NCBI GenBank assembly: GCA_903825315.1
Contig: CAIKAD010000002.1
Location: 186,001 to 250,000 of the forward strand
DNA length: 64,000 nt
Reading direction: 5' to 3'
Source of the DNA: an uncultured Candidatus Peregrinibacteria bacterium
GTDB taxonomy: Bacteria > Patescibacteriota > Gracilibacteria > Peribacterales > Peribacteraceae
Shown here: piece by piece, positions 1 through 64,000 of the stretch
How the letters are laid out: the number at the start of each line of letters is the position of its first letter
How positions within the stretch are numbered: the first letter of the stretch is position 1
Notes under the pieces: generated by a model
What the model saw: the letters and a program-made list of their open reading frames with translations, nothing else
Databases searched by the model: none
Told to the model about the DNA's origin: nothing
Program-made: the position numbers and the translations under genes

Positions 1-2
1 AC

Positions 3-563
3 TTCAACCTCAAGAGCGAGACCGAGCAACAGGGCATCATCGCCGGGTACCAGTCCTTCATGAACACCCTCACCTTCCCGCTTCAGATCCTCGTCCGCTC
101 CTCCCGCATGAACATCGACCCGTACCTCACGCGGCTGCGCCAGCTCGCGGGCACACAGAAAAACGACCTTCTGCGGAAACAGACCATCGCCTACGCCGAG
201 TTCGTGGAGAAGCTTGTGGACATCGCGGACATCATGCAGAAACGCTTCTTCGTAATCGTCCCGGTGGACCTCAACGCGCACAAGAAGACACTCGTAGAAC
301 AGTTCTTCGGTTGGCTTTCTCCCGATGATACCAGCGCCCACATTGCGCAGCGGCACCGCGATTTCGGCCCCGCCCACGTAACCCTTAAGGACCGCGTGAA
401 CCTGGTGCAGGCCGGCCTGCAGAACATCGGACTCCTCTCACAGCGCCTGGGCACCCGGGAACTCATTGAACTCTTCTACGACATCTACAACCCCAAGACG
501 AGCCAGGAACAGAAGCTGCCGCCGGAAGAGGGAAAGTTGAAGACGGATCAGACGGTACTGTGA
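3..563 (+). CDS. TraC-like domain protein, 5' truncated by window edge
   Basis: The reading frame is open from base 3, so the gene starts before the window; an internal Met at base 60 is not a convincing start. The visible 186 residues begin with a TraC-like pattern (GYQSFMNTL, then FPLQILVRSS), followed by an alpha-helical region rich in Lys, Glu and Arg. In CPR genomes short proteins of this kind usually sit next to PrgI and a VirB4-like ATPase in type IV secretion or pilus-like loci; this is family memory, not shown here. The VirD4/HerA-like ATPase at 44.8-47.5 kb may be a functional partner. The acidic/basic tail after about residue 165 looks disordered. Translation ends at the TGA at 561-563, and a quasi-palindromic repeat follows at once. 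Confidence 0.6.
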   Translation, partial: FNLKSETEQQGIIAGYQSFMNTLTFPLQILVRSSRMNIDPYLTRLRQLAGTQKNDLLRKQTIAYAEFVEKLVDIADIMQKRFFVIVPVDLNAHKKTLVEQFFGWLSPDDTSAHIAQRHRDFGPAHVTLKDRVNLVQAGLQNIGLLSQRLGTRELIELFYDIYNPKTSQEQKLPPEEGKLKTDQTVL

Positions 564-682
564 GGAATCCGAAGAAACCGAAGAAACCCAGGAAACCGAG
601 GGGGTCGTCATGTATTCATCTCAGGTTTTGACATACATCATTCCTCGGATTCTTCGGATTCATCGGTTTCCTCGGTTTCTTC
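562..682. repeat. Quasi-palindromic spacer, 'gaaacc' family
   Basis: The left arm (562-602) is purine-rich and repeats words such as GGAATCCGAAG and GAAACCGA. The right arm (640-682) is their approximate reverse complement (CCTCGGATTCTTC, GGTTTCCTCGG). Together they can form an imperfect hairpin with arms of about 40 nt and a loop of about 40 nt. It lies between the TraC-like gene and the S1 promoter, so it may act as a terminator. A second member of this family is at 54881-54990. Confidence 0.7.
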
Positions 683-694
683 CACTTAACGCTT

Positions 695-722
695 TTGACA
701 AACATCCTCCTTTGTATACAAT
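695..722 (+). promoter_or_regulatory. Sigma-70-like promoter of rpsA
   Basis: A perfect -35 box TTGACA (695-700) and a -10 box TACAAT (717-722) are separated by 16 nt. The expected start near 729 gives a leader of about 70 nt containing the hairpin at 732-761. Confidence 0.75.
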
Positions 723-731
723 AACAACCTG

Positions 732-761
732 AACGGACGCTGCTCGTGCGAGAGCGCCGTT
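732..761 (+). promoter_or_regulatory. 5' leader hairpin of S1 mRNA
   Basis: AACGG (732-736) pairs with CCGTT (757-761), CGCT with AGCG, and CTCG with CGAG, giving an almost continuous stem with small bulges. It begins near the inferred transcription start and is followed by a C/T-rich, Shine-Dalgarno-free stretch before the ATG at 798. S1 is autoregulated in E. coli; whether this hairpin does so here is inference. Confidence 0.5.
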
Positions 762-797
762 CCCCTCTTATCCTTCCCCTCGCACCCTTATTCCCCT

Positions 798-2180
798 ATG
801 GCAACGCGAACCGCAGCCAAGACCCCGACGATGATGGACGAACTCCTCAAGGATTCCCCGCCCGTACTGCGTGTGCAGCCCGGCGAATTGGTGGGAGGCA
901 TTGTAGTTTTCCGTGGTAAGAACAAGCTCCTCCTGGATATCCAGGGCGTAGCAACGGGCATTGTGAGCGGACGCGAACTGCGCGACTCCTTTAACACATT
1001 CAAGGAACTCAAGGTGGGAGACGAGGTCTCCGCGCTCGTTCTGGAAGAGGAAAATGACGAGGGAATGGTGGTTCTCAGCTTGCGCATGGCAAGCCAGATG
1101 AAAGCCTGGGAGCGGTTCCACAAGCTCGTGGAGGGCGAAACGACCATGAAGTTCACGGCACAGGAAGCTAACAAGGGCGGCCTGCTCGCCAACATTGACG
1201 GCATCCGCACCTTCCTCCCGGTAAGCCAGCTAGCCCCGGCGCACTATCCGCGCGTCAACAATGCGGACGCTTCCGAAATCATCAACCGCCTGCAGAGGTA
1301 CGTGGGCATTACCTTCACCGTCAAGATCATCTCCATGGATGAGGAGGCTGGTAAAATCGTTGTGTCCGAGCGTGAGGCAATGGCCGAAGAGCGCGCCAAG
1401 GCCCTGGAACAGCTCAAGATCGGCGACGTGCGCGACGGAGCGGTGAGCGGCATTGTGAAGTTTGGGCTCTTCGTGGCATTTGACGGGTTAGAAGGCCTCG
1501 TGCACATCTCCGAAATCGCCTGGGGCCATGTAAAGAACCCCGCGGAATTCGCACAGGTTGGAGACAAGGTGACCGTAAAGGTGATCGGCGTAGACGGTGA
1601 AAAGCTCTCGCTCTCCATCAAGCAATTGACCAAGGACCCGTGGGAAGAGATTGCCGAGCGCTATCCGGTGGGCAAAAAGGTGTCCGGAACCGTCGTGCGC
1701 TTTGCCGATTATGGCGCCTTCCTCCGCCTGGAGAAGGACATCAACGGCCTCGTGCACCTTTCCGAACTGGCCCACCACAAGGTAACAGATCCGGTGGAAG
1801 TCCTCACGATCGGCCAGAAGATAGAAGCCCAAGTGATCAACATCGACGTGGACGAGCGCCGCATCGGCCTCTCCATCAAGGCACTCAAGCCCATCGATAA
1901 GGAGACGCTGGAGCGCATCAAGCGCGAGCGCGAAGAGGAGGAGCTCAAGGCGAAGGAAGCGGCTGCTGCCGGAGAAACGACATCGTCCGCTACTGACGAC
2001 GCCGAGGGCGCCGGCAATGAAGAATCCACCCCCTCCGAGGCAGCGTCCGGCTTCGTAGCATCAAAAACTGGCAAGAAGTATTACCCCGCAGATTCCACGG
2101 CCGGGAAGAAGATTAAGGCCGAGAACCGTGTGGAATTCAAGAGTGCGGCAGAGGCTGAGGCTGCCGGTTTTAGCGCCTGA
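798..2180 (+). CDS. rpsA: 30S ribosomal protein S1, with Ada-like C-terminal tail
   Basis: A 460-residue protein with four S1 RNA-binding domains (about 25-100, 110-195, 205-280, 290-370). Domains 3 and 4 show the classic GIVKFGLFV...GLVHISEI and VVRFADYGAF...GLVHLSEL patterns. S1 helps load mRNA on the small ribosomal subunit. A Glu/Ala-rich linker (about 375-420) leads to a tail beginning SKTGKKYYPADS and ending EAEAAGFSA. That tail resembles the Ada-type metal-binding repeat attached to many CPR proteins, but the Cys ligands are absent. The gene has its own promoter and leader hairpin, and a hairpin spacer separates it from the convergent HIT gene. Identity is secure; the function of the tail is unknown. 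Confidence 0.93.
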   Translation: MATRTAAKTPTMMDELLKDSPPVLRVQPGELVGGIVVFRGKNKLLLDIQGVATGIVSGRELRDSFNTFKELKVGDEVSALVLEEENDEGMVVLSLRMASQMKAWERFHKLVEGETTMKFTAQEANKGGLLANIDGIRTFLPVSQLAPAHYPRVNNADASEIINRLQRYVGITFTVKIISMDEEAGKIVVSEREAMAEERAKALEQLKIGDVRDGAVSGIVKFGLFVAFDGLEGLVHISEIAWGHVKNPAEFAQVGDKVTVKVIGVDGEKLSLSIKQLTKDPWEEIAERYPVGKKVSGTVVRFADYGAFLRLEKDINGLVHLSELAHHKVTDPVEVLTIGQKIEAQVINIDVDERRIGLSIKALKPIDKETLERIKREREEEELKAKEAAAAGETTSSATDDAEGAGNEESTPSEAASGFVASKTGKKYYPADSTAGKKIKAENRVEFKSAAEAEAAGFSA

Positions 2181-2183
2181 AAG

Positions 2184-2262
2184 AGACAGATGAAGCACCT
2201 GAAGCAGAGGAACACACCATTCCTCTGCTTCTTCTGATTCTTTTGCATCTTCTGCTTCCTCC
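2184..2262. repeat. Quasi-palindromic spacer, 'gaagcag' family
   Basis: The left arm (2184-2216) repeats GAAGCA/GAGGAA words; the right arm (2218-2262) carries the complementary CTTCTGCTTCC words. It sits between convergent genes (rpsA and the HIT gene) and could terminate both. Related copies are at 3827-3896 and 44645-44765. Confidence 0.65.
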
Positions 2263-2264
2263 AA

Positions 2265-2600
2265 CTACCCCTCCAACTTCATATCGCTCAGAAGATGGAG
2301 ATGCAGATACATCACCTCCTGCCCTCCGCCTTTGCCCACGTGGAACGTCAGCTTGTAACCATCAATCCCCTTCTCCTTTGCAAACTTCTGCGCCTTAAGA
2401 ATGAGCATGCCGGGAATGTGCGCCGTTTCGGGTGTAACGTCCGCAATAGACGCCACGAAATGCTTGGGGATGAGCAGAAGATGCGTGGGCGCCTTGGGGT
2501 GGATGTCCTTGAATACCAGCACATCCTCATCCTCGTAGACGACGGCAGCAGGGATTTCCTTGTCACGGATCTTATGAAATATCGTTCGTTCTTCAGCCAT
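2265..2600 (-). CDS. HIT family nucleotide hydrolase, first HIT histidine replaced by Tyr
   Basis: A 111-residue HIT protein of the HINT/PKCI type, which usually hydrolyses nucleoside phosphoramidates. Recognisable parts are FHKIRDKEIPA at the N-terminus, EDEDVLVFKDIHPKAPTH, LLIPKH, and the C-terminal active site. The family motif H-x-H-x-H reads Y-L-H-L-H here (around residue 99), so the first His is Tyr while the central nucleophilic His and the last His remain. Activity is likely kept but altered. A -10 box TAGGAT lies 6 nt before the start codon, suggesting a leaderless transcript. Confidence 0.9.
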   Translation of the reverse strand: MAEERTIFHKIRDKEIPAAVVYEDEDVLVFKDIHPKAPTHLLLIPKHFVASIADVTPETAHIPGMLILKAQKFAKEKGIDGYKLTFHVGKGGGQEVMYLHLHLLSDMKLEG

Positions 2601-2624
2601 GCAAACATCCTAACATGGAGCGAA

Positions 2625-2996
2625 TCATGCGAGAAGGCTCCGCAGAGAGGTTGCCGCACTGCGGATGCCTCCCCCGATACGTGACCAGACAGATTTCTCA
2701 TGCGAACCGCTGCAGTGATACAAACGGAGAAGTGTTTGGACATCCTGCTGCTGCTCAGCATTCAAGGGTGCATCGTGCGGTTGAGATCCGTTCGCAGAAA
2801 AGAGGAGGTTGCGCTCCGCCTCCAGCAATAGTCCGAATTCCTCGTCATTCTGAACTGCCAAACTGATCCGGTATTGACCGTAATCGCCGTTCACAAGCAG
2901 ACTGAGAAACGTTGTGATATCTCGCTGCGTTTGCGGTGCCTCCAGAGGAGGAAGATCGGCAACCAGACGAGAAGACAAGGCTTCAGTGTTGACCAT
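2625..2996 (-). CDS. Hypothetical protein, 123 aa
   Basis: No family recognised. The protein is soluble, with no signal peptide or membrane segment. The first two thirds look helical with a possible substrate- or partner-binding region (DEEFGLLLEAERNLLF); the C-terminus is Ser/Arg/Gly-rich. It lies 24 nt upstream of the HIT gene on the same strand. A TATAAC sequence lies upstream of the ATG at 2996. No reading frame of comparable quality competes on the other strand. Confidence 0.5.
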   Translation of the reverse strand: MVNTEALSSRLVADLPPLEAPQTQRDITTFLSLLVNGDYGQYRISLAVQNDEEFGLLLEAERNLLFSANGSQPHDAPLNAEQQQDVQTLLRLYHCSGSHEKSVWSRIGGGIRSAATSLRSLLA

Positions 2997-3263
2997 AGGG
3001 TTTAAGAAGGAAGTGATGCCCTGTTATACGAATCAACCGAACACTATGCAACCGCCGGTTTCGTCCGCCTTCCTCTGTGTTCACAGAAATTACAACAATT
3101 CCTCTACGCACAAATGTTTCAAATACTGTTCTTGACACTTTTCGGCAAAACGAACGTTGCCATCTATAACAAGTTGCGTTGATGTATTTTTGTGTGATGT
3201 TTCATCTTCTATAGACCCAGGAACATCCTTCAACCTCCATAAGATTTCGAGTACGGGGTGCAC

Positions 3264-3827
3264 ATGAAAGCCCTCGCCCCACGGGGCCAGATTGACTTTA
3301 TCGCTAAAATAAGAGAAAATATCGATGGAATGGCAAATCTGGTCCCCAAAGAGAAAGGCCCAAACACGCTTTCGTCCGTCGATAAAACCAAATTGACGGT
3401 GCTGCAGCCCCAACCACTCAAGGAACTCACCAAGCTTCTCGAGAGTTTTGACGCGCTCCCCCAGCGCATCAGCGAACGCACCGGTGAAGATACCTCCAGC
3501 GACCTCGGCAGTTCCGGCGCTGCAGTAACAGGAACCAGGAACACAGGTACCTCTCCGCGAGACCAGGCAATAGCCGCCATGCCTGCGGAACCATTGGTGC
3601 TCCGGACGCAGCTTGCCAAGCATATTGAGAAGGAAGTGCATGACTTACAGAAGCTCGCACGCTCCGCCGCCAGCGCATCCCGCCCCGGCGACGCATTCCA
3701 CCTTAACCAGATTTACGCTCGCATCCGTCGCCTCAACGCCCTGCTTGTGGAACTTTGGGGTACAACGGTGGAAGTCCTGCGACGGTTGTACATCCGCGTC
3801 TTTGTGGATAAGCAGCCTATTTTGTGA
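3264..3827 (+). CDS. Hypothetical CPR-type helical protein
   Basis: About 187 residues. The central part is low-complexity (Ser/Thr/Gly, about 75-105). The C-terminal 85 residues form a helical domain with a conserved-looking pattern: LRTQLAKHIEKEV, HLNQIYARIRRLNALL, and RRLYIRVFVDKQ at the end. I recall similar C-terminal domains in other CPR proteins but cannot name a function. A GTG at 3258 is an alternative start. A 183-residue frame on the opposite strand (3090-3641) was rejected because it is Cys/Trp/Phe-rich and lacks domain-like structure. Confidence 0.6.
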   Translation: MKALAPRGQIDFIAKIRENIDGMANLVPKEKGPNTLSSVDKTKLTVLQPQPLKELTKLLESFDALPQRISERTGEDTSSDLGSSGAAVTGTRNTGTSPRDQAIAAMPAEPLVLRTQLAKHIEKEVHDLQKLARSAASASRPGDAFHLNQIYARIRRLNALLVELWGTTVEVLRRLYIRVFVDKQPIL

Positions 3828-3896
3828 GGATGTAGATGAAGCAAAGGATGCAGAGGAATCAGAAGATGCAAAGGAAGCAGAGGATATTGAGGAACA
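3827..3896. repeat. One-armed 'gaagcag' family repeat
   Basis: Purine-rich run of GATGCA, GAAGCA and GAGGAA words directly after the stop codon at 3827. Unlike its relatives it has no obvious full complementary arm nearby. The rest of the gap up to 3974 contains nothing else recognisable. Confidence 0.5.
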
Positions 3897-3974
3897 GCAA
3901 CTTTCCTAATAGGGATATTCTCAGTCCACCGTCAAAATAATCCTGCGTGAACAACGCTATGTATCTGCAGACTT

Positions 3975-4244
3975 TTAGCGGACTTTCCTGTGGTTGAAAC
4001 CCTTCTCTTTCTCTTTCTTCCCACGCCCCTCGAAGAGCGCCATCACATTTTCCAGTACCTGATCCGCCATGGCGAGCGGCTTGAGCACCACCTGCTCCAC
4101 CTGCTCCGTCACGCGGTCTACGCGTTTGATAATGCGCCGCGCATCGCCGAACAGCATGAGAACGTGATACAGCACCACAACAAGCATGATGCCTACCAGG
4201 ATGTAGAGGAACATCAGGACGTCGGCGGAGGTAAGCGGCGTCAT
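3975..4244 (-). CDS. Small single-pass membrane protein with basic tail
   Basis: 89 residues from the ATG at 4244. The first 35 residues contain one strong transmembrane helix (LMFLYILVGIMLVVVLYHVL). Then comes an amphipathic helix (ARRIIKRVDRVTEQVEQVV) and a Lys/Arg-rich end. The architecture resembles small DUF948-like or MCP-like membrane-anchored coiled coils, but I cannot assign a family. It is divergent from yidD, with 72 nt between start codons. Confidence 0.6.
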   Translation of the reverse strand: MTPLTSADVLMFLYILVGIMLVVVLYHVLMLFGDARRIIKRVDRVTEQVEQVVLKPLAMADQVLENVMALFEGRGKKEKEKGFNHRKVR

Positions 4245-4316
4245 AAAATGCGGCAGAGAGATTACCTGGTAGTGTACGCCGTTGTACGATAGGAGCAATT
4301 CACGCCACAAGGATTC

Positions 4317-4631
4317 ATGGTACTGAGCATCTTTCAAAGGCTTTGGACGGCGCCACGCAGGGCCGCAATTGGCATCATCCGTCTGTATCAACAGACACTT
4401 TCTCCTGACCATGGGCCGCTCAAGTCCCTGTGGACCTACGGCTACTGCCGCCACTCCCCTACCTGCTCCATGTACGCAACAGAGGTGATCGCAAGATGCG
4501 GCCTGATCATCGGTTCGCTCCTGAGCTTCCGGCGACTTTTGACGTGCCATCCGTGGAGGAAGATTGATGACGCAAAATACCGCGAATTGACGGCAAAGGC
4601 GCTGGACGCGCATGCTTCCGGTCGCCTATGA
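4317..4631 (+). CDS. yidD: Membrane protein insertion efficiency factor YidD
   Basis: 104 residues, close to the family's usual size. The family signature is clear: GIIRLYQQTLSP, then CRHSPTCSMYATEVI (the C-x5-C-x-Y-A pattern), then FRRLLTCHPW. YidD is a small peripheral inner-membrane protein that assists YidC-dependent insertion of membrane proteins. It is usually encoded between rnpA and yidC, but neither is adjacent here, so the gene has been relocated. The next gene, a membrane protein, starts 37 nt downstream. Confidence 0.93.
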   Translation: MVLSIFQRLWTAPRRAAIGIIRLYQQTLSPDHGPLKSLWTYGYCRHSPTCSMYATEVIARCGLIIGSLLSFRRLLTCHPWRKIDDAKYRELTAKALDAHASGRL

Positions 4632-4668
4632 AAAGACAATGGCCTGCCAACCGTAGCCCCTCATCAAA

Positions 4669-4953
4669 ATGACCAAGAGCGCAGAAGAATCCAAAGGCAC
4701 TCCACAGCAAAGGGGCGAAGGTTGGTTCCAACCTTGGGGCTGGCTCTATCGCCCCGTTTCCTACGCCGGATGGATTGTAGTACTCGTCGTGTTCATGTTC
4801 TGCCTCCACACGGCGGTCTTTGTGGACTCGCGCGTCCACTCCGTAAGCGACACGCTCTATGGCGTGTTCCCCTATTGGATTCCGGCGCTGGGGATCTACA
4901 TCTGGATCGGCGCCAATACATGCAGAAAAGAGACACCGGAGAATCCGTCCTGA
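4669..4953 (+). CDS. Hypothetical two-helix membrane protein
   Basis: 94 residues with a polar N-terminus and two transmembrane helices (AGWIVVLVVFMFCLHTAVF and FPYWIPALGIYIWIGA). No family recognised. It follows yidD on the same strand and converges with the lipoprotein gene ending at 4956, leaving only 2 nt between them. Confidence 0.6.
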   Translation: MTKSAEESKGTPQQRGEGWFQPWGWLYRPVSYAGWIVVLVVFMFCLHTAVFVDSRVHSVSDTLYGVFPYWIPALGIYIWIGANTCRKETPENPS

Positions 4954-4955
4954 AC

Positions 4956-5573
4956 TTACATTCCCGATCTTTGGAATGTCTGCAAAATTTGCGGCACCTC
5001 CGCACATCTCTCCCGTTGGAAGCTGTCAAATTGTCCTCCCCCCGTCGTGTCGCCGCCTTGGGTGCAACAACCATCGCAGAGAAGAGGAGGATCCACGGCG
5101 CGGCTGAGCACGGTGAACCGTCCGCTCTGTTCCACCTTCGCCCATTCCTCCCGGGAATACTGCATCACTTTGAACAACTCAAATGGCTGGTGTGTACCAG
5201 AGAAACTGAAACCGACGTATGCGTAGGTGGAATAACTGCCCTCTGTCGCCCTGTAGCCGTCCCATGACGGCGGGAAGCTGAGCGAAAACCCCAATGTCTT
5301 ATTCTGGTACGTGTTCCAATTGGACGTATCCACGGTACTGCTTGCGCTGTTACCGGTACCCTCACACGGTTCTTCCCAGATGCGCAGGCACTTTTGCTTT
5401 GCCTCGCACCACTGGTACCCGGCCGAGGGGATGCAACCATGCGCGTCCCGGTCCCCTCCCAGGAGAGGAACAGATGACGAAGCACCGCTGCCGTTTGATG
5501 AACCCGTACCGGAACATCCAACGAGGAGGAACAGGCATGCAACGCACGCCAGACGAACGGGAAGGACCTTCAT
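4956..5573 (-). CDS. Secreted lipoprotein with Cys-rich motif
   Basis: 205 residues from the ATG at 5573. A short basic N-terminus and hydrophobic stretch end in the lipobox LLVGC, predicting lipid attachment at that Cys. A Ser/Gly linker follows, then a small Cys motif (GCIPSAGYQWCEAKQKCLR) seen in many CPR and Patescibacteria secreted proteins. The last half has LGFSLSFPPSWDGYRAT, typical of PsbP-like/DUF1795-like lipoprotein domains. It is an extracytoplasmic surface protein; its exact role is unknown. Confidence 0.7.
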   Translation of the reverse strand: MKVLPVRLACVACLFLLVGCSGTGSSNGSGASSSVPLLGGDRDAHGCIPSAGYQWCEAKQKCLRIWEEPCEGTGNSASSTVDTSNWNTYQNKTLGFSLSFPPSWDGYRATEGSYSTYAYVGFSFSGTHQPFELFKVMQYSREEWAKVEQSGRFTVLSRAVDPPLLCDGCCTQGGDTTGGGQFDSFQRERCAEVPQILQTFQRSGM

Positions 5574-5689
5574 GAAACAGGGGGAAAGACACCCCATTCT
5601 ACGACAGGAAGAGGGGGAAGTTACAGAGAGTGCATTTCCCCGAATGTCGAGACCGTCTAGGCGAACCTTCGTGCCCGTCGCCTGTCATT

Positions 5690-5716
5690 TTGACACTAGT
5701 AGTATTTTGTTATAAT
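5690..5716 (+). promoter_or_regulatory. Promoter of cassette copy 1
   Basis: TTGACA (5690-5695) and a perfect TATAAT (5711-5716) with a 15-nt spacer. The expected start near 5723 lies just before the conserved leader hairpin at 5728. Confidence 0.75.
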
Positions 5717-5727
5717 TTATATCTAGT

Positions 5728-5814
5728 TGTTCTTTCAGAACATCGTCAAGGTTTTGAATGCGAGACAAGCATCCTGCGTCCCTTTTGGGCATAGGCTGCT
5801 TGTCTCATTCCGAG
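5728..5814 (+). promoter_or_regulatory. Conserved structured 5' leader, copy 1
   Basis: The leader begins with the hairpin TGTTCT-ttc-AGAACA (5728-5742), then the invariant block CATCGTCAAGGTTT. A second stem follows: GAGACAAGC (5762-5770) pairs perfectly with GCTTGTCTC (5798-5806) and encloses a small CCC/GGG hairpin. It ends in TTCCGAG. The two other copies (59261-59346 and 60179-60264) keep all stems, with A to G changes that turn A-U pairs into G-U pairs. About 90 nt more, including a GC-rich hairpin (CCCGGCGTTCCGGG), separate it from the start codon. Confidence 0.75.
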
Positions 5815-5903
5815 CGAGCCGCACCCGGCGTTCCGGGCCTGCCCGTCCGTAGCCCGAAGGGCGAAGGCGGGTACTGCCATTTTTTGAGAAAGGCTGGTGT
5901 GTC

Positions 5904-6587
5904 ATGTCACAAGACATGGTGCGTCAAGAAGTTGAGGAGTTCGGGAAGGATCACGGACTGATACACGAGATGATCGTGACGGGGCGCAAGGTCGGCGCTG
6001 GGCGGGCGTTCTACGCCTCGCTCACGCACAGTGAAGAGCTCTTCCGCCGCGTCGTCGCGATGGTCGAACAGGACCCCTTACAGGCAGCGCAGCACGCTCT
6101 GCTGGACGCAGTCGCGAAGGGGGTTACATTTGAGAACGGGGTCTACCGTTTCTTTGACCCCGGCACCCCGCTCATCATTCTGCGAGACATCCCGGTGATC
6201 CGCGAAAAGAAAATCATGAGCCGTCAGGAGTGGTACCAAGGCTACAACTGGGCTCAGCATGCGGATGTTCCGCAAGAGCGCCTCCTCCGCGTCCCCGTGG
6301 ACGGATCCTTCAACCTGGCCTTCTGGAATCAGAAGAAGCTCCTCACGAAGGGTGAAGCAGTGCCCTCGTCCCGCATCGTCGCCGCGTTCCTCGCCATCAT
6401 GGCGCTTTCGACCGGCAAGCGACTCCTGCCGGAACACTACATGCGCACGGCCGACACTGTCTCGGGCCGCGTAGACGTCGGCGAATTCCGTGCCGAAGGA
6501 TTTTGTGTCGGCATCTACTGGGATGACCGCTGCAACGTGTCCGTCGGTCTCGCCGCCGTCAATAAATCTCAAACCTTGGCCGCCTGA
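5904..6587 (+). CDS. Uncharacterised cassette protein, copy 1
   Basis: 227 residues, soluble, no signal peptide. The C-terminal part shares a pattern with the products at 58426-59199 and 59568-60122: a WY pair, then R-x-P-V-(P/D)-x-S, an F/Y-x-x-Q-x-x-LL stretch with GE-x-V, and a hydrophobic helix ending in LL. The N-terminal part (FGKDHGLIHEMI, EELFRRVVAMV) is specific to this copy. Similar short unknown proteins seem common in CPR genomes, but I cannot assign a function. The gene has its own promoter, the shared leader RNA and the shared terminator. GAAAGG about 13 nt before the ATG is a possible but weak ribosome binding site. Confidence 0.75.
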   Translation: MSQDMVRQEVEEFGKDHGLIHEMIVTGRKVGAGRAFYASLTHSEELFRRVVAMVEQDPLQAAQHALLDAVAKGVTFENGVYRFFDPGTPLIILRDIPVIREKKIMSRQEWYQGYNWAQHADVPQERLLRVPVDGSFNLAFWNQKKLLTKGEAVPSSRIVAAFLAIMALSTGKRLLPEHYMRTADTVSGRVDVGEFRAEGFCVGIYWDDRCNVSVGLAAVNKSQTLAA

Positions 6588-6611
6588 AGCCACGAGGCTT
6601 CTTGCATCTGT

Positions 6612-6647
6612 GAACCTCCGCGATTATTTCGCGGGGGTTCTTTTTTT
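6612..6647 (+). terminator. Rho-independent terminator of cassette copy 1
   Basis: GAACCTCCGCG (6612-6622) pairs with CGCGGGGGTTC (6630-6640), and a run of seven T follows. The same sequence terminates the two other cassette copies. Confidence 0.9.
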
Positions 6648-6754
6648 ATGCAGTCGTCGTACCTCGCTTATGTAACCATCTTGGAGATGAGAACTGCAGA
6701 TGGCCGCGCCACGTGATCGCGAGCAGGGACGTAAAGCGGCTGCGCCGCCACGTC

Positions 6755-6801
6755 CCACGTAATAATCGCCTCTCGCTTCGCTGCGAGCGATTCTTACGTG
6801 G
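6755..6801. repeat. Long hairpin flanking the left end of the integrated element
   Basis: The 15-nt arms at 6755-6769 and 6787-6801 match at 14 of 15 positions (CCACGTAA-AATCGC type), with an inner CTCGC/GCGAG stem. The right arm runs into the copy of the tRNA-Gly 3' end at 6799. The rest of the gap 6648-6928 holds no convincing gene. Confidence 0.6.
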
Positions 6802-6821
6802 AGCGGGTTACTGGAATCTAT
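6799..6821. repeat. Putative left attachment site (copy of tRNA-Gly 3' end)
   Basis: On the minus strand this reads as a degenerate T-arm/acceptor end finishing in ACCCGCTCCAC. It differs from the genuine tRNA end at 13451-13473 at three positions. Confidence 0.65.
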
Positions 6822-6928
6822 TACAACTGTGATGCGTCCGGCTAGGAGTTTGTGTCCATGAGCGGAGATCAGATCGAAGGGGAACATGGACGAGGCTTCT
6901 ACAATCCAATCTGTGCCTTCCATGGGAG

Positions 6929-7594
6929 CTAAACCACATTGATCGGTGAACTGTGGCTGTATTTCAAGTACTTTCGATATTTCCGAGTTGGTTTCCCTCG
7001 ATACGTTTTTCTCTTCAACGATTCATAGATGTCACTTGCCGTATGTCCGGCCATCATGTGTTTGATAAACGGTGGTGTGTAGGACTGCGATTCATACCAA
7101 AGGCCCGTGCATTTGCGACAGACAAACCATCCCTCATTCTCGTATAAGATGCGGCATCGTCTCTTGCAGCGAGGGCAGAGGACAAACCACTTCTTCCCGC
7201 CGAAACGGCACGGTACCGAAATCAACGGCACCTGGTAGTCCATTATTTGTTCGCTATTCGTCGCGTGATCAATTATCCAGTACCGTAGCCATAAGAAGTT
7301 TTCTCCGAGCCAATCGATTTCAAATTCGTAGTTGATACCACCACCGTATTCTCCCCGACTGCACCATCTGAGGTTATCGTTGTACCACCCTTGGTGGATG
7401 CGATTTTTCTTGTTTAAGTGGGCCAAATCGATTTTCCTGAGGGAATCGAGATAGGGATGAAGGTGCCTCAACATATCGAAATCGTTTGCGATTCTCAGGA
7501 AATATGCAATAGCGAAAAAAGCATTACCTCCATCCGTAATGGTACTTCCACCAAGAAAGGGCAGAGACAAATTTGAAGCCGTATTCCTCATCAT
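6929..7594 (-). CDS. Zinc-ribbon hypothetical protein of integrated element
   Basis: 221 residues. The C-terminal part contains CGF-like text WFVLCPRCKRRCRILYENE followed by FVCRKC, a four-Cys zinc ribbon, then ES-x-SY and a basic tail. This matches a widespread unnamed protein family often encoded beside integrases in bacteria. The chosen start overlaps the upstream gene by 71 nt but has AGAGAG just before ATGATG; a Met at 7477 would avoid the overlap. DNA or RNA binding is a plausible inference. Confidence 0.65.
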   Translation of the reverse strand: MMRNTASNLSLPFLGGSTITDGGNAFFAIAYFLRIANDFDMLRHLHPYLDSLRKIDLAHLNKKNRIHQGWYNDNLRWCSRGEYGGGINYEFEIDWLGENFLWLRYWIIDHATNSEQIMDYQVPLISVPCRFGGKKWFVLCPRCKRRCRILYENEGWFVCRKCTGLWYESQSYTPPFIKHMMAGHTASDIYESLKRKTYRGKPTRKYRKYLKYSHSSPINVV

Positions 7595-7931
7595 CTGGCT
7601 CTCTGCAACCTTCCATGGTTACGACTCCATTATGATCGGGGAATGAACACTGCCAATTGCATGGATCACGGATAATACAATCCACCAGTTCCTTTGGACT
7701 TTCCCTTACCCAGGGGCTCCAATAGATTGCACGATGCTCCTTGGGATAAATGCGGTGAACGCTACGATTGAGCGGCACATTCCAGTCTCCATTATCATCT
7801 TTCATAACTGGATAACTCGTAATTTCAAAGTACCCTCGTAACTGATCCCGCAGCGGGCGGTATGCAACAGCCAAACAGATGAAGCCCACAAACACAATAA
7901 CTGCAGTCTTTCTCGAGATGTGATTCTTCAT
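7524..7931 (-). CDS. Hypothetical single-pass membrane protein
   Basis: 135 residues with an N-terminal transmembrane or uncleaved signal segment (AVIVFVGFICLAVAYRP) and an extracytoplasmic domain containing three Cys and several Trp/Tyr residues. No family recognised. It lies between the secreted coiled-coil protein and the zinc-ribbon gene, all on the minus strand and closely spaced, so they may be co-transcribed. Confidence 0.5.
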   Translation of the reverse strand: MKNHISRKTAVIVFVGFICLAVAYRPLRDQLRGYFEITSYPVMKDDNGDWNVPLNRSVHRIYPKEHRAIYWSPWVRESPKELVDCIIRDPCNWQCSFPDHNGVVTMEGCREPDDEEYGFKFVSALSWWKYHYGWR

Positions 7932-7949
7932 AAGGAAGTGCGAAGTAAC

Positions 7950-8942
7950 TTATCGGCAACCCAAAGTCTGCTCATAGTAATGTAACCAAGCTGAGTCAGA
8001 AGTTAGGCCAAGCTGTCCCCCCCGTAATCGTTCGCGCTGGCACGCGAGATCGTGATTGGAAGTTGAAGGGGTATATGTCGGGGGGCGTGATTGTGAACTA
8101 GTAGTTGTAGAGTTTGATGACTGTGCTGCCTTCGCAATCGAGAGAAAGCGTTCGGCAATGTCATTACCGGCATCTAAGATGCTCGTAGTGACTGGCATTT
8201 CCGCAAGACGCAGTGTGCCGCCTTTCGCCTTGTCCCTATAGGTTTTCATCAAGGACACTTGTTCTGCGTATTGAGTTGAAAGCTGAAAGAGTTGCATGGC
8301 TGTGGAACCCGTATACTTCGGGAGCAACGAATCCATCTTGGTCTGCAATGCGACCATGGCATTGTAATCACTCTGTACGGATGCCAGATATTCTCTCTGC
8401 TTAGTCGCCGTGGATTGCAAATCGGCTTCTTCCAGTTTCTGCTGTTGCTGGAAGTCGAACGATGCCTGTTGTTCGACAGTGGGTGTACAGACCCGTTCCT
8501 GATTGCCGCCCCCGGGCATAAAGCATGTATTGCTGTCCGGGTAGCACTTGCAGATCTGAGTCCATTCCTTTCCGTTGTGAGTGCACGTCGAGCAGGCACT
8601 GCATACCCACTGGACGTCGCTTGCCCTCTTGCAACGAGGCTTCGCAGCGTCAGGAATTGAAGACGATAGAGACGATGAGGATGAAGAAGGGGCAGTTGGT
8701 TGTGTCGCAGGGGCAGACAATACACCTTGTCGCAATGCCCTTCTTGCCTTCGCCCTGTCTCTCGCCGAAGTTCTTGATCTCACGAGGACGGCGTTCGATC
8801 CACTAAGCCTCGCTGCTTTTCTCTCTTCCGCCCTGCCTCTCGCCGATGATGCGGCTATGACGGAAGTCACAGGCGCGGGGATGGATCCGACCAAGAGGAT
8901 GCTGCCAAGAAGCAGGACAGCTACACGACGGAAGGTAAGCAT
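7950..8942 (-). CDS. Secreted Cys-containing protein of integrated element
   Basis: 330 residues from the Met at 8942 (an in-frame start at 8996 would add 18 residues but would lie inside the structured region's arm). A signal peptide (VAVLLLGSILLVGSIPAPV) is followed by an Arg/Ser/Ala linker. A Cys cluster (about 95-150: VCSACSTCTHNG, CKCYPDSNTC) comes next, then a helical Gln-rich region and a Ser/Thr-rich stretch, ending in a short Cys-bearing tail. No family recognised. The style matches surface proteins elsewhere in this genome, such as the one at 63064-63618. Confidence 0.6.
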   Translation of the reverse strand: MLTFRRVAVLLLGSILLVGSIPAPVTSVIAASSARGRAEERKAARLSGSNAVLVRSRTSARDRAKARRALRQGVLSAPATQPTAPSSSSSSLSSSIPDAAKPRCKRASDVQWVCSACSTCTHNGKEWTQICKCYPDSNTCFMPGGGNQERVCTPTVEQQASFDFQQQQKLEEADLQSTATKQREYLASVQSDYNAMVALQTKMDSLLPKYTGSTAMQLFQLSTQYAEQVSLMKTYRDKAKGGTLRLAEMPVTTSILDAGNDIAERFLSIAKAAQSSNSTTTSSQSRPPTYTPSTSNHDLACQRERLRGGQLGLTSDSAWLHYYEQTLGCR

Positions 8943-8987
8943 ATACGTGGAGGGAATGAGATAACCAAGAAGGGACAGCCTGCTCGG

Positions 8988-9102
8988 TTGATCCAAGCTA
9001 CCCTCGGGTTTCCCCTTGGAACGCTTGACCGAGGCAGGACTGCCCCTTTCTGCGTTCCTTAGGGATTGGGCGGATACGAAATCCGCAGGTAACTTGGATC
9101 AA
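8988..9102. ncRNA. Candidate structured RNA or leader with multi-stem junction
   Basis: The outer arms TTGATCCAAGCTACC (8988-9002) and GGTAACTTGGATCAA (9088-9102) pair at 14 of 15 positions. Inside are CTCGG/CCGAG (9003-9007 with 9029-9033) and a perfect GCGGAT/ATCCGC hairpin (9070-9075 with 9081-9086). An alternative stem GGAACGC/GCGTTCC (9018-9024 with 9052-9058) conflicts with the CTCGG stem. It lies between divergent genes, so it could be a leader for either, most directly for the secreted protein on the minus strand. No known riboswitch consensus recognised. Confidence 0.5.
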
Positions 9103-9158
9103 ACGGATAATACTTCCACAACGGGGAAAAAGCCAATAGCAAGGTTTTCTGCTACAGT

Positions 9159-9743
9159 ATGGACAATATGAGTATCAAAATGCAGCAAAGGGTATTGCGT
9201 GTTGTAGGCCATATCTTTGATGGAAAGAGCATCGCTGCGGATGCCATGCGTATTGAGATTGATATCGAAACAGCAATGCTTCGATGTGAACTTACTCGGG
9301 ATGAATTATTGAAAATCTTTGATTACCTCAGAAACAACGCATATTTGGAAGAGATCGAAGGCTGTGACTACTGGTATTGGATAAACAAAATGGGAGGTTA
9401 TCCCGTGAAGCCAAACTATAAAAAATTATCCGATTACCGAAACTCACTGAAAGACGAAAAAATAGTTGCAGTGAAGGGTGTGACTATCCACTTTAAGATT
9501 CAAAAAGTCAGTCATCCGAAGTTGGGCAATCAAAGATTTAAGCCGGGTAAAGCACCATGGCGAATTCTGCGGATTTGCGCCGAAGAAGAGCCCGATGGTT
9601 TAGGGGTTGCATCCCTTGAAAGTCTCAGTATCGCGGAGAGCGATATTTACAAGAAACTGGATCTCATCAATAAGCATTTCAAAAAGCCAATCATACATTT
9701 CAAGGATGGTCTAGTATTCATCGACCCTGATCTCAAGAGTTGA
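9159..9743 (+). CDS. Hypothetical AT-rich protein of integrated element
   Basis: 194 residues, soluble. The N-terminus (RVLRVVGHIFDG...) and the stretch ELTRDELLKIFDYLRNNAYLEEI look like a winged-helix fold; the C-terminal part (SIAESDIYKKLDLINKHFKKPIIHF) could be a second one. DNA binding is therefore plausible but not shown. Base composition is clearly more AT-rich than the neighbours, a sign of transfer. A second ATG nine bases in (9168) is an alternative start. Confidence 0.6.
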   Translation: MDNMSIKMQQRVLRVVGHIFDGKSIAADAMRIEIDIETAMLRCELTRDELLKIFDYLRNNAYLEEIEGCDYWYWINKMGGYPVKPNYKKLSDYRNSLKDEKIVAVKGVTIHFKIQKVSHPKLGNQRFKPGKAPWRILRICAEEEPDGLGVASLESLSIAESDIYKKLDLINKHFKKPIIHFKDGLVFIDPDLKS

Positions 9744-9828
9744 AGTGGGAGTGTAGTGGGAGAAGACTGGGAGTTGACTGGTACTACAGCGGAGTGATGC
9801 ACAGAAATGAAGCTGCCACCATGGCGGC

Positions 9829-10083
9829 ATGAGTATAAATGAGACGTACAACACATCGGACTTGCCTCAGGCATCGTTCCTCTATGCGTCGGGAATCCCG
9901 CTGATGGGGATTGCCAGAATCGACGCGAAGAGGTGCGAATTTCAATTTGAAGGAGTAGAAATCATCGAAGGGCTCTTGAAGGACTTCGCAAGCGGTCGGC
10001 CTGTATCCGTGGTTCCTTCTCGTCTCCTCGCTTCGCACAAACATCTCAAATCTCTCCTTTGGGCTCAGCCATGTACCAATTAA
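9829..10083 (+). CDS. DUF5659 domain protein
   Basis: 84 residues matching the DUF5659 pattern as I know it: YNTSDLPQASFLYASGIPLMG, a strand with a conserved basic/aromatic pair (CEFQFEG), and a C-terminal helix ending in LLASHKHLKSLLW. The function is unknown; these proteins often accompany recombinases in CPR and phage-like elements. The end overlaps the next small ORF by 13 nt. Confidence 0.7.
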   Translation: MSINETYNTSDLPQASFLYASGIPLMGIARIDAKRCEFQFEGVEIIEGLLKDFASGRPVSVVPSRLLASHKHLKSLLWAQPCTN

Positions 10084-10241
10084 CCGATGCCGACATCGGC
10101 GAATTCCGCGTGCTCTGGAAGCAGGAGACGGGGCAGGACATACCCCCAGAAACTGCACGGGAGTATGCAGAGGACATTCTTGGAATAGTGGCCATAGTCG
10201 CGGAGCCACTCACAAGACCCCATGAAGAGAAACCCCCTTGA
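10071..10241 (+). CDS. Small hypothetical protein, 56 aa
   Basis: Starts at the ATG at 10071, inside the end of the DUF5659 gene. The sequence (MYQLTDADIGEF...LWKQETG...AREYAEDILGIVAIVAEPL) is a compact helical protein. I recall near relatives beside recombinases in other CPR elements. Role unknown, perhaps a regulator. Confidence 0.65.
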   Translation: MYQLTDADIGEFRVLWKQETGQDIPPETAREYAEDILGIVAIVAEPLTRPHEEKPP

Positions 10242-10295
10242 GCTAGGGAAAGAGCAACAGGCCGGACAGCCCATTTACCCATTTCCCTTTCAATT

Positions 10296-10457
10296 ATGCC
10301 TCAATTCTCCGATACCACAAAGTTTCTCGTCCTCGACGAGTCGCCCACATGGGCAGAAGCGTACTGCCGATGGATGGGTGGACCACCGCCACCCCAGCGC
10401 AAGTGCTGGAAAACCATAACCTTTTCCGAACTCCAACGATGTCTGAACAACAGGTAA
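10296..10457 (+). CDS. Small hypothetical protein, 53 aa
   Basis: ATG at 10296, TAA at 10455-10457. The product starts MPQFSDTTKFLVLDESPTW and ends FSELQRCLNNR, with four Trp-Cys-rich positions in the middle. Its last 19 nt overlap the start of the ATPase gene at 10439, suggesting translational coupling. This placement and its codon usage make it more likely than the longer overlapping frame at 10222-10419. Confidence 0.5.
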   Translation: MPQFSDTTKFLVLDESPTWAEAYCRWMGGPPPPQRKCWKTITFSELQRCLNNR

Positions 10458-11710
10458 ATAACAGGCAAGACTCCGTAGGAGAGACTGTCCCTGATTCAGC
10501 GGTGCGGACACATACTCCTAGCAGAGGTTCTACGCCCGTAGCATTGGCTGATGTTTTGGAACGGACGAAGCGTATCGGGCTTCTCGATGATGCACTCGTG
10601 GAGATAGTGCTGTCGGTCTATATCAGCAAGGAACTAGATCGCAGCAACCCGCTTTGGATGATGCTTGTGGGCAATCCTAGTTCAAATAAGACGCAGCTCG
10701 TGTCACTACTCTCGAAGGCACGCGATACCTACATGGTCGATGTCCTTACGACGAATCCGTTCATCTCCGGTTTGAGCAAAAAAGAAAAGCCCCAGGATTT
10801 GCTACCGTTGCTGAACGACAAGTGTTTCATCGTGAAGGACTTCACATCATTTTTCGGTAGAAGCGAAGAAACTGTCAAACAACTATTGAGTGACCTCGTA
10901 AGCATCTATGACGGTACGTTCAGCAAACATAGCGGGGCACGCGGTACGATCCGATACGAATCCACCTTCTCTCATATCGGTTGCATCACCCCGATGGGTC
11001 TTTCCATGCGTCAGCAGTACATGAACATGGTTGGCGCGCGTTTCCTGACGATCCGTGTGCCGGAACTACGCGAAGAACAACGCGCACAGTGCTTTGAAAT
11101 CGCATGGGCGCCTGACTTCAAGACAAGGGTCTCGGACGCAGCCGAGGCCGCTTCTGCCCTCGTTACGGCCATTTGTGACGGTATACGAGCCTACGGGGTG
11201 CAGCTTGCCCCCGTACCGAAGGCTATTCAGGACGATATCAATCTATTGGCTGAGCTGGTTGCCCGTGCCCGTGGGGAAGTCCGAACCCGCACGCAAAAGT
11301 TCGTGAATGAGGAAGGTGAGGAGATCAGCTACCAGGAAATTGAGGATGTGCAGGTAGAAGAACCCTTCCGTGCCATGCACCAGCTAAAAACACTTTGCTG
11401 TTCCCTGGCGATCCTCCGAGAGAAGGCGGAGGTCACTGCTGAGGAGGTAAAGACCGCCAAGCGTATTGCGCTTTCCTCCATGCCCGTGAGTCGTGCGGAG
11501 GTGCTCTCTGCATATCGCACGGAATCCAAGATGTCGGCAAAAGAAGTATCCGATGTTCTGGATAGGAACTATAAGACTATGAAACGCCATCTCGATCAAC
11601 TGCTTCACTTGAAAGTCTTGCGATCCGTAAAGGATGTGGATGGAAAAACCACCTTCTACTATCCCGATCCAAAGTTTGAAAAGCTCATTCTCAACGACTT
11701 CGTGCTATAA
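10439..11710 (+). CDS. AAA+ ATPase of integrated element, with C-terminal winged helix
   Basis: 423 residues from the ATG at 10439. A Walker A motif GNPSSNKTQL lies near residue 80. A Walker B-like stretch follows (LLPLLNDKCFIVKDF), then a sensor-like region (FSHIGCITPMG) and VGARFLTIRVPE. The C-terminal 70 residues look like a winged helix (SAKEVSDVLDRNYKTMKRHLDQL). The organisation recalls MCM-like or phage satellite helicase/primase ATPases, and replication or mobilisation of the element is the likely job. It is not a close match to any named family I know. Confidence 0.7.
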   Translation: MSEQQVNNRQDSVGETVPDSAVRTHTPSRGSTPVALADVLERTKRIGLLDDALVEIVLSVYISKELDRSNPLWMMLVGNPSSNKTQLVSLLSKARDTYMVDVLTTNPFISGLSKKEKPQDLLPLLNDKCFIVKDFTSFFGRSEETVKQLLSDLVSIYDGTFSKHSGARGTIRYESTFSHIGCITPMGLSMRQQYMNMVGARFLTIRVPELREEQRAQCFEIAWAPDFKTRVSDAAEAASALVTAICDGIRAYGVQLAPVPKAIQDDINLLAELVARARGEVRTRTQKFVNEEGEEISYQEIEDVQVEEPFRAMHQLKTLCCSLAILREKAEVTAEEVKTAKRIALSSMPVSRAEVLSAYRTESKMSAKEVSDVLDRNYKTMKRHLDQLLHLKVLRSVKDVDGKTTFYYPDPKFEKLILNDFVL

Positions 11711-11717
11711 TCCCTGC

Positions 11718-11814
11718 GGACTCACATCACCGATCTTGCGCTGTCGCTTTGCAATGCCGCCTAAGGGGCGGCCCTGCACAAAGGCGCAAGCTGATGTGAG
11801 TCCCAGGGCCGCCC
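11718..11814. ncRNA. Interleaved stems (pseudoknot or switch) before the recombinase gene
   Basis: A perfect 12-bp pair GGACTCACATCA/TGATGTGAGTCC (11718-11729 with 11792-11803) encloses further nested stems: CTTGCGC/GCGCAAG, CTTTG/CAAAG and GCCGCC/GGCGGC. A perfect 11-bp pair GGGCGGCCCTG/CAGGGCCGCCC (11766-11776 with 11804-11814) crosses the first pair. It also competes with the inner GCCGCC/GGCGGC hairpin. The order A-B-A'-B' means either a pseudoknot or two alternative folds. It lies 26 nt before the recombinase start codon and 7 nt after the ATPase stop codon. Confidence 0.65.
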
Positions 11815-11840
11815 TTTGGGCATTCATTCCTCTCTGAACT

Positions 11841-13463
11841 ATGAAAGTCATCATCTACAACCGCAAAAGCACCAAGGACAAAGAGGATCAACAAGTCCTC
11901 TCGATCCAAGGTCAGAAAGATGAAAACCATAAGCGCATCCAGCGCGAAGGTCATACCATCGTTCGAGAGTTCGATGAGGAATGGTCCGCGAAGAAGCCAG
12001 GCCGCCCGAAGTTTGCTGACATGCTCAAGCTGATTGAACAGGGCAAGGCGGAAGGCATCGTGTGCTGGAAGCTCAACCGCCTTGCTCGCAACCCGATTGA
12101 CGGAGGTCGCATCCAGTGGCTCCTGCAACAAGGGATCATCAAAGCCATTACCACGTGCGAAAAAACCTATCTCCCGAACGACAATGTTATCCAGATGTCC
12201 GTGGAATTTGGAATGGCTACGCAGTTCTCCATTGATCTCTCGAAAGATGTGAAACGTGGCATGCTCCAAAAGGCCAAAATGGGATGGAGACCGGGGAAAG
12301 CGACAGTGGGATACATGAATGACTACGCCGGAGTGAGGGGCGAAAAAACAATTCTCAAAGATCCTGAGCGGTTCGATCTCGTGAAGCGTTGTTGGGAATT
12401 ACTGCTAACTAAGGCGTATTCCGTGCCGCGTATCTTGGAAATCGCCACGGACGAGATGGGCTTAACGATGCGGGTCGGGAGGAAGAAAACACCGCGCTCC
12501 ATGGGCCTTTCGACGCTTTACGAGGTGTTTACCAACCCATTCTACTACGGGGAATTCGAGTGGGATGGAGAAATGTATCAAGGTTCGCATGAGCCGATGA
12601 TCACCAGGGAACAATTTGAGCTCGCACAATCCATCCTCGGTTCAAAGGGGAAGCCGCGCCGACGCAAGTATCTCAATGATTATCCCGGCCTCATGCGCTG
12701 CGGGGAATGCGGCTCAATGGTTGTGGTGAATGTGATAGAGAAGCTCATCAAATCCACCAATGAGTACAAGCGCTATCGATACTATCGCTGCCCTCACAAC
12801 AGGCCGCATGTTCCTTGCCATCAAAATAAGGCCATGTCGGAAGATGCATTGGAAAAGGAATTTGTAGAGAAAATCGACGCAGCCGACATTCCACAGTCAT
12901 TCATCGAGTGGGCGTTGGGCAAGCTAAAATACTCGCAAGAAGACCGCATAGCGCGGCATAAGAACACCCTGATGGCGCAACAGGGCAACTATAAGAAGAC
13001 GATTGAGAAGATAGACAAGCTCGTAGACCGTCAGCTTCTTGAAGAAACCCGTATCCCCGAAGAACTGTTCAATCAGAAACTTACGAGCCTCAACGCGGAA
13101 AAACAAAGGCTCAATAGCCTTATCCAAGATTTCGACGCATCGGCTTCGCAGTGGACGGAGGACATCGTGAACGAACTGAATTTCACCCTTCACCTTCGCC
13201 AGCGCTTCGCAGCAGCCAAACTCGACAGGGAGAAAGGCCGGGAAAAGCGCCTCGAAATCCTCCACAGGCTTGGCCAGACTATACAACTAAGGGACGGAGT
13301 GCTGGATTTTCGCATGAGGAACACATTTTCTACCCTTGCCCGTGGGAAACTCGATATGGAGAAGGTTCTTGCGTCTATACAACCGCTCTCCGTGCTAGAA
13401 AAACCGCTCATAGAGCTAGATTCACGTACATTTAAGAAAGTCGAAGGTGTGTGGAGCGGGTAA
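11841..13463 (+). CDS. Large serine recombinase
   Basis: 540 residues. The N-terminal resolvase domain (1-150) has YNRKST with the nucleophilic Ser at position 10, LSIQGQ, and KLNRLARNP with catalytic Arg residues. The recombinase domain follows (about 160-280). A zinc ribbon comes next (MRCGECGSMV ... YRCPH..... C, about 290-330), then a coiled coil (about 365-440). This is the typical large serine integrase layout and it presumably moves the surrounding element. The stop codon TAA (13461-13463) lies inside the tRNA-Gly acceptor end, 12 nt overlap counting the CCA. The structured element at 11718-11814 lies in its leader. Confidence 0.92.
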   Translation: MKVIIYNRKSTKDKEDQQVLSIQGQKDENHKRIQREGHTIVREFDEEWSAKKPGRPKFADMLKLIEQGKAEGIVCWKLNRLARNPIDGGRIQWLLQQGIIKAITTCEKTYLPNDNVIQMSVEFGMATQFSIDLSKDVKRGMLQKAKMGWRPGKATVGYMNDYAGVRGEKTILKDPERFDLVKRCWELLLTKAYSVPRILEIATDEMGLTMRVGRKKTPRSMGLSTLYEVFTNPFYYGEFEWDGEMYQGSHEPMITREQFELAQSILGSKGKPRRRKYLNDYPGLMRCGECGSMVVVNVIEKLIKSTNEYKRYRYYRCPHNRPHVPCHQNKAMSEDALEKEFVEKIDAADIPQSFIEWALGKLKYSQEDRIARHKNTLMAQQGNYKKTIEKIDKLVDRQLLEETRIPEELFNQKLTSLNAEKQRLNSLIQDFDASASQWTEDIVNELNFTLHLRQRFAAAKLDREKGREKRLEILHRLGQTIQLRDGVLDFRMRNTFSTLARGKLDMEKVLASIQPLSVLEKPLIELDSRTFKKVEGVWSG

Positions 13464-13473
13464 CGGGAATCGA
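13451..13473. repeat. Putative right attachment site (tRNA-Gly 3' end)
   Basis: Direct-repeat partner of 6799-6821, identical at 20 of 23 positions. It preserves a functional tRNA 3' end. Confidence 0.65.
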
Positions 13474-13526
13474 ACCCGTATCTTCAGCTTGGAAGGCTGA
13501 CGCACTAGCCATTGTGCGATACCCGC
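13452..13526 (-). tRNA. tRNA-Gly (anticodon TCC)
   Basis: On the minus strand the acceptor is GCGGGTA/TACCCGC, the D-stem GCAC/GTGC, the anticodon stem TCAGC/GCTGA with loop CTTCCAA (anticodon TCC), and the T-stem ACGGG/CCCGT with loop TTCGATT. Discriminator T and an encoded CCA give 75 nt in all. The 3' end overlaps the recombinase stop and forms the right boundary of the integrated element. Confidence 0.95.
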
Positions 13527-13584
13527 AAAGAACGCGCTGGGAGTATACGTTTGTCCTTCTCCAGTGTGAAGTCTGGGAACATAA

Positions 13585-13962
13585 TTACGAAGGCCTCTTG
13601 TCCTTTAGAAGATCCCGGATCTCCGTAAGGAGCTGGACGTCGGCGGGGGGCGGTGGTGGCGCAGCGGGCTCCGGCTTCTTCTTAAAGCGCTCCAGCTGCT
13701 TGACCATGAGAAAGATGCAGAACGCGACAATGAGAAAGTCCACAACGGACTGCAGGAAGCTCCCGTACTTGATGCTGGAGCCTCCGATGGTAAGGGTTAG
13801 ACTGGTAAAGTCGATCCTTCCAATCAATATGCCGAAAAACGGCATAATCACATCGCCCACGAGGGACGAAACAATCTTGCCAAACGCAGCACCAATAATG
13901 ACGGCAACAGCCAAGTCGATAACATTGCCCTTCATGGCAAATTCGCGGAATTCCTTAAGCAT
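13585..13962 (-). CDS. mscL: Large-conductance mechanosensitive channel MscL
   Basis: 125 residues. The family signature is plain: [27 protein letters not shown] (here quoted in parts as [12 protein letters not shown] and [10 protein letters not shown]), then VMPFFGIL, a periplasmic loop, and a second membrane helix ([15 protein letters not shown]). The C-terminus has a Pro-rich linker and a short helix ([10 protein letters not shown]), as usual. It forms a pentameric channel that releases solutes under hypo-osmotic shock. It lies downstream of tRNA-Gly on the same strand with 58 nt between. Confidence 0.95.
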
Positions 13963-14093
13963 AAGGATGAGGGGAAAGCGGAGTCATCGTAGCATTCTTT
14001 CGTAAAACATCCCAAATGGTCTATAATTGATGGATTACTGATGATTTATGAGATATTGATTTATATTGATTTTGTTGTATTGTGTATCTCTTT

Positions 14094-15488
14094 ATGTGGC
14101 AGCTCATCCTCCTCATCACTGCCGGCGTCTTCATCTTCTGGGTGCTTGTGGATGACTTTATGCCACGTTCCTCCAACCAAAAATCTGGTAACAAATCGGG
14201 CGGCGGCATCTTCCGCCTCTTCGCGCTGCCACTCCTCCTGCTGCTCCTGATCCTGCAGGGCGCCGCACACGTAGCGGGCATGGGATTTCGCCTCTTGCTT
14301 CCTCTCCTCTCCGCGCTTGGGTTACTCCTGCACGAGGCGAAAAACACTCTCTGGTCGCTCCTCCGCACTGCCCTCCTTATCATTCGCCCGTTTCTGCGGA
14401 GGACATTCCAATTCCTCAGCCGAATACTCGGAATGCTTTTTCGATCCATCCGTTCCCTCCTGCGCATTACATTTGCCCTCATTCGCAACGCGCTCATCCG
14501 TCCCATCGCCACATTCCTGCGCACGGTGGCGCGCCTCGTCCTGTCCGTTCTCCGGCGCCTGTTCGCCGGAGGCCTGCGGGGAGCACTGGCATCGCTGCAC
14601 GCACTCGGCCGCTCGCTCCTCTCCACTCTGTTCCGCCTCGTGAAGACCGGTATACGCGGCTTATGGGCATTCCTCCGCTCACCTCTCCGATCGCTTCTTG
14701 CCCTCCTTCGCATTCTGGGACGCGGGATGCGCCGCCTGTTATCCCTTGCGTTCAACTTCTCCGTTCTACGCCTCCTCGGAAATGCATGGCATTTTGCCCG
14801 CAAGGTCTTCTCCGGACTCGCACGGCTGCTCCTCCCGTTTCTGCGCTCGCTCATCTCCGCAGTACGGCAAGCACGACGTTGGCTTGGCACAGTACTCAAG
14901 CCATTCCGCAGCATGATGAATGCAGGCTTCCGCATCGCTTCCGTCGTCTTCCACGCCCTACCATCCCCCCTCCGCCGTATCCTGACCGGAATCTGGAACG
15001 CTTTGCGGGAGTGGTTCCACATTCTTCTCAATGCTTTGCGCAACGTCATGCGCCTTTTCCTCATTCCCCTCTCCACTCTCATCGGCCTGCGATTCTTCTC
15101 ACGCAAGGAACGCAATGCAGTGGATACTGAACAGGGCAGCACAGATACGGAGGACGCAAACATCTCGACACTCGTCTTCTGGCCGCTCCTGCTCGGCCGC
15201 CACCGCTCGTCCAAAGAACAATCCCAACACCTGCATCACACTAAGGCTACCGAAGCAGAAGCGTTCATTGCAGGAGCGACTCATGATTCTGTGCAGGAAC
15301 AATCCCGGCATCCTCAGCACCTCCGCTCACAGCAGGAAACCCTTACACAATCAGAGGAAGCAGGACAGGCTACAACACCGGAAACAACAAACGAAGCAAG
15401 CCATGGGGATAATCCGTCTCTCTGGGAACATATGCAGGACATTGGATGGAAGACGCGATCGCGTCTCGCGCACGTCAGGACTAGTTAG
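14094..15488 (+). CDS. Leu/Arg-rich repetitive amphipathic protein
   Basis: 464 residues from the ATG at 14094 (a GTG lies at 14082). Two N-terminal hydrophobic segments (ILLITAGVFIFWVLV and LPLLLLLLILQGAA) are followed by about 280 residues of repeated Leu-Leu-Arg motifs such as LLRTALLIIRPFLRR, LVLSVLRRLF and LLALLRILGR. The charge is strongly positive. The last 130 residues are Gln/Glu/Ser/Thr-rich and disordered. No family recognised. The Leu/Arg part would form long amphipathic helices lying on or across the membrane. The long opposite-strand frame (14021-15214) is a shadow: Arg/Ser-rich without domain structure. Confidence 0.6.
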   Translation: MWQLILLITAGVFIFWVLVDDFMPRSSNQKSGNKSGGGIFRLFALPLLLLLLILQGAAHVAGMGFRLLLPLLSALGLLLHEAKNTLWSLLRTALLIIRPFLRRTFQFLSRILGMLFRSIRSLLRITFALIRNALIRPIATFLRTVARLVLSVLRRLFAGGLRGALASLHALGRSLLSTLFRLVKTGIRGLWAFLRSPLRSLLALLRILGRGMRRLLSLAFNFSVLRLLGNAWHFARKVFSGLARLLLPFLRSLISAVRQARRWLGTVLKPFRSMMNAGFRIASVVFHALPSPLRRILTGIWNALREWFHILLNALRNVMRLFLIPLSTLIGLRFFSRKERNAVDTEQGSTDTEDANISTLVFWPLLLGRHRSSKEQSQHLHHTKATEAEAFIAGATHDSVQEQSRHPQHLRSQQETLTQSEEAGQATTPETTNEASHGDNPSLWEHMQDIGWKTRSRLAHVRTS

Positions 15489-15540
15489 CATAGGGAGTTT
15501 TTCATGGCATCGTCTCCACAAATGTGTACACTCTGTGGGC

Positions 15541-15939
15541 ATGCACGGTTACATCACCCATCTCAACAAGGTCACGCTGGAAAATACGGACTTTCGGCGC
15601 GTTCTCTACACCGCCAAACATAGCCAGCTTGTTCTCATGAGTCTGCGACCGGGGGAAGAGATTGGTGAAGAAGTTCACACCCTCGACCAGTTCATCCGCA
15701 TCGAGGCAGGCGAAGGCAAGGCAATCATCGACGGCGTGGAAACGCCCATCGCGGACGATGACGGCATTGTTATCCCTGCTGGAGCGCGTCATAACATCAT
15801 CAATACGTCCAAAACGGAGGAGATGAAGCTCTACACCATTTACTCCCCACCGGAGCACCGCGACGGAATCATCCACCGAACGAAAGCAGATGCGATGAAC
15901 GACAAAACGGATGAGTTTGACGGAAAGACAACGGAGTAA
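15541..15939 (+). CDS. Cupin domain protein
   Basis: 132 residues forming a single cupin barrel. Visible features are LRPGEEIGEEVHTLDQFIRIEAGEG (motif 1: GEEI...H...E) and IVIPAGARHNIIN (motif 2: PAG..H). The metal ligands would be one His and one Glu of motif 1 plus the His of motif 2; one usual His of motif 1 is missing. Resembles mannose-6-phosphate isomerase-like cupins of unknown substrate. Possible GTG start at 15535. Followed 14 nt later by the hemerythrin gene. Confidence 0.85.
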   Translation: MHGYITHLNKVTLENTDFRRVLYTAKHSQLVLMSLRPGEEIGEEVHTLDQFIRIEAGEGKAIIDGVETPIADDDGIVIPAGARHNIINTSKTEEMKLYTIYSPPEHRDGIIHRTKADAMNDKTDEFDGKTTE

Positions 15940-15953
15940 GGTATGCTCTACAT

Positions 15954-16373
15954 ATGACGAAGCGTTTCCTTTGGGATGACGCGTATAGCGTGCAATCCAG
16001 GGTCATTGATGAGCAACATAAGAAGTTCTTCACGATCCTCAATGCAATGGAGCGCCTGCGTAAGGCAAAGAAGTGCACGCCTAACGATCTTCTCCGCGTC
16101 CTCAAGAGCCTCACCGACTACGCGTTCTACCACTTCGCCATCGAGGAAGACTTCATGGAACGGTTCGGGTACGAGAGACTGGAACATCATAGGCAACAGC
16201 ACGATGTATTCCGGTCAGAACTCGCCACTTTCGCAGAACGTGCAACGACCGAAGAGGCCCGAACACTCCTGGAAGTCATAGAAGAGTATTCCCAAGGATG
16301 GCTCATTAGCCACATCCTGCGCGAGGATCGGACATGCATTCCTCTGTTCCAGAAAATGGATCAGCTACTTTGA
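15954..16373 (+). CDS. Bacteriohemerythrin
   Basis: 139 residues with the full di-iron ligand set: His22 in DEQHKKF, His60 and Glu64 in YHFAIEEDFM, His79 and His83 in HRQQHDVF, and a final His/Asp pair in ISHILREDR. W7 of the family start is also present. It binds O2 through an oxo-bridged di-iron site and may store or sense oxygen. A -10 box TATGCT (15942-15947) ends 6 nt before the ATG, so the mRNA is probably leaderless and independent of the cupin gene. Confidence 0.95.
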   Translation: MTKRFLWDDAYSVQSRVIDEQHKKFFTILNAMERLRKAKKCTPNDLLRVLKSLTDYAFYHFAIEEDFMERFGYERLEHHRQQHDVFRSELATFAERATTEEARTLLEVIEEYSQGWLISHILREDRTCIPLFQKMDQLL

Positions 16374-16411
16374 GTAGACTTATTGGCTTATATAAGAAGA
16401 ATATTCAGATA

Positions 16412-16439
16412 TTGCTTTTTCTGTGATTTGTTCTATAAT
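16412..16439 (+). promoter_or_regulatory. Promoter of Gln-rich secreted protein
   Basis: TTGCTT (16412-16417) and a perfect TATAAT (16434-16439) with a 16-nt spacer, 26 nt before the ATG at 16466. Confidence 0.65.
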
Positions 16440-16465
16440 ATACTCGTTATACCCACATACATTCT

Positions 16466-17440
16466 ATGAACGCTAAAACCAGGCTGCAGCTCCTTACGAC
16501 CGTTCTCGCCGCGTCCGCCATGACTTTGAGCGTCACGGCCGGGCAACATTTCCTCGGCCAGGTGACGGGAGACTCTCCCACAAGCGGCGGGAGCGACACC
16601 GCATCATCCCAGGCGGCAGGCGCGGGCGATGTGAGCACCGACAGTATCATCCAAGCGATCAAATCCAATAACGGCAACAGCGTCTGCTTTGAACCGGGAA
16701 CCGTCCGCTGGGAGGGCAACCCTTCAAAGTGCGCGGCTTCCGGATGGCGAGTCTATAACCCGCAGGATTTTGGCATCTCTCCTGCTCCTGCAGCCGGAAC
16801 GGCCCCGCAGGGAGGAGACCAATTCAGTCCAAGTAGCAGTAGTGGCCCACAGGGACAGTGGAACTATGGTCCCACAAACGGGACACAGGGCGGACAAGAA
16901 TGGCAAAGAGGCCCCGCTCAACAGCAATGGATGAACGGTTCCATGAACGGTCAGCAAATGCCTATGCAAAGCGGGCAGAATCAACAGTGGGGGCCGCAGC
17001 AGCAATGGGTCCCACCGATGAACCCACAGGGACAACAGTGGAACAGCGGCCCAATCAACGGTCAGCAGATGCCTATGCAAAGTGGGCAGAATCAACAGTG
17101 GGGGCCGCAGCAGGGAAATCCCCAAATGTACGCGCCGCCCATGAACAATCCTGGCAACCCCAAGAAACAATGGGAGAAGGAAATCAAGAAAATGAAGACC
17201 CAGATCAGCCGCATGGAAAAAAAGATTGCCAGCCTTGATAAGAAGATTGCTACACAGGAAGCCAAACTAGAAAAGACAACAGATGAGGATAAGATCGAGG
17301 CTCTCCAGGAGAAAATCGATACCTATGAGGAAATGAAACTTGATATACAGGACGGCATCGATGAAATGACGATGCGCCTGGAAGAAATACAGGATGAACT
17401 GGCAAACCTGGAAGACACTGCCACTTCGTCACAGAAGTGA
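16466..17440 (+). CDS. Secreted Gln/Pro/Gly-rich protein with coiled coil
   Basis: 324 residues. A signal peptide (LLTTVLAASAMTLSVTAG) is followed by a Ser/Gly linker. A short conserved-looking segment comes next (NSVCFEPGTVRWEGNPSKCAASGW, two Cys), then about 130 residues rich in Gln, Trp, Pro and Gly, and a C-terminal coiled coil (KTQISRMEKKIASLDKKI...). The low-complexity part holds an internal duplication of 57 nt (16946-17002 and 17057-17113). It is a cell-surface or matrix-like protein; function unknown. A 35-residue relative of its N-terminus follows downstream. Confidence 0.75.
   Translation: MNAKTRLQLLTTVLAASAMTLSVTAGQHFLGQVTGDSPTSGGSDTASSQAAGAGDVSTDSIIQAIKSNNGNSVCFEPGTVRWEGNPSKCAASGWRVYNPQDFGISPAPAAGTAPQGGDQFSPSSSSGPQGQWNYGPTNGTQGGQEWQRGPAQQQWMNGSMNGQQMPMQSGQNQQWGPQQQWVPPMNPQGQQWNSGPINGQQMPMQSGQNQQWGPQQGNPQMYAPPMNNPGNPKKQWEKEIKKMKTQISRMEKKIASLDKKIATQEAKLEKTTDEDKIEALQEKIDTYEEMKLDIQDGIDEMTMRLEEIQDELANLEDTATSSQK
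16946..17113 (+). repeat. Internal direct repeat in secreted protein gene
   Basis: Two 57-nt copies (16946-17002 and 17057-17113) differ at two positions and are spaced 111 nt apart, encoding NGQQMPMQSGQNQQWGPQQ twice. Confidence 0.9.
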
Positions 17441-17475
17441 TTACACAAGTTTGTTCCATCCATACCTACGGTTCC

Positions 17476-17583
17476 ATGGACACACAAACACGCCTCCGCC
17501 TGCTCGCCACAATGTTCATGGTATCCGCCGTCTCTCTCGCTGTGACCACCGGGCATTTCTATTTGGCTCAAATCATTCCCTAG
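17476..17583 (+). CDS. 35-aa peptide, paralogue of upstream signal peptide
   Basis: ATG at 17476, TAG at 17581-17583. The product (MDTQTRLRLLATMFMVSAVS...) closely resembles residues 1-35 of the protein encoded just upstream (MNAKTRLQLLTTVLAASAMT...), with TRL-LL, AVS-L and TTGHF/TAGQHF matching in register. It ends right after the signal-peptide region. It may be a truncated duplicate or a short membrane peptide. Confidence 0.5.
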   Translation: MDTQTRLRLLATMFMVSAVSLAVTTGHFYLAQIIP

Positions 17584-17619
17584 CCGCCATGAGGGACAAC
17601 GGAGACTATATGCGGACGA

Positions 17620-18645
17620 TCATTGGGTGTTCGCTGTTGATAGAGAAGAAACAAAGGGCACTGCTTTGCCACCTTCCTGCTGCGTAAAGCTGCCCATCAC
17701 TGTACCGCCAGCATCTACTTTACCCACAAGATCCCCCACATCCTTCTTTCCCCGTACGTCTCCCGACGCGTAGCACGTGGCAACAGTACTTGAACGCCCG
17801 TCATCACTCCCCACAACGTACCCTACAAGCCCTCCCACCCCCTCATCCCCCTGCACGTTGCCGGACGCATAGGATTTGATAATGGCCGCACCGTGGCTGA
17901 CGCCAACGAGCCCCCCCACAAATTCCCCGCCGGTCACGGGCCCCGTTGCGGACGACCCATCAATAACCGCTCGCTTGTAGTTCCAGCCCACGAGACCGCC
18001 TGTCCACTTGTTTGTCCCTTCAACAAGGGCAGTGGAATGAGCATTGAACATCAAGGCCTGATTGACGCCTGCCACACCCCCCACACCCGTTCTTCCTCGC
18101 ACGGAACCGTGCACCGTCACATTGGTGATCGTGCCACCCACTGCCCACCCTACCAGACCCCCCACGCTTTCATTGCCTTGGATATCCCCGTCCAGCGTGA
18201 GATCACGCACCTCACTCCCTACGTTGAGCTTGCCAAAGAGCCCCTGGTAATCGGTGGATGGCCTCCGGATGAGGAGATGGCTGATCTCATGCCCTGCCCC
18301 GTCAAAGGAGCCGGAGAACCCGAAATCGTAGAAGCCAAGTGGAAAGAATCCCGCCCCCTCGTTCCACTCTGCGCTCTCCGCGCAATCGATGTCGCGCAAG
18401 AGAACATACGCCGCCTCCGGAAAGTTCCCCACGTTCTGCAGCTCGACACAGGTAGCAATGCGATAGGGATCCTGTGGCGTCCCCGACCCTCCCGATACCG
18501 CTCCCGGCGGTTGCCCATGCTCACTCCGCAACGCAAAGACCACGGCAAGCAGTACACCCGCAACACCCAGGCCAATGAGCACATCGGCGACAGTACACTG
18601 TGGCCCCACCCAAAACTGCCAGTGGCGAGGCGTTCGCGAGGCCAT
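17620..18645 (-). CDS. Surface protein with GLUG-type repeats
   Basis: 341 residues. A membrane anchor near the N-terminus (VADVLIGLGVAGVLLAVVFAL) is followed by a segment GTPQDPYRIATCVELQNVG...YVLLRDIDC, typical of the region before GLUG repeats. At least six repeats follow with the core (V/T)GGLVGW/Y at about 20-35 residue intervals, e.g. SVGGLVGWA, FVGGLVGVS, GVGGLVGYV. The fold is expected to be a right-handed beta-helix. GLUG proteins are usually surface adhesins or proteases. The start codon follows directly after the stop of the upstream membrane protein, so the two are probably co-translated. Confidence 0.85.
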   Translation of the reverse strand: MASRTPRHWQFWVGPQCTVADVLIGLGVAGVLLAVVFALRSEHGQPPGAVSGGSGTPQDPYRIATCVELQNVGNFPEAAYVLLRDIDCAESAEWNEGAGFFPLGFYDFGFSGSFDGAGHEISHLLIRRPSTDYQGLFGKLNVGSEVRDLTLDGDIQGNESVGGLVGWAVGGTITNVTVHGSVRGRTGVGGVAGVNQALMFNAHSTALVEGTNKWTGGLVGWNYKRAVIDGSSATGPVTGGEFVGGLVGVSHGAAIIKSYASGNVQGDEGVGGLVGYVVGSDDGRSSTVATCYASGDVRGKKDVGDLVGKVDAGGTVMGSFTQQEGGKAVPFVSSLSTANTQ

Positions 18646-19242
18646 TCACTTGAGTTGCGAGAGAAGGAGCCAGAACGCAACGGTGGAGATCAGCACGAGG
18701 CGTGGTGCCCGCATGAGGATGCGCGCGAGCACGAACCACATGAGCAGGATACATGTGAAGAAGAGCGATAAGAGCAGGGATACCTGGATAATGGATCCCT
18801 GCGAAATGCTCATCTGTAGGAGCAAAAAGAAGAACGCAACGGTCGTTCCCACGTTAAACGCCAGTCCGTATTCCGCGGCCTTCTGGCCCTTGAGTTCGGC
18901 AAGCACCCACGCCATCGCACTCAAAATGAAGACGACGGCAAGATAGAGCCAGTAGTAGTTTGCGTCATTGAGAAACGCCACGCCGCTCGCCGCGTACATA
19001 GAAAGAACAAGGAGCTGAACGTTGCAGAGAAAGATAATCGCGATGACCTTGCACGATGGCAGGTGCGGATGACTGCGCTCCACCTCGGAAAGGAGCATGG
19101 TATTGAGGAAAGACCATTGGATTGCCTGGTCCCAAATTTTCACCGTCAGGCCTACGAGAAGGACTATGGCACTAAAGAGGAACAACTGCCCAGGCAGCGT
19201 GGTCGTAAGGATGTGCCAGGCAGTGAGTACAGCGGCAGGCAT
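18646..19242 (-). CDS. Hypothetical polytopic membrane protein
   Basis: 198 residues with five or six predicted transmembrane helices: LFLFSAIVLLVGLTV, VIAIIFLCNVQLLVLSMYA, WLYLAVVFILSAMAWVLA, AFNVGTTVAFFFLLLQM, SLLLSLFFTCILLMWFVLA, and LVLISTVAFWLLL. No family recognised. It is directly upstream of, and abuts, the GLUG surface-protein gene, so a role in its display is possible. Confidence 0.7.
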   Translation of the reverse strand: MPAAVLTAWHILTTTLPGQLFLFSAIVLLVGLTVKIWDQAIQWSFLNTMLLSEVERSHPHLPSCKVIAIIFLCNVQLLVLSMYAASGVAFLNDANYYWLYLAVVFILSAMAWVLAELKGQKAAEYGLAFNVGTTVAFFFLLLQMSISQGSIIQVSLLLSLFFTCILLMWFVLARILMRAPRLVLISTVAFWLLLSQLK

Positions 19243-19444
19243 GATTTCTTGCTAGAAATCTTCGTATTATAGCATTTTTCGCATCTCCTCACAACGTTTC
19301 GCTGCTCTCCAGAAAGGCACGGACACCCTCAGTGGCAGACAGGAATACACATCCTGCATGTTTCAAACACGATTACTTTCGCAGTCAAGTTGTTAGCCAT
19401 TCCGCCCTGTAAGCACTCCTACGTTCATGCGTCATGAAGAACGC

Positions 19445-19690
19445 ATGAATCTCCTCGCATTCATCATCATCGGTCTCATTGCAGGATGGACCGCCGGGCA
19501 GGTCCTCAAAGGATATGGATTCGGCATTGCAGGCGACATTATTGTGGGCATTGTGGGAGCTATCATTGGCGGATTGTTCTTTGATCTTCAGGGCATCACA
19601 AACTACGGATTTGTGGCTTCCCTCCTTACCTCGCTCTTTGGTGCTGTCATCCTTCTGGCAATCGTAAAGATGTTCCGCACTGCACCCTGA
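19445..19690 (+). CDS. GlsB/YeaQ/YmgE family stress-response membrane protein
   Basis: 81 residues from the ATG at 19445 (19427 would add six residues). Three membrane helices with the family's Gly-rich pattern: IIIGLIAGWTAGQVLKG, GDIIVGIVGAIIGG, and FVASLLTSLFGAVILLAIV. These small membrane proteins are induced by envelope or general stress in several bacteria; the mechanism is unknown. Confidence 0.88.
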   Translation: MNLLAFIIIGLIAGWTAGQVLKGYGFGIAGDIIVGIVGAIIGGLFFDLQGITNYGFVASLLTSLFGAVILLAIVKMFRTAP

Positions 19691-19958
19691 GAGCAGCGAC
19701 AACACATCTGTTCTCCCCCTTCTTGCACGCAAGCTGAGAAGAGGACGATATACAAGCAATCTCTCGTAAAGAGCGATCGGTACCATTGGAAAGTAATGCG
19801 TGTAAAACGCGCTCGGACCCTCAAATGGGATACAGATGAAACTGATTTGTATACTTTCTCATACATTTGATATTCGTCTATCTCTTTCGGCTCTCGTAAG
19901 CGCAAGGAGGGCTGTCTAGCGTGGCCTTCAAAATAGTTTTCTGATACAATAGAGGGCT
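19691..19958. other. Gene-free spacer
   Basis: No convincing gene. It contains a small inverted repeat (ATACAGAT...ATTTGTAT, about 19838-19860) and a -10-like GATACAAT near 19942-19949 leading to the glycosyltransferase gene. Otherwise nothing recognised. Confidence 0.5.
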
Positions 19959-19980
19959 TCTCTGGAGAACTCTCCAGAGA
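19959..19980 (+). promoter_or_regulatory. Perfect hairpin in glycosyltransferase leader
   Basis: TCTCTGGAG (19959-19967) pairs perfectly with CTCCAGAGA (19972-19980) around a 4-nt loop. It lies just after a -10-like TACAAT and 28 nt before the start codon. It could be an operator or an mRNA hairpin; there is no T-run. Confidence 0.5.
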
Positions 19981-20008
19981 ACGAACCTATTGAAACAAAC
20001 ACACACGG

Positions 20009-21226
20009 ATGCAACTCCATACGCTGATGTTCGGCTGGGAGTATCCCCCGCACCATTCCGGGGGACTGGGAGTAGCCTGTCAGGGCCTCGTGCGCGGGCT
20101 GCAAAAGCAGAGCGTGCGCGTAACGCTCGTACTGCCACACAACCTCGGTGAAGCAGACGAGGGAGTGGACGTGCGATATCCCACCGAGGAACTCAGGGCT
20201 CTCGTCAAAGTTCCCAGCATCCTCAACCCCTACGATGGCTTCCGTTCGTACGGGGAACGCTGGCACACGGACCACATCGCCAAGGACAACCCGCATTTGT
20301 ACGGTCCAAACCTCGCCGCCGCCGTGGAGCAATTTACGGCAATGAGCGTGGAGATGACAAAGGACGTAGATGCAGACGTGGTGCACTGCCACGACTGGAT
20401 GACATACGAGGCAGGAAACCGGGCCGCGATCCACCACGACATTCCCCTCGTGGCACACATCCACGCAACGGAGTTCGACCGCACGGACTTCCATCCCAAC
20501 CCCTGGATCGCGGAACGGGAGCGGAAAGGATTGCTGCAGGCAGATAGAATCATCGCAGTGAGTGACTACACCAAGAGACTTCTGATAACGCATTATGGGA
20601 TCCCCGGGGACAAGATTGCCGTGGTCCACAACGGGCACGAGCAGCCTGCGGATGTTCCCCCGCCATCGCTCCTCTCCCGTTATGGGTCGCGGAAGCACCC
20701 GCTCGTGCTGTTCCTGGGACGGCTGACAGTGCAAAAGAACCCCTGGCAGTTTTTAGAGGTAGCGTGCCGCGTGCATGCGCACCGGCCGGAGGTGGAGTTT
20801 GTGATGGCAGGCGACGGTCCTATGCTCCCGGAACTTATCGATCGCGCCTGTGAGTGCGGCTTGCAGGACAACGTGATCTTTACAGGCAAACTGGGACAGC
20901 GGGAGGTACAGGCGCTCTACCAGGCGGCAGACGTCTTTGTGATGCCATCGCTCTCGGAACCCTTCGGCCTCGTGGCGCTGGAAGCGATTGCGCACCGCAC
21001 ACCCGTGATCGTTTCCAAGCAAAGCGGGGTGGCGGAAGTGCTGGACCACGCATTTAAGGTGGATTACTGGGACGCGGCCAAAATGGCCGACTGCATCCTC
21101 ACAGTCCTCCGCGAAGAACCGCTTGCGGAACAATTGAAAGCCGAAGCGCCGCGGATACTCCAGAAACTCACCTGGGAAAATCAGGCTGGGAAAGTTCGAT
21201 CCATCTATACCCATCTTCTTTCCTGA
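20009..21226 (+). CDS. Glycogen/starch synthase-like glycosyltransferase
   Basis: 405 residues with a GT-B fold. The N-terminal part has HTLMFGWEYPPHHSGGLGVAC, the glycine-loop pattern of glycogen synthase-like GT5/GT4 enzymes, and VVHCHDWMTYEAG. The C-terminal part has LVLFLGRLTVQKN and PSLSEPFGLVALEA, the E-x7-E-like nucleotide-sugar binding motif. It probably transfers glucose from a nucleotide sugar to an alpha-glucan. The GH57 and GH15 genes follow downstream, so the cluster can both build and break an alpha-glucan. It could also be a different GT4 glycosyltransferase; the context favours glycogen. Confidence 0.8.
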   Translation: MQLHTLMFGWEYPPHHSGGLGVACQGLVRGLQKQSVRVTLVLPHNLGEADEGVDVRYPTEELRALVKVPSILNPYDGFRSYGERWHTDHIAKDNPHLYGPNLAAAVEQFTAMSVEMTKDVDADVVHCHDWMTYEAGNRAAIHHDIPLVAHIHATEFDRTDFHPNPWIAERERKGLLQADRIIAVSDYTKRLLITHYGIPGDKIAVVHNGHEQPADVPPPSLLSRYGSRKHPLVLFLGRLTVQKNPWQFLEVACRVHAHRPEVEFVMAGDGPMLPELIDRACECGLQDNVIFTGKLGQREVQALYQAADVFVMPSLSEPFGLVALEAIAHRTPVIVSKQSGVAEVLDHAFKVDYWDAAKMADCILTVLREEPLAEQLKAEAPRILQKLTWENQAGKVRSIYTHLLS

Positions 21227-21238
21227 TATGAATCATAG

Positions 21239-21330
21239 AACAAGCCAATTATCCAAAAACACAAAGACCAAAACGGTCTCGAACCGTGACGTTTTGGGAG
21301 TTGGAATGTTGGAACATTGGTTCATTCCTT
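21239..21330. repeat. Quasi-palindromic spacer, 'ccaatg/ttggaa' family
   Basis: The left arm (GAACAAGCCAATTATCC, CAAAGACCAAAACG) and the right arm (CGTTTTGGGAGTTGG, GGAACATTGGTTC) are approximate reverse complements. A closely similar element follows pgi at 56972-57062, sharing the words GACCAAA, CGTTTTGGG and GTTGGTTCATTC. Confidence 0.7.
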
Positions 21331-21383
21331 TCTCATAACCAGTAACAAACCCATCACCTCCAACCTCTCACACCCCCACAAAC

Positions 21384-22676
21384 ATGACTCCCCTCATCTC
21401 CTTCTACTTCCAGGTCCATCAGCCCTACCGCTTGCGCGATCTTCGCATCGACGAAATCGGATGCGGCGAGCCGCAGTACTTTGATGCATCCAAGAACCGC
21501 GCGGTCTTTCGGAAAGTGGCCGAAAAATGCTATCTGCCTGCCAACCGCCTCATGCTGGAGCTTTTGGAAAGTTATCCGGATTTCCGCATCTCCTACTCGC
21601 TTTCCGGCATGTTTCTGGACCAGTGCCGGGAATATGGGGAGGACGTGCTGGAATCGTTCCGCAAACTGGTTACCACAGGAAGAGTGGAATTGCTGGCTGA
21701 GACCTACTACCACTCGCTCAGCTCCCTCAAGTCGCTTGCGGAATTCGTCACGCAGGTACGCAAGCACACGGAGGCGATACAGGTTCTGTTTGGAAAAACC
21801 CCGTCCGTCTTCCGCAACACGGAGCTGATCTACCGTAACGAAATCGCCCACGTCGCACGGCTCATGGGCTTCCGCGGCATCCTCGCAGAAGGTGCAGACC
21901 ATCTGCTCCGCGGCCGGAGCCCCAATGAACCATTCCTCCCGCCCACCTTCCGCCTGTCGCGCGACAGGGAAGGCATCATCCGCAAGCTGCGGCCACTCCC
22001 CCGCCCTGCCGAGCAGATCCACGTACTCCTCAAGAACTACCGCCTCAGTGATGACGTCGCCTTCCGCTTCTCGGACAAATCGTGGGTGGGCTTCCCGCTC
22101 CACGCGGAAACCTTTACGGACTGGCTCACGGGAAGCGGCGGCCACTGCGTCAACCTCTTCATGGATTACGAAACATTCGGTGAGCACCAGTGGGCCGATA
22201 CCGGTATTTTTGATTTTCTCCGCGCCCTTCCGCGCATCTGGCAAGAACGTGGAATCCGGACTGCCACACCGTCCGAAGTTCTTGCTGCATGGCAGCGGGA
22301 ACCGAAGTCCACCCAGCGGTACGACGCCCACAACTTCATCTCCTGGGCCGACATGGAACGTGACCTCTCGGCGTGGCAGGGCAACCGCATCCAGGGCGCG
22401 GCGCTCGATGCCGTATACGCTTTAGAACACGCAGTGAAAGCAACCGGTAATCCCCTGCTCCTGGAGTACTGGCGACGGCTGCAAACCTCAGACCACTTCT
22501 ACTACATGAGCACCAAGTACTGGAGCGACGGTGACGTCCACAAATACTTCAGCCCGTACGAATCCCCCTACGAAGCGTACAGGCGGTATAGCCACGCACT
22601 GTGTGACCTGCGACAGCGTGTGGCTGCCGAAACCGGAAGTACGCCCAAAAAGGCAACACGCAGAAAACAACGCTGA
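21384..22676 (+). CDS. GH57 alpha-amylase
   Basis: 430 residues of family GH57. Motifs visible: FYFQVHQPYRL (HQPY), the catalytic nucleophile Glu147 in FRNTELIY, and the acid/base Asp261 in LFMDYETFGEHQW. SWADMERDLSAWQGN near residue 320 matches the family C-terminal part. It is an intracellular retaining enzyme (no signal peptide) that cuts alpha-1,4-glucan. It lies between the glycosyltransferase and GH15 genes, 52 nt before the latter's start. Confidence 0.92.
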   Translation: MTPLISFYFQVHQPYRLRDLRIDEIGCGEPQYFDASKNRAVFRKVAEKCYLPANRLMLELLESYPDFRISYSLSGMFLDQCREYGEDVLESFRKLVTTGRVELLAETYYHSLSSLKSLAEFVTQVRKHTEAIQVLFGKTPSVFRNTELIYRNEIAHVARLMGFRGILAEGADHLLRGRSPNEPFLPPTFRLSRDREGIIRKLRPLPRPAEQIHVLLKNYRLSDDVAFRFSDKSWVGFPLHAETFTDWLTGSGGHCVNLFMDYETFGEHQWADTGIFDFLRALPRIWQERGIRTATPSEVLAAWQREPKSTQRYDAHNFISWADMERDLSAWQGNRIQGAALDAVYALEHAVKATGNPLLLEYWRRLQTSDHFYYMSTKYWSDGDVHKYFSPYESPYEAYRRYSHALCDLRQRVAAETGSTPKKATRRKQR

Positions 22677-22728
22677 ACTTTTTTTCGGACTTCCCGACGG
22701 GACGCCCAAACAACCCCCTATCACTCTC

Positions 22729-24780
22729 ATGCCTCGCTCCCTCGTCCTCGGCAACGGCACCCTCCTCGCAACATTCGATGAAGATCTCCAAATGCGGGAT
22801 TTCTACTATCCCTTCGTAGGGATGGAAGACCAGACAACGTACGGGCGCGTGCACCGCGTGGGTGTATTTGTGGAAGGACGGGGGTTCGCCTGGTTGAATG
22901 ACGACAGCTGGAATGTAAGCCCGCGCTACGCGCCGGAGACGCTGGTGGGAAACTCCATTCTGGAGAACAAAAAGCTCGGGCTGGGTATTACCGTGCGTGA
23001 TTACGTCCACCCGGTACAGAACGTGCTCATGCGCCACTTCTTCCTGCGGAGCCTGGACGGACAGCCCAAGGACGTACGTCTCTTCTTCCATCACGACTTC
23101 TACATCTACGGCGACAAACAGAAGGATACGGCGTTCTACGAGCCCTACACGAACAGCGTCATTCACTTTCGCCAGAGCCGTTACTTCCTCATCGGCGGTA
23201 TGCCGGATGTGCGGCGCTCCTGCCCGGTCCAGCAGTGGAGGAGCGGAAAATACGGATCGGTACTCCGCAGCCGTGAGCAGCTCAGGAGCGGCGGCCTCTC
23301 CTCGTATACGGTAGGCAAAGCGCACTTCCGCAACCTGGAAGGGACATGGAAAGACGCGGAAGACGGCGAACTGGTCCGCAACCCCGTGGAGCAGGGATCC
23401 GTGGATTCCACCGTGGCGCTTCACTGCTCCGTCCCCGGATCGGGCGAAACGGAAGCCGTCCTCTGGGTATGCGTGGGCAAGTCCCTGGAAGAAGTCCTGC
23501 GTATCCAGGAAACCATCCTGGTAGAGACGCCGGACCGCATCCACCGCAACTGCCACAACTATTGGAAAAGCTGGGTCAACAAGACACCGGCAAATTTTGG
23601 GTCACTGGGCCCGGAACTCGTCGACCTCTACAAGCGCAGCCTCCTCGTCATCCGTACGCATGTGGACCAGCATGGCGGCATCGTTGCTGCGGCGGATTCC
23701 GACATTATGGCTTTCAACCGCGATACCTACACCTACGTGTGGCCGCGGGACGGCGCCTTTGTATCACTGGCGCTGGACCGTGCGGGATACGGTGAAGTGA
23801 CGCGCAAGTTCTTTGAGTACTGCGCGCGTATCCAGATGCCCGACGGCTACCTCCTCCACAAATACAATCCCGATGGCTCCCTGGGCTCCACCTGGCACCC
23901 GTGGTTCAAGGACGGCGAGCCGCAGCTTCCCATCCAGGAAGACGAAACCGCTCTCGTGGTGTACGCGCTCGGAAAGCATTTTGAGCGCCAGCATGATTTT
24001 GAGTTTCTCCAAGAGATGTTCGAGAATTTCGTAAAGAAAGCCGCCCAATTCCTCTGCGACTTCCGCGAGGAATCGACCAGCCTCCCCCTCCCCAGCTACG
24101 ACCCGTGGGAGGAATACCGCGGCGTCTTTACCTACACCACCGCATGCACCATTGCGGGATTGGACGCTGCCGCCCACATCGCCAACGTCCTCGGCCATCA
24201 CCAGCATTCGGAGCGGTACCACAATGCGGCGGACGAAATGCGCCAGGCGCTGCTGTTCCACCTCTACGACGACCAGCACAAACGGTTCGTCAAACAGATC
24301 CAACGGAAGGACGGCAAGACCCTGAGTGTGGACCTCACGCCGGACGCGAGCCTGAGCGCCGTGTGGCTCTTGGGCGTCCTTCCGCCTAATGACCCCCGCG
24401 TGGTCTCCACCATGCAACAACTGCAAAGTTGCCTCAAAGTGCGGGTAGGCATCGGCGGCCTCGCGCGCTACCCCAACGACCACTATCAGGAAGTACTACC
24501 CGTCGGTGACAATCTTCCTGGCAACCCGTGGATTATCACCACGCTCTGGAGCGCGCAGTGGATCATTGCCTGCGCAAAGAAACCTGAGGATCTGGCTGCC
24601 GCCAGAGAACTTTTGGAGTGGGCGGCCAAACGCGCCTCTCCCTCCGGTCTCCTCGCAGAACAGTACAACCCGCAGACCGGCGCCCCCCTCTCCGTCGCAC
24701 CGCTCACATGGAGTCATTCGACGTATGTGGAGACCGTCCTGCGGTATGTGGAGAAAGAAAAGGCACTGAAGAATGGATAA
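22729..24780 (+). CDS. GH15 glucoamylase / glucan 1,4-alpha-glucosidase
   Basis: 683 residues from the ATG at 22729, chosen because MPRSLVLGNGTLLATFDEDL is the conserved GH15 start (the frame is open further upstream but overlaps GH57). A beta-sandwich N-terminal domain (1-270) is followed by the (alpha/alpha)6 catalytic domain with YVWPRDGAFVSLAL (around 336-348). The likely acid Glu404 lies in PIQEDETALV, and the likely base Glu is near residue 640 in LLAEQYNPQTG. It releases glucose from glucan ends. No signal peptide, so it is cytoplasmic like its GH57 neighbour. Confidence 0.92.
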   Translation: MPRSLVLGNGTLLATFDEDLQMRDFYYPFVGMEDQTTYGRVHRVGVFVEGRGFAWLNDDSWNVSPRYAPETLVGNSILENKKLGLGITVRDYVHPVQNVLMRHFFLRSLDGQPKDVRLFFHHDFYIYGDKQKDTAFYEPYTNSVIHFRQSRYFLIGGMPDVRRSCPVQQWRSGKYGSVLRSREQLRSGGLSSYTVGKAHFRNLEGTWKDAEDGELVRNPVEQGSVDSTVALHCSVPGSGETEAVLWVCVGKSLEEVLRIQETILVETPDRIHRNCHNYWKSWVNKTPANFGSLGPELVDLYKRSLLVIRTHVDQHGGIVAAADSDIMAFNRDTYTYVWPRDGAFVSLALDRAGYGEVTRKFFEYCARIQMPDGYLLHKYNPDGSLGSTWHPWFKDGEPQLPIQEDETALVVYALGKHFERQHDFEFLQEMFENFVKKAAQFLCDFREESTSLPLPSYDPWEEYRGVFTYTTACTIAGLDAAAHIANVLGHHQHSERYHNAADEMRQALLFHLYDDQHKRFVKQIQRKDGKTLSVDLTPDASLSAVWLLGVLPPNDPRVVSTMQQLQSCLKVRVGIGGLARYPNDHYQEVLPVGDNLPGNPWIITTLWSAQWIIACAKKPEDLAAARELLEWAAKRASPSGLLAEQYNPQTGAPLSVAPLTWSHSTYVETVLRYVEKEKALKNG

Positions 24781-24840
24781 TTGATAATGGAGAATGGAGA
24801 ATGAAAATTTAGCAATTATCAATTGTTCACTATCCATTTA
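24773..24840. repeat. Quasi-palindromic spacer, 'ataatggagaatgg' family
   Basis: GGATAATTGATAATGGAG and further GAATGGAGAATG words face TTATCAATTGTTCAC and ATCCATTTA. Similar word-repeats occur between genes of other bacteria. The element starts inside the last codons of the GH15 gene. Confidence 0.65.
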
Positions 24841-24850
24841 CGATGCCCGT

Positions 24851-25669
24851 ATGCGCCCCTGGTTCGCCCTCCCCGCCCTACTCTTCCTCACCATCAGCCT
24901 CGCCTACGCCGAAACTCCTGCAACAGGCTCCGGATCGCAACCAGCCACGGGATCAGGCATTTCTTCCGTTGATGCCTGGCCGGCACAGCGGGCCGTGCGC
25001 GCCGATCTCCTGCGCAAGAACCTCCCCGCCTTCCTCAAGCGTGAGGGGCAGTGGCAGTCACAGCAGACGGAATACCTCCAAAAACGCGCGGATCACCGCC
25101 TCACCTGCCGCGCAGAGCTGCGCCAGGCGAACCGCGATGCCATGCTGCCCACACTGCTCCGGTGCTTCCGCGGGGAATTAACGATGGAGCGCGAACAGCT
25201 GCGCCAGGAGCGGGATTACGTAATGCTGACCCTCGGCATTGGTGATGCTCTCCGCGCCGAATCGATGCGCCGCATCGACCTCCTCCGCGACGCCATCAAC
25301 ACCATCACGGGAGCCATCGACAGCGGCGTGTACCAGACGCAAGCCGCCCTCGCCGAAGGCAAGCGCAAGCTCCACGTCAATTACCGCGCCAAGCTCGACA
25401 GCCTCCGCTCCCTCATCCGCGCCGACCATACCCTCTCGTGGAATGCGCTCCTTCTGGATGATGCGCAAAACGACCTCACGGGAACCGGATCAACCATCTC
25501 ACCACAGCAGAATGGTTGCCTCATGACACAGGAAACTGCCCTACGGTCCATTGTGACACCGGGAACGGGAGCGACGGTCACATTGCCGGAGGTCCTTACG
25601 GGACTGTTGAAATGCGTGCAGGACATCCAGAGAACGATGGGAAGCGGGAGTATGACAGTTTCGCAATGA
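24851..25669 (+). CDS. Secreted helical protein
   Basis: 272 residues from the ATG at 24851 (an in-frame upstream start at 24794 lies in repeat sequence). A signal peptide (WFALPALLFLTISLAYA) is followed by a Thr/Ser/Gly linker, then a long helical domain rich in Arg, Leu and Glu. Four Cys in the mature part could form disulfides (LTCRAEL, LLRCFRG, NGCLMT, LLKCVQD). No family recognised. Periplasmic or extracellular coiled-coil protein; role unknown. Confidence 0.7.
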   Translation: MRPWFALPALLFLTISLAYAETPATGSGSQPATGSGISSVDAWPAQRAVRADLLRKNLPAFLKREGQWQSQQTEYLQKRADHRLTCRAELRQANRDAMLPTLLRCFRGELTMEREQLRQERDYVMLTLGIGDALRAESMRRIDLLRDAINTITGAIDSGVYQTQAALAEGKRKLHVNYRAKLDSLRSLIRADHTLSWNALLLDDAQNDLTGTGSTISPQQNGCLMTQETALRSIVTPGTGATVTLPEVLTGLLKCVQDIQRTMGSGSMTVSQ

Positions 25670-25675
25670 AGAGAA

Positions 25676-25788
25676 GGCACGTTTCTAGCCTCAGATTGTT
25701 TAACGTATCTGGATTCCTGAACCTTGATTAACTTGCATTTTGATACCTCTCTGATAGTTGATACCTGACACCTGCATCCTTCTCCCCC
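25676..25788. repeat. Spacer with 'gatacctg' word repeats
   Basis: Contains TTTCTAGCCTCAGATTG, CTGGATTCCTGAACC, then TTGATACCTGACACCTGCATCC. These fragments resemble the repetitive spacers seen elsewhere, but arms are less clear. No gene found. Confidence 0.35.
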
Positions 25789-26484
25789 GTGTCTATCATC
25801 CCACCCCACCGCATCGAACGGACGAAGAACCGCACCTCCCGCGCGGTCCTGGATGGCGAAACAATCGTAATCCGACTGGCCCGTCACCTATCACCGATGG
25901 AAGAACGGGAGCATGTGAATATCCTGTTGCGACGCATGCAGAACTATCTGATCCGGGAAGCGAAGAAAACATCTGTTGACCCTTTCCGCCCGCTTTTGGC
26001 AGGTGAAAATGACCTTCTTCTTACCCTTGCGACCGGCCAGAGCTGCCGATTTCTTCTGGAAGCGGGAAGACGAACCTCGGCGCGGCGGATTCCGGAAGGA
26101 TGGAAGATCTCCATCGGACCAAAAATTGATCGTCGGGCGCTTCACCGTTTCCTCTGGAAGCTGCTCTGCGAGCATCAGCAAGGGGCCATAGAGGAGCTTA
26201 TCCGGGAGATCAACACCCGTACACTCCAGGTAAGGATCCAGGATGTACGTTTACGCTACGCCGTGTCGCAGTGGGGCAGCTGCTCCTCCATCGGGCGCAT
26301 TTCCCTCAATCCCGCGCTCCTCTTCCTCCCACAGGAACTCCTGGAATACGTGTGCATCCACGAACTCGCCCACCGTCTCCACCGCGGCCACACCAAACGC
26401 TACTGGCGCGAAGTGGAACGGGCGTTTCCGGCGTACAGACATGTTCGCACGCAACTAAGAAGTATCCGGCTAAGATCTTTGTAA
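25789..26484 (+). CDS. YgjP/M48-like metallopeptidase domain protein
   Basis: 231 residues with a GTG start at 25789. The N-terminal half is a beta-rich domain (RTKNRTSRAVLDGETIVIRL). The C-terminal half has WGSCSSIGRISLNPALLFLPQELLEYV then the zinc site HELAHRLHRGHTKRYW (HELAH plus a later His), the hallmark of the YgjP-like family (DUF45). Activity is presumed metal-dependent hydrolysis; substrates are poorly known. It is upstream of a small protein and an inositol-monophosphatase-type gene. Confidence 0.88.
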   Translation: MSIIPPHRIERTKNRTSRAVLDGETIVIRLARHLSPMEEREHVNILLRRMQNYLIREAKKTSVDPFRPLLAGENDLLLTLATGQSCRFLLEAGRRTSARRIPEGWKISIGPKIDRRALHRFLWKLLCEHQQGAIEELIREINTRTLQVRIQDVRLRYAVSQWGSCSSIGRISLNPALLFLPQELLEYVCIHELAHRLHRGHTKRYWREVERAFPAYRHVRTQLRSIRLRSL

Positions 26485-26512
26485 AAGGGCTCTGTGACGC
26501 TACACTTTTCTT

Positions 26513-26692
26513 ATGAGTATCTCTGTATCTTTAAACGGCAATCCAAAGAAAGGGCCGGGGGACAATGATGACCAGAAGAATCCTCAGAATGATCGCGATG
26601 AAGGTCCGGGACCGATGGCAGGGCAGTATGACCTGGGTGAAGAAGGCGAAGTGTTCGGCGAGGGGAAAGGTCTTTCGGAGCAGCAGAAATGA
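26513..26692 (+). CDS. Small acidic protein coupled to IMPase gene
   Basis: 59 residues, ATG at 26513, TGA at 26690-26692. The composition is Gly/Asp/Asn/Glu/Pro-rich (NPKKGPGDNDDQKNPQNDRD) and probably disordered. A -10 box TACACT (26501-26506) lies 6 nt before the ATG. The stop overlaps the next ATG (ATGA), indicating translational coupling. No family recognised. Confidence 0.55.
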   Translation: MSISVSLNGNPKKGPGDNDDQKNPQNDRDEGPGPMAGQYDLGEEGEVFGEGKGLSEQQK

Positions 26693-27486
26693 GTGAACGG
26701 GTGGATCTGCGGCAAGCGTTGGATGTGGCACGGAACGCCGCGGAAGCCGGCGCAGCTATAGCCATGCGCAAGCGGGATTCTGCAGAAGAACTGATCATCC
26801 AGGCCAAGGCGCAGGCGGATTTTGTAACGGATGTCGATAAAGCGGCACAGGCAGCCATCATCCAAGTCATCCAGGAAACGTATCCGGACCATCGGATCCT
26901 CGCCGAAGAAGAAGGCGCGGATGCACTGGGTAATACTTCCTCGCCCTATCGCTGGATCATTGACCCGTTGGACGGGACGACGGTGTACATTCACGGAAAG
27001 GACTCCTTTGGAACCATAGTAGCGCTGCAGGAGAACAACGAGACGGTGGTGGGAGCAATGACTATTCCGATGCGCAATGAGCGTTTCTGGGGCAGCAAAG
27101 GAAACGGCGCATTCTTCAACGGACAACGCATCACTTCACTTCGACCAACGCAATCCCTCAATGATGCCATCCTCTGTACCAATCTGGGACGGCACGAACT
27201 GGCTTTAAATCTACCCAAGCTCCGTTGCGCCTCCCTGCAGAATTACGGATGCGCTGCCGTGGAAATCGGCGATGTCCTTAAGGGTGAGAACGACGGCGTG
27301 GCATTCGACAGCGTGCGCCTCTGGGATTGTGTCGCTGGTTTACTCATGATCGCAGAAGCGGGCGGCAAGGTCCGTTGGGCCTTCCGCGATGCCAACAACG
27401 ACCGTGGCAGGGTCTTCGCGGTGGGATGCACAAAGCCGATATACGAGGATTTGGAAAAATTTGTATTTGGATCGGCGCACGCATAA
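26689..27486 (+). CDS. Inositol monophosphatase family phosphatase
   Basis: 265 residues with the Mg-dependent phosphatase signatures: DKAAQAAIIQ near the start, AEEEGAD (metal-binding Glu pair), IIDPLDGTT (the D-P-L-D-G-T core), and near the end SVRLWDCVAGLLMIAEAGG. Members hydrolyse inositol phosphate, fructose-1,6-bisphosphate, NADP or PAP; the sequence alone does not tell which. It overlaps the preceding small gene by 4 nt. Confidence 0.9.
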   Translation: MSERVDLRQALDVARNAAEAGAAIAMRKRDSAEELIIQAKAQADFVTDVDKAAQAAIIQVIQETYPDHRILAEEEGADALGNTSSPYRWIIDPLDGTTVYIHGKDSFGTIVALQENNETVVGAMTIPMRNERFWGSKGNGAFFNGQRITSLRPTQSLNDAILCTNLGRHELALNLPKLRCASLQNYGCAAVEIGDVLKGENDGVAFDSVRLWDCVAGLLMIAEAGGKVRWAFRDANNDRGRVFAVGCTKPIYEDLEKFVFGSAHA

Positions 27487-27505
27487 ATAACTGTTTTTGA
27501 TTATT

Positions 27506-27527
27506 TGTGTACACAATTGTGTACACA
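27506..27527. repeat. 22-bp perfect palindrome
   Basis: TGTGTACACAATTGTGTACA plus CA: a perfect 22-bp inverted repeat between two convergent genes. The related palindrome at 53423-53442 has the same TGTACACA half-sites and also lies between convergent genes. Confidence 0.85.
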
Positions 27528-27532
27528 TTTAT

Positions 27533-28165
27533 TTACACTTTTCCTGGCCTTTCAAAACCGGCTTTCTCGAGTAGCTGACCCAGGAGAAACACCGGCAGCC
27601 CGACTATGCCCGACCAATCGCCGCAGATTTCCTCAATCATCAGCTGACCGGGCCCATCGATCTGGAAGGAACCGGATCGCCCCTTCCACAGTCCCGTCGC
27701 TATCCACCAGTCAATCTCCTTCTCCGTCATCTTCTTAAACCGTACGTCCGAAGATGAAACGCCGTCGAAGTGCAGTCCTTCCGGAGTAAGGACCGACAGC
27801 CCCGAATGCACGACAGATGTCCGCCCGCTCTGCGCCTGAATCATGTTGCGTGCCTCTTCCTCCGTCCGCGGTTTTTCGAAGATCAATCCGCCCGGGGATA
27901 CGACAAGCGTATCGCAGCCTATTACCCAGGCGCCGGGATGCTTTGCTGCCACGTCACGTGCCTTGAGTTCCGCCAGAAGCTTCGCGCGCTGTGCCGGGTT
28001 GTGGCGCTCGGGGTGGCCATGCTCATCAACACTGCTCGGAAACACTTCAAACGTCAGCCCAAGACCTTCCAGGAGCGTCTTCCGCTGGGGGCTGGCCGAA
28101 GCCAATATCAATATCTCTTGAACCTGATGGTTGGAATGTTGCGGTGGTAATTTCGATGGAGTCAT
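27533..28165 (-). CDS. maf: Maf family nucleotide pyrophosphatase
   Basis: 210 residues. Family motifs: ILASASPQRKTLLE at residues 18-31, VIGCDTLVVSP in the centre (catalytic Asp), and the late SYQIDG-like segment SGSFQIDGPGQLMIEEI and SNVVGLP-like SGIVGLPV. Maf hydrolyses non-canonical or canonical nucleoside triphosphates to monophosphates, preventing their incorporation. A TAGAAT sequence 5 nt before the ATG fits a leaderless mRNA. It converges with the IMPase gene across the palindrome. Confidence 0.93.
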   Translation of the reverse strand: MTPSKLPPQHSNHQVQEILILASASPQRKTLLEGLGLTFEVFPSSVDEHGHPERHNPAQRAKLLAELKARDVAAKHPGAWVIGCDTLVVSPGGLIFEKPRTEEEARNMIQAQSGRTSVVHSGLSVLTPEGLHFDGVSSSDVRFKKMTEKEIDWWIATGLWKGRSGSFQIDGPGQLMIEEICGDWSGIVGLPVFLLGQLLEKAGFERPGKV

Positions 28166-28194
28166 ACGGAATTCTACATACCAGATTCCAAATT

Positions 28195-29157
28195 CTACGA
28201 AAGTCCGACTGCCTTCCGCACCTTGCCCATCGTCTCCTCCGCCAATGCCTTTGCCTTTGCCGCACCCGCATCCAGAATCTTCCGCACGGCATCCGGCTTC
28301 TTGGCATATTCCTCCCTCCTCTCCCGCATGGGAGCGAAGTAATCGAGGTAGGTTTGAAGCAATTTCTTCTTCCCCTCACCATACGGCAAACCCGACCGAT
28401 ACTCATCCGCGAGGGACTTCTGTTCCGCCGGAGAAAGGAACAACCTGTGAATCTGGTAGATCACACACGCATCGGGATCCTTGGGATCATTCATCCCTCT
28501 GGAATCCGTCACAATGCCCATAATGGCCTTCTTTGCAGCTTTCTCGTCCCCGAAAAGCGGAATGGTATTCCCGTAGCTCTTGCTCATCTTCTGACCGTCC
28601 ACACCGGGCACCACGGCAACTTCCTCGCGGATCACCGGCTCGGGGAGCGCAAAGGTTTCCCCATAGGCATTGTTGAACTTGATGGCGATGTCCCGCGTCA
28701 TTTCCAGATGCTGCTTCTGGTCCTTTCCCACGGGAACGCGATCGGCCTGGTACAGGAGAATATCCGCAGCCATCAGCACCGGATATGTGAAGAGCCCGGC
28801 GGACGCGGGAATCCCCTTCTCCACCTTTTCTTTGTAGCTCACCGCCCGCTCCAAGAGCCCCATCGGGGTGAGCGTGGAGAGGATCCACATCAGCTCAGTA
28901 TGCTCGGGAACCTGTGACTGGAAATAGATGATCGATTTCGACGGATCGAAACCGCACGCCAGGTAGTCCAGCACGATATCTTCCCGCGCTTCCCGCAGCT
29001 GAGCACCGTCCTGGACGGTGGTAAGAGCATGGAGGTCCGCTATGAAGAAGAAGCTCTGGTCTGCCTTACCCTGAAACTCCAGGTTAGGCCGGATGGAGCC
29101 GAAGTAATTGCCGATGTGAAGCTGACCGGAGGGCTGGATTCCCGAAAGGACGCGCAT
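28195..29157 (-). CDS. trpS: Tryptophanyl-tRNA synthetase
   Basis: 320 residues, class I synthetase. HIGN at 14-17 in GQLHIGNYFG, KMSKS at 190-194, and the Trp-pocket region FTYPVLMAADIL. It charges tRNA-Trp. The -10 box TACACT (29164-29169, minus strand) ends 6 nt before the ATG, so it is probably leaderless. It is upstream of maf with a 29-nt gap containing only short unremarkable sequence. Confidence 0.97.
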   Translation of the reverse strand: MRVLSGIQPSGQLHIGNYFGSIRPNLEFQGKADQSFFFIADLHALTTVQDGAQLREAREDIVLDYLACGFDPSKSIIYFQSQVPEHTELMWILSTLTPMGLLERAVSYKEKVEKGIPASAGLFTYPVLMAADILLYQADRVPVGKDQKQHLEMTRDIAIKFNNAYGETFALPEPVIREEVAVVPGVDGQKMSKSYGNTIPLFGDEKAAKKAIMGIVTDSRGMNDPKDPDACVIYQIHRLFLSPAEQKSLADEYRSGLPYGEGKKKLLQTYLDYFAPMRERREEYAKKPDAVRKILDAGAAKAKALAEETMGKVRKAVGLS

Positions 29158-29172
29158 GGAGGGAGTGTAGCA

Positions 29173-29239
29173 TGTTCATCACAGGGTTACAGGTTGAAGG
29201 CTGGAAGATCGTCTTGGCCAAACCTTCAAATTTCCAACC
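29173..29239. repeat. Quasi-palindromic spacer, 'aggttgaagg' family
   Basis: ACAGGTTGAAGGCTGGAAG faces CCAAACCTTCAAATTTCCA and ACCTTAAACC. Lies after the 3' end of the pseudouridine synthase gene and before trpS (both on the minus strand). Confidence 0.5.
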
Positions 29240-29896
29240 TTAAACCTTTGCGAGTCTACCCAACACTTCCTCAAACGCCTGCGGAAGAGGAGCCTCGATG
29301 GTCACCGCTCCGCCTGCAAAAGGATGCGGAAACGTAAGCCGGAACGCGTGCAGAAAGAAGTGGTGGTAATGGAAAGCACGAGCGAAGGCGCGGTTGAACT
29401 TTTCATCCCCGTAGAGGTGATCCAGCACAAGCGGATGACCAATCCTGGCAAAGTGGCGGCGGATCTGATGGTGGCGCCCGGTAAGCATCTCCGCTTCCAC
29501 GTAGCATGCGCCCTCAAACCGCTTGAGGACATGATACCTGGTATGTGCGGATGCCTCCTCTTTGCCGGTCCGCGCCGGGAGCGGAAAGCGGATATCGCCC
29601 GCATCCTTGGGCTGCCCCGTAACCAACGTACGGTAAGTTTTAACCCACTCTCCCCCTTTCTGCTGTCGAATGGCGGCTTCCAGCGCTTGTTTCGTCCGCG
29701 CAAAGAGCACGATGCCCGACGTTTCAAAATCCAGCCGGTTCGCGGGCCGGAGGCCGGGATAATCTTTCTTGAGAAAATCCAGGAGAGGAAGCTTTTGCAC
29801 TTCCCCGGCCCCCTTTACCACCAGTTCCCGCGGGAGCTTGAGCACTGCGAGAAAGTGATCATCCGAAAAGAGAATCCGTGCAGGATGAATAGGCAT
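29240..29896 (-). CDS. RluA-type pseudouridine synthase
   Basis: 218 residues from the Met at 29896 (an upstream in-frame Met at 29944 adds 16 residues that do not look like the family). Catalytic Asp in RLDFETSGIVLFAR and the late motif TGRHHQIRRHFARIGHPLVLD and LYGD are all typical. RluA-family enzymes convert specific uridines in rRNA or tRNA to pseudouridine. The short length and lack of an S4 domain point to the RluC/TruC-like single-domain group; target unknown. Confidence 0.9.
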   Translation of the reverse strand: MPIHPARILFSDDHFLAVLKLPRELVVKGAGEVQKLPLLDFLKKDYPGLRPANRLDFETSGIVLFARTKQALEAAIRQQKGGEWVKTYRTLVTGQPKDAGDIRFPLPARTGKEEASAHTRYHVLKRFEGACYVEAEMLTGRHHQIRRHFARIGHPLVLDHLYGDEKFNRAFARAFHYHHFFLHAFRLTFPHPFAGGAVTIEAPLPQAFEEVLGRLAKV

Positions 29897-30008
29897 GACA
29901 GAAGGAAGAATACCTAGGCATACGGATCTCCGGAAGACCTGCATGGCCCATCGCGAAAACGCCTTTCAAAACGTCAATGCAGAGCATTAGACAGCCCTCC
30001 GAGCGCCC

Positions 30009-33000
30009 TCAAGCGCCCCGCTTCTCATGCGATACTGGATCCGTAACGATATTTGCCGGCAGGGTGACAGTAAATGTCGTCCCCTTGCCCTCCTGTGATG
30101 AGAATTTCACTGTTCCCTGTAGCTTACGTACCAGCAACGATACCAAATACAGTCCTAGCCCACTTCCGTCCGCAAGGGCTTGAACTGCATTTTCACCACG
30201 GAAGAACTTCTGAAAGACGCGGTTTTGCTCGTGGGCGGGAATGCCATACCCCTGATCCTTCACTTCTAAATACACCTCCTCTTCCCCCTGCAGGACATTC
30301 ACTGTGATACAGGTATGTTCCGGCGAATAATTGATGGCATTAATGATGAGGTTAAGAAGAACTTCCGTGAGAAGTCGCCGATCTGTGACGATGTACGAGG
30401 AAGATGGACAGTTCACCATGAGGCGTTGGTGACGCGCTGCAAGCTCCTCCTGAAGGGTATCGCTCAGTTCCTGGAGGAACGTAACCAGCGGTATCTCCGT
30501 TGTGTTCAAGGGGATCGTCCCGGCTTCAAAGCGGGAAATGGAAAGCATGGTATTAATGGTCTCCGCCATGCCGCGCACCGCCTTTTGCGCCGCTGACATG
30601 AGACGGGCTGATTCCGAAGAAGGATCCATTTCCTTGCGCAGTCTCCCCAAAGCCCAGCGGACAGCGGTGAGTGGCGTGCGCAGCTGGTGGGACGCAAGGG
30701 ACATAAAATCCGATTTTGCCGCATCCACGCGCTTTTCCCTGGAAATATCACGATATACCGCAATGTGGCCGTGAAACACGTCTTTTTCAAAGATCGGAAT
30801 GTAATCGCGCGAAAAGATCCTTCCGTCCTTGAGACGTATTTCCGATCCAAAAACGAGAACCCTGTCTTTGTCAGTGGCGTGCAGTACCTGCAGGTCTTCG
30901 GACGATAATAATTTCTTCCTCAATTTTTCCCGGAGCGCCGTGGCGGATTTCCCCAGAATGGCCTGTGGTCCAACGAAGTGAAACAATTGGCAGTACTGGT
31001 CATTGACGTGAATCACTCGTCCCTCCTCATCCAATGCGATGATACCGTACTGCACGTTATCAATGATATCCTGCAGACGCAGCAGGTTGGCACGATCCTG
31101 TGCGCGTAACTTTTCCAATTCTGCGGTACGCTCCCGCACGCGCTGCTCCAGCCCCTCATTGAGGAGCCGGATCTTTTCCTCCGCTTTCTTGCGCCCGGTG
31201 ATATCAATCATGGTAGAAAGAATCACCTTCTCCCCCCGGACATTAAGAATCTGTGCCGATATTTGGACAGTGAACAATTCGCCGGATTTCTTCCGGAGTT
31301 CCTGCTCCCAATTGCGAATAAATCCTTTCCGCTGTAATTCGCGAACAAACCGTTTTCGGTCTTTGGGATGCGGCCAGAAATGTATCTTGCTGGCGGTCGT
31401 GGCAAAGGCCTCCTTCCGGCTATACCCCAGCCATTCCATCCAGGTATCGTTGACATCGAGAAACTTCCCATCGCTCAAGCGTGTCATCACAATAGCAGCT
31501 GGATTGTTTGCGAAAGCCATGGAAAATTTCTGTTCCGAAAGCCTGAGTGCGTCTTCCACCCTCTTGCGTTCGGTAACGTTCCGGACATATCCGATTATGC
31601 CGTCCACGGTACCCTTTGCGTCGAATTTGGGAACGTAGGATCCCTCGAAGAATTCCGTCTCGCCCTTGGGTGATGTAATCGGTATTTCAAAAGAATGTAC
31701 CTTTCCGCTCTCTATCGCCCGTTTCTTGAGTGTCATGAGCCGCTTTCCGTCTTCGTTTCGAAGCAGTTCCAGATCTGTCTTTCCGAGCATGTCTTTCTCG
31801 GTAAACCCCAGCTGTGGGTTGAGGACGAATATGTACCGGAGCTTCCTGTCCTGGACAAAGAGATGGTCCGGCGTATGGGATGTGATGGTCTTGAAACGCA
31901 GCTCACTCTCACGCAATGCTTGCTCTACCTGCTTGAGGGGAGAGATATCATTGCCGATGGCAAGGATGGAGACCAAATTGCCTTCCCGGTCATACGTTGG
32001 CTTGTTCGTCCACGAAACCCACACCAGCTCTCCATTCTTGCGCATGTTCTTGTGCACATTGGTCTTGTAGCTTTCCGGTTGTTCCACAACATCCCGTACC
32101 ATCCTGGCTAAATTCCTTCCCGTATCGTCGTACCGCGGTACGATTGTCCCTATCACATTTTTGCCTATCAGTTCCTGCGCACGGTACCCGAAGAATTTCA
32201 GTCCAAAGTCGTTTATGAAGGTGATGTTGTGGTCCTTGTTGATCTTCAAGATGATGCTGTTCGAGGCCTCCACCAGATCCCGATACTTCTGTTCGCTTTC
32301 CGCCAACGCTTTCTGTGCCGTTTTCATGTCATGAATGTCTGTAAACGTGCCAAACCATTTGACGATGCGCCCCTTGTCATCGTGGATGGGGAGACCGCGC
32401 ACCAGATGCCATCGATACGTCTTGTCCGAAGCCCGGAAAAAACGGTACTCGGCTTCGTAGGCCTTCCCCTCGCGCAACGCGCGTGACCACCGCTCGACGT
32501 ACTCACGGAAGTCGTCCGGATGGAGCGCAGTCTTGCCCGCATACGTTTCCCGCTCGGTAAACCCCGTCAAATCGAACCATTGACGATTGAAAAAGTCCTG
32601 ATAACCGCCGGGGTCTGCCGTCCAGATGATCTGGGGCAGAAAGTCCGCAAGCATACGAAACCGCGGGTCGGTAAAATTGATAGCGCGAAATAGTTCCGGC
32701 AGCGCGTTCCTCTTCATCTTCTTTGCGAGGCCTGTTCTCTGCATCCACTTTTCGGGTTGCTCCGGATAGCCGAATAGTCCCCGATGGACATAATGACGAT
32801 GGAACGCCCTGGCAGCGTCAGCGCTGTACGGTTTAGATGGTCTTGTACTCTTTCTCCCATTGCCACGCTTTCCGTCCAGTTTCTGCCGTTCCACATCGCT
32901 AATAGTGATAAACCACTTAAATACAATCCCTTTTTCGTCGCGCAAGGGGAGCGCTTGAATGCGGTGCCAGCGATAGACACCATCCGCCCGTCGTAACCGG

Positions 33001-33395
33001 AATTCCGCCTCGTCCGGCCTTCCCACGCGGAGCGCCCGCGACCACTTTTGTACATACAGAGGAAAATCCTCGGGATGGAGAGCGCTCTTGCCGCCGTACG
33101 TCTCTTGTTCGGAAAGGCCCGTGTACGAAAACCACGCATGGTTAAAATGATCCTGGTAACCGTCTGCGTCGGCAGTCGCAGCTATCTGTGGCAACGCTTC
33201 CACGAGAGCGTGCACATACGCCTCCAATGCAACCTTCGACCCTTCCAATAACGGAGCGATACCACGGACATCCTTCCGGGGCTGGAATGCATCGCGTGAG
33301 CTGCGGGAACGACCTGTCTTCACGCGGGAAAACCGTCTCTTTCGAGTTGCCTTCGGAGAACGACGACGGCGCATAGACACACGTTGGGGCGACAT
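30009..33395 (-). CDS. Six-PAS soluble sensor histidine kinase
   Basis: 1128 residues, no membrane segment. After a basic N-terminus there are six PAS regions at about 68-172, 248-358, 360-480, 488-610, 612-730 and 770-890. The first two are PAS/PAC of the ALHPDDF...YRWH type. Then come HisKA (about 892-960, SHQLRTPLTAVRW with phospho-His) and HATPase_c (about 1000-1112, NLIINAINYS, VKDQGYGIP, GSGLGLYL). It autophosphorylates on His in response to cytoplasmic cues such as redox or small molecules. No response regulator is adjacent, so its partner must be elsewhere. Repeated PAS units suggest internal duplication. Confidence 0.93.
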   Translation of the reverse strand: MSPQRVSMRRRRSPKATRKRRFSRVKTGRSRSSRDAFQPRKDVRGIAPLLEGSKVALEAYVHALVEALPQIAATADADGYQDHFNHAWFSYTGLSEQETYGGKSALHPEDFPLYVQKWSRALRVGRPDEAEFRLRRADGVYRWHRIQALPLRDEKGIVFKWFITISDVERQKLDGKRGNGRKSTRPSKPYSADAARAFHRHYVHRGLFGYPEQPEKWMQRTGLAKKMKRNALPELFRAINFTDPRFRMLADFLPQIIWTADPGGYQDFFNRQWFDLTGFTERETYAGKTALHPDDFREYVERWSRALREGKAYEAEYRFFRASDKTYRWHLVRGLPIHDDKGRIVKWFGTFTDIHDMKTAQKALAESEQKYRDLVEASNSIILKINKDHNITFINDFGLKFFGYRAQELIGKNVIGTIVPRYDDTGRNLARMVRDVVEQPESYKTNVHKNMRKNGELVWVSWTNKPTYDREGNLVSILAIGNDISPLKQVEQALRESELRFKTITSHTPDHLFVQDRKLRYIFVLNPQLGFTEKDMLGKTDLELLRNEDGKRLMTLKKRAIESGKVHSFEIPITSPKGETEFFEGSYVPKFDAKGTVDGIIGYVRNVTERKRVEDALRLSEQKFSMAFANNPAAIVMTRLSDGKFLDVNDTWMEWLGYSRKEAFATTASKIHFWPHPKDRKRFVRELQRKGFIRNWEQELRKKSGELFTVQISAQILNVRGEKVILSTMIDITGRKKAEEKIRLLNEGLEQRVRERTAELEKLRAQDRANLLRLQDIIDNVQYGIIALDEEGRVIHVNDQYCQLFHFVGPQAILGKSATALREKLRKKLLSSEDLQVLHATDKDRVLVFGSEIRLKDGRIFSRDYIPIFEKDVFHGHIAVYRDISREKRVDAAKSDFMSLASHQLRTPLTAVRWALGRLRKEMDPSSESARLMSAAQKAVRGMAETINTMLSISRFEAGTIPLNTTEIPLVTFLQELSDTLQEELAARHQRLMVNCPSSSYIVTDRRLLTEVLLNLIINAINYSPEHTCITVNVLQGEEEVYLEVKDQGYGIPAHEQNRVFQKFFRGENAVQALADGSGLGLYLVSLLVRKLQGTVKFSSQEGKGTTFTVTLPANIVTDPVSHEKRGA

Positions 33396-33477
33396 GACCG
33401 TTCAAGGAATGGACGAAGGGGCATAGAATATCATACTTTTTGCTGCTGGGCACTCTCTTGAGGACTATCTTATTCAT

Positions 33478-33930
33478 ATGTGCGGCGGCATCACAGTCCA
33501 CTGGCAAACGGTTCCTCAGGAACTAGCGCAACAATACGGCTTCCTTCCGGTGAGCGTGGGTTCGCAGAAGCACGTCTTGCGGTTCCTCTACCGTGACCCT
33601 GTCCCCCGCCTTCCAGCGTTCTTCCATGACCAATTGGACATCTATCCCTGGGGAAACAGGGACAACAAGCAATCCCGGTTGCCCAAAACCGGTTGGGCGA
33701 AGGCCGAGAGCGTGGATCAGGGGAAGTGGAACTGGCTCCATCCGGAACCTGTGGAGATTCCCGCGTCGCACGGCGTGGAACGGGGCGTCTGGTTCCCTAT
33801 AGAGAAAGGGATGCGCGGTCTGCTCGTAAAGGATGAGCAGGACCGGCCCCACGTATACATGCTCACCCAGGCAGCATCTCCCGAGTATGCAGCAATGACC
33901 AAACATGAGCGGATGCCGGTGTTCCTCTAG
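33478..33930 (+). CDS. Mini SRAP-like protein
   Basis: 150 residues beginning MCGG, which places Cys at position 2 as in SRAP/HMCES proteins. HMCES uses that Cys to crosslink abasic sites in single-stranded DNA. The centre has YPWGNRDN..RLPKTGWAKAES, comparable to the family's WGL...AR.E segments. The end MTKHERMPVFL resembles the SRAP final motif H-x-RMP. It is shorter than usual SRAP proteins (about 200+). I recall this compact version in other CPR genomes. It may protect abasic sites; this is inference. Confidence 0.7.
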   Translation: MCGGITVHWQTVPQELAQQYGFLPVSVGSQKHVLRFLYRDPVPRLPAFFHDQLDIYPWGNRDNKQSRLPKTGWAKAESVDQGKWNWLHPEPVEIPASHGVERGVWFPIEKGMRGLLVKDEQDRPHVYMLTQAASPEYAAMTKHERMPVFL

Positions 33931-33986
33931 AGTGATCGAAAAAGCTCTTGGGGCGCCTTGAATTGTGATATAGTGCGCCGGCTGAC

Positions 33987-34010
33987 AACCCGGACGATTA
34001 GCTCAGCTGG
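33987..34010 (+). pseudogene. Truncated tRNA-Val 5' half
   Basis: A copy of the tRNA-Val 5' end (ACCCGGACGATTAGCTCAGC...) and its upstream flank, identical to bases leading into the real gene at 34083-34106. After TGG the sequence diverges into a GCCTTCGC/GCGAAGGC hairpin (34014-34031) instead of the rest of a tRNA. Confidence 0.8.
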
Positions 34011-34087
34011 CCTAGCCTTCGCTTGCGAAGGCGTGATAGAAAAAGCGCGTCCGCGATCCTTCCAGAATCGATAACAGCAAAAAACCC

Positions 34088-34164
34088 GGACGATTAGCTC
34101 AGCTGGTTAGAGCGTACGGTTCACATCCGTAAGGTCACTGGTTCGAGTCCAGTATCGTCCACCA
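34088..34164 (+). tRNA. tRNA-Val (anticodon CAC)
   Basis: Acceptor GGACGAT/ATCGTCC, D-arm with AGCTCAGCTGGTTAGAGC, anticodon stem TACGG/CCGTA with loop TTCACAT (CAC), T-arm with GGTTCGAGTCC, and encoded ACCA. Length 77 nt including CCA. Confidence 0.95.
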
Positions 34165-34252
34165 TTCGTCGCTTGTGCTCCTCATGGCAAGCCATCCTGG
34201 TTCGCGCTTGCCCTGAGCGTTTCGCGAAGGGTCCAGTATCGTCCACCATTCG
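34165..34252 (+). repeat. tRNA trailer element plus copy of tRNA-Val 3' end
   Basis: A 66-nt spacer (34165-34230) is followed by an exact copy of the last 18 nt of the tRNA (34231-34248), GTCCAGTATCGTCCACCA, and TTCG. The spacer contains the stem GGCAAGC/GCTTGCC (about 34186-34212) and ends in GCGAAGG. The same spacer, with few changes, follows tRNA-Ala at 60388-60468, there followed by a near copy of tRNA-Ala's own 3' end. Confidence 0.85.
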
Positions 34253-34357
34253 ACTCGCTCCTCGCTGAAGCTCGGAGCTTCGACCACTCCTGCGAGTCGA
34301 ATGTCCCGAGCGAGCGTAGCGAGCCGAGGGACTGTCTCGTTCCAGGAAGGGGGGGGG

Positions 34358-34386
34358 GTTCTACGCGACCGTAGAACTTATTTTTT
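34358..34386 (+). terminator. Terminator after tRNA-Val region
   Basis: GTTCTACG (34358-34365) pairs with CGTAGAAC (34370-34377) around CGAC, followed by TTATTTTTT. A run of ten G (34349-34358) lies immediately upstream. Confidence 0.8.
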
Positions 34387-34490
34387 GGCTTGTGTATGCC
34401 GATTATTACTTGCACTACCCATGAAGTGTCTAGGGAGGTATTTCCGTGTGTTTCCCGTCCTCTACACTGAAGGTGTTTTCCCCCTCTCCT

Positions 34491-35639
34491 ATGCGCCTTG
34501 CGCACTCCACCGCCACGATCCTGATGGGATTACTACTCCTCGCTTCCCTTCCGTCCCCTGCAGGAACCGCTCTCGCCGTGGGAGGATCTCCTCAATGCAG
34601 ATACATCGATGCAATCCAGCTCATGACCGGAAAGCACGTCTTTTTTTCCTCCTCATCCTCCTCCACTTCATCAAAGAAGCTCTCCGGGGCGGCGTCTCGC
34701 AAGACTTCGCGCCTGCAGAAGCGGGGCGCCAAGGTCATCAAAACATCGAAGGGCTCAACCTCTTCCTCACAAGATTCCCTTGATGTGGGGTTAATCGTGC
34801 TCAAGGGCAGCCAAACATTCTACGTCAGCAGCATTGCCCCCGGCAGCGCCGCCGACCAAGCCGGGCTGCAACTCGGGGATGAAATCTTCAAAATTAACGG
34901 CCTTGATGCCTATAACCGGTACTCGGATACGGACATTATGAATGCCCTCAACGGCCCCGAAGGAACGAGCGTGACGCTCGAGATAGCGCGTCAGAAGGAT
35001 GGCGGCATCCTAACCCTTAAGCTCCTGCGCGTGAAACCTGTAGAGAAGACAGAGTATGACGTGCGGAATACGGACGGCATCTTGATCGTCGCCGTGCGCG
35101 CCATGAACGCCACTACAGCAACATCGCTCCAAAACGATCTGCAGAAGGTGAATTGGTCAACGGTCCGGGGCGTACTCCTCGACCTGCGTGTCCCACCGCA
35201 CGGCTCGCTGACGGGCATGGGTCCCATCCTGAGCGCCTTCCTCCCCAAAGGAACGCCATACGCACGGATCATCCGCAAAAACGGGCCGTGGGACAACCTT
35301 GGAACAGGCAGCCAGCCCATTGTCCCGGCGAATATCCCCCTCTTCGTCGCACTCAAGCAGAATGCTTTTGGGGACCTGGCTTCCCTCTCCGCGCACGCCC
35401 TGTTTAACAAACGCAAGGCCGTGGTCCTTGTGGAGGAAGGAGGGACGGGAAAAACGGAGATCACCGCCGGACTCTCTTTCGATGAGCTACCTGCGGACAC
35501 GCAAGCGTACTGCGCGGACAACTGGGAACAAGCGTTCTGGCTCATCCGCTCGCAGGCCGTCACAGTCGCCCCCATTCCCGGACAGGACGCCACTCTCGCC
35601 AAGGTGAAATACATGATCGAGTTTGGCAAAACGTGGTAA
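34491..35639 (+). CDS. Secreted PDZ protein with S41 peptidase-like domain
   Basis: 382 residues from the Met at 34491. A signal peptide (ATILMGLLLLASLPSPAG) is followed by a Ser/Lys-rich linker (about 50-95). A PDZ domain spans about 95-185 (YVSSIAPGSAADQAGLQLGD is its hallmark). A C-terminal-processing-peptidase-like region follows (GILIVAVRAMN..., GVLLDLRVPPHGS). The usual catalytic stretch G-S/T-A-S-A-S-E reads GDLASLSAHAL here, and the Lys region reads GGTGKTEI; a Ser and a Lys are present about 23 residues apart, but the match is weak. It may be an active or degenerate CtpA-type protease. Confidence 0.75.
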   Translation: MRLAHSTATILMGLLLLASLPSPAGTALAVGGSPQCRYIDAIQLMTGKHVFFSSSSSSTSSKKLSGAASRKTSRLQKRGAKVIKTSKGSTSSSQDSLDVGLIVLKGSQTFYVSSIAPGSAADQAGLQLGDEIFKINGLDAYNRYSDTDIMNALNGPEGTSVTLEIARQKDGGILTLKLLRVKPVEKTEYDVRNTDGILIVAVRAMNATTATSLQNDLQKVNWSTVRGVLLDLRVPPHGSLTGMGPILSAFLPKGTPYARIIRKNGPWDNLGTGSQPIVPANIPLFVALKQNAFGDLASLSAHALFNKRKAVVLVEEGGTGKTEITAGLSFDELPADTQAYCADNWEQAFWLIRSQAVTVAPIPGQDATLAKVKYMIEFGKTW

Positions 35640-35646
35640 CTGCCGT

Positions 35647-36231
35647 CTAGTCCTGGAACTCCTTGTCCATCATCAGCCTGCTTCCCTCGGGCAGGCTCTG
35701 CCCCTGGTACTTGCTCCCTGGCTTCTTGTGATACGGCATTTCCGCGGGACTGCTCATCTGTTCAAATGCGATCTGGCACACTCTCATCCCCGGATAGAGG
35801 GCGACAGGAAGACGGTTCAAGTTGCTGATCTCCAAGGTGATCGTCCCCGTAAAACCGGGATCCACAAAACCGGCTGTGGAGTGGACGATAATCCCCAGAC
35901 GGCCGAGGGAACTGCGTCCTTCCACCCGGACAACGAGATCATCCGGTACGGTGATCTGCTCCTGGGTGACACCGAGAACAAATTCACCCGGTTGGACAAT
36001 AAAGGGCTCCCCTTCCGCCACGGTGATCATCCGCATATTGTCCGTAAAGGTTTCCGGCTGCTTGGGATCGAGGATGGCGAATGTGCTGTGCTCGTAGAGC
36101 TTAAACACATTACCAAGGTGCAGATCCATGCTGGATGCATGTATGTGCGGCAAGAGTCCTGCCTGCGCCGGCGTTATCTTCACACGACCGGATTCAAGCG
36201 CCTTGCGGATATCCCTATCGGAGAGAATCAT
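35647..36231 (-). CDS. dcd: dCTP deaminase
   Basis: 194 residues from the Met at 36231. The trimeric dCTP deaminase/dUTPase fold is shown by MILSDRDIRKALESG, SSMDLHLGN, GRSSLGRLGIIVHSTAGFVD (in parts: RSSLGRLG, HSTAGFVDPGF) and ITLEISN with the catalytic Glu. The C-terminus YHKKPGSKYQGQ closes the active site in the family. It converts dCTP to dUTP, or directly to dUMP if bifunctional. Convergent with the S41-like gene, 7 nt apart. Confidence 0.96.
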   Translation of the reverse strand: MILSDRDIRKALESGRVKITPAQAGLLPHIHASSMDLHLGNVFKLYEHSTFAILDPKQPETFTDNMRMITVAEGEPFIVQPGEFVLGVTQEQITVPDDLVVRVEGRSSLGRLGIIVHSTAGFVDPGFTGTITLEISNLNRLPVALYPGMRVCQIAFEQMSSPAEMPYHKKPGSKYQGQSLPEGSRLMMDKEFQD

Positions 36232-36323
36232 GGAATAACGGAGGAAAGAAGGGGAGACGAGTATACCATTTTTCCTGCATCTCTTCGCTCCCGAATACAT
36301 TCTTCGGTATACTCTGTTCTCCC

Positions 36324-38174
36324 ATGGCCGCGCCGCATGCTTCCTTTGCCGACAGATTCCCCCGCACAGCCTCCCGAGGCAGAACGACCACTGAGGAAAA
36401 TACGTACAACGGCTCACTAGCGTCGGAAGGTCCAGAAAGTGACTCCGGGGAGTTTCAACGCGGAGTCCGCGACAACATCCGCAAGGATTGCCGGCAGAAA
36501 CTGGAGGAATGCGCACGAGACAGCAATTCTGCCCTCTCCCTCTCCAACGTCGCCGAGATTGAGCGTGCAGGGTTTTCGGAAGAAGCGCTCGCTTTTGCCG
36601 TCACGGAGGAAAAGAAGACCGACGCGCTCCTGGAATGGCTGGAAAAGTTCATTCCCGAGCTCATCGGCGATGCCAAAGCGGCAGGATCCACCATCGATGA
36701 AGCGGAACGGAACCATTGGATCCTCAAGAGCAGCGCCGATGCATGGCGCAAGAAGATGAAAATGGGCAGCTGGACGGAAAAACGGGCATTCGTCACGGGC
36801 AAAGATGTGTCCCCGCAGGCGCACACACTGCGTGCATTCCGCAAAAACTGGGAACGCATAGCGCATGATGCCAAGGCCGTGAAGGAATTGGAGATGAAAC
36901 TGCGCCTCACGCCGGAGGAACTCCAATCCATTCCGCCGCTACGTGCGCTTCATGCACCGTCCTTCCGGGATGGCAGCCTCAGCTATGCCGACCGGCGCAC
37001 GATCGTTGATGCTGCGCTCAAATACTTGCGGGCCCGCCTCTCCAAACAGGCGGCGGGAGAGCCGCTGGCGCAATCCATCACATCGCTGCAGAAACGCATA
37101 CAGGAGAAGATGAAAGCCGTCGACGCCGTACCGGAGATCCGGTCGACGATCCGTTCCCATGTGGAACGGACATTCAAGAACAAGGAAAAGGCAAATACGG
37201 CAGACGATTACCAATCTTTTTTGCGGGAGGTTCTCTCGGAATGGCCGCGTATCCAGCAGTTTGCCCAGCTGGAGGAGCGACGGAAGAAAGAGGGAACACG
37301 CCCCAACTTCAAATTCGTGCAGTTTTCCGTCTTCTTCTTCGATTGGAGCAACGGACAGCAGCAAACGTATCTCCAGGAGGGAGAGCGCAGCTTTATCGAT
37401 GTCCTCAAGACGAAGGGTATCGTCCTCAAGATACGCCACGAGCTCTCGGCAGAGGACTGGGACGAGGCGGAAGCCCTCATTAGCGAAGCAAAACTGGTCA
37501 AGAACCTCACCGAAGAAGACCGCGCAGATATCCGCTCCATGGAGGCGTACTTGCACGAACACAGCGGCGGCAAGCGGCGTTTCAACAGCAAAGAACAGCC
37601 TGATCCCGCAACGATCTACGGGCGGATGCACCAGGCGCTGCGGGGTATTTCGAGCGCTTCCGTCCGTCGACGGTATGAACTGGCCTGCAGCTACGACTAC
37701 CAAACTGCCTGGGCGTACATGACGCAGGTCTACAACTGGAAGTGGTGCCGCTTGCACGGCTACAGCACTGATGAAGTTGATGAAGGATTTCGCCGGCGCG
37801 CAAAGGCGGAAACATACCAGCACCTCAAGCATGGGCAACCGCGCGGGTATGCGAACAATGATTTCTCGGGGGATACCTCCCGCCAGCCCGCCGCACGTTC
37901 CGAACACGGAACGCGCTCTCCGTCCGTCACGAATATCGATGCTTCCACTGATAACGACGCACTCATCAAATTCGTCCACCGGAACAACGATAACCGCTCT
38001 GTGTGGTATTGGAACCGATTTGTCACCAAGAACTTTACGTACAACCAGACCCTCCATGTCATCGACAACATCCATCCCGTACTCAAATGGGGCATGCGCG
38101 AGCTCAAAAAACTCAATCTCCCCTTCCGCACGGAGGCGGAGCTCAAGCAGTCTTCCCCGGCAATTGCCGCTTGA
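36324..38174 (+). CDS. Large hypothetical cytoplasmic protein
   Basis: 616 residues from the ATG at 36324; the -10 box TATACT (36308-36313) is 10 nt upstream, favouring this start over the longer open frame. The protein is charged and mostly helical, without signal peptide or membrane segment. Notable parts: GVRDNIRKDCRQKLEEC near 45, LTPEELQSIPPLRAL near 200, an aromatic stretch (FKFVQFSVFFFDWSNGQQQ) near 335, and LACSYDYQTAWAYMTQVYNWKW near 450. No known domain recognised; perhaps restricted to this lineage. Confidence 0.7.
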   Translation: MAAPHASFADRFPRTASRGRTTTEENTYNGSLASEGPESDSGEFQRGVRDNIRKDCRQKLEECARDSNSALSLSNVAEIERAGFSEEALAFAVTEEKKTDALLEWLEKFIPELIGDAKAAGSTIDEAERNHWILKSSADAWRKKMKMGSWTEKRAFVTGKDVSPQAHTLRAFRKNWERIAHDAKAVKELEMKLRLTPEELQSIPPLRALHAPSFRDGSLSYADRRTIVDAALKYLRARLSKQAAGEPLAQSITSLQKRIQEKMKAVDAVPEIRSTIRSHVERTFKNKEKANTADDYQSFLREVLSEWPRIQQFAQLEERRKKEGTRPNFKFVQFSVFFFDWSNGQQQTYLQEGERSFIDVLKTKGIVLKIRHELSAEDWDEAEALISEAKLVKNLTEEDRADIRSMEAYLHEHSGGKRRFNSKEQPDPATIYGRMHQALRGISSASVRRRYELACSYDYQTAWAYMTQVYNWKWCRLHGYSTDEVDEGFRRRAKAETYQHLKHGQPRGYANNDFSGDTSRQPAARSEHGTRSPSVTNIDASTDNDALIKFVHRNNDNRSVWYWNRFVTKNFTYNQTLHVIDNIHPVLKWGMRELKKLNLPFRTEAELKQSSPAIAA

Positions 38175-38223
38175 AGGAAAACTGCGTCCTTCTTATACTT
38201 TCCCCGCGTTTTCCCTATATCCC

Positions 38224-38808
38224 ATGAAGAAAACAATCCTCCCCCTTCTCCTCGCCTCCCTCTTCCTCACCTCCTGCGGAGAAACGTCACAGGGCTTTCA
38301 GAAAACGAATATCCGATGGGAGCAGCTCATGAAAAACACCCTCTATGCCGAGCAATACTGGGACGACCTCACCAACCGCATGGTAGACCTGCAGATGGCA
38401 GGGGAAAAGGACCCGGTAAAGAGCACCCTCATCGATGAAGTACGCAAAATGGCCCTCCAAAACTCCAAGGCGGAAGGCAAGAAGAGGCGTGAAGGAAAAA
38501 TTGGCGCGTTTGTGCCAGGCCAGGAGAATGCACAGGGCCACGCCCTCCTCCATGCAAACCTCCTCGACCTCTCCACGGATTTCTCGACGTCTCCCGGCCC
38601 ATCTCTCAAGATCTACCTCTCAACAGTGGTTGACCCGCGTGAGGGCTCATTTCCCGACGACACCGCCATCGAACTCGACCGCCTGGTATCTCCATACGGC
38701 TCCCAGCAATACACACTGCCGGACGATACCGACACTGCGGAACTGCGGACCGTCGTGCTCTACGACAACCGGCTGAACAGGATCTACGGATTCGCGCAGC
38801 TCCAGTGA
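38224..38808 (+). CDS. DM13 domain lipoprotein
   Basis: 194 residues with lipoprotein signal (LLLASLFLTSC, Cys18). The last 110 residues match the DM13 domain: GAFVPGQENAQGHALL, LKIYLSTV, AIELDRLVSPYGSQQYTLP, and the final IYGFAQLQ. DM13 domains may carry electrons or bind ligands in extracytoplasmic proteins. Convergent with the DsbA-like lipoprotein, which could be a redox partner; that is inference. Confidence 0.85.
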   Translation: MKKTILPLLLASLFLTSCGETSQGFQKTNIRWEQLMKNTLYAEQYWDDLTNRMVDLQMAGEKDPVKSTLIDEVRKMALQNSKAEGKKRREGKIGAFVPGQENAQGHALLHANLLDLSTDFSTSPGPSLKIYLSTVVDPREGSFPDDTAIELDRLVSPYGSQQYTLPDDTDTAELRTVVLYDNRLNRIYGFAQLQ

Positions 38809-38810
38809 CG

Positions 38811-38910
38811 GGAATATCGGAGTATTGGAATATGGGAATATCGGGGATGAGGCCAATGACTCTTTTGGCTTCCATTCCCAATAATCCAATACTCGAATAT
38901 TCCAATACTC
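38811..38910. repeat. Quasi-palindromic spacer, 'gaatattgg' family
   Basis: Left arm words ATCGGAGTATTGGAATATG and right arm words CCCAATAATCCAATACTC, GAATATTCCAATACTCC form a long imperfect hairpin. It lies between convergent genes. Close relatives: 41768-41878, 47490-47590 and 49385-49472. Confidence 0.8.
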
Positions 38911-39531
38911 CTATAAGGCTCGTCCACCCTGCTTCTGTAATGCCGCATCGATCGCCTTCTCCAGCTCAGCCGGATCTGTTTTGACGACCGTGTCATTGAC
39001 CAGATAGGTCGGCGTGCCCTCAATGTTCTTGGCTCGCGCCTCGTCAAACTCCGCCATGACGGCCTTACGCTTGATGTGGGACGCGGTGCACCGGGTAAAA
39101 AGGTCATTATCCAAACCGAGATCCTTCTCCCACTTATCGATGTCATCAGCGCTTACTGCGCGTGGGGGTTTCTCCTGATCCATCTTGAGCTGCTCCTCAA
39201 ACACCTTGTCGACAAACTCCCAGAACTTCCCCTGGTCCGCAGCGCATTCGGACGCCTCTGCAAGTTGCAGAGCATACTCATGCATCGGGAGCGGGAACTG
39301 CTTCAAGTCAAACCGAACTTTGTCCCCGTACTTCTGCTCCAGAGGCTTGGTGACGAGCTCGTATGCCACGCGGCAAGCAGGACACTGGAAATCGCTGAAC
39401 TCTGTAACAATAACCGAGGCGTTAGGATTCCCCTTTGGGATCTTGCTGGAGTCCGTCTTGATGCCCGTGGTATCCACCCCGCAGGCTGCAAGGAAAACTG
39501 CTGCGGATGTGAGGATGATGTACTTTTTCAT
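38911..39531 (-). CDS. DsbA-like thiol oxidoreductase lipoprotein
   Basis: 206 residues with a lipoprotein signal (SAAVFLAACG, Cys17). Thioredoxin-fold DsbA-type domain: VIVTEFSDFQCPACRVAYE with the CPAC active site, a helical insertion, and the cis-Pro region IEGTPTYLVND. It probably catalyses disulfide formation or isomerisation in secreted proteins, of which this genome has many with Cys pairs. Confidence 0.92.
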   Translation of the reverse strand: MKKYIILTSAAVFLAACGVDTTGIKTDSSKIPKGNPNASVIVTEFSDFQCPACRVAYELVTKPLEQKYGDKVRFDLKQFPLPMHEYALQLAEASECAADQGKFWEFVDKVFEEQLKMDQEKPPRAVSADDIDKWEKDLGLDNDLFTRCTASHIKRKAVMAEFDEARAKNIEGTPTYLVNDTVVKTDPAELEKAIDAALQKQGGRAL

Positions 39532-39661
39532 AGGAGGACAGTATGAGTGGTTTTCCGAGAAAGATCAATGGAGAGCCTCCAGCCACCAGCTTTCAGTTGT
39601 CAGTAATTTGACTGTCCAGAGACACTGACCGCTGACCGCTTCCCCGAACCATCCAAAACGC
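39532..39661. other. Spacer with word repeats before dnaX
   Basis: Contains AGCCTCCAGCCACCAGC, TTTCAGTTGTCAGTAATTTG, and CACTGACCGCTGACCGC, which resemble other repetitive spacers. No gene. The dnaX -10 box TATAAT (39662-39667) lies at its right edge, 8 nt before the dnaX start codon. Confidence 0.5.
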
Positions 39662-39675
39662 TATAATGACCTCCC

Positions 39676-41187
39676 ATGTCGTTATACAGGAAATACCGGC
39701 CCCAAACCTTTGCGGACGTTGTGGGCCAGGAACATATCGTCACCACGCTGGAACAGGCGGTCAAGCAGGGGCAGATTGCGCACGCGTACCTCTTTGCGGG
39801 GTCGCGCGGCACCGGCAAGACGTCCTTAGCGCGGATCATGGCCAAGAATATCCTCGTACAGGGCATCGGCGATGCGGCGCTCCGGACGCAGATCGAAACA
39901 GGCGTAGTGGAGGGGACGGTAGTGGACCTCGTGGAGATCGATGCCGCCAGCAACACGGGCGTAGACAACATCCGCGACCTCATTGAAAAGGTCCAGTTTT
40001 CTCCTGTTGCCGCGGCTGCCAAGGTGTACATCATCGACGAGGTACACATGCTCTCCAAAGGCGCGTTCAATGCCCTTCTCAAGACCCTTGAAGAACCACC
40101 GCCGTACGCCTACTTCATCCTGGCCACCACCGAACTCCCCAAGATTCCTGCCACCATCCAGTCGCGCTGCCAGCGCTTCTCCTTCCATCAGATCCGAGAG
40201 GAAGACATCGTACGACGGCTCCAGTTTATCGCCGACCAGGAGAAGATTACGGCGGATCGCACGGCACTGCGGGTCATGGCCCGGCACGCCCAGGGAGGCA
40301 TGCGCGACGCCATCTCGCTCCTGGACCAGTTACGCTCGCTCAAAGACATCACGCCGCAAGACGTGCAGGAACGGCTTGGCGAAACGGGCCAGGAACACGT
40401 GGAACCGCTGCTCCAGGCCTTGGACCAGGGTGACCGTACAGCAGTACTGCGCATCGTGCGGGAACTGGAGGACGCCGGCATTGCACTGGATGTCTTCGTA
40501 CGACAGGTGCTCGGCGATGTGCGCATGCGCCTCCATGCCTCGGTGGAAGCCGGCATGTCTATCGCCCGCCCAGCCGCAATCCTCGATACGCTCCTTGCCG
40601 CCATCCGCGACCTGCGCTTCGCCCCCGTGCCGGGACTTGTACTGGAATCCGCGCTTCTCTCCCTCTGCGGGACGGACACGCTCCCCCCTCCTCCTCCCAA
40701 AAAGGAGTCCCGCTTCTTCAAAAAAGCCAAGGAAGAACCCAAAGCCGACACCGGTACGGCGCCGACCAGCATCAGCACGCCAAAACACGCAGAAACGGAT
40801 CAGAAGACGAAAGCCGTGGAGCACGCTAAAGAGAAAGCTCTCGCAAAAGATCCACTCGTGGAAGCGCCCGAAGTGACGCTCCAGGCTGTTATCGCGGCAT
40901 GGCCGGACATCGTGCAAAACTCCACGCCCCCTGCCCTCAAGATGTCCCTTAAAAACGGACGCGTGACAGGGGTATCAGACAAGATGATCACCGTCAGCTT
41001 TACGAGCAACTTCCATCGTGAGCGCGTAGCACAGAAGGAAGCCATCCACACCGTTGAAAAGCTCGTCTCCGACAGTTTCAAGCGGCCGTTGCGCGTGGAG
41101 TGCGTCCTGGGCGAGGAGAAGGACGTACAACCGGTGGCAAATGAGACGATGGTGGATCTGGCCGAAGCGGTAAATGAAATCTTTTGA
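39676..41187 (+). CDS. dnaX: DNA polymerase III subunit gamma/tau, zinc module missing
   Basis: 503 residues. Clamp-loader ATPase: YRKYRPQTFADVVGQEHI, Walker A GSRGTGKTS (about 38-46), Walker B VYIIDEVHML (about 117-126), sensor 1 LATTE, and the SRCQRFSF region. The four-Cys zinc-binding module normally found between Walker A and Walker B is absent; that stretch reads NILVQGIGDAALRTQIETGV with no Cys. A Lys/Glu/Ala linker (about 350-400) joins a C-terminal tau-like domain. It loads the sliding clamp. Its TATAAT lies 8 nt before the ATG, so the mRNA is probably leaderless. Confidence 0.95.
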   Translation: MSLYRKYRPQTFADVVGQEHIVTTLEQAVKQGQIAHAYLFAGSRGTGKTSLARIMAKNILVQGIGDAALRTQIETGVVEGTVVDLVEIDAASNTGVDNIRDLIEKVQFSPVAAAAKVYIIDEVHMLSKGAFNALLKTLEEPPPYAYFILATTELPKIPATIQSRCQRFSFHQIREEDIVRRLQFIADQEKITADRTALRVMARHAQGGMRDAISLLDQLRSLKDITPQDVQERLGETGQEHVEPLLQALDQGDRTAVLRIVRELEDAGIALDVFVRQVLGDVRMRLHASVEAGMSIARPAAILDTLLAAIRDLRFAPVPGLVLESALLSLCGTDTLPPPPPKKESRFFKKAKEEPKADTGTAPTSISTPKHAETDQKTKAVEHAKEKALAKDPLVEAPEVTLQAVIAAWPDIVQNSTPPALKMSLKNGRVTGVSDKMITVSFTSNFHRERVAQKEAIHTVEKLVSDSFKRPLRVECVLGEEKDVQPVANETMVDLAEAVNEIF

Positions 41188-41210
41188 ATGACCATTTGTC
41201 CTAGATCCCA

Positions 41211-41792
41211 ATGACTAATAGGCCACTCAAAGAAGCAGTCCGGAATAACATTCGCAATCGCCTGTCCCAGCTGACAGATCGTGAGAAACGAGAGCAGGAA
41301 ACCGCCATCTGCATCCGTCTTCTTGAGTGTCTTCCTCACCATCCCACGGCCATCTGTGCCTACGCCCCCCTTTCCGACGAGCCGGACATCAGCAGGGTTC
41401 TTGCCGCACTTCTCCAGCGCGACATTCCCCTCTTCCTTCCGCGCTTTGATGATCAGAAAGTGACATTCCACCGCATCACCTCTCTTGATGCGCTTCGGCC
41501 GGGAACGTTTGGAATTGCCGAGCCACCACGCGAGAATCCGGCACCCGATCCGATGGCCATCTCCCATGTCCTTGTCCCAGGCCGTGCGTTCGATTATCAC
41601 ATGAACCGTCTGGGACGTGGAAAAGCGGGTTATGATGTCTGGATCCGCAGGCAGCGGAAAGTGCATCCAAAGACACAATTCTGGGGTATAGCATTCGAGG
41701 AACAGATTGTGGATGCCGTACCCGTCGATGGCCATGATGAACGGATGGATAGGGTGATTACACCCGCTGGGAATATTGGAGTATTGGAATAA
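41211..41792 (+). CDS. 5-formyltetrahydrofolate cyclo-ligase
   Basis: 193 residues. ATP-dependent enzyme making 5,10-methenyl-THF from 5-formyl-THF. Family features: VRNNIRNRLSQLT, Y-x-P-x-S-D-E-P pattern (YAPLSDEPDIS), LVPGRAFDYHMNRLGRGKAGYD (the glycine-rich VPG...D...RLG.G.GYYD motif), then GIAFEEQIVDAVPVDGHD. Its last codons and stop are formed by the start of the repeat at 41768. It sits just before glyA, so the two serve one-carbon folate metabolism. Confidence 0.9.
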   Translation: MTNRPLKEAVRNNIRNRLSQLTDREKREQETAICIRLLECLPHHPTAICAYAPLSDEPDISRVLAALLQRDIPLFLPRFDDQKVTFHRITSLDALRPGTFGIAEPPRENPAPDPMAISHVLVPGRAFDYHMNRLGRGKAGYDVWIRRQRKVHPKTQFWGIAFEEQIVDAVPVDGHDERMDRVITPAGNIGVLE

Positions 41793-41878
41793 TGGAATAT
41801 TGAGGACATCGTGTATGGAGTAGAGAAGCGATTATTCCGTTTCCCAATATTCGAATGCTCCAATATTCCAATACTCCT
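41768..41878. repeat. Quasi-palindromic spacer, 'gaatattgg' family
   Basis: Left arm GGGAATATTGGAGTATTGG and ATAATGGAATATTG; right arm CCCAATATTCGAATGC, CCAATATTCCAATACTCC. The left arm supplies the end of the cyclo-ligase coding sequence (NIGVLE and stop). Confidence 0.8.
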
Positions 41879-41988
41879 TCACGCCTACACGAAAAAAGAG
41901 CATCCCGTACAACACTTGTATGCAAGAATTTTGCACCTGGTGAAGCATGCGGAGTATTCTTCTTTCCCAGTCCCCTCACCCAACCACC

Positions 41989-43257
41989 ATGGCTTACTTG
42001 CCAGCCCTCCAACAGACGGATCCCGAGATCCGCGACTTGATCATCGGCGAAGAGAAGCGCGAATGGGACACCATCCGCCTCATCCCGTCCGAGAACTACG
42101 CTTCCAGCGCCATACTGGAAGCCTCCGGGAGCGTGCTGACGAACAAGTATTCCGAAGGGTATCCGGGCAAGCGGTACTACGGCGGGCAGGAGTTTACGGA
42201 CAAGATCGAGAACATCGCCATCGAGCGCGCAAAGAAGGCATTTACGATGGATCACGCCAACGTACAGCCCTACTCAGGCAGCCCGGCAAATATGGCGGTG
42301 TACCACGCGGTGTTGCAGCATGGGGACACCATCATGGGATTAGCATTGCCACATGGGGGACATCTGACGCATGGATGGAAAGTGAACTTTTCGGGGAAAA
42401 CGTACCACTCTGTCCCGTACGAACTGGATCCCCAGACCGAAACACTCAACTACGACACCCTCTGGAAGTTAGCCAAGGAAACCAAGCCTAAACTGATCGT
42501 GGCGGGTTTCACGGCCTACCCCCGCATTATTAACTTCGCCAAGTTCCGCGAGATCTGCGACGACGTGGGCGCCATCTTCCATGCCGACATCTCCCACATC
42601 ACGGGATTGATCCTCGGCGGCGTCCATCCCAGCCCCTTCCCGGCGGCGGACACGGGCATCACCACGTCGCACAAATCCCTGCGCGGACCGCGCGGCGCAT
42701 TGATCGTATGCCAGGCAAAGTACGCACAAGCCGTAGACAAGGCCATTATGCCGGGGTTGCAGGGCGGTCCGCATAATCAGACAACGGCTGCAATCGCTGT
42801 TGCTTTCAAGGAAGCCGAAAAGCCTGAGTACAAAACGTATGCAGAGCAGATCGTAAAGAACGCCAAGGCACTCGCGGAGCGACTGTCTGTTCACGGGTTC
42901 CGTCTCATCAGCGGAGGAACGGACAACCACCTCATCCTCATGGAAACAACCAAATCCAAGGGCGTCTCCGGCAACGACGCATCAATCGCACTGGAAAAGG
43001 CCGGCATGGAGGCGAACAAGAACACCATCCCCTTCGACCCGTCGCCGCCCATGAATCCCTCCGGCATCCGCCTCGGCACGCCCTGCATTACGTCCCGCGG
43101 TATGAAGGAAGCCGAGATGGCGAAAATCGGCGACTGGATGAATGAAGCCATCACGAATGCCAAAGATGAGAAGGTGCTTGCCCGCATCAAGGGCGAAATC
43201 GCCGAGCTCTGCAAGAGCTTCCCTTGCCCTGGCATTGATCCGATGCACTGGGAATGA
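41989..43257 (+). CDS. glyA: Serine hydroxymethyltransferase
   Basis: 422 residues from the Met at 41989 (an in-frame upstream Met at 41947 is less likely). PLP fold type I: LIPSENYASSAILEASGS, YPGKRYYGGQEFTD, QPYSGSPANMAVY, and the PLP-lysine motif TTSHKSLRGPRGAL. It makes glycine and 5,10-methylene-THF from serine. The upstream cyclo-ligase gene completes a folate pair. PurP at 60.6-62.9 kb uses formate directly and does not depend on it. Confidence 0.97.
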   Translation: MAYLPALQQTDPEIRDLIIGEEKREWDTIRLIPSENYASSAILEASGSVLTNKYSEGYPGKRYYGGQEFTDKIENIAIERAKKAFTMDHANVQPYSGSPANMAVYHAVLQHGDTIMGLALPHGGHLTHGWKVNFSGKTYHSVPYELDPQTETLNYDTLWKLAKETKPKLIVAGFTAYPRIINFAKFREICDDVGAIFHADISHITGLILGGVHPSPFPAADTGITTSHKSLRGPRGALIVCQAKYAQAVDKAIMPGLQGGPHNQTTAAIAVAFKEAEKPEYKTYAEQIVKNAKALAERLSVHGFRLISGGTDNHLILMETTKSKGVSGNDASIALEKAGMEANKNTIPFDPSPPMNPSGIRLGTPCITSRGMKEAEMAKIGDWMNEAITNAKDEKVLARIKGEIAELCKSFPCPGIDPMHWE

Positions 43258-43263
43258 CTCCGG

Positions 43264-43375
43264 ATAGTCGGTAGTAGGTACCAGTCCGTACCACTTGTAA
43301 AAACGAAGCGGTTACCCCGCGTCTCTCTCCAGGGGTGTACTACAACCTACAAGTGACCACCTACAACCTTTTCCT
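43264..43375. repeat. Quasi-palindromic spacer, 'gtagtaggt' family
   Basis: GTAGTCGGTAGTAGGTACC and CCACTTGTAAAAACGAAGCGG face CTACAACCTACAAGTGACC and ACCTACAACC. It lies between glyA and the thioredoxin-like gene. Confidence 0.6.
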
Positions 43376-43422
43376 ATCTCCCCCAATCTTCAACTCACGC
43401 AAGTTTGCGCTACACTAAAGAC

Positions 43423-43989
43423 ATGCGCACCTCCATTCTCTGTCTCACCACCATCCTGACCATCACCGCGACCGCCCCTGCGTTCGCCGCCACCGCACGT
43501 CCGGCACGCTACCTGCGGGAACAATCCTTCCAATCGCAAAAGTCCAGCTCCAGCTCCAGCACCAGCTCTACTACTAAGGCTCCCCGCCAGCGCGCGCTCC
43601 TGCGGCAGAAGCAGCAGGAATGGAAGGATCGTGCAGAAGGAAAGAGTTCCAGCAAGTCATCATCCTCTTCCGCTGCGGCAGGGGCGTACCACTACGAAGG
43701 CTTCCGGGATGATTTCCTGGGCAACGGCCAGCAGGCGCTCCTTTACTTCTACGCACCATGGTCACGCCAGTGCCAGGGATACGACAAGATCATGAAGGGA
43801 TGGAGCAATGAGAAGGCATTCAAAACCCCGCTCTACCGCGTGGAGTACGACGACCGGCTGGATCTCCGTACGAAGTTCGGCGTAAAGCATGCCAACTCTT
43901 TTCTCCTCGTAAACGGTAAAGGGGAGAAAGTGGAATACTTCGACACACTCTTCGAGGCCAAAGTAAAAAGCATAGTCTACCAAGACTAA
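43423..43989 (+). CDS. Secreted thioredoxin-like protein lacking first active-site Cys
   Basis: 188 residues. A signal peptide is followed by a Ser-rich linker (about 30-85, SSSSSTSSTT, KSSSSS). A thioredoxin-like domain comes next: ALLYFYAPWSRQCQGYDKIM in which the usual WCxxC reads WSRQC, so only the second Cys is left. The late part LRTKFGVKHANSFLLVNGKGEKVE fits the fold. It cannot do normal disulfide exchange; a chaperone-like or mixed-disulfide role is possible. A -10 box TACACT (43411-43416) ends 6 nt before the ATG. Confidence 0.8.
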   Translation: MRTSILCLTTILTITATAPAFAATARPARYLREQSFQSQKSSSSSSTSSTTKAPRQRALLRQKQQEWKDRAEGKSSSKSSSSSAAAGAYHYEGFRDDFLGNGQQALLYFYAPWSRQCQGYDKIMKGWSNEKAFKTPLYRVEYDDRLDLRTKFGVKHANSFLLVNGKGEKVEYFDTLFEAKVKSIVYQD

Positions 43990-44148
43990 GTTCGGAGTTT
44001 TCCGCACCGTCAATCATCAGTTTTGTGTTGGTGAAATTATTTGAACATTCTTTCATTTTTCGGCTTACCATTGAGGTTTTCTATACGTGTATTTCTGTGC
44101 ACATTATATATCCGAGTCACATGTATATACATCTTCCACATCACATCC

Positions 44149-44176
44149 TTGCTGTATTTCCCCTGTCCGTTATGCT
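44149..44176 (+). promoter_or_regulatory. Promoter of structured interval
   Basis: TTGCTG (44149-44154) and TATGCT (44171-44176) with a 16-nt spacer; expected start near 44183. Confidence 0.5.
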
Positions 44177-44181
44177 GATAT

Positions 44182-44642
44182 GAAACCTCAACAACGGGTT
44201 TCAAGACACCCATACAAACACTCCCGGGCCCGGGAAACCTCCTGATCCTTACCATCACCGACTCATGCAGAGAGAAGGAAAGCCATGGACAAGCTAAACG
44301 TTCCTCTCAGCCACCAATCGCTTCACTTGCGCTTCCTGAGCCAGTGATCGTCTTGGCCCCCGTGGCTTGCCTCCTCTCTGCTCTGCGAAATCGTCCGTCC
44401 CGGCTGAGGATGCCGGGATGGAGCGTCTCCCGCCCTCCCCAGTGCCCCCTTTGGTCTATAGACCTTGCGGTGAGCCATTACGGGGACCTCACCGGGTTAT
44501 GAGGATAAACGAGAACCCCCTGCAGGGCAGCGATCGGGATCCTCCCCACTCTCTCCTTCTGTCGTTTCCGGGGCCAAACGAGCCCTCTCAAACACAGAGA
44601 CATACAAAGACAAAGACCGGACCGTGCGTTCGGTCTTTTCTT
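44182..44642 (+). ncRNA. Candidate structured non-coding RNA
   Basis: About 460 nt with a promoter before and a terminator after, but no convincing gene. Stems in order: GAAACC/GGTTTC (44182/44197), the palindrome CCCGGGCCCGGG (about 44223-44234), and a 22-nt stem (44267-44288 with 44360-44381, about 20 pairs). After these come a 10-bp stem CCGTCCCGGC/GCCGGGATGG (about 44395-44421), GGTCTATAGACC, and GGTGAG/CTCACC. A 93-residue frame at 44367-44648 is Pro-rich and has no start signals. The segment AAGGAAAGCCATGGAC vaguely recalls the RNase P P4 strand, but the rest of that consensus is not found. Family unassigned. Confidence 0.45.
44612..44642 (+). terminator. Terminator of structured interval
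   Basis: AAAGACCG (44612-44619) pairs with CGGTCTTT (44631-44638), followed by TCTT. Confidence 0.6.
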
Positions 44643-44644
44643 GA

Positions 44645-44765
44645 ATGAAACGGATGCAGAGGAATCAGAAGATGCAGAAGAAATGGAGGAATAACAGTAA
44701 AACTCCGAGGATCGCAAGGCTCCCATTGCTCTGTTTCCTCTGATCCCTCTGCATCTTCTGCATCC
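44645..44765. repeat. Quasi-palindromic spacer, 'gatgcagagg' family
   Basis: Left arm ACGGATGCAGAGGAATCAG and AAGATGCAGAAG words; right arm TTTCCTCTGATCC and CTCTGCATCTTCTGCATCC. It lies at the 3' end of the VirD4-like gene. Confidence 0.75.
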
Positions 44766-47471
44766 TCACTTCTTCCCTTCCTTTGCCGCTAACAACGTCT
44801 TACTCGGAGGCGGAACGCCGCCACTGTCGGTCAGCTTCTTTTCGAGGTCCTTAAAACTGTTCTGCTCCTCGACCGTGAGCGTCTCGCCTACAAACTGCTT
44901 CTTGCGCAACGCATTAAACTCATTGGTCCAGAGCTCCCTATCCCGCCACTTTCGATAGTCCGGGAGGCTCATCCCCTTCTTCCGGGCCTTCTTCAGCTCT
45001 TCCTCCTCCTTCTCTTTGGCTTTCTCAGCTACTTTCGCCGTAGCCTTGGCTGTCTTACTGGAAGCAAGCCACTTGGCAATTTTGTCCTCCACCACGGATA
45101 CGCGCTCCGTATAGCGCTCACGCGAAAGCTTGCGAATCACGTCCAGACGCTTCGTATCGTCATCCACTTGGGGAGGCGGCAGCGTGCTTACGGAGAACGG
45201 CTTGCTGGGAATACCCTTGATCATGAGCCGGATATACGCGTGGTACTTGGGAAGGCTCAGGATGTCCTTGGGTGAGACGATTTCCTCAAACTGTTCGCTT
45301 AAGGGTTCCGCATCGTCCGACCCGATCTGAAAGCACATGAGTGAACCGACGTTACCGAAAATTGCATCCTTGAGCGTAGTGTTATTCCCCTCCCCGATGA
45401 GGAGCTGATTGACGTACTGGTTGGCCATCGTGAGATTTAAGCGGTATTTCCGCGCCTCCGAAAGAATGGTGGCAAAGGACTCCGTGGCAAAGTTCTGGAA
45501 CTCGTCGACGTAGAGGTAAAAATCCTTGCGCTCCGCCTCCGGAATGTCGGCGCGGCTCATGGCGTCCAGCTGGAACTTGGTGACCATCATGGAGCCGAGG
45601 AATGCCGAATTGTCCTCTCCCAGCTTCCCTTTGCTCAGGTTCATGAGGATGATCTTCCCGGTATCCATCGCGTGGCGGATATCCACCGTGGAAGTCACCT
45701 GGCCAATGATGTTCCGGACCAGCGGCGTGGAAACGAGCTGCCCGATCTTGTTCTGGATGGCAGCAATGGCTTCCGTGCGGTACTTCTCCGACCAGCTTGT
45801 GTATTCATCCTCCCAGAAGCTTTTGACGAGGTGATTGGTAGTCCGTTCGAGGATTTTGGCACGGAAGGGATCGTCCACGAACATGCGGAGAATCCCCAGC
45901 ATGGAGTTGTTCCCTGCCTCGATGAGCGCCAGAAGGGCATTACGAAGGATGTATTCCATGCGGCCGGAAAAGGCGTCTGGCCACAGTTTTTTGAAGATAC
46001 TCATGAGGCCCGATGCCACGAGCGAGTGCTGCTCGGGGTTGGGGCAATTGAGCATATTGAACGATAGCGGAAACTCGCGATCCGCAGGATCGAACAGGAT
46101 GACATCGTTCGTACGGTTGGCGGGGATGGACCGCAATGCCGCGTCCACCAGGTCCCCGTGCGGATCGATGACCGCTACACCCTTCCCCGCAAGAATGTCC
46201 GACCGGATCATGTTTTCGAGCAGCACGGACTTGCCCATACCGGTCTTTCCAATGACATACATATGACGGCGCCGGTCGTCGGTGCGGATGCCGAACTTCC
46301 TGCGCTCGCCGCGGAACACGGCTTCGCCGAGCGTCGTGAGATCGACATCCGGATTGGCATCGTCCACCAGCGGAAGGTCTACTGGCGGCTCCACCTTGCG
46401 ATACATCACCCAATCAAAATTGGGGGTTTTAACGAGAATATTGGGAATGTGCCAGAGCGTTGCCACTTCCTCTACCGAGAGAATGTACGGCCGAACCTGG
46501 AAACCGTGCAGAAGACCGGCTGTGACCCGTATCTTTTTCTCCTCAAAGCCGTTGCACTGCGGCAACGTGAACGGGCGGAAGCTGGACGTGATTTCACTTA
46601 CTTTGATTTCGGCTTGGGATTGCGCAGAAACAGGTGCCACCACGCTCACACGGACATTGCTGACGAAGAGGAGGCGGTTCACCTTGTCCACGGAAGCTGT
46701 CTCCGCATCTTCCCTCTCGTGGCTGCGCATACTGACTTTATGATCCTCGTCTTGCTCCGCTTGTCGTGCCTCGCCTTCCGAAAGGATCGGCATGCTCATG
46801 GGGTTGATGAACCAGGTCCGGAATCCGCCCATCATGAAATCGACGGGAAAGAAGAGCAGCCGTCGCCAGCCCCGTGACATGTGCACGGAGCAGAAGAGCT
46901 TGGCAAACCACGGAAATTGCTTAGAGAGGCCTTTGACGAGCAGCGGGATAAAGGCCAGCGCCCTACGGCGATAGCGCGGCCCCAGGGGCGCTAGAACGAC
47001 CTGGATATGCCCCCGCATACTGGGCACAGGATAGCGGACGAGGGACGACGTCATGCCCGCCACAGTATCGACATACTGCCGCGTCACGAGATCGATGAAC
47101 TGGGGATACCGCTTAATGGGCTGCACCTCCGGCCCGGAGAGCACGAGATCCGTGGACACCGCCACTTCCCCCTGCCGGGGATCCAGCAATCCGAAGGGAA
47201 CTTCCTCAATTTCCGCATCGGGATACTGCGCGTAAAGCTGGCTTTCTATCACCGCCGCTGCACGACGCGAAGACCGCACGTAAAGCGAAATTTTCCCCTC
47301 GCTCACCCCCATTTCCAAACACACCGTCCCGTCGCGCCCCTTGAGAGAATGGACGGACGAAAGCACCGCTTCCATCATGAGCGGGCCGCGAGCGGCGCTC
47401 AGCGTATCTTCCGGGTCGGGAAGAGTTGGTCGTATTCTCAACAGAACTTCTTTCTGGGCGGATACCATCAT
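44766..47471 (-). CDS. VirD4/HerA-like type IV secretion ATPase
   Basis: 901 residues. N-terminal half (1-390) is beta/alpha with two hydrophobic patches and no clear known domain. The ATPase core has Walker A GKTGMGKSVLL (about 410-420), AVIDPHGDLVD, Walker B FYLYVDEFQNF (about 610-620), and the TraG/VirD4-like late motif ANQYVNQL. The last 130 residues are Lys/Glu-rich. It probably pumps DNA or protein through a type IV-like apparatus; in CPR genomes it accompanies VirB4, PrgI and TraC-like proteins, the last of which is at the left edge. A TATAAT (47477-47482) 5-8 nt before ATGATG suggests a leaderless transcript. Confidence 0.85.
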   Translation of the reverse strand: MMVSAQKEVLLRIRPTLPDPEDTLSAARGPLMMEAVLSSVHSLKGRDGTVCLEMGVSEGKISLYVRSSRRAAAVIESQLYAQYPDAEIEEVPFGLLDPRQGEVAVSTDLVLSGPEVQPIKRYPQFIDLVTRQYVDTVAGMTSSLVRYPVPSMRGHIQVVLAPLGPRYRRRALAFIPLLVKGLSKQFPWFAKLFCSVHMSRGWRRLLFFPVDFMMGGFRTWFINPMSMPILSEGEARQAEQDEDHKVSMRSHEREDAETASVDKVNRLLFVSNVRVSVVAPVSAQSQAEIKVSEITSSFRPFTLPQCNGFEEKKIRVTAGLLHGFQVRPYILSVEEVATLWHIPNILVKTPNFDWVMYRKVEPPVDLPLVDDANPDVDLTTLGEAVFRGERRKFGIRTDDRRRHMYVIGKTGMGKSVLLENMIRSDILAGKGVAVIDPHGDLVDAALRSIPANRTNDVILFDPADREFPLSFNMLNCPNPEQHSLVASGLMSIFKKLWPDAFSGRMEYILRNALLALIEAGNNSMLGILRMFVDDPFRAKILERTTNHLVKSFWEDEYTSWSEKYRTEAIAAIQNKIGQLVSTPLVRNIIGQVTSTVDIRHAMDTGKIILMNLSKGKLGEDNSAFLGSMMVTKFQLDAMSRADIPEAERKDFYLYVDEFQNFATESFATILSEARKYRLNLTMANQYVNQLLIGEGNNTTLKDAIFGNVGSLMCFQIGSDDAEPLSEQFEEIVSPKDILSLPKYHAYIRLMIKGIPSKPFSVSTLPPPQVDDDTKRLDVIRKLSRERYTERVSVVEDKIAKWLASSKTAKATAKVAEKAKEKEEEELKKARKKGMSLPDYRKWRDRELWTNEFNALRKKQFVGETLTVEEQNSFKDLEKKLTDSGGVPPPSKTLLAAKEGKK

Positions 47472-47476
47472 TGGTA

Positions 47477-47482
47477 ATTATA
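47477..47482 (-). promoter_or_regulatory. -10 box of VirD4-like gene
   Basis: Perfect TATAAT on the minus strand, 8 nt before the second of two tandem ATG codons. Confidence 0.6.
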
Positions 47483-47489
47483 GCGGAGA

Positions 47490-47590
47490 AATGGGGTATT
47501 GGAGTATGGGAATATTTGAATAGCAGGACAACTGTCCGGCATCAAAAAACCGCATTCCCGAATACTCCAATACTCGAATATTCAAATTTT
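47490..47590. repeat. Quasi-palindromic spacer, 'gaatattgg' family
   Basis: Left arm GGGGTATTGGAGTATGGGAA; right arm CCCGAATACTCCAATACTCG and AATATTCAAATTTTCC. Lies at the 3' end of hrcA. Confidence 0.8.
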
Positions 47591-47592
47591 CC

Positions 47593-48306
47593 TTACGCCG
47601 CCCTCCGCAGCAAATCCGAAACCAGTTCAAGAGCAACGGTGTTATAGGCGTAATCCATCCGGAGTGGCCCCAAGATGCCGATCGCTCCGCCATTCCCCCT
47701 GAGCTGATACCGCGTGATCACCAGGCCGCAACTCTGGAGCTGGGGGAGGAGATGCTCTTCACCGATGTAGTAACGGACATGGTCATCCACCTCCACCTTG
47801 TTCAGGAGCTCCGTGAGCTTCTTCTCGAGCACCTCCACCACGCCTGTGGCAAGGAGTGGATTCATCTGGAACTCCGGCTGCCGCAACGCATTGGCCAAGC
47901 CCATGTAGTACACACCTGGTTTGTGCGGGACAGTGACAAACGCCACGTTGGGAACCATCTGCGAGAGCAGTGACAACGCCTCATACGCAAACTCCTGATC
48001 CTTGCGCTGAAAGTACTGCTCGCGAAGGGTGGCAAACTTTTGCCGCGCCTTGCGCTCAGCCACCGTGGGCTGCATAAACTCCTTCACAAACGCACGGTAG
48101 CCTTTGGCCGTAGGAATGCGCCCGGCGCTGATGTGCGGCTGCTCGAGAAAGCCTTGATCCTCCAATACCCCCATTTCCGAGCGAATAGTCGCGGAGGAAA
48201 CGGCAAAATCCCCGCTTTCCAGCAGTTTCTTGCTTCCGACGGGCAGCGCCGTCTGGATAAATTGGTCAATGATGGCGACGAGAAGCCTGCTCTGTCGGTC
48301 GTTCAT
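47593..48306 (-). CDS. hrcA: Heat-inducible transcription repressor HrcA, short form
   Basis: 237 residues versus about 340 in most bacteria. The N-terminal winged helix is clear: RQSRLLVAIIDQFIQTALPVGS, VSSATIRSEMGVLEDQGFLEQPHISAGRIPT. A shortened GAF-like middle domain and GAIGILGPLRMDYAYN near the end match the family. HrcA binds CIRCE sites and is kept folded by GroEL. A CIRCE overlaps its own promoter (48317-48343), so it represses itself. TATACT lies 7 nt before the ATG. Confidence 0.92.
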   Translation of the reverse strand: MNDRQSRLLVAIIDQFIQTALPVGSKKLLESGDFAVSSATIRSEMGVLEDQGFLEQPHISAGRIPTAKGYRAFVKEFMQPTVAERKARQKFATLREQYFQRKDQEFAYEALSLLSQMVPNVAFVTVPHKPGVYYMGLANALRQPEFQMNPLLATGVVEVLEKKLTELLNKVEVDDHVRYYIGEEHLLPQLQSCGLVITRYQLRGNGGAIGILGPLRMDYAYNTVALELVSDLLRRAA

Positions 48307-48316
48307 AAGAGGAAGT

Positions 48317-48343
48317 ATAGCACTCCTATTGACGGAGTGCCAA
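48317..48343. promoter_or_regulatory. CIRCE operator of hrcA
   Basis: ATAGCACTC (48317-48325), a 9-nt spacer, then GAGTGCCAA (48335-48343), against the consensus TTAGCACTC-N9-GAGTGCTAA. It overlaps the hrcA -10 box TATACT (48314-48319, minus strand). Confidence 0.9.
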
Positions 48344-48351
48344 GTTATTGA

Positions 48352-48448
48352 ATTCTTGATAGATTAGTTCATTACTTCGTTCTTGGAATGAATATATTGA
48401 TCACCCTGAGCGGGCGCAGCGAATAACCAAGTATCAAAAACCCATCAC
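48352..48448. other. Spacer with word repeats downstream of the DUF11 gene
   Basis: Contains TTCATTACTTCGTTCTTGG and AACCAAGTATC words and a CCCTGAGCGGGCGCAGCG motif. No gene found. Confidence 0.4.
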
Positions 48449-48961
48449 TCATTCCTGAGCACACACAACGGGCGTGGTGAAAGTAGAAACATTATCCCCC
48501 TCCTCCGGATCCGTCGTTGCCTGCGCCTCGACAAAGACACGGTTGTTGACCACTACCTTGCAACCCGCCGATACGGGGAGCGCAAGCGCAACAGTAAATT
48601 TCCGCACCTCTCCTCCCGGTATCGTGAACCCCACCCCGGCAGGCGCACCGCAGAACACAATGCCGTCCTTCGCATTACAGGTTGCATCGGACCCGCCCGC
48701 GACAAACGAGAGCCCCGGCGGTATTACATCCCCCACCAGAACACCCATAGCAGGCTCTGAGGAAGCATTACTCACGGTGAGGGTGTAGATAATGGTTTCA
48801 CCGGCTTTTACGCTACCCGGTCCTTTCTGTGAGATGCGGATATCCGCCTTGTGCGTGAGAAGCTGCGCAGAAAGAAGCTCTTTCCCTCCCACAAACGCCG
48901 CCACAATCAACAGCGTGAGGATGAGAAGCGCAATCGAGGTGCGCGGAAGGCGTTCGGCCAT
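48449..48961 (-). CDS. DUF11 domain surface protein
   Basis: 170 residues with a single N-terminal transmembrane anchor (ALLILTLLIVAAFVGG). One DUF11 Ig-like repeat follows: ADIRISQKGPGSVKAGETIIYTLTVSN, VLVGDVIPPGLSFV, VRKFTVALAL and the late PEEGDNVS. Two or more Cys in the domain may form disulfides. Such domains occur in bacterial surface adhesins. It is followed on the same strand by hrcA, which has its own promoter and operator. Confidence 0.88.
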   Translation of the reverse strand: MAERLPRTSIALLILTLLIVAAFVGGKELLSAQLLTHKADIRISQKGPGSVKAGETIIYTLTVSNASSEPAMGVLVGDVIPPGLSFVAGGSDATCNAKDGIVFCGAPAGVGFTIPGGEVRKFTVALALPVSAGCKVVVNNRVFVEAQATTDPEEGDNVSTFTTPVVCAQE

Positions 48962-49021
48962 GGGAAAGGGGGTAGTTGTGTACGATTGTACGACCCCTTC
49001 TTCTCGAAAGATATTGCATCA

Positions 49022-49121
49022 TGGGAAGGGATTGGGGATTGGTCTATTGGAGGCTGTGGACGAATGTACGAAGCACAACCCAAATATCCCATCTCTCATC
49101 CCTCACCCTCAATCCCTTTCC
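49022..49121. repeat. Quasi-palindromic spacer, 'gggattgg' family
   Basis: GGGAAGGGATTGGGGATTGG at the left faces CTCATCCCTCACCCTCAATC and CCTTTCC at the right, after the end of the L31 gene. Confidence 0.6.
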
Positions 49122-49122
49122 T

Positions 49123-49335
49123 CTATTGCTTCCCCGCCGCCATCCTCTTACGGAACCGTTCCACCCGGCCGCCGCGCGCCTCCTTCTGCGCCTTACCCGT
49201 GTAGACGGGGTGGCAGTTACGGCACACTTCGACGCTCTGCTCCTTGATCGTTGCCGGGATCAGATACACCGTCCCACACGTCTGGCAGGTCGTCTTAGCG
49301 TCTTTGAACAGCTCTGGATGGATACCGGGTTTCAT
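49123..49335 (-). CDS. rpmE: 50S ribosomal protein L31
   Basis: 70 residues. Starts MKPGIHPELF and contains Cys17/Cys20 and Cys38/Cys41 (TTCQTCGTV and EVCRNCHPVYTGK), the zinc-binding C+ form of bacterial L31. It sits downstream of gyrA on the same strand. Confidence 0.96.
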   Translation of the reverse strand: MKPGIHPELFKDAKTTCQTCGTVYLIPATIKEQSVEVCRNCHPVYTGKAQKEARGGRVERFRKRMAAGKQ

Positions 49336-49384
49336 AGCGGGGGTAGTTTACAGAAGTATTGAATTGGTGCAATAGAAAAGGTGA

Positions 49385-49472
49385 ACGGGAGGAGTATTGG
49401 CGAACTGGAATACTGGAATATCGGGACCGAATTATGGCCCGAATACTCCAATACTCGAATATTCAAATGGTC
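49385..49472. repeat. Quasi-palindromic spacer, 'gaatattgg' family
   Basis: Left arm GGAGTATTGGCGAACTGG and AATACTGGAATATCGGG; right arm CCCGAATACTCCAATACTCG and AATATTCAAATGG. At the 3' end of gyrA. Confidence 0.8.
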
Positions 49473-49476
49473 GATC

Positions 49477-52116
49477 CTATCTCTTCGCAGCCTCCGCTTC
49501 CTTGGCTGCAGCCCTTGCCGCGCGCTTCACCTTCCGTTCCTCCTTTTCTATCGCTTCTACCTCCTCCTCGCGCAATTCGGCTGCGGCCTGTAATACGGCC
49601 TCCTCGGCCTCCTTGTCTTCCATCACCACGCTCATCGTTGCCACTTTGTCACGCGCATTGAGCCGCATCACAATAACGCCTTGCGTGGCGCGACCGCGGC
49701 TGGGTATGTCGCTCAGGCGCATACGGATCATCTGCCCCTGCTTGCTGATACAGAGAAGATCGCCGTCCGTCCCCTTTTCCAGTACAAACCCACCCACGAT
49801 ATCACCCGTCTTCGGCGTCAGTTGCGCCGCTTTTACCCCCGTGCCACCACGGCCCTGGAAGCGGTATTCCGTAACCGGCGTCATCTTGCCGAGCCCGTTC
49901 TCCATCACCACAAGAAGCTGGGATGTGGAAGGAGCCTGAATCAATGCCGCTTCCACAACGATATCTCCTGCGCCAAGCATAATGCCCCGCACCCCGGCAG
50001 CGGCGCGGCCCATGTCGCGCACGTCGTCTTCCTTGAAGCGGATGGCCTTGCCCTTGCGTGTAAGGATGAAGACCTCGTCCTTGCCGCTCGTGGCCAGCAC
50101 CCACTTGAGTTCGTCGCCTGCGGGCAGCTTCTGCGCGATGAGTCCAGACCGGCGGATATTCTCGAATTCGCTCGCCGCCGTTCGCTTAACCGTACCCTTG
50201 GACGTGGTCATAAAGAGGAACTTCTTACCGCTCATGTCCGCCTTAAGCATTGCCGTAATGTGCTCCTCCGGCTGCAGTTGCAATAAATTGACAATAGCCT
50301 GGCCTTTGGCAGCGCGGCTTGTCTGGGGCAATTCATAGACCGGTAGTTTGAACACACGCCCCGTGTTGGTGAAGTAGAGGATATCGTCGTGGTTCATCGC
50401 GTGGAGGAGCGACAGCACCTCGTCGTCGTCCTTCGTTGTCATGCCCTTGATCCCCTTGCCTCCACGATGCTGCGCCCGGAACTGGACGGGACTGAGGCGT
50501 TTGACGTAGCCACCCATCGTGAGCGTGACGATCATCGGGGCATTGGGAATGGTGTCCTTGGCGGAGAATTCCCCTACGGCAGTCGGGACGATTGTCGTCT
50601 GGCGCGGGTCGCCGTACGTGGTCTTGAGCGTCTCCAGCTCTGCCCTGAGAATCTTATCCACCTTCTTCTTGTCCTTGAGAATCGCCTCGCACTCAGCAAT
50701 GAACTTGAGTTTTTCCTTCAACTCATCCTCAATCTTCTTGCGCTCGAGACCGGCCAGCGTCTGAAGTCGCATCTGGAGGATGGCATCCGCCTGGATCTCG
50801 GTGAGCTTGAACTTCTTCACCAGATTCTCCCTGGCAATCTCCTTCGTTTCGCTCTTCTTGATGGTCTGGATAATCTGGTCGATGTGATCCAGCGCCTTCT
50901 TGAGGCCTTCCAGGATATGCGCACGCTCCTTGGCCCGGTCACGGTCGTAGGTAACGCGCCGCGTGATGACAATGCGACGGTGACCCACAAAGATCTCCAG
51001 AAGTTCCTGCAGGTTGAGGAGGCGCGGCTGAATACCGTCCGCCAGCGCGATCATGTTGTAGCCAAAGCTCGTTTGCAGGTCGGTAAGCTTGAAGAGCTGA
51101 TTGAGGACCTTTTGGGGATAGGCATCCTTCTTGAGCTCGATGATCACGCGCACCTTCTGATCCCGATCCGACTCATCACGAATGTCCGAGATCCCCATAA
51201 TGACCTTATCGTTGACCAGCTCGGCCATCCTCTCGATCATGGCAGACTTGTTCACCTGGTACGGGATCTCGCTGATATGGATGTAATAGCGGCCTTTGCC
51301 GTCCTCTTCAATTTCCGCTTTTCCGCGAATGACTACGCTGCCCCGTCCCGTAAGGTATGCCTGTCGGATCGATTCCTTGTTGTACACAATGCCTCCTGTG
51401 GGGAAGTCCGGCCCTTTGACGAACTGAAGCAGGTCTTCCACCGTCGCATCCGGGTTCTCGATGAGATGCAGTATGGCATCCACGAGCTCGCCTAAGTTGT
51501 GCGGCGGCATATTGGTGGCCATGCCTACGGCGATGCCCACGGTCCCATTGAGGAGAAGATTGGGGAGCTTGGCAGGAAGGACCGATGGCTCCTTGCGCGT
51601 ATTATCGTAGTTGCCCACAAAGTCCACCGTGTCCTTTTCGATATCCTGCAGCATCTCATCCGTCACCTTCTTCATGCGCGCCTCCGTGTAACGCATGGCC
51701 GCTGCACCGTCCCCGTCAATGGAGCCAAAGTTCCCCTGCCCGTCGATGAGCGGATACCGCATGGAAAAATCCTGCGCCATGCGGACCAGCGCTTCGTATA
51801 CGGCGGAATCTCCGTGCGGGTGATACTTACCCAGAACGTCACCAACGACGAGCGCACACTTGCGGTACTTTGCGCCGCTCCGCAGCCCCAGCTGATGCAT
51901 GGCGTACAAAATACGGCGGTGTACCGGCTTCAAGCCGTCCCGCGCATCGGGAAGGGCGCGCGACACGATCACGCTCATCGCGTAATCGAGGTAACTCTGC
52001 TCCATCTCCGTCACAATGGGTCGCGGGGCCAAACGTCCGATGCTGGAAATAGTCTCGCCACCGCCCGAAAGCGACTGCTGCTGGGGGTTACCGGGGTTCG
52101 TATTCTTGTCAGCCAT
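49477..52116 (-). CDS. gyrA: DNA gyrase subunit A
   Basis: 879 residues. The winged-helix breakage-reunion domain has [30 protein letters not shown] (quoted in parts), GKYHPHGD and the catalytic Tyr in AMRYTEARM. The coiled coil follows near 370-480. The C-terminal six-bladed domain has the GyrA-box QHRGGKG at about 552-558. It cuts and rejoins the gate DNA strand during negative supercoiling, with GyrB elsewhere. A Glu/Lys/Ala-rich acidic tail ends the protein. Confidence 0.97.
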
Positions 52117-52233
52117 ACGAAAATCTGCGGGGAAAAGTGTTCTACGCGATCATAGCGTTTTTTTCTTGCGATGAAAGGGGTGTGGCCCACAAAATGTGAG
52201 AGACATGGAGCGACTTTGCAGTGTTTTTCAAAC

Positions 52234-52261
52234 TTGACTTTTATTCTTTTTTTTATATTAT
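52234..52261 (+). promoter_or_regulatory. Promoter of hypothetical gene at 52287
   Basis: TTGACT (52234-52239) and TATTAT (52256-52261) with a 16-nt T-rich spacer, 25 nt before the start codon. Confidence 0.7.
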
Positions 52262-52286
52262 ATACTTCCTTACTACTCCCTGCACT

Positions 52287-52643
52287 ATGGATTCAACAGA
52301 ACTCTTGCAGCGTGTCGGATGGACGTCAGCCCCTGAGCATGACAGCAAACTATCGACTGCACAGGGAGCAACCCAGCTCGCATTGGATAGCGGGATGCTC
52401 TTGCTGGAAAAGATGAATGGCGAGCCGCTCACCTGCGAAACGGTTCTTGAATTCCGCAGGCAAGTACTACAAACGTACGTCGGAATTTGCACGATGATCA
52501 AGGATCTTCAGGGGCGCGAAGAGTATGCAGTGATAGCAGAGGCATGTGCGGATACGCTCGGAAAGATTGATGTGATCCTGGCGGAACTTGTAACACATGA
52601 CCACCAGGGAACAGGGTTTTCCGGGAGCGAAGTGAACGCGTAG
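52287..52643 (+). CDS. Hypothetical helical protein, 118 aa
   Basis: Starts at the ATG at 52287, downstream of a clear promoter. The protein is soluble and mainly helical (ATQLALDSGMLLLEKM, TVLEFRRQVLQTYVGI, EEYAVIAEACADTLGKIDVIL). No family recognised. The next gene (rsmI) begins 95 nt later after a GCCCACC/GGTGGGC hairpin. Confidence 0.65.
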   Translation: MDSTELLQRVGWTSAPEHDSKLSTAQGATQLALDSGMLLLEKMNGEPLTCETVLEFRRQVLQTYVGICTMIKDLQGREEYAVIAEACADTLGKIDVILAELVTHDHQGTGFSGSEVNA

Positions 52644-52672
52644 CCTGTCCTCATGCTTTCCGTTGTCGCCAC

Positions 52673-52702
52673 GCCCACCACTCGGCTTCGCTCGGGGTGG
52701 GC
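52673..52702 (+). terminator. Hairpin downstream of 52287 gene
   Basis: GCCCACC (52673-52679) pairs with GGTGGGC (52696-52702). There is no T-run, so it is either a weak terminator or an mRNA stabilising hairpin. Confidence 0.4.
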
Positions 52703-52738
52703 TTCCCGATTTCACCTCCATCGCATACCCTGACATTC

Positions 52739-53410
52739 ATGCTATCAATAGTAGCAACGCCCATCGGGAACCTCGGTGATATCACCCTCCGCGCCATCGA
52801 GACGCTCAAGAAATGTGATGCCGTGGTGTGTGAGGATACGCGCGTGACGGGGAATCTCCTCAAGCAACTGGGCATCGGGAAGAAGGAACTGATCAGCTTC
52901 CACGGACACACCGATCCGGGGAAAGTGGAACATCTGATCAATCTCCTGAAAGGAGGAAAACATTTCGCGCTCGTATCCGACGCCGGTACGCCAGGCATCA
53001 GCGATCCGGGATACGCCATCGTCAAACGGGCAAGGGATACAAACATCCCCATTGAAGCGATCCCCGGACCATCCGCGTTCCTTGCTGCACTTTCTGTTTC
53101 AGGACTTCCCATTCACAATTTTGTGTATCTGGGATTCCTTCCGCTCAAGAAAGGACGGAAGACGCTCCTCGATTCATTGAGGGATGAAAAACGGACGGTG
53201 ATTTTCTACGAGTCCGTCCACCGCATCGAAAAGACGCTGAACGAACTTGCAGACACGCTCAAGGACCAGCCGGACCGCCCCATGGCAATCGCACGGGAAC
53301 TGACCAAGATGCACGAGCAGGTCATAAACACCACCGTGCACGACCTGCCCTCCATCGTACAATTCTTAACGAAGAAAGGAGAGTTCGTCGTCATCATCGG
53401 CGCGCGATGA
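52739..53410 (+). CDS. rsmI: 16S rRNA 2'-O-methyltransferase RsmI
   Basis: 223 residues from the Met at 52739 in MLSIVATPIGNLGDITLRA, the conserved RsmI start. Further motifs: VVCEDTRVTGNLL, LVSDAGTPGISDPG (SAM-binding), PGPSAFLAALSVSG and FYESVHRI. It methylates the 2'-O of C1402 in 16S rRNA with RsmH partnering at the same residue. Confidence 0.95.
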   Translation: MLSIVATPIGNLGDITLRAIETLKKCDAVVCEDTRVTGNLLKQLGIGKKELISFHGHTDPGKVEHLINLLKGGKHFALVSDAGTPGISDPGYAIVKRARDTNIPIEAIPGPSAFLAALSVSGLPIHNFVYLGFLPLKKGRKTLLDSLRDEKRTVIFYESVHRIEKTLNELADTLKDQPDRPMAIARELTKMHEQVINTTVHDLPSIVQFLTKKGEFVVIIGAR

Positions 53411-53422
53411 TCTCTCGCATAA

Positions 53423-53455
53423 GTGTACACATATGTGTACACATTTGTGCGCACA
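53423..53455. repeat. Tandem palindromes
   Basis: GTGTACACATATGTGTACAC (53423-53442) is a perfect 20-bp palindrome, followed by TGTGCGCACA (53446-53455). The half-sites match the palindrome at 27506-27527. It lies between convergent rsmI and the M23 peptidase gene. Confidence 0.8.
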
Positions 53456-53538
53456 TTCCTCTAGCGTTCATCTCCTTTCGTAGATGTGATTCGTTCCTCT
53501 CTCCCTTGAAATACAAACAGAGGAATGCAGCGATCACG

Positions 53539-54825
53539 TTACGGCAGAACATTCAACGGATTGATATTCGCCCCGTTCTTGATCACTTCAAAGTGCAGGT
53601 GCGGACCCGTCGTCAACAGTCCCGCCCCGTACGTGCCGGGCTTTCCCCCACTCATGCCGATCACCTGGCCCTGGCGCACCTCGTCCCCTGCCCCTACGGC
53701 AAAGGAAGATAAGTGGCCGTAGAGCGTTGCATAACCGTCACGGTGGCCGATAAGGATATAGGAATAGCCCCGTGCTCCCCCGTCTCGGGCGAGAAAGACG
53801 ATGCCGTCCGCCGAAACGCTCACGGGCGATCCCTGCCCCTGCCCGATATCGACGGCGTTGTGTTGCACGCCGAAACGCTTGAAGTAGTTGGCATCGCGGA
53901 AGCCGGCCGTAACGGGCCCGTACACCGGCCAGGAGAACTTTACACCAGGGAGCTGGACTGTGCCGTCATCCTGCTGCGCATCCATGAGCCCCATGTCGAT
54001 AAGCTTGCGCTTGGCTTTCTCACGGATTCGGGCATCGATGCGCGCCATATCCGACTGGAGCCTGAGCACGTTGGCCTGGACGGCAGCCATTTCCGCGCGG
54101 TAAGCGGCTATCTGGTCCGCTGTCGCCTGCATAGCCCCCACCGCCTGGTCGTACGCCTTGTCTGCGTCGCGATACTCCGTCAGGAGCGTCTCACGATCCT
54201 GATACAGCCTATCGAGTGACTGTACGGCATCCGCCGCGGCCTTTTGAGCGTTCTCCGAGAGCAGCGCAGCAGATTCGCGCAACGACAGGAGGGAAACCAT
54301 GTACTCCTCCCGCGCCCGCGCCACTTCCGTCTCCTGGAAATCGCGCTCCAGGCCGGAGCCGAAGGAAAGAGTAAGGAGGCGTCGGAAGACGTAGCCAATG
54401 CTATTTTCCTGCGCCGTGACTGTGAGCTGGCCCGCCTGCACGAGCTTGTTGAATTCCTCCTCCCCAGCCGCGTACGCACGCACAAGCCGTTCGTACTGTG
54501 CAGTAGCAACCAGACGGCGGGCTTCCAGTTCTCGCACATGGGGACGCAATGCCACAATTTGCATGCGAACGTCGTGCTTTTTCTTGCCAACCGCCAGCAA
54601 CTTTTTGAATGCCTCATCCGCGGTGAGCTGCGTCTGCTTCTCCGAGTTTGCTGCCACTGTTCGGCGCCCGTAGCTAGCCTTGGCCTTGTCCAGCGTCTGC
54701 TCAAACTTAGCCTGAAGCGCCGCACGGTCCCCCGTTACATCCCCGAGCAACACAGCAGTTCCCGCTAGCGGCACGATAGCCACGCCCAGTACGGCAATGA
54801 CGATGAACCGATATGTGGGGTGCAT
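53539..54825 (-). CDS. Secreted M23 (LytM) peptidase with coiled coil
   Basis: 428 residues from the Met at 54825, preceded by TATAAT. N-terminal signal/anchor (VIAVLGVAIVPLAGTAVLL), a coiled-coil region (about 30-290) as in EnvC-like activators or endopeptidases, then a LytM domain with HNAVDIGQGQGSPV (first zinc ligands H and D) and HLHFEV (HxH). It probably cuts peptidoglycan cross-links or activates amidases during division. Confidence 0.92.
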   Translation of the reverse strand: MHPTYRFIVIAVLGVAIVPLAGTAVLLGDVTGDRAALQAKFEQTLDKAKASYGRRTVAANSEKQTQLTADEAFKKLLAVGKKKHDVRMQIVALRPHVRELEARRLVATAQYERLVRAYAAGEEEFNKLVQAGQLTVTAQENSIGYVFRRLLTLSFGSGLERDFQETEVARAREEYMVSLLSLRESAALLSENAQKAAADAVQSLDRLYQDRETLLTEYRDADKAYDQAVGAMQATADQIAAYRAEMAAVQANVLRLQSDMARIDARIREKAKRKLIDMGLMDAQQDDGTVQLPGVKFSWPVYGPVTAGFRDANYFKRFGVQHNAVDIGQGQGSPVSVSADGIVFLARDGGARGYSYILIGHRDGYATLYGHLSSFAVGAGDEVRQGQVIGMSGGKPGTYGAGLLTTGPHLHFEVIKNGANINPLNVLP

Positions 54826-54880
54826 GTTTCTGTATATTATACAGTATTTTGATATATTCTGGTAGTGTTCGATGGGTCTC

Positions 54881-54990
54881 ACAGAAACCGAGGAAACCAA
54901 AGAATCCGAAGGATACTTCTTCCCTGTCCTACTAGTACAACAACAACTGCCCCTCGGATGCATCGGATCCCTCGGTTTCTTCGGCTTCCC
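54881..54990. repeat. Quasi-palindromic spacer, 'gaaacc' family
   Basis: Left arm CAGAAACCGAGGAAACC and AAGAATCCGAAGG; right arm CCTCGGATGCATCGGATCC and CTCGGTTTCTTCGGC. Unusually it lies between divergent genes (M23 peptidase and ruvA), which argues against a simple terminator role. Confidence 0.75.
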
Positions 54991-55044
54991 CTCCGATTCC
55001 CCAAAAACTTCCACCCGCTCCGACCCCAGTGCTATCCTCCCCCC

Positions 55045-55623
55045 ATGATCGCTCACCTGCGGGGAACGGCTCAAAAACTCGGCGTCGGCGAGGTGATTAT
55101 GGATGTCCAGGGTGTTGGATATCGTGTCTGTGTGCCGCTGGACGTGTGGGAAAAGTTGCCGGAATTCGCCCCTGCAAGTCTCTGGATTTCTTCCTACATC
55201 CGTGAGGACCGGTTTGACCTGTACGGCTTCCTGGACCGGGCGGGACAGGTCCTGTTCGAATCCCTGATCAGACTGTCGGGCATCGGTCCCAAATTGGGAC
55301 TGGAATTATGCGCCGTGCCCAAAGCCCTCCTCCTCCGCGCCGTGCAGGAACAGGATGCGGGACTACTCAAGAACGTGAAGGGCGTGGGAAAGAAAACAGC
55401 CGAAAAGCTGCTCGTGGAACTCAAATCACTCTTGGAGAAGAGCCCTGGCCTCCTCGGCACGCCGGACGTGTCGGAGCTGCCGCATGAGTTTGACCAGGAC
55501 GCTATCGCCGCCCTCACGTCACTCGGATACGACTCCCCCGCCGCCGTCGATGCGCTCAAGAGACTGCCACCGGATCTCAAGTCCACCGAGGAACGGGTTG
55601 CGGCGGCGTTGCGGTCATTGTAA
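55045..55623 (+). CDS. ruvA: Holliday junction DNA helicase subunit RuvA
   Basis: 192 residues from the Met at 55045 (start MIAHLRGT). OB-fold (1-65), two helix-hairpin-helix motifs (LIRLSGIGPKLGL and LKNVKGVGKKTAEKL), and the C-terminal RuvB-binding three-helix domain (QDAIAALTSLGYD...). It holds the junction while RuvB drives migration. TATCCT 6 nt before the ATG suggests a leaderless mRNA. Confidence 0.96.
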   Translation: MIAHLRGTAQKLGVGEVIMDVQGVGYRVCVPLDVWEKLPEFAPASLWISSYIREDRFDLYGFLDRAGQVLFESLIRLSGIGPKLGLELCAVPKALLLRAVQEQDAGLLKNVKGVGKKTAEKLLVELKSLLEKSPGLLGTPDVSELPHEFDQDAIAALTSLGYDSPAAVDALKRLPPDLKSTEERVAAALRSL

Positions 55624-55690
55624 TTGTCCCCTCGAACAATCAGGAAAAGAACACACGTGACAACAACAGCGGTGAGGTATACTCCGTCCC

Positions 55691-56974
55691 ATGCTTCATC
55701 TGGATATCACGCCATCTCTGGCGAAGACCATCACGCCCTCCCTGGGCATTCCGGACCAGGAACTCATCAGCCTCCGTACCACCATGAAGCGGTACGTGGA
55801 GGACTGGCTGCACGAGCGCGCACGCGGGGAGCACGCCTGGACCATGGATCCCTACAACAAGCAGACGATTGAACGCATCAAAGAAGCGGCTATTCGCGCC
55901 AAAGGCGAAGGTGTGGATACGGTGGTGTGGGTGGGTATTGGCGGTTCGGCTCTGGGTCCGCGGGTGATTCAGGAAGCATTTGAGGCACCGGATACGCCGG
56001 AGTTCTTCATCCTCGATACGCTGGACCCCTCGGTGCTCGAAAAGGTCTTCTCCATCATCAACTGGAAGACGACGCTGCTCGTGGTGGCGAGCAAATCCGG
56101 CGACACGCTGGAGCCTATGAGCATCTTCTTCCTGTGCTGGGAGCAGCTGCAAAAAGCGCGGAGGGATCGCGCAGCGGAGCGTGTTCTAGCCCTCACGGAT
56201 CCGGAGAAAGGCTACCTGCACGCCTTCTGCCTGGACCGCGGCATCCCCATGCTCCCCATTCCGTCCAACGTTGGCGGGCGCTACTCCATTTTTACGCCCA
56301 TCGGCCTCCTGCCGCTGGCGCTCCTCGGCGGCGACGTGGACAGCTTTGCGCGCGGCGGCAAAGAGATGGACACACTGTGCCAGGAACCGCTTTTGGACGA
56401 GAACCCGGCCGCCCTCCTCGCCAGCGCGCAGTACGTGCTGGACACCAAGCGTGGCTACAAGGTGCGCGTGGTAATGCCCTACAGCCAGCGCCTGGCCTCG
56501 CTGGGGCGCTGGGAGCAGCAACTCATCGCGGAGAGCCTGGGGAAGAAGGAAACATCGAACCCCATTCCCATTGCCGCCGTGGGCACACAGGACCAGCATT
56601 CGCTGCTGCAACAGTGGATCGCCGGCCCGCGTACGTTCTGGCACCTCTTCATCCGCGACCTGGAGAAGCCGCGCCTCTACGTCCCCGAACGGCTCGACGC
56701 CCAATGGCGGTTCATTGAGGGCAAAACGCTGGGGCAACTCCTGGATGCCTGCTACGAAGGGACGAGCCGCGCCCTCACCGCGGTCAAGCGCCCCTATGCA
56801 ACCATTACGCTCACGCGCCTCGACAGCTACCACCTGGGGCAGCTCTTCTTCCTCCTCCTTGCGGACGCCGTCTTCCTCGGCAAGCTCTACCGCATCGATC
56901 CCTACGGCCAGCCGGCTGTGGAAAGCGGTAAGCAGATCACGAAGGAAATATTGTCGAGGGGGAAGGAGGAATGA
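55691..56974 (+). CDS. pgi: Glucose-6-phosphate isomerase
   Basis: 427 residues, the short bacterial form. Sugar-phosphate binding: VWVGIGGSALGPRVIQEAF, VVASKSGDTLEPM (SIS), and the late active-site region TQDQHSLLQQW with the family Gln-His. It links glucose-6-phosphate from the glucan genes at 20-24.8 kb to glycolysis. A -10 box TATACT (55678-55683) ends 7 nt before the ATG. Confidence 0.95.
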   Translation: MLHLDITPSLAKTITPSLGIPDQELISLRTTMKRYVEDWLHERARGEHAWTMDPYNKQTIERIKEAAIRAKGEGVDTVVWVGIGGSALGPRVIQEAFEAPDTPEFFILDTLDPSVLEKVFSIINWKTTLLVVASKSGDTLEPMSIFFLCWEQLQKARRDRAAERVLALTDPEKGYLHAFCLDRGIPMLPIPSNVGGRYSIFTPIGLLPLALLGGDVDSFARGGKEMDTLCQEPLLDENPAALLASAQYVLDTKRGYKVRVVMPYSQRLASLGRWEQQLIAESLGKKETSNPIPIAAVGTQDQHSLLQQWIAGPRTFWHLFIRDLEKPRLYVPERLDAQWRFIEGKTLGQLLDACYEGTSRALTAVKRPYATITLTRLDSYHLGQLFFLLLADAVFLGKLYRIDPYGQPAVESGKQITKEILSRGKEE

Positions 56975-57062
56975 ACCAAGGCTCCAATGATCCAATGACC
57001 AAAGACGCTTCGATCACCTGACCGTTTTGGGATTTGGAATTGTGGACAGTTGGTTCATTCAG
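56972..57062. repeat. Quasi-palindromic spacer, 'ccaatg/ttggaa' family
   Basis: Shares GACCAAA, CGTTTTGGG and GTTGGTTCATTC with the spacer after the glycosyltransferase (21239-21330). The arms GAACCAAGGCTCCAATG and CAGTTGGTTC pair. Confidence 0.75.
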
Positions 57063-57134
57063 AAATCAAACATTGCTGTTTCTTCGAAGGTTCAATTGTC
57101 CTATAATTTCCGCCCAATCTTCTCCCACTTCTTA

Positions 57135-57458
57135 ATGGCAACTGATATCACTGACTCCCAATTCGAAGCCGAAGTGCTCAAGTCCTCCGTCCCCGTCCTC
57201 GTGGATTTTTGGGCGCCGTGGTGCGGCCCGTGCAAAATCATGGGACCGGTGATTGATGAGCTCGCAACGGAATACGGACCCCAGGTGAAGTTTGTGAAGA
57301 TCAACGTGGATGAGAATGCCGACGTCGCCGGCATGTTTAACGTGATGAGCATTCCCACCTTCATCCTTTTCCAGGGCGGCCAACCCAAGAAAGCCTTTGT
57401 CGGCGCCCGGCCGAAGGAAGATATGAAGAAGGAAATTGATGGAGCGATAGCTCAATAA
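57135..57458 (+). CDS. trxA: Thioredoxin
   Basis: 107 residues from the ATG at 57135. Classic motif VDFWAPWCGPCKIM with CGPC, and cis-Pro in VMSIPTFILFQGG. Reduces disulfides in cytoplasmic proteins. TATAAT at about 57100 lies about 30 nt upstream. Confidence 0.97.
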   Translation: MATDITDSQFEAEVLKSSVPVLVDFWAPWCGPCKIMGPVIDELATEYGPQVKFVKINVDENADVAGMFNVMSIPTFILFQGGQPKKAFVGARPKEDMKKEIDGAIAQ

Positions 57459-57585
57459 TCCCCCTACGGTGTACGTCATTTGGTTGTTTCGTCTGGAATA
57501 ATTGATCGACGTGATCGGTTTCACGAAATAACGAAATTACATTCCCACAATTGATCACGAAAGTGTGATACGGGATGATCCACCT

Positions 57586-57849
57586 ATGACCTACATCCTC
57601 TACGCAATCGGTCTCATCGGCCCGTTCTTCCTCATCAAGTACCGTGAGCGCGTAGGAGATATGATTGGCGAGGCGGAGTGGATGAAAAAGGTGGGCGGCG
57701 TCTACAGCTTCCTCATCATCCTCGCATTCTTCGTCTTCTTTTGGACGCTGGCAGAAATAACCGGAACCATCGACATTATCTTCGGGCCCATCATCAACAT
57801 CATACCCGGGCTCCATCAGAATGCAGCGACGCCCGCACCGGATTTTTAG
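57586..57849 (+). CDS. Hypothetical membrane protein, 87 aa
   Basis: Starts at the ATG at 57586. An N-terminal hydrophobic helix (YILYAIGLIGPFFLIKY), a short amphipathic stretch, then two further hydrophobic segments (YSFLIILAFFVFFWTLA and IIFGPIINIIPG). No family recognised. Convergent with the EF-like gene, with only 7 nt between stops. Confidence 0.65.
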   Translation: MTYILYAIGLIGPFFLIKYRERVGDMIGEAEWMKKVGGVYSFLIILAFFVFFWTLAEITGTIDIIFGPIINIIPGLHQNAATPAPDF

Positions 57850-57856
57850 ACGGTCT

Positions 57857-58246
57857 TCAGGCGGGGACAACGATTGCGCCCACGCGGACCGGCTCTTTAA
57901 CCTTAAGACCGACGAGAGCCCCCTTCTTGGCCAAAGAAACCGCCTTATGCTCTATCTGTAGCGACGAAACCGGCTGCGTAAACTCCTGCGTCCCGCGGCG
58001 GAAGATCACAAATTCTCCTACGCGCAGTGGCGCCTTGATCTTGAGGATCGCCACGCCAATGCGGTCGTAGTAGTGGGTAACCACGGCAAGCACGGCGGGC
58101 GCCTTGGCTTTCTTGGGCTTTGCTTTTTTCACCGGTCGCTTCTTTGTTGCACTCTTCTTTTTTGCCTTCACAGGCCGCTTCTTCTGAGCGGGCTTCACCT
58201 TTTTGGCCTTCGTTGCCTTCTTCACTTTCTTCTTTTGGGGAGACAT
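57857..58246 (-). CDS. EF-Tu domain-2-like protein with Lys-rich N-terminus
   Basis: 129 residues from the Met at 58246. The first 55 residues are Lys/Pro/Ala-rich (KKKVKKATKAKKVK, KRPVKKAKPKKA), like histone-H1 tails. The rest (VTHYYDRIGVAILKIKAPLRVGEF ... SSLQIEHKAVSLAKKGALVGLKVK) is the small beta-barrel seen in 'translation elongation factor-like' proteins of archaea and CPR. RNA or ribosome binding is likely; the basic tail may also bind nucleic acid. Confidence 0.8.
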   Translation of the reverse strand: MSPQKKKVKKATKAKKVKPAQKKRPVKAKKKSATKKRPVKKAKPKKAKAPAVLAVVTHYYDRIGVAILKIKAPLRVGEFVIFRRGTQEFTQPVSSLQIEHKAVSLAKKGALVGLKVKEPVRVGAIVVPA

Positions 58247-58351
58247 AGAGAATAGGAAGAATATGCAAATTGTACCCCGTAACAGCACTGTAGAAGAAAA
58301 TTGACTTGCATGGCTGCTGGAGTTTGATGCCCATTATATAAAAGGATAACC

Positions 58352-58387
58352 AAAAAGAACCCCCGCAAAACAATGTCGCGGAGGTTC
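58352..58387 (-). terminator. Terminator of cassette copy 2
   Basis: On the minus strand GAACCTCC-GC pairs with GC-GGGGGTTC, then TTTTT. Same stem as at 6612-6647 and 59496-59528. Confidence 0.88.
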
Positions 58388-58425
58388 AAGGCGTCGAGAG
58401 GGACAAGCCCTCAAGACTTCAAGGT

Positions 58426-59199
58426 TCAGGACTTCCGAGGAGGTACAGACGACGCCAGACCGAGGTCGCCGTAGCAGCCGTCATCCCAGTGGTCGTCGAC
58501 ATCAAACCCGTCGGAATCGAAGTTGCCGACGTAGACACGGTCGCCGTCCGAGCCCTTGTCTTGGCAGCGCACGTAGACATAAGGCAGCAGACGCTCGCGG
58601 TGCATAAGCCAGTAGAGGATGACCATGTAGATCACCTCGCAGGCAAACGGCACCTCCTCGTCCTTGAGGAGAGCGGTCTGCAGGTCGTAGGTCTTGCATC
58701 GGGACTCGGGCACCGGCTCCTTGCGGAGGAGATACCACCGGACACTCACCTTTTTGTCGTTGGCAAACGGCTCGCAGTTGTACCAGTCGGTGTCGTAGAA
58801 GGCGCTTTCGACAATCTCGCGAATTTCGTTCACAGAGAGAGCGCCACCTGCGACGAGGACGTGGGTGTCCTTGTACGCCTGGAGCGTCTCTTCGCTAAAC
58901 GGGATCTCCGCGAGCTGCGGTGCGGGGAGGGCGATACCGTAGCCCCTGCGCACCTCTTCCAAGCCGAGGAAGTTCTTGCCCATGATCGCACGGGCTTTGG
59001 CTTGGCTCTCGCTGTCGGGGATCGGGTCGCCAGTGACGGCACCAGCCTTCCAGAACGCCACGAGACGCTTGGCGAACGGTTGGTCACTGCGCAGGCGCTT
59101 GAGATCCTCTGGCGTAATGCCGAGATCCTCGAGAACCTTTAGCGTCTGGCAGACCTGCCCGAAGGTGGCCTTCCAGAGGCCACGGGTTGCGGTAGACAT
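58426..59199 (-). CDS. Uncharacterised cassette protein, copy 2
   Basis: 257 residues from the ATG at 59199, which has a perfect AAAGGAG 5 nt upstream. N-terminal helical part (FGQVCQTLKVLEDLGITPED, LRSDQPFAKRLVAFWKAG) has a pattern I recall from other CPR unknowns. The C-terminal half shares TDWY, R-x-E-PVPESRCKTY, Q-x-x-LL, DEEVP and WDDG with the other copies, and ends PPRKS. No catalytic motif known. It carries the full shared leader (59261-59346) and terminator. Confidence 0.75.
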   Translation of the reverse strand: MSTATRGLWKATFGQVCQTLKVLEDLGITPEDLKRLRSDQPFAKRLVAFWKAGAVTGDPIPDSESQAKARAIMGKNFLGLEEVRRGYGIALPAPQLAEIPFSEETLQAYKDTHVLVAGGALSVNEIREIVESAFYDTDWYNCEPFANDKKVSVRWYLLRKEPVPESRCKTYDLQTALLKDEEVPFACEVIYMVILYWLMHRERLLPYVYVRCQDKGSDGDRVYVGNFDSDGFDVDDHWDDGCYGDLGLASSVPPRKS

Positions 59200-59260
59200 C
59201 GAAGCTCCTTTGTCCCAAGGGGACACTAAGAACTCTTCCCGATGCGTCGGGGGCGGCTTT

Positions 59261-59346
59261 CTCGGAACGAGACAAGCACTCTATGCACGCAGAATGCGCA
59301 GGGCGCTTGCCTCATACCTAAACCTTGACGATGCTCTCAAAGAACA
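59261..59346 (-). promoter_or_regulatory. Conserved structured 5' leader, copy 2
   Basis: TGTTCT-ttg-AGAGCA hairpin, CATCGTCAAGGTTT, then GAGGCAAGC pairing with GCTTGTCTC (one G-U), enclosing GCGCA/TGCGT. It is 85/86 identical to copy 3 and keeps the stems of copy 1 through compatible base changes. Confidence 0.8.
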
Positions 59347-59495
59347 CAATCATAAAATATAACAAATGACAATATCTGTCTATGGATCGGAGACGGGCAC
59401 CAGGCTCATTACAATGCCGTAATCCAGGCCTATGTAGCACTGGAGAGTTGTTGGAGTAGTACTTCCACTACCCCGCATTGCGAGGACAGCATTAC

Positions 59496-59528
59496 AAAAG
59501 AACCCCCGCGCAATAAACGCGGAGGTTC
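59496..59528 (-). terminator. Terminator of cassette copy 3
   Basis: GAACCTCCGCG pairs with CGCGGGGGTTC, then TTTTG on the minus strand. Between this and the gene is the shared block ACCTTGAAGTCTTGAGGGCT. Confidence 0.88.
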
Positions 59529-59567
59529 AAGGCGTCTAGAAGGCGTAAGCCCTCAAGACTTCAAGGT

Positions 59568-60122
59568 TCAGGACTTCCGAGCGGCGGACACCCACACGAA
59601 CTCGTAAGGGAAGACGTCCCAGAAGCGGCTGTAGACGCGAACGCGACCCTCGTCGACGTCGAGTGCAACGCAGCGCTCGCCGGGGAGCACTTCGGCGCAC
59701 CGAGTCCAGTCGTTTTCGAGCAAGTCCTTACCTGATGTCTGCTTTAGGTGACAGAGGAGCACAGCGGCTGCAAGCGCGACCGGCGTGACCTCCTCGCCGG
59801 GGAGCAGGAGCTTCTTCTGCTCGGCGAAGTTCTTGCAGTTGCTGTATGGCACCGGCATGCGCACGCGGTAGATGCCGGGAGTCAACTTCGCCGTGTTCAG
59901 AGGGTACTTCATGTACCAGTCCTGAACACACATGAAGTTGTACATCACGACGGTCTCGCAGGTGCGCAGGTCTTGGAGCGACCACGCGCCGACGCGGATT
60001 ACCACCTCGCCGGGGGCGGGCTCGGGCAGCGGATCGCGGCTCTTCTCGCCGAAGCCGAGAATGGCGACTGCATCGTAGCTATAGAAGCTTGCATGCAACT
60101 TCTTCTGCTCAGAGATACTCAT
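59568..60122 (-). CDS. Uncharacterised cassette protein, copy 3
   Basis: 184 residues from the ATG at 60122, chosen because AAAGGAG lies 7 nt upstream (the frame is open further up). The N-terminus FYSYDAVAILGFGEKSRD is followed by a WSLQDLRTCETVV region. Then comes the shared part QDWY, YRVRMPVPYSNCKNFAEQKKLLL, GEEVTP, KDLL and TRC, ending AARKS. The end RKS and the bases after the stop are the same as in copy 2. Function unknown; the family members are strongly diverged in protein sequence while their leaders stay nearly identical. Confidence 0.75.
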   Translation of the reverse strand: MSISEQKKLHASFYSYDAVAILGFGEKSRDPLPEPAPGEVVIRVGAWSLQDLRTCETVVMYNFMCVQDWYMKYPLNTAKLTPGIYRVRMPVPYSNCKNFAEQKKLLLPGEEVTPVALAAAVLLCHLKQTSGKDLLENDWTRCAEVLPGERCVALDVDEGRVRVYSRFWDVFPYEFVWVSAARKS

Positions 60123-60178
60123 GACACACTCCTTTCGAGAGCTAGAGGAGAACCAGTTTGCCGCTGGCTTCGTGCTTT

Positions 60179-60264
60179 CTCGGAACGAGACAAGCACTCT
60201 ATGCACGCAGAATGCGCAGGGCGCTTGCCTCATACCGAAACCTTGACGATGCTCTCAAAGAACA
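60179..60264 (-). promoter_or_regulatory. Conserved structured 5' leader, copy 3
   Basis: Differs from copy 2 at a single position in 86. Upstream on the minus strand lies TTGACT with a TATTAT box 21 nt later, an unusually wide promoter spacing, or TAAAGT at 16 nt. Confidence 0.8.
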
Positions 60265-60387
60265 CCTTAATAATACTTTAATCTTAATTTGTATGTAGTC
60301 AAAGTTCTATGAGGATTATCGATCCCCTGGTAGCAAATTTTGCTAGTAACCCCGAACGTGCAGACCAATGTTTCCCCATTTCCTAAA

Positions 60388-60468
60388 TGGTGGAGCGGAG
60401 GGGACCCTTCGCATCCGCTCTGGGCAAGCTCGAACCCCAAGGCTTGCCATGAGGAGCGAAGCGACGAA
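60388..60468 (-). repeat. tRNA trailer element plus near copy of tRNA-Ala 3' end
   Basis: A 63-nt spacer (60406-60468) follows the tRNA CCA and matches the tRNA-Val trailer almost throughout, including TTCGTCGCTT, GCTCCTCATGGCAAGCC and GGTTCG, then GCTTGCCC, GAGCG and GCGAAGG. It ends with GTCCCCTCCGCTCCACCA (60388-60405), matching the tRNA-Ala 3' end in 16 of 18 positions. Confidence 0.85.
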
Positions 60469-60543
<75 letters not shown>

Positions 60544-60661
60544 GAATACGTCGCAAAGTGTAGCGTCCCCTCACCGAAAATCCACTGTGCTTTCTCTATG
60601 AGAACGGTGTGAATGGATGCCAATGACGCCCTGTGCGCCTTTACGGAACACACAGCGAAGT

Positions 60662-61810
60662 TTACGTGATGATTTTTTCCACCGCCCCCTCTTCAACCGC
60701 CTTCCGCAGCTCCATCCCCACCCGTTCCCCGACACTCAAAGACTGACCATACAGATACCCCGAATAGGGCGTTGCAGCCGTGCCGGGTGACCCGGGGATG
60801 CGGAGGCTTACATCAAAGATCACAATGTCCTCCTTCCCCTCCTCCGCCACCACGGCTCCCTGCAGCGCGAACGGACCGATGATCCCCTTGCCGGAAGGAT
60901 CCAGCTCTTTGGGCAGCTTCTGCGTGGCTGCAACGAACTTTTCGCCCATCTCAAACGCCTTCTCGAGGAGGGATTCCTTAACGGTACAGGCGATGTGCCC
61001 GGTCTCGATCATCTTGAGAGGAATGCGGCTTAGGACCTGTGCCTGCTGGGCGGAGGGCAAGCGAAGCACGCCATCCAGGTTTGTCTGCCGTCGGGTGTCC
61101 GTACCCATCAGTTCCAGCTCGCCGGTGAGCGCCGAGTAGAAGTAGTTAAAGTTGACGGGCGCGCCGATGATGAGCTCCTCGATGGGCGCCGTGCGCCACC
61201 CTGCGGTCACCTTGCCCGTATTCTCCAGCTGCGACCCCAGGCTCTCCCACTCTTGCCGGTCTTTGGCGAGGAAAAACGCCCGCTCATAGCCCCGGTGTGC
61301 CTCGCTGGCTTTCACAAGCACCGGCCGGTCAATCTCCTCGGGCTTGGCGAAGATTTTGGGCGTCCGGATCCCCGCATCCCGCAGGAGGTGGTATTGGTTG
61401 TACGGCTGGTCGCGCTCTTCCAGCTTGAGGAGCGTCCGCGACCCAAAGATGGGAACATTGAAATCGTTCTCAACCTTCTTGAAATCATCGAAGTAGACCC
61501 AAAAATACCGGTTGTGCACAAATATCGTATTCAGTTTTCTCAGCTTCTCCTGGACCTCTTCCTTCAAAATATCCGGAAACTGATCCACGGTGATCACCTC
61601 GTCGATACTGCCTTTGGCTACCCCGCCATCACCCTCACGGGATTTAAAGTATTTCGTATACGTCTTCTCTCTCCCCTTTCGTGCTACACACAGCGTCGAA
61701 AAGTCCCACTGCTTTGCTCCATGGCTGACGTCCAACGCGCTATGGCCGCCAAGCACGCCGACCGTCAGTTTCGTAAGATCGTAACCGGAAAGGAGGGCGT
61801 TGGTATCCAT
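60662..61810 (-). CDS. PurP-like ATP-grasp enzyme, divergent paralogue
   Basis: 382 residues with the PurP layout (FAICAR synthetase, ATP-grasp). GVLGGHSALDVSHGAK corresponds to the substrate loop GSH-S-L-I-L-G-A, and LELMGTDTRRQTNLDG to the region MDKRYESN. GIIGPFALQGAV and IFDVSLRIPGSPGT match the late metal and ATP region. The PHGSF motif of canonical PurP reads VHNRYF here, and the Gly-rich ATP loop is altered (KASEAHRGYERAF). It may use a different substrate. Leaderless-type TACACT lies 7 nt before the ATG. Confidence 0.8.
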   Translation of the reverse strand: MDTNALLSGYDLTKLTVGVLGGHSALDVSHGAKQWDFSTLCVARKGREKTYTKYFKSREGDGGVAKGSIDEVITVDQFPDILKEEVQEKLRKLNTIFVHNRYFWVYFDDFKKVENDFNVPIFGSRTLLKLEERDQPYNQYHLLRDAGIRTPKIFAKPEEIDRPVLVKASEAHRGYERAFFLAKDRQEWESLGSQLENTGKVTAGWRTAPIEELIIGAPVNFNYFYSALTGELELMGTDTRRQTNLDGVLRLPSAQQAQVLSRIPLKMIETGHIACTVKESLLEKAFEMGEKFVAATQKLPKELDPSGKGIIGPFALQGAVVAEEGKEDIVIFDVSLRIPGSPGTAATPYSGYLYGQSLSVGERVGMELRKAVEEGAVEKIIT

Positions 61811-61889
61811 TGGTAAGAGTGTAGTACGGATTGATAGGGACGGGAATGTTACTTGGCTATTTGGTTACTTGGTTGAGATTGATCAGCTA

Positions 61890-62945
61890 TCACCCCAGAA
61901 TCTCCTTCAGTCTCCCCTTCTCAATGGCCTGCTTGATGTCGCGAGCGATTCTCCGACCCGTGCTCATCGGAACGTCATACTTGAGTGCCGTGTACGGTGA
62001 ACCTTCGATGAACGGATTGGTTCCGGCGACAATCCTGGCCGAGATCTCGAAGACGTAGATCTCCAGCTTGCGGGTAATGATAGCCTCGAGGCAGAAGGGG
62101 CCGAAGAGTCCTTTCCCTGCACGGGGAAGCCTCTTGCTTACCTTGACCACCTGCTGCCCCATCGTGAAGAGCTGCGGAAGAAGCGATTCGCGCACCACCA
62201 CCGGAATGTTGCCCACGATCGTGTACGACGTGTGAATATTGGCAGCCAGCTGGTCTTCCGCGCGGATACGGCCAATGGAGTCGGCATTGGACTCATAGCG
62301 CTTGTCCATGCTCATAATCTCCAGTTCCCTGGTGATCGGCGAGTAGAAGTAGTGGATGTAGAGCGGTGCCCCCACGATGTACTCCTGGATGACGAAGTCG
62401 TTCTCGTCGGGATACTTGCGATTCTTCACCTCGTAGAACTGCTCCGCAGATTTGACCACGAAGTAGCCGAACCCCCCGCCCGCACCGTGGAATTTGATGA
62501 TCACCGGGCGGTCGATGTCCTCCGGGCGTTCGAAGACCTTGGGGAGAAGGAGGCCGCTTTTGAGGAGCCACTGCCGCTCCATATCACGGTCGCTCTCCCA
62601 CTCCAGAATCTCCTTGGTGCCGTAGTACATGGCTTTCATCTTCTTCACGCGCTCAGGCCCGAGATACGAAACGAACGAACCGTGCGGAATAATGATCGCC
62701 TTCCGCTTCATGAGTTCCTTCTCCAGCCCTTCCCACTCGTCCCAACTGTCCACGGTGATAATCTCATCCGCTACGGGATACGTCTTATAGACCCGCTCCA
62801 TCCCCTTCTTGCAGATCACGAGATTGCGCATCCCCTCGTCCCGCGCGCCCTTGAGAATCTGCAGCGCCGAGTGGCTTCCCATTGTGGCAATAACGAAATT
62901 TTGAGGATCGCGGGAAGCCGACGGGCGTTTGCTCGGGCGTGGCAT
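61890..62945 (-). CDS. purP: 5-formaminoimidazole-4-carboxamide ribonucleotide synthetase (PurP)
   Basis: 351 residues from the Met at 62945. Canonical PurP features: ATMGSHSALQILKGARDEG, PHGSFVSYLG, KFHGAGGGFGYFVVK (ATP-binding Gly loop), SMDKRYESNADSIGRI, RESLLPQLFTMG, GPFCLEAI and FEISARIVAGTNPF. PurP, known from archaea, formylates AICAR with formate and ATP in purine synthesis. No other pur genes are nearby. It lies 79 nt upstream of the divergent paralogue on the same strand. Confidence 0.9.
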   Translation of the reverse strand: MPRPSKRPSASRDPQNFVIATMGSHSALQILKGARDEGMRNLVICKKGMERVYKTYPVADEIITVDSWDEWEGLEKELMKRKAIIIPHGSFVSYLGPERVKKMKAMYYGTKEILEWESDRDMERQWLLKSGLLLPKVFERPEDIDRPVIIKFHGAGGGFGYFVVKSAEQFYEVKNRKYPDENDFVIQEYIVGAPLYIHYFYSPITRELEIMSMDKRYESNADSIGRIRAEDQLAANIHTSYTIVGNIPVVVRESLLPQLFTMGQQVVKVSKRLPRAGKGLFGPFCLEAIITRKLEIYVFEISARIVAGTNPFIEGSPYTALKYDVPMSTGRRIARDIKQAIEKGRLKEILG

Positions 62946-63063
62946 GGTATTTCCGTTAACTTTACCAGAACAGGAAGCCACGGACAACGTATTCCTTATG
63001 AGGAAATGTGACACAAAAGGGGCGCCGTTTGTTCGTGCGCCCCCAGCCAGGGAAGGAGCCGGA

Positions 63064-63618
63064 TTAGCGGCTCACAGGATCGATGTAGGGAATGCCCAGC
63101 TGCTCCATCGCCCTGCACGAGGCGTAGCGGGCGGTGTAGATGCCATACTGTTCGCAGAGATTATTGACCTTGGGACGGGCAGATGAGGAAGACGATGGAA
63201 AGAGAGAGGCGGGGCAGTAGGCATCAATGGCGTTCTGCGCCACCTTCGTGAGACCAGCGCGGACGCCGGTGTTGTAGGCATTTTCCTCTACAAACTGATT
63301 CACAGCCCGGATGAAATTGTCCGAAATTCCTTTAGCGAGTACACAGTCATGCAATGGTGTAGGCATTTCCACGGCTGCGGAACTCCGCGAGGACGAAGAA
63401 GCGGACGCTGAGGGTGCGGATGATACCCATGACGGTCGTGCGCGCCGTAGCGCTTCACCGCGCGGCATCACGTCGATGCCGGCCGCAGGTGTGGAGACGC
63501 CGCCTTCGATGATGGATGCCCGGAGATCATCCTGCGTGAGGAAGGTCGCCGCGCCCACCATGATGCCCGCCACGATGCCGCAAAGCGCAATAACCGCGTC
63601 ACGCTTTTGTGTGTTCAT
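63064..63618 (-). CDS. Membrane-anchored secreted protein
   Basis: 184 residues. An N-terminal anchor (VIALCGIVAGIMVGAATFL) is followed by a Ser/Ala-rich linker and a C-terminal Cys-containing helical domain (HDCVLAKGISDNFIRAVNQFV, YCPASLF, NNLCEQYGIYTARYASCRA). The Cys pairs suggest disulfides. No family recognised; the same style of secreted protein occurs at 24.9 and 7.9 kb. Confidence 0.65.
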   Translation of the reverse strand: MNTQKRDAVIALCGIVAGIMVGAATFLTQDDLRASIIEGGVSTPAAGIDVMPRGEALRRARPSWVSSAPSASASSSSRSSAAVEMPTPLHDCVLAKGISDNFIRAVNQFVEENAYNTGVRAGLTKVAQNAIDAYCPASLFPSSSSSARPKVNNLCEQYGIYTARYASCRAMEQLGIPYIDPVSR

Positions 63619-63696
63619 ACGAGATGAGGGATGTGGATATTTGAAAGCATTATACCTTTGAGAGGCATTTTCTTCAATGTCTTCTCCAGGAAGGCA

Positions 63697-64000
63697 TCAT
63701 GCAGCGATGGATTCCTTTCGGGTTGTGCCTTGCTGCATATTCTTGACGTTCGATTGAATACGTTCTCTTGCTTCAGCACATCGGGCAAGCACATCCGGAT
63801 GGTCACGATGGGGCTGGGGAACATACTTCTCAATCGCCCAGAACATCACTCCGCGTTCCATCGCCTCTGCAACGAAAGCAGGATCCATCGTTTGCCGTGC
63901 CTGCTCCGGGACATCGGCAAGCGTATGCCCTGCCGATCCAACGGCCGCCTCCATCATAATCTCCCGGTCCGATCGAAACGCCTCCGAAAGCATCCGGTAC
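63697..64000 (-). CDS. Hypothetical protein, possibly 5' truncated
   Basis: At least 98 residues; a Met lies at 63993, but the frame stays open to the window edge, so the start may lie beyond. Helical soluble protein (TLADVPEQARQTMDPAFVAEA, DVLARCAEARERIQSNV). No family recognised. Confidence 0.5.
   Translation of the reverse strand, partial: YRMLSEAFRSDREIMMEAAVGSAGHTLADVPEQARQTMDPAFVAEAMERGVMFWAIEKYVPQPHRDHPDVLARCAEARERIQSNVKNMQQGTTRKESIAA

Follow-up and report, generated by a model that had tools for sequence, protein, structure and literature searches.

A group of protein-coding genes in Candidatus Peribacteria is preceded by leader RNAs that open with the boxA element of the lineage's own rRNA operons (TTCANAGCATCG). 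The linker that follows this element is complementary to the 3' end of the very gene that it precedes, and the two complementary strands change together between cassettes. This anatomy, comprising the motif, its order, the complementarity and the coevolution, is well supported. An rRNA-like boxA tether combined with a helix that closes the 5' end of a protein mRNA on its 3' end is the best explanation for it, and one that we consider reasonably probable. From the same anatomy we infer binding of Nus factors, formation of a co-transcriptional loop, and an effect on gene expression.

Cassette architecture

The window, a stretch of 64,000 nucleotides from an uncultured Candidatus Peregrinibacteria bacterium, contains three cassettes, each with a promoter, a structured leader of ~85 nt, a gene, and a terminator (Table 1). 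They lie where an earlier inspection of the DNA letters (hereafter, the sequence-only reading) had placed them, and the terminators of the GAACCTCCGCG type were confirmed for all three. Promoter-like pairs of copies 2 and 3 were called by a promoter scanner. Copy 1 also has such a pair, but with its 15-nt spacer it was not called by the scanner, which requires 16-18 nt. The genome to which the window belongs (1.29 Mb, 99.6% complete, and, like all genomes compared, an uncultured assembly) holds seven cassettes, three within the window and four outside it.

Table 1. Features of the cassettes in the window, and positions of the four further cassettes in the same genome
Copy	Feature	Position	Strand	Basis or remark
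1	Promoter-like pair TTGACA / TATAAT, 15-nt spacer	5690..5716	+	sequence
1	Leader	5728-5806	+	
1	boxA-like element TGTTCTTTCAGA, in small hairpin TGTTCT/AGAACA	5728..5742	+	sequence, fold
1	Linker CAAGGTTT, 5' strand of long-range helix	5747..5754	+	pairs with 6571-6578
1	Long hairpin GAGACAAGC...GCTTGTCTC	5762..5806	+	fold z -4.7
1	Gene, predicted DGR-target-family protein, 227 aa	5904..6587	+	
1	3' strand of long-range helix AAACCTTG	6571..6578	+	
1	Intrinsic terminator GAACCTCCGCG..CGCGGGGGTTC and T run	6612..6647	+	confirmed at 6612-6640
2	Promoter-like pair	59354..59382	-	promoter scan
2	Leader	59346-59269	-	
2	boxA-like element TGTTCTTTGAGA	59335..59346	-	motif
2	Linker TCAAGGTTTAGG, 5' strand	59317..59328	-	12 pairs with 58430-58419
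2	Long hairpin	59269..59313	-	fold, covariation
2	Gene, predicted DGR-target-family protein, 257 aa	58426..59199	-	
2	3' strand CCTGAACCTTGA, stop codon within	58419..58430	-	
2	Intrinsic terminator	58357..58387	-	confirmed
3	Promoter-like pair	60275..60302	-	promoter scan
3	Leader	60264-60187	-	
3	boxA-like element TGTTCTTTGAGA	60253..60264	-	motif
3	Linker TCAAGGTTTCGG	60235..60246	-	one mismatch against 59572-59561
3	Long hairpin	60187..60231	-	fold, covariation
3	Gene, predicted DGR-target-family protein, 184 aa	59568..60122	-	
3	3' strand CCTGAACCTTGA, with stop codon	59561..59572	-	
3	Intrinsic terminator	59500..59528	-	confirmed
	Extra cassettes	C2:127.9 kb and C2:128.9 kb		found by pattern built from linker
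	Extra cassettes	C1:279.5 kb and C1:395.7 kb		found by later covariance model

Two loci in related genomes are recorded here as observations in their own right. In G013 C69 (L010:1430-1640), a cassette retains an intact promoter, boxA and linker, but unrelated sequence extending up to a tRNA replaces the long hairpin and the gene. In G000 C2 (L001:950-1335), a short ORF resembling a GIY-YIG endonuclease appears to interrupt a tRNA gene, the 5' part of which is duplicated on the other side of the ORF.

Conservation and distribution of the leader RNA

As had been proposed, the leaders are better conserved than the proteins: mean column identity among the three window leaders is 87% over ~110 columns, and only about a quarter of residues are common to the three proteins in the family alignment. 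Each leader folds better than 200 of 200 shuffled sequences (z -4.7, -3.7 and -6.2 for copies 1, 2 and 3). The A-U to G-U changes described previously occur in both stems. In the small hairpin, TGTTCT/AGAACA changes to AGAGCA, and in the long hairpin, GAGACAAGC changes to GAGGCAAGC opposite the partner GCTTGTCTC. When 23 leaders were aligned, 12 of 27 stem pairs showed changes on both sides. Most of this covariation comes from the long hairpin (11 of 19 pairs), which is the second conserved structural part of the leader. Double-change cells numbered 31, versus 11.4 in shuffles (0/500), and the signal disappeared when the partners were slid.

A covariance model, R1, matches 27 of 353 genomes of the class, all of them in one Peribacteria family, and it locates new leader copies directly 5' of family genes in G000 (two), G003 and G104. 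Thus, the proposal of a regulatory leader attached to a dispersed gene family is supported: the leader recurs elsewhere, its stem pairs covary, and it is linked to the protein family. However, it is not confined to that family, because fae, the gene for formaldehyde-activating enzyme (PF08714, E 6.6e-19), carries the leader too. Weaker R1 matches sit before other genes, including a pyruvate phosphate dikinase-like gene (L283, G037 C16) and a csrA-like gene (L287, G043 C55). At a further weak match (L285, G053 C4), the 3' end of the downstream gene is complementary to the boxA-like stretch itself. From these weak matches, the set of boxA-bearing mRNAs may be wider than the cassettes and fae. 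Among Rfam families searched against the window, only tRNAs reach the gathering score, and the cassette leaders have no match; sub-threshold matches are weak and cover only the terminator region.

A boxA element shared with rRNA leaders

Cassette leaders start with TGTTCTTTNAGAGCATCG or a variant of it, and the leader in G016 holds the exact E. coli boxA consensus, TGCTCTTTAACA. The sequence-only reading correctly regarded the leader as structured but did not recognize that its first element is an rRNA-type boxA, matching in sequence the rRNA boxA of the lineage itself. In 14 of 15 family genomes, a relaxed comparison places (A/T)GCTC(C/T/A)TTCACAGCATCG or a near variant in the 16S leader, at a distance of 90-320 nt before 16S; a strict boxA regular expression missed most rRNA leaders. 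This motif is matched by 0-1% of shuffles and was found in 0 of 10 genomes of other families.

Across 74 family genomes, the pattern TCNTTNANAGCATCG gives about 120 matches versus 9 for a reversed control (about 12-fold). Its matches in the window's genome are exactly five cassette leaders and the leader of the one rRNA operon; several others in the family lie in coding-like contexts and are probably due to chance. The boxA of the cassettes sits inside an 8-bp hairpin.

Complementarity between the linker and the 3' end of the gene

Immediately after boxA, the rRNA operon has a stretch (GCATCGTGTAGTAGAGAA) that is complementary to part of the 16S trailer (TTCTCTACTACACGATGC), located about 165 nt downstream of 16S. 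This leader-trailer pairing mostly spans 16-20 bp and shows compensatory changes in G022, G023 and G004, and own pairs score better than swapped pairs (p 5e-5). In the cassettes, the linker after boxA is likewise complementary to the end of its own gene, mostly across the stop codon. This relationship between a single-stranded part of the leader and the distant 3' end was overlooked when the leader was first described. As in the leader-trailer (boxC) helix of rrn operons, the strand that follows boxA has a covarying complement beyond the gene, although protein genes are enclosed instead of 16S or 23S. Linker and 3' strand have both changed together in G006 (TCAAGATTT / AAATCTTGA), G102 (CAAAGTTCAG / CTGAACTTTG), G022 (GGAGTTCAAG / CTTGAACTCC), G052 (TCAGGAAGT / ACTTCCTGA) and G016 (TCGAGATT / AATCTCGA).

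Pairing was tested with an anchored ungapped score; duplex energies of whole linkers were too noisy. For 24 cassettes, linkers matched with their own 3' ends score 572.5, compared with 487.6 +/- 15.5 when partners are swapped (0/20,000), with the reservation that leaders within the family are related and permutation leaves some phylogenetic signal. The 13 most divergent cassettes also gave 0/20,000, and in a nine-column core anchored by hand, 206 of 216 cells are paired versus 192.9 after swapping. The same test applied to 46 window ORFs as a negative control gave p values of 0.23 and 0.59. Judged by their sequences, the fully different linkers of G022, G052, G102, G016, G104 and fae speak strongly against inheritance as the sole cause.

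A second set of 11 cassettes outside the first test (own6, own7, G003b, G104, G106, five fae genes and G053a) scored 241.5 versus 185.8 +/- 10.9 (0/50,000), although this set was not fully blind, in that linkers and 3' windows were cut by hand after pairing had been sought by eye. The pyruvate phosphate dikinase (PPDK) and csrA cases, other weak cases, and a fae homolog in G047 with no recognisable leader were omitted from it. Eight of its members (fae, G104, G106 and G053a), which are mostly unrelated genes, give p 0.00016 by themselves; in the weakest fae case (G098), pairing requires a bulge.

Mismatches at the helix ends are G.U in 25 of 61 cases, compared with 20.5% expected from composition (p 2e-4), and this excess therefore favours an RNA helix over a DNA inverted repeat. 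Three cassettes (G108a, G019 and G011) have an A.C mismatch in the helix core, and one in G004 has lost both the linker and the pairing. In copy 1, the stop codon has changed (CTGAACC to CTCAAACC), and therefore the frame extends by 5 codons. The usual stop in the paired 3' strand is gone from copy 1 (window 6560-6590) and also from the G008 cassette (L125), where the frame likewise extends by a few codons; the paired bases are largely retained in both despite this loss.

Relation to other mRNA leaders

If the helix governed translation or RNase III decay as an ordinary pairing between 5' and 3' UTRs, no role for Nus factors would be needed and the likeness to boxA would be secondary. The helix is indeed the best-supported part of the cassette, and S. 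aureus icaR, in which the two ends of one bacterial mRNA pair over a long range, is a precedent for such UTR pairing (PMC3868564). However, icaR is a single gene with no boxA, and its pairing involves the Shine-Dalgarno region and represses translation (PMC3868564). In the cassettes, by contrast, the paired strand is the linker after boxA; about 100 nt or more separate this linker from the start codon downstream, and it leaves the Shine-Dalgarno region uncovered. Moreover, the element preceding the linker is the rRNA leader motif in both sequence and order. We therefore judge this alternative unlikely, at perhaps one chance in five.

Elements of rRNA-type boxA have been found before protein genes in the 5' UTRs of gamma-proteobacteria, including suhB and other genes (PMC5725501). 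Unlike those of the cassettes, they were sought no farther than 50 bp from the start codon, and that of suhB represses; no pairing partner at the far end of the gene is mentioned in the parts of that report on which we draw (PMC5725501).

The cassette genes and DGRs

The sequence-only reading was right that an uncharacterised gene follows each leader, but it missed the identity of this gene. Whether or not they are live targets, the window genes can be assigned by sequence to a protein family of targets of diversity-generating retroelements (DGRs). A profile made from eight cassette proteins matches 23 of 74 family genomes, and a broader one matches 28 of 353 class genomes, all inside the family. 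RVT_1 reverse transcriptases (RTs) are present in 27 of the 74 family genomes and often adjoin a target gene (G006, G031, G108, G019, G028, G052 and G005), with an AAC-rich copy of the last ~110 bases of the target gene close by. In relatives, differences between template repeat (TR) and variable region (VR) fall almost only at template adenines. The counts at template A versus other bases are 15/31 versus 0/87 in G028, 14/29 versus 1/89 in G108a, 19/33 versus 2/84 in G019, 19/30 versus 3/93 in G031, and 12/28 versus 2/93 in G052.

The window genes are alignable only to foreign TRs, and their differences are A-biased, not A-only. No RVT_1 match was found in the window's genome or in three other members of the genus that were examined. 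Since this genome has no RT, its cassettes are presumably left over or fixed. For the same reason, we dropped a still-active DGR in this genome as a candidate.

Like the Patescibacteria targets of DGR clade 2 described by Roux et al. 2021, the cassette genes have a 3'-terminal variable region, a predicted C-terminal fold that may be C-type-lectin-like and, in relatives, TR and RT nearby (PMC8144416). The absence of an RT from the window's genome sets it apart from those systems; that study mentions no leader RNA, and the word 'leader' does not occur in it (PMC8144416). The AF2 model of one family member has a pLDDT of 86 and a best Foldseek E of 6.7e-3. In VIA-align comparisons, C-type lectins, EgtB and Treponema denticola variable protein 1 give Z scores of 7-9, near the level of common matches. 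At these moderate scores, the predicted fold of the variable domain may resemble those of C-type lectins and of the T. denticola protein. Searches with the cassette proteins gave nothing above cut-off in Pfam and NCBIfam, no convincing sequence match in the PDB, and no match in viral contigs. A restricted search of public contigs returned two records from Peribacteria and, from Howlettbacteria, one distant target protein that no leader precedes.

A conserved region of ~300 nt lies between the terminator of the target gene and the template repeat (GATACACTGCATC...GCCGGGATTACGGTTCC..., L128:2260-2570), and equivalents lie past the terminators in L008, L125, L129 and L126. It probably represents the 5' portion of the DGR template RNA, and what look like short remnants of it are present after copy 1 (about 6648-6700) and after copy 3.

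Because most carriers are DGR targets, and because the 3' strand starts where TR-VR homology ends, the inverted repeat might belong to the DGR machinery and mark, for retrohoming, where the variable region ends on its 3' side. Yet this layout and pairing recur in fae, which is unrelated to DGRs, and in the G106 gene, and the architecture is therefore no component of DGRs. In addition, the genus of the window keeps the leader with no RT match, and an enrichment of G.U pairs would have little meaning for DNA. The chance that this explanation is correct appears to be slight.

Still smaller is the probability that the leader is a ligand-binding riboswitch or attenuator, as the sequence-only reading implied. 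A conserved, structured and covarying leader would fit such a role, but the leaders of the window copies contain no internal intrinsic terminator and have no Rfam match. Their most conserved part is a boxA motif common to rRNA, and the linker varies freely provided that the 3' end of its own gene follows; nothing points to a ligand-binding switch. Equally improbable is that the repeats are the ends of a transposon- or integron-like mobile cassette spreading the gene family: copies are tandem and dispersed with conserved flanks around variable genes, but promoter and terminator flank both repeats, which thus fall within the transcript, their sequences differ between cassettes of one genome (own7 versus own2), and none of the contexts listed for 106 core-pattern loci in viral contigs is cassette-like.

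A model based on rRNA transcription

The explanation that we favour, a boxA tether with a closing helix, draws on the rrn boxA/boxC antitermination leader and the pre-16S leader-trailer helix (rrnTAC), whose parts recur in the cassettes in the same order. A boxA-type element near the transcript start leads directly into a strand whose pairing partner is a trailer past the gene, and GCATCG after boxA is common to the cassettes and the rRNA leader of the lineage. The cassettes differ from rrn in that they enclose a protein-coding gene, have a helix of 7-17 bp versus mostly 16-20 bp, place the 3' strand over the stop codon, insert a long local hairpin between the strands, and hold boxA in a hairpin. 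In E. coli, boxA bound by NusB is proposed to keep boxC at the RNA exit channel during the looping out of 16S, poised to pair with the trailer as soon as the latter emerges (PMC10250234).

By analogy, the cassette leader would be an mRNA version of the pre-16S rRNA leader. The boxA-type element just past the promoter would recruit NusB-S10 and remain tethered to RNA polymerase, and the linker, acting like boxC, would stay at the exit channel as the ORF is looped out. Once the complementary stretch at the stop codon emerges, a 5'-3' helix could form that encloses the complete ORF. What we observe is that the linker and the 3' strand are complementary and coevolve, and we infer from this that the helix forms and acts. 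The modified polymerase would most likely reach the end without Rho termination. Only full-length messages would then gain the closed-loop end structure, which might protect them or set their translation and processing. With the 3' strand lying over the stop codon, the helix would be opened by ribosomes during translation, and we speculate that such opening could couple closure to translation.

Several points weigh against the model. NusB could bind the cassette boxA only once the surrounding hairpin has opened, the closing helix falls short of the rRNA one in length, and ribosomes would melt a helix at the stop codon. The A.C mismatches in three cassettes, the lost pairing in G004 and the bulge needed in G098 count against it as well.

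Conclusions

As far as a limited literature search shows, the cassette arrangement has not been described before. The boxA element and the leader-trailer helix are paired signals that let RNA polymerase fold and finish rRNA. The presence of both around protein genes, in the same order and with the rRNA sequence of the lineage itself, suggests that loop-and-close is a mechanism that can be moved from one kind of gene to another. The joint change of linker and 3' strand makes the closing helix amenable to simple compensatory mutants, and R1 can be converted into an RNA family.

More broadly, we see an even chance that Ca. Peribacteria route a general class of protein mRNAs, including those of hypermutated DGR targets and of the metabolic gene fae, through the manner of transcription used for rRNA, in which a boxA-tethered polymerase, a looped-out gene and co-transcriptional closure would yield closed-loop mRNAs. 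The cassettes also provide a first clue to the expression of DGR-target genes in Patescibacteria.

What the first reader, a model, noticed from the sequence alone, without database searches (positions are those of the whole stretch)
11718..11814. Mutually exclusive interleaved stems just upstream of the recombinase gene
A perfect 12-bp stem and a perfect 11-bp stem are arranged A-B-A'-B', with further nested stems inside the first. One fold must exclude the other unless a pseudoknot forms. Lying between the ATPase stop and the recombinase start, it could switch recombinase expression, act as a processing signal, or be a DNA structure used in recombination or replication of the element.
Basis: seen in the sequence. 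Interest (0 to 1): 0.7.

Follow-up and report, generated by a model that had tools for sequence, protein, structure and literature searches.

The report
TSS-anchored pseudoknot leaders on mobile element
The knotted hairpin in front of this recombinase gene is one member of a large, apparently undescribed family of RNA folds at the very start of mRNAs on mobile elements of Patescibacteria (tiny, mostly uncultured bacteria), and it probably sets how strongly those genes are expressed.

Summary
A (11718-11729)/A' (11792-11803) is a perfect 12-bp stem. B (11766-11776)/B' (11804-11814) is a perfect 11-bp stem, extendable to 18 bp. The same layout precedes serine-recombinase genes across Patescibacteria, with heavy compensatory change in both stems. 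Covariance models found it in 26 of 353 genomes of the class (model R1) and 40 of 379 sampled from the phylum (R2). A -10 box lies exactly at -12..-7 relative to stem A, so transcription should start at its first base. A' and B' abut with no gap in 54 of 71 copies. G.U pairs greatly outnumber A.C mismatches, so this is an RNA structure on the + strand, not a DNA palindrome. The inferred attachment sites lie elsewhere. The same RNA also leads other genes (restriction-modification, secreted or membrane proteins). The window's element carries a second copy, on the minus strand at about 9100-8965, leading a secreted cargo protein. No Rfam match and no paper was found. Best explanation: a 5'-leader RNA controlling expression in cis, in which A and B stack into a pseudoknot sealing the 5' end while the loop stems compete with B. 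Leader identity is well supported; the sign of regulation and the trigger are unknown.

The parts
11706..11711 (+). -10 box TATAAT; last base is -7 relative to the first base of stem A
   Evidence: Sequence; same position in 33 aligned loci: T-12 28/33, A-11 30/33, T-7 30/33
11718..11729 (+). Stem A (5' strand of P1); 11718 is the inferred transcription start
11735..11742 (+). P2, 5' strand
   Evidence: Fold; covarying in relatives
11750..11753 (+). P3, 5' strand
   Evidence: Fold; P3 in relatives
11759..11776 (+). B, extended 5' strand of the pseudoknot helix (11-bp core 11766-11776); alternatively pairs inside the loop as P4 (11756-11762 with 11766-11772)
11775..11778 (+). P3, 3' strand
11783..11790 (+). 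P2, 3' strand
11792..11803 (+). A' (3' strand of P1)
11804..11821 (+). B', 3' strand of the pseudoknot helix, abutting A' with no linker; contains CCCTTTGGG
11841..13463 (+). Large serine recombinase led by this RNA (P0001)
   Evidence: Pfam Resolvase, Recombinase, Zn_ribbon_recom
8965..9101 (-). Second RNA of the same architecture: -10 TATTAT 9112-9107, P1 about 9101-9088/9002-8989, B about 9046-9027, B' about 8988-8972
   Evidence: scanner score 85
7950..8942 (-). Cargo gene behind the second RNA; 330-aa protein with an N-terminal signal-like segment (P0003)
   Evidence: no Pfam or NCBIfam hit for the longer reading 7950-8996
6798..6818 (.). Probable attL: 19 of 21 match to the tRNA-Gly 3' end
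13451..13476 (.). Probable attR at the tRNA-Gly gene (13452-13526, minus strand)

Best explanation
This is a structured 5'-leader RNA that controls, in cis, expression of the gene behind it. The mobile element uses two copies: one for its serine recombinase (+ strand) and one for a divergent cargo gene (minus strand). Transcription starts at the first base of stem A. The nascent RNA first forms a long hairpin (P1-P2-P3, with B held in the apical loop or P4). When B' emerges directly after A', it can invade the loop and pair with B over up to 18-19 bp. The resulting pseudoknot stacks B on P1 with no linker and places the 5' end at the helical junction; P3/P4 must then open. The equilibrium between hairpin and pseudoknot sets transcript yield: through a terminator-like B' plus U-tract (5-8 U in several cargo leaders, 3-4 in most recombinase leaders), through protection of a sealed 5' end, and/or through a rigid helix that usually ends within about 35 nt of a start codon lacking a Shine-Dalgarno sequence. 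Shown: both helices, RNA-level conservation, anchoring to a predicted start site, position upstream of genes, two copies per element. Inferred: refolding, effect on expression, and its sign. Unknown: the trigger.
For: Covariation in both stems: 20 pairs with double changes against 7.5 in shuffles; in class and phylum relatives 33 against 22.8, covariation score 0.453 against 0.231, B core essentially always paired. G.U 84 against A.C 9. The B helix extends past the U-tract: 5.54 of 8 extra pairs against 4.20 +/- 0.13 when 3' strands are swapped between copies. -10 box at fixed distance in 33 loci. Abutting A'/B' in 54 of 71. Energy of P1/P2 frame plus B duplex is below the best nested fold, -69.4 against -55.5 kcal/mol here, before a pseudoknot penalty. 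Copies lie directly upstream of ORFs: recombinases, methyltransferases or type IIG enzymes, an SLH-nuclease protein, membrane or secreted proteins. Second copy in the same element in this window and in several others. The closest recombinase homologue, L003 (59% identity), lacks the RNA and has its TATAAT box close to the start codon, so the leader is a removable module.
Against: No expression, RNA-seq or probing data. The trigger, and even whether the leader raises or lowers expression, is unknown. In the window the U-tract is only 3 U, weak as a terminator. The distance from B' to the start codon varies (one leader 85 nt), which argues against simple occlusion of the start. L122 has no clear gene behind it, which would fit an independent RNA. 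The full B helix and P3 cannot coexist, so any 3D model is uncertain.
Confidence: 0.68

Rival explanations
1. Trans-acting small RNA: the promoter, the sealed 5' end and the U-tract after B' define an independent ncRNA of about 105-150 nt encoded on these elements, acting on another molecule; downstream genes are read through from its promoter.
For: Own promoter; U-tract of up to 8 in some copies; variable distance to the start codon; L122 without an ORF behind it.
Against: Nearly every copy lies directly upstream of an ORF on the same strand. No separate promoter was seen between B' and the recombinase start here (20 nt). The B helix extends past the U-tract, so read-through RNA is under selection. 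B differs between two copies on one element, e.g. L083.
Confidence: 0.15
2. Guide or structural RNA partner of the serine recombinase, comparable to bridge RNA of IS110 or omega RNA of TnpB.
For: Frequent position directly upstream of recombinase genes.
Against: Also leads methyltransferases, nucleases and membrane proteins. Variable positions sit in compensated stems; no long unpaired variable guide region is apparent in the alignments. The closest homologue L003 lacks it.
Confidence: 0.04
3. 5'-end protector only (like the ompA 5' stem-loop): a static pseudoknot that shields the mRNA from 5'-dependent decay, without switching.
For: First transcribed base predicted to be paired in the copies examined; pseudoknot predicted more stable than the hairpin.
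Against: Does not by itself explain the conserved loop stems P3/P4 or the U-tract; a simple hairpin would be enough.
Confidence: 0.2
4. DNA-level feature: recombinase binding site, attP or replication structure.
For: Inverted repeats next to a recombinase gene.
Against: G.U far above A.C; fixed to a promoter; att repeats lie at 6798-6818 and at the tRNA-Gly; present upstream of non-recombinase genes.
Confidence: 0.03

Closest known systems
Pseudoknotted riboswitches and attenuators (e.g. preQ1, SAM-II, fluoride)
   Same: 5' leader, pseudoknot between a hairpin loop and a 3' strand, two alternative folds, U-tract or start codon downstream
   Different: No ligand known; no Rfam match; 5' end built into the helical junction; 18-19 bp pseudoknot helix; found on mobile-element genes
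ompA-type 5'-terminal stabilising stem-loop (own knowledge)
   Same: Stem starts at the first transcribed base
   Different: Pseudoknot, phylum-wide covariation, U-tract after B'
c4 antisense RNA of phages P1/P7 (own knowledge)
   Same: Loop sequence complementary to a strand further down the same transcript, before the regulated gene
   Different: The complementary strand directly abuts the hairpin, and pairing appears to be in cis
IS110 bridge RNA / IS607 TnpB reRNA
   Same: Structured RNA encoded beside a mobile-element gene
   Different: No apparent variable guide loop; not tied to one protein family

Membership tests
Any described RNA family (Rfam 15) | Score above the gathering threshold | tested here: not met
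   Window and 20 relatives: no match to any RNA family except tRNAs in the window
Cis-regulatory structured leader | Conserved RNA structure with covariation | tested here: met
Cis-regulatory structured leader | Own promoter, same strand, directly upstream of genes | tested here: met
Cis-regulatory structured leader | Changes expression of the downstream gene | not testable with these tools
   Needs reporter assay
Intrinsic-terminator attenuator | GC-rich stem followed by a long U-tract, with an alternative anti-terminator pairing | tested here: inconclusive
   3-4 U in most recombinase leaders, 4-8 in other genes' leaders; B helix extends beyond the U-tract
Riboswitch | Binds a ligand | not testable with these tools
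   In-line probing needed
Bridge RNA / omega RNA guide | Dedicated partner of one recombinase or nuclease family | tested here: not met
   Upstream of methyltransferases and membrane proteins too; missing in L003
Bridge RNA / omega RNA guide | Unpaired variable guide segment matching target DNA | tested here: inconclusive
   None apparent in the alignments; no systematic match of RNA to att sites was run
Serine-integrase attP | Shares core with attL/attR | tested here: not met
   Core GTGGAGCGGGT lies at 6799 and 13452, outside the structure

The most novel reading that the evidence does not exclude
A new class of gene-control RNA in which the 5' end of the transcript is itself a structural element. 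Only RNA started at the element's own promoter would fold correctly, so the leader could tell own transcripts from read-through transcripts and act as an element-wide control of integration and cargo genes, or as a start signal for translation in bacteria that mostly lack Shine-Dalgarno sequences.
Probability: 0.15. Interest if true: 0.9.

Novelty: new variant of a known kind. Interest (0 to 1): 0.68.

Why it matters
It is a structured RNA seen in roughly one tenth of the sampled Patescibacteria genomes, a phylum for which the review checked here mentions no natural riboswitch or leader RNA. It appears to control mobile elements that carry recombinases, restriction-modification systems and secreted proteins. 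It gives a ready test set of about 70 natural variants for how a transcript's 5' end can be built into a pseudoknot, and a handle on gene expression in bacteria whose genes mostly lack Shine-Dalgarno sequences.

Tried and rejected
Rfam at gathering and loose thresholds: only chance hits at this site. Attachment site: att repeats are elsewhere. An empty site in the genus was not found; the left flank has no match in the three sister genomes. Viral contigs: recombinase scans gave no relatives, and a pattern scan gave 13 matches without the structure. Phage and plasmid collections: no DNA match. Lack of Shine-Dalgarno as a special trait: rejected, because these genomes mostly lack it. R2 hits L161 and L163 overlap coding sequence and score no better than shuffles, so they are chance. 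Other A-B-A'-B' scan hits in the window (566-682, 41771-41852, 44267-44764) look like repetitive inverted repeats without the promoter; 54910-55038 was not read. Papers: nothing relevant.

Full report
What is there. The window lies in a genome of 1.29 Mb whose relatives are labelled Candidatus Peribacteraceae / Patescibacteria. At 11718-11821 four segments run A, B, A', B'. A/A' is a perfect 12-bp stem; B/B' is a perfect 11-bp stem that continues to 18 nt. Inside A lie further stems P2, P3 and P4. The fold is far more stable than shuffles (z = -6.5), and the combined two-helix score is 76 against at most 38 in shuffles.

It is conserved as RNA. Homologues of the recombinase (46-53% identity) in the same family carry the same layout directly upstream. 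On seven of them 94.5% of cells pair and 20 of 45 pairs show changes on both sides, none of 500 shuffles reaching this. A covariance model (R1) built on the P1-P2-P3 stems found copies in 15 of 74 family genomes and 26 of 353 class genomes, and in more distant members of the phylum. A second model (R2) from 16 class and phylum copies found 40 of 379 phylum and 35 of 341 class genomes; both models' tallies include some weak hits, and two R2 hits that were examined are chance. Among those 16 copies the B core is essentially always paired while its bases change. G.U pairs number 84 and A.C mismatches 9 in P1 and B, which a DNA palindrome would not give; the choice of register slightly favours G.U, but mismatches penalised equally to A.C are also few.

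It starts at the transcript's first base. Aligned on stem A, 33 loci show TATAAT at -12 to -7 (A-11 and T-7 in 30 of 33) and a pyrimidine at -1 in 31 of 33. A' and B' abut with no spacer in 54 of 71 copies. Abutment argues that P1 and B coexist and stack, with the 5' end at the junction. The B helix continues past the U-tract, which swapping 3' strands between copies does not reproduce. A full 18-19 bp B helix cannot coexist with P3, whose loop is B, so a change of state between loop stems and pseudoknot is implied by geometry (inference). Energies favour the pseudoknot in recombinase leaders by about 7-25 kcal/mol before a penalty of roughly 9 kcal/mol, less in some cargo leaders (the penalty is my estimate).

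It is not tied to recombinases. R2 also hits leaders of type III methyltransferases, a type IIG enzyme, a candidate defence nuclease, an SLH-nuclease-lamin-tail protein and several membrane or secreted proteins. Several elements carry two copies, usually divergent, one for the recombinase and one for cargo. The window's own element is of this kind: the second copy runs leftward from about 9100 on the minus strand and precedes a 330-aa protein with a signal-like N-terminus at 8942-7950. An architecture scan (promoter, P1, abutting B, U-tract) found only these two sites in the whole window, and none in the reversed or complemented window or in 163,078 strand-bases of viral DNA.

The element. Repeats of the tRNA-Gly 3' end at 6798-6818 and 13451-13476 suggest an element of about 6.66 kb integrated at the tRNA gene. 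This rests on a 19 of 21 match and was not confirmed by an empty site. The RNA is not at either end.

How it most likely works. Transcription starts at stem A, the hairpin folds, B' emerges and can capture B. The outcome sets yield of the mRNA. Three non-exclusive routes fit the anatomy: termination at the U-tract (5-8 U in several cargo leaders, weak here), a sealed 5' end, or a helix close to the start codon. Start codons mostly lie 3 to 43 nt after the 18-nt B' (two automatic start calls, L055 and L072, may be too early), without Shine-Dalgarno, as is general in these genomes; leaderless starts seem common. The homologue L003 has lost or never had the leader and keeps a TATAAT close to its start codon, showing a removable module. 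Which route dominates, and what triggers it, is not known.

Novelty. No Rfam 15 family matches, no DNA match in phage or plasmid records, and no paper found in the open library. The kind of thing, a pseudoknotted leader RNA, is known; the anchoring of the 5' end, the abutting helices and the pairing on mobile elements make it a new variant. Subscription literature and preprints were not searchable, and phyla outside Patescibacteria were only touched through viral, phage and plasmid collections.

Noticed in passing
window 8965-9101 (minus strand): Second RNA of the same architecture, leading a secreted cargo protein in the same element.
   Followed up: yes
L019-L028, about 250 nt upstream of the recombinase: More distant serine recombinases (28-35% identity) have another GC-rich, apparently conserved leader with hairpins that does not match this architecture; possibly a second leader family.
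   Followed up: partly
L006, L008, L009 upstream of the RNA: The gene before the RNA ends like a truncated serine-recombinase catalytic domain.
   Followed up: no
L056:1038-1475 (minus strand): A short, weak match to a resolvase N-terminal domain directly behind the RNA, followed by a full recombinase.
   Followed up: no
window 13440-13476: The recombinase stop codon lies inside the 3' end of the tRNA-Gly gene, which is the probable attachment site.
   Followed up: partly
window 566-682, 41771-41852, 44267-44764: Long, repetitive-looking inverted repeats between genes, unrelated to this RNA.
   Followed up: partly
L122:1501-1650: A copy of the RNA without a clear gene behind it; possible independent RNA.
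   Followed up: no

Follow-up and report, generated by a model that had tools for sequence, protein, structure and literature searches.

The window, the whole 64,000-nt stretch of DNA that was analysed, carries two tandem cassettes on its minus strand, with copy A upstream and copy B following. Copy A opens with a leader block (60174–60265) that consists of a small hairpin 1 (TGTTCTTTGAGAGCA; 60250–60264, assigned from the fold and the alignment pairs), a linker that provides one strand of a candidate long-range helix (TCAAGGTTTCGG; 60235–60246, assigned from pairing tests and the message fold) and hairpin 2 (60185–60233, from fold and alignment). The long stem of hairpin 2 contains 20 modelled pairs, nine of which exhibit two-sided changes among relatives. 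The A coding sequence (59568–60122) specifies a type I target protein of the diversity-generating retroelement (DGR) type with 184 residues, and its last 40 codons form the variable region (59571–59690). The second strand of the candidate helix (59561–59572) includes the TGA stop codon and is followed by a small hairpin (GTC..GAC; 59534–59559, delineated by eye) and a terminator hairpin (59500–59528). A spacer that includes the promoter region of B (59348–59500) leads to copy B, in which the same elements recur on the minus strand: a leader block (59256–59347) with hairpin 1 (59332–59346), linker strand (59317–59328) and hairpin 2 (59267–59315), a coding sequence for a type II DGR-type target protein of 257 residues (58426–59199) with its variable region in the last 40 codons (58429–58548), a stop-region strand that again includes TGA (58419–58430), a small hairpin placed by eye (58393–58417) and a terminator hairpin (58357–58387).

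The leaders of A and B are identical at 91 of 92 positions, with zero identity directly upstream or past position 92, and the common block at the stop codon (CTCGGAAGTCCTGAACCTTGAAGTCTTGAGGGCTT) is identical at 35 of 35 nucleotides. Both likenesses had been claimed in an earlier note on this DNA and were borne out, on the minus strand. Its claim of a common terminator holds for the hairpin arms, which are mostly shared, but not for the loops, which differ. A third cassette, copy E, lies on the plus strand with a leader at 5726–5814 and a coding sequence for a type II protein of 227 residues at 5904–6587; the plus-strand copy at 5727 is presumably what the earlier note counted as copy 1. In E, the stop codon is shifted downstream, and the pairing strand is still found at 6570–6581. 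The first 25 nt of the leader have three matches in the window, compared with none in 100 dinucleotide shuffles. Throughout the genome (1.29 Mb, five contigs), seven cassettes were located: A, B, the tandem pair C and D, and E, F and G.

Some cassettes lie close to tRNA genes. Copies A and C, cassette G004b and a leader relic in G013 are each positioned ∼60–250 bp from one (window 60469–60543; L068:7668–7743; L080:4337–4412; L073:5946–6020). The relic retains hairpin 1 and the linker, hairpin 2 is absent, and a target ORF was not seen. Copies C and D carry a REP-like palindrome (CCTGCCCGTCCGTAG...GAAGGCGGGT) in their trailers; E has it in its 5′ UTR, and G029 at its end (L003:2326–2370; L005:1625–1650; L065, trailer of G029).

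Twenty-one leaders fold alike into hairpin 1, linker and hairpin 2, and 92.9% of the cells in their alignment are paired. Two-sided changes in the stems number 28, compared with 10.7 in shuffles (0/500), and sliding the model by one to three columns reduces pairing to 29–54%. The leader is predicted to be a structured RNA with covarying stems. In several cassettes, the Shine-Dalgarno sequence is enclosed in a small CUCC/GGAG hairpin. No Rfam family matched the leader above its gathering score, the window yielding three tRNAs only, and at E ≤ 5 nothing relevant was obtained in 58330–60350. A leader pattern search of 84,980 species genomes returned 14 records, 12 of which are titled Peribacteria, Peribacteraceae or Peregrinibacteria. 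By its kinship to these, the genome studied here belongs to the same group. A match in Erysipelotrichaceae and three in IMG/VR were rejected as chance (20–21 bits, hairpin 2 absent). Among 59 relatives, the leader model matched 20 genomes, all from the same family, and none of 23 genomes from other families. Within the family, 27 of 74 genomes match at E ≤ 1e-4, and 21 of these score at least 43 bits, a cut for the term ‘leader genome’ that was set after the match list was seen.

The A and B proteins share 25% identity over 174 aligned residues, with a best local match of 33% over 70. The weak protein conservation described in the earlier note is consistent with this value; what the note missed is that both proteins are homologous DGR-type targets with hypervariable ends. 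Pfam and NCBIfam gave no match above cut-off for any of the seven proteins of this genome, but BLAST matches connect these proteins with their relatives into one family of three types (our own grouping). The products of the leader cassettes contain 162–297 residues. In relatives, the same cassettes are found near a reverse transcriptase (RT) that matches RVT_1 and near a template repeat, and they are arranged divergently beside the RT in G011, G019 and G088. All 19 mismatches between the variable region and the template of G019 are located at template adenines. A scan that by design allowed only adenine mismatches detected template/variable pairs at six leader cassettes from five genomes (G019, G031, G028, G088a, G088b and G074) and also at DGR targets of the same family that have no leader. 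Changes at codon positions 1 and 2 relative to position 3 number 133:50 in the last 40 codons and 372:358 elsewhere (Fisher p 9e-8, from six non-overlapping pairs out of 12). In the trailers of A and B, a hairpin of inverted repeats also follows closely after the variable region, a likeness to DGR targets in position only. As judged from sequence, A and B are DGR-kind target genes with predicted hypervariable C-terminal ends. A predicted model of copy A (pLDDT 85.7) gave a best Foldseek E of 0.041 and a best VIA Z of 8.9, and most rows listed were C-type lectin domains with Z of 5.9–7.7; on these modest scores, copy A may have a fold like that of C-type lectins. The predicted model of copy B was poor (65.2).

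Of the 74 family genomes, 25 contain an RT at E ≤ 1e-15. In the genome studied here, PF00078 gave no match at E ≤ 1e-3, two RT protein queries gave none, and no template repeat that differs only at template adenines was found, neither in the genome nor in those of its stretches that the adenine-only scan covered. Judged by the assembly, which is 99.64% complete, all seven copies are orphan targets. The accessible part of Roux 2021 (PMC8144416) describes a DGR clade that is confined to Patescibacteria and has targets with no recognisable domains, and the domainless orphan proteins fit this description. A close DGR RT as the partner of every leader genome was rejected, since only eight of 21 have one.

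Further observations were made on the retroelements of the family. The G011 RT (L055:7540–8370) is probably dead, as it is missing the internal stretch in which the G005 RT (L132:140–1186) has its YxDD-type motif. DGR targets without the leader include tandem paralogues with CTTGA-rich trailers and fusions to an ATPase that we take to be MoxR-like (L128, L129, L130 and L133), and the motif that they share past the stop codon is CCTTGA or ACTTTG. The DGR of G015 (L137) is of another kind: its target looks secreted, and its template/variable pair spans 141 nt and has 22 differences, all adenine-only. The template RNA contains AAGGAAGT upstream of the template repeat, and this matches ACTTCCTT directly behind the repeat (L060, L061 and L212); for G031 and G028, the match is better than in almost every shuffle.

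At 99% identity, the A and B leaders stand apart from the other leaders of this genome, which are 60–93% identical. Over 210 pairs, leader identity and protein identity are weakly correlated (Spearman coefficient 0.38), and A/B is the extreme outlier (99% versus 25%). The closest pair, G035 and STF1_71, has one leader difference in 88 positions, compared with a dS of 0.22 and a dN of 0.032 in the protein body. In the pairs examined, leader divergence is similar to that of the replacement sites of the protein body and lower than most dS values, and it exceeds the replacement-site rate in some pairs, such as B–G029 and E–G011; on the question raised in the earlier note of whether leader and protein diverge at the same pace, the outcome is mixed. 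Of the explanations that the note had offered, selection on the RNA parts is supported by the covarying stems and by the G035/STF1_71 pair but is insufficient for A/B. Recent conversion or coding-part exchange is also needed, because the other leaders of the genome are so much less alike, and the note's conversion of flanks and cassette-like swapping of coding parts each hold in part. The A–B spacer is homologous to the C–D spacer, which points to a common ancestry of the two-cassette arrays. The encoded proteins differ, however, being of type I in D and of type II in B, and B has probably undergone an exchange of its coding part between retained flanks. A module swap is also visible at an N-terminus: in the G035 protein, residues 1–69 are similar to F and G025 and the remainder to G008. 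The A/B likeness appears to be explained best by coding-part exchange between retained flanks combined with flank conversion between A and B.

The earlier note overlooked a complementarity between the leader and the stop region. The linker complements the sequence around the stop codon of the gene it belongs to, 0.7–1 kb downstream, as in B, where TCAAGGTTTAGG faces CCTGAACCTTGA. In a first test on 22 of 25 cassettes (G004a, G004b and G004c were dropped because they have no usable linker), pairing with the own stop region averaged −18.5 kcal/mol, compared with −15.7 for cross pairs (0/20,000 permutations) and −11.3 for shuffled trailers. Of 1,358 windows of the coding sequences, 32 paired with the linker no less strongly than the own stop region did. 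The own trailers of A, C, D and STF1_71 rank 15th, 15th, 17th and 20th of 22, with a consensus trailer that is common to many cassettes. Six later cassettes from a wider family search gave an own mean of −17.2, and six of 720 permutations were as low; two of these trailers are identical over the part used, and for G031, whose reading frame is broken, the 3′ end of the gene region was used. G078b, a 46-bit match in front of a PPDK gene, stood outside this set, its gene running past the end of the stretch, and G073 (39 bits) stood outside the pairing tests.

The 12-nt registers of the 28 cassettes contain 268 Watson-Crick, 38 G-U, six A-C and 24 other pairs. The excess of G-U over A-C pairs has a binomial p of about 1e-6, counted over related rows that are not independent; with that limit, tolerance of G-U but not of A-C suggests a helix of RNA. 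The helix sequences diverge widely while complementarity is kept, as in G074 (TCAGGAAGTTTG), G075 (GGCAAAGTTCAG), G081 (GTTTCACAGTGT) and G022 (GGAGTTCAAG); in these four and in G003b, unrelated helix sequences occupy the same site. One A-C mismatch is found in the helix core of G011, G019 and G088a. The stop codon itself is contained in the helix in most cassettes, and the best pairing strand adjoins the present stop codon or lies at some distance from it in E, G008, G006, G003a, G003b, G022, nzgw389, G088b and G029. The complementarity between leader and stop region is specific and covarying by these sequence comparisons.

The minimum-energy fold of the whole message includes the helix in 15 of 17 messages (the exceptions are C and D) and in six of the six later ones. 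This fold is weak evidence by itself, because four of 18 whole-message folds with shuffled linkers still have more than nine expected pairs to the stop region. A search for general pairing between 5′ UTRs and stop regions over 60 ORFs of the window gave own and cross means of −19.5 and −19.7, with no tendency; it takes the best of many upstream windows and has little power, and A, B and E rank within the top nine of the 60 and are not outliers. A blind scan of hairpins with a TYHTTS-like loop yielded 165 candidates, 13 of which paired at ≤1% of shuffles (1.65 expected). These 13 comprise seven leader cassettes, the G020 gene and five others that may be chance. As a separate candidate, pairing of the stop region in trans with the template RNA was rejected, being mostly no better than in shuffles.

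Complementary strands at the two ends of a cassette could instead be inverted repeats in the DNA of a unit that is mobile or can be swapped, and the movement of coding parts between flanks, the patchy presence of the leader (21 of 74 family genomes at 43 bits) and the proximity of some cassettes to tRNA genes agree with such a unit. DNA repeats, however, would give G-U and A-C mismatches equally. In addition, the left strand is located between two covarying RNA hairpins within the transcript, and the same arrangement occurs on unrelated genes, which renders this explanation very improbable. It is also quite unlikely, though slightly less so, that recent gene conversion of the A/B flanks is all that occurred and that the complementarity is a by-product of conserved motifs. 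The abrupt ends of the 99% identical A/B leaders, against 60–93% for the others, and the CCTTGA motif after the stop codon of leaderless DGR targets are in line with conversion alone, but stem covariation in the leader reaches across genera, and coordinated change of leader and stop region is seen from genome to genome; local conversion could not give rise to this.

Elements similar to the leader are also observed on other genes. Weak leader matches are located upstream of FGGY carbohydrate kinase, Fae family, xylose-isomerase-like TIM barrel and PPDK genes. Leader-like 5′ hairpins before such carbohydrate or C1 genes of Peribacteria (L076:8829–8925; L218; L217; L216; L215; L211) possibly belong to a shared regulon. 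The gene behind the element in G001 and G002 is presumably a xylose isomerase and has no Pfam match. Four of ten such elements, chosen by leader similarity and not by pairing, pair with their own stop region (G002, G083, G020 and G085; 0–2 of 300 shuffles), and no window of their coding sequences pairs as well (0/29 to 0/150). The remaining six (G001, G009, G034, G060, G078b and G096) display no clear pairing with the own stop region, and the test on the set of ten gave 13/20,000. The leader/stop arrangement may extend beyond DGR targets. An unlikely but broader reading is that Peribacteria possess a general mRNA device, composed of a 5′ hairpin, a stop-pairing linker and a second long hairpin, that would sense completed translation and gate a closed-loop message on DGR-type and unrelated genes (FGGY-kinase-like, Fae-like and xylose-isomerase-like).

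The reading that we consider fairly likely is that the cassettes are orphan targets of the DGR kind, in which a helix between the linker and the gene's own stop region closes the message into a loop and controls its translation or stability, with recent conversion or exchange added at A and B. The transcript would start at or near hairpin 1, because conservation begins there and a promoter-like sequence directly precedes it. Situated between the two hairpins, the linker would then pair with ∼12 nt around the own stop codon and join both ends of a 0.7–1.1 kb message. We infer that the helix forms in cells and that translation or stability of the message is its regulatory target. A ribosome that arrives at the stop codon would have to open the helix, and the state of the leader would consequently report completed translation; this opening of the loop at the stop codon is an idea of our own. 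The near identity of the A/B flanks would reflect recent local conversion, or coding-part exchange, between the two cassettes.

A different function of the pairing would be in DGR retrohoming, with the helix presenting or masking the 3′ flank of the variable region. The paired strand is located just 3′ of the variable region, where a required DGR sequence is described in the available text of Guo 2011 (PMC3240598), and close RTs are enriched in leader genomes (8/21 versus 4/53, p 0.003). The enrichment does not extend to a count of any RT (10/21 versus 15/53, p 0.17), and the feature is also present on genes that have no variable region. Moreover, 13 of 21 leader genomes, including the one studied here, are without a close RT, the stop region mostly pairs with template RNA no better than by chance, and leaderless DGR targets exist in the same family. 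The same available text describes sequence upstream of the variable region of phage BPP-1 as dispensable. A homing role is improbable, and it is less likely than control of translation or stability because of the dispensable BPP-1 upstream sequence, the 13 genomes without a close RT and the shared feature on non-variable genes.

As a rival to this control, the helix could form but be simply repressive, as in type I toxin messages, with the full-length message staying inactive until trimming at the 3′ end. Precedents for this possibility are the long-distance 5′–3′ interactions of aapA3 and hok and the pairing of icaR, as presented in the excerpts of PMC6733600 and PMC3868564, and the small hairpin that holds the Shine-Dalgarno sequence in several cassettes is compatible with repression. 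We nevertheless regard simple repression as doubtful, if possible: the 5′ strand of the helix is located upstream of the Shine-Dalgarno sequence, with hairpin 2 and further UTR in between, and the products are proteins of 162–297 residues, not toxic peptides.

The targets and their leader persist in genomes in which the retroelement was not found, and the leader provides a handle on the expression of hypervariable DGR targets in a group that is known here from metagenome-assembled genomes alone. To our knowledge, bacterial 5′–3′ mRNA pairing has been described in single examples. In the open-licence literature, judged by titles and abstract openings, no description of such a leader or pairing was found. 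The pairing of the linker with the stop-codon region is the new element here; it covaries over 28 cassettes and mostly includes the stop codon in the helix, which makes a bacterial closed-loop message directly testable.

The cassettes are comparable to several known systems. In the BPP-1 DGR target site, inverted repeats form a hairpin shortly after the variable region, according to the accessible portion of Guo 2011 (PMC3240598); the hairpins of A and B are likened to it by position only, and in these two copies one such hairpin is also terminator-like. The aapA3 and hok type I toxin messages share a structured message with a long-distance 5′–3′ interaction, but in the excerpts of PMC6733600 they encode a small toxic peptide that is controlled by an antisense antitoxin, and the aapA3 interaction covers the Shine-Dalgarno region; the cassettes instead encode proteins of 162–297 residues with hypervariable ends. 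With the DGR targets of Patescibacteria, as far as the consulted sections of Roux 2021 (PMC8144416) describe them, the cassettes share a C-terminal variable region, a hairpin after it and the lack of recognised domains, and the relatives analysed here additionally share adenine-only template differences and a neighbouring RT. The genome studied here differs from those systems in that neither RT nor template was found, and the consulted sections do not mention a structured leader or a helix between leader and stop region. In icaR of Staphylococcus aureus, both ends of one bacterial message pair, as predicted for the cassettes. The 3′ UTR of icaR covers the Shine-Dalgarno sequence in the available text of PMC3868564, whereas in most cassettes a linker upstream of hairpin 2 would pair with a strand that spans the stop codon, and the cassettes, unlike icaR in that text, exhibit covariation of the pairing over a gene family.
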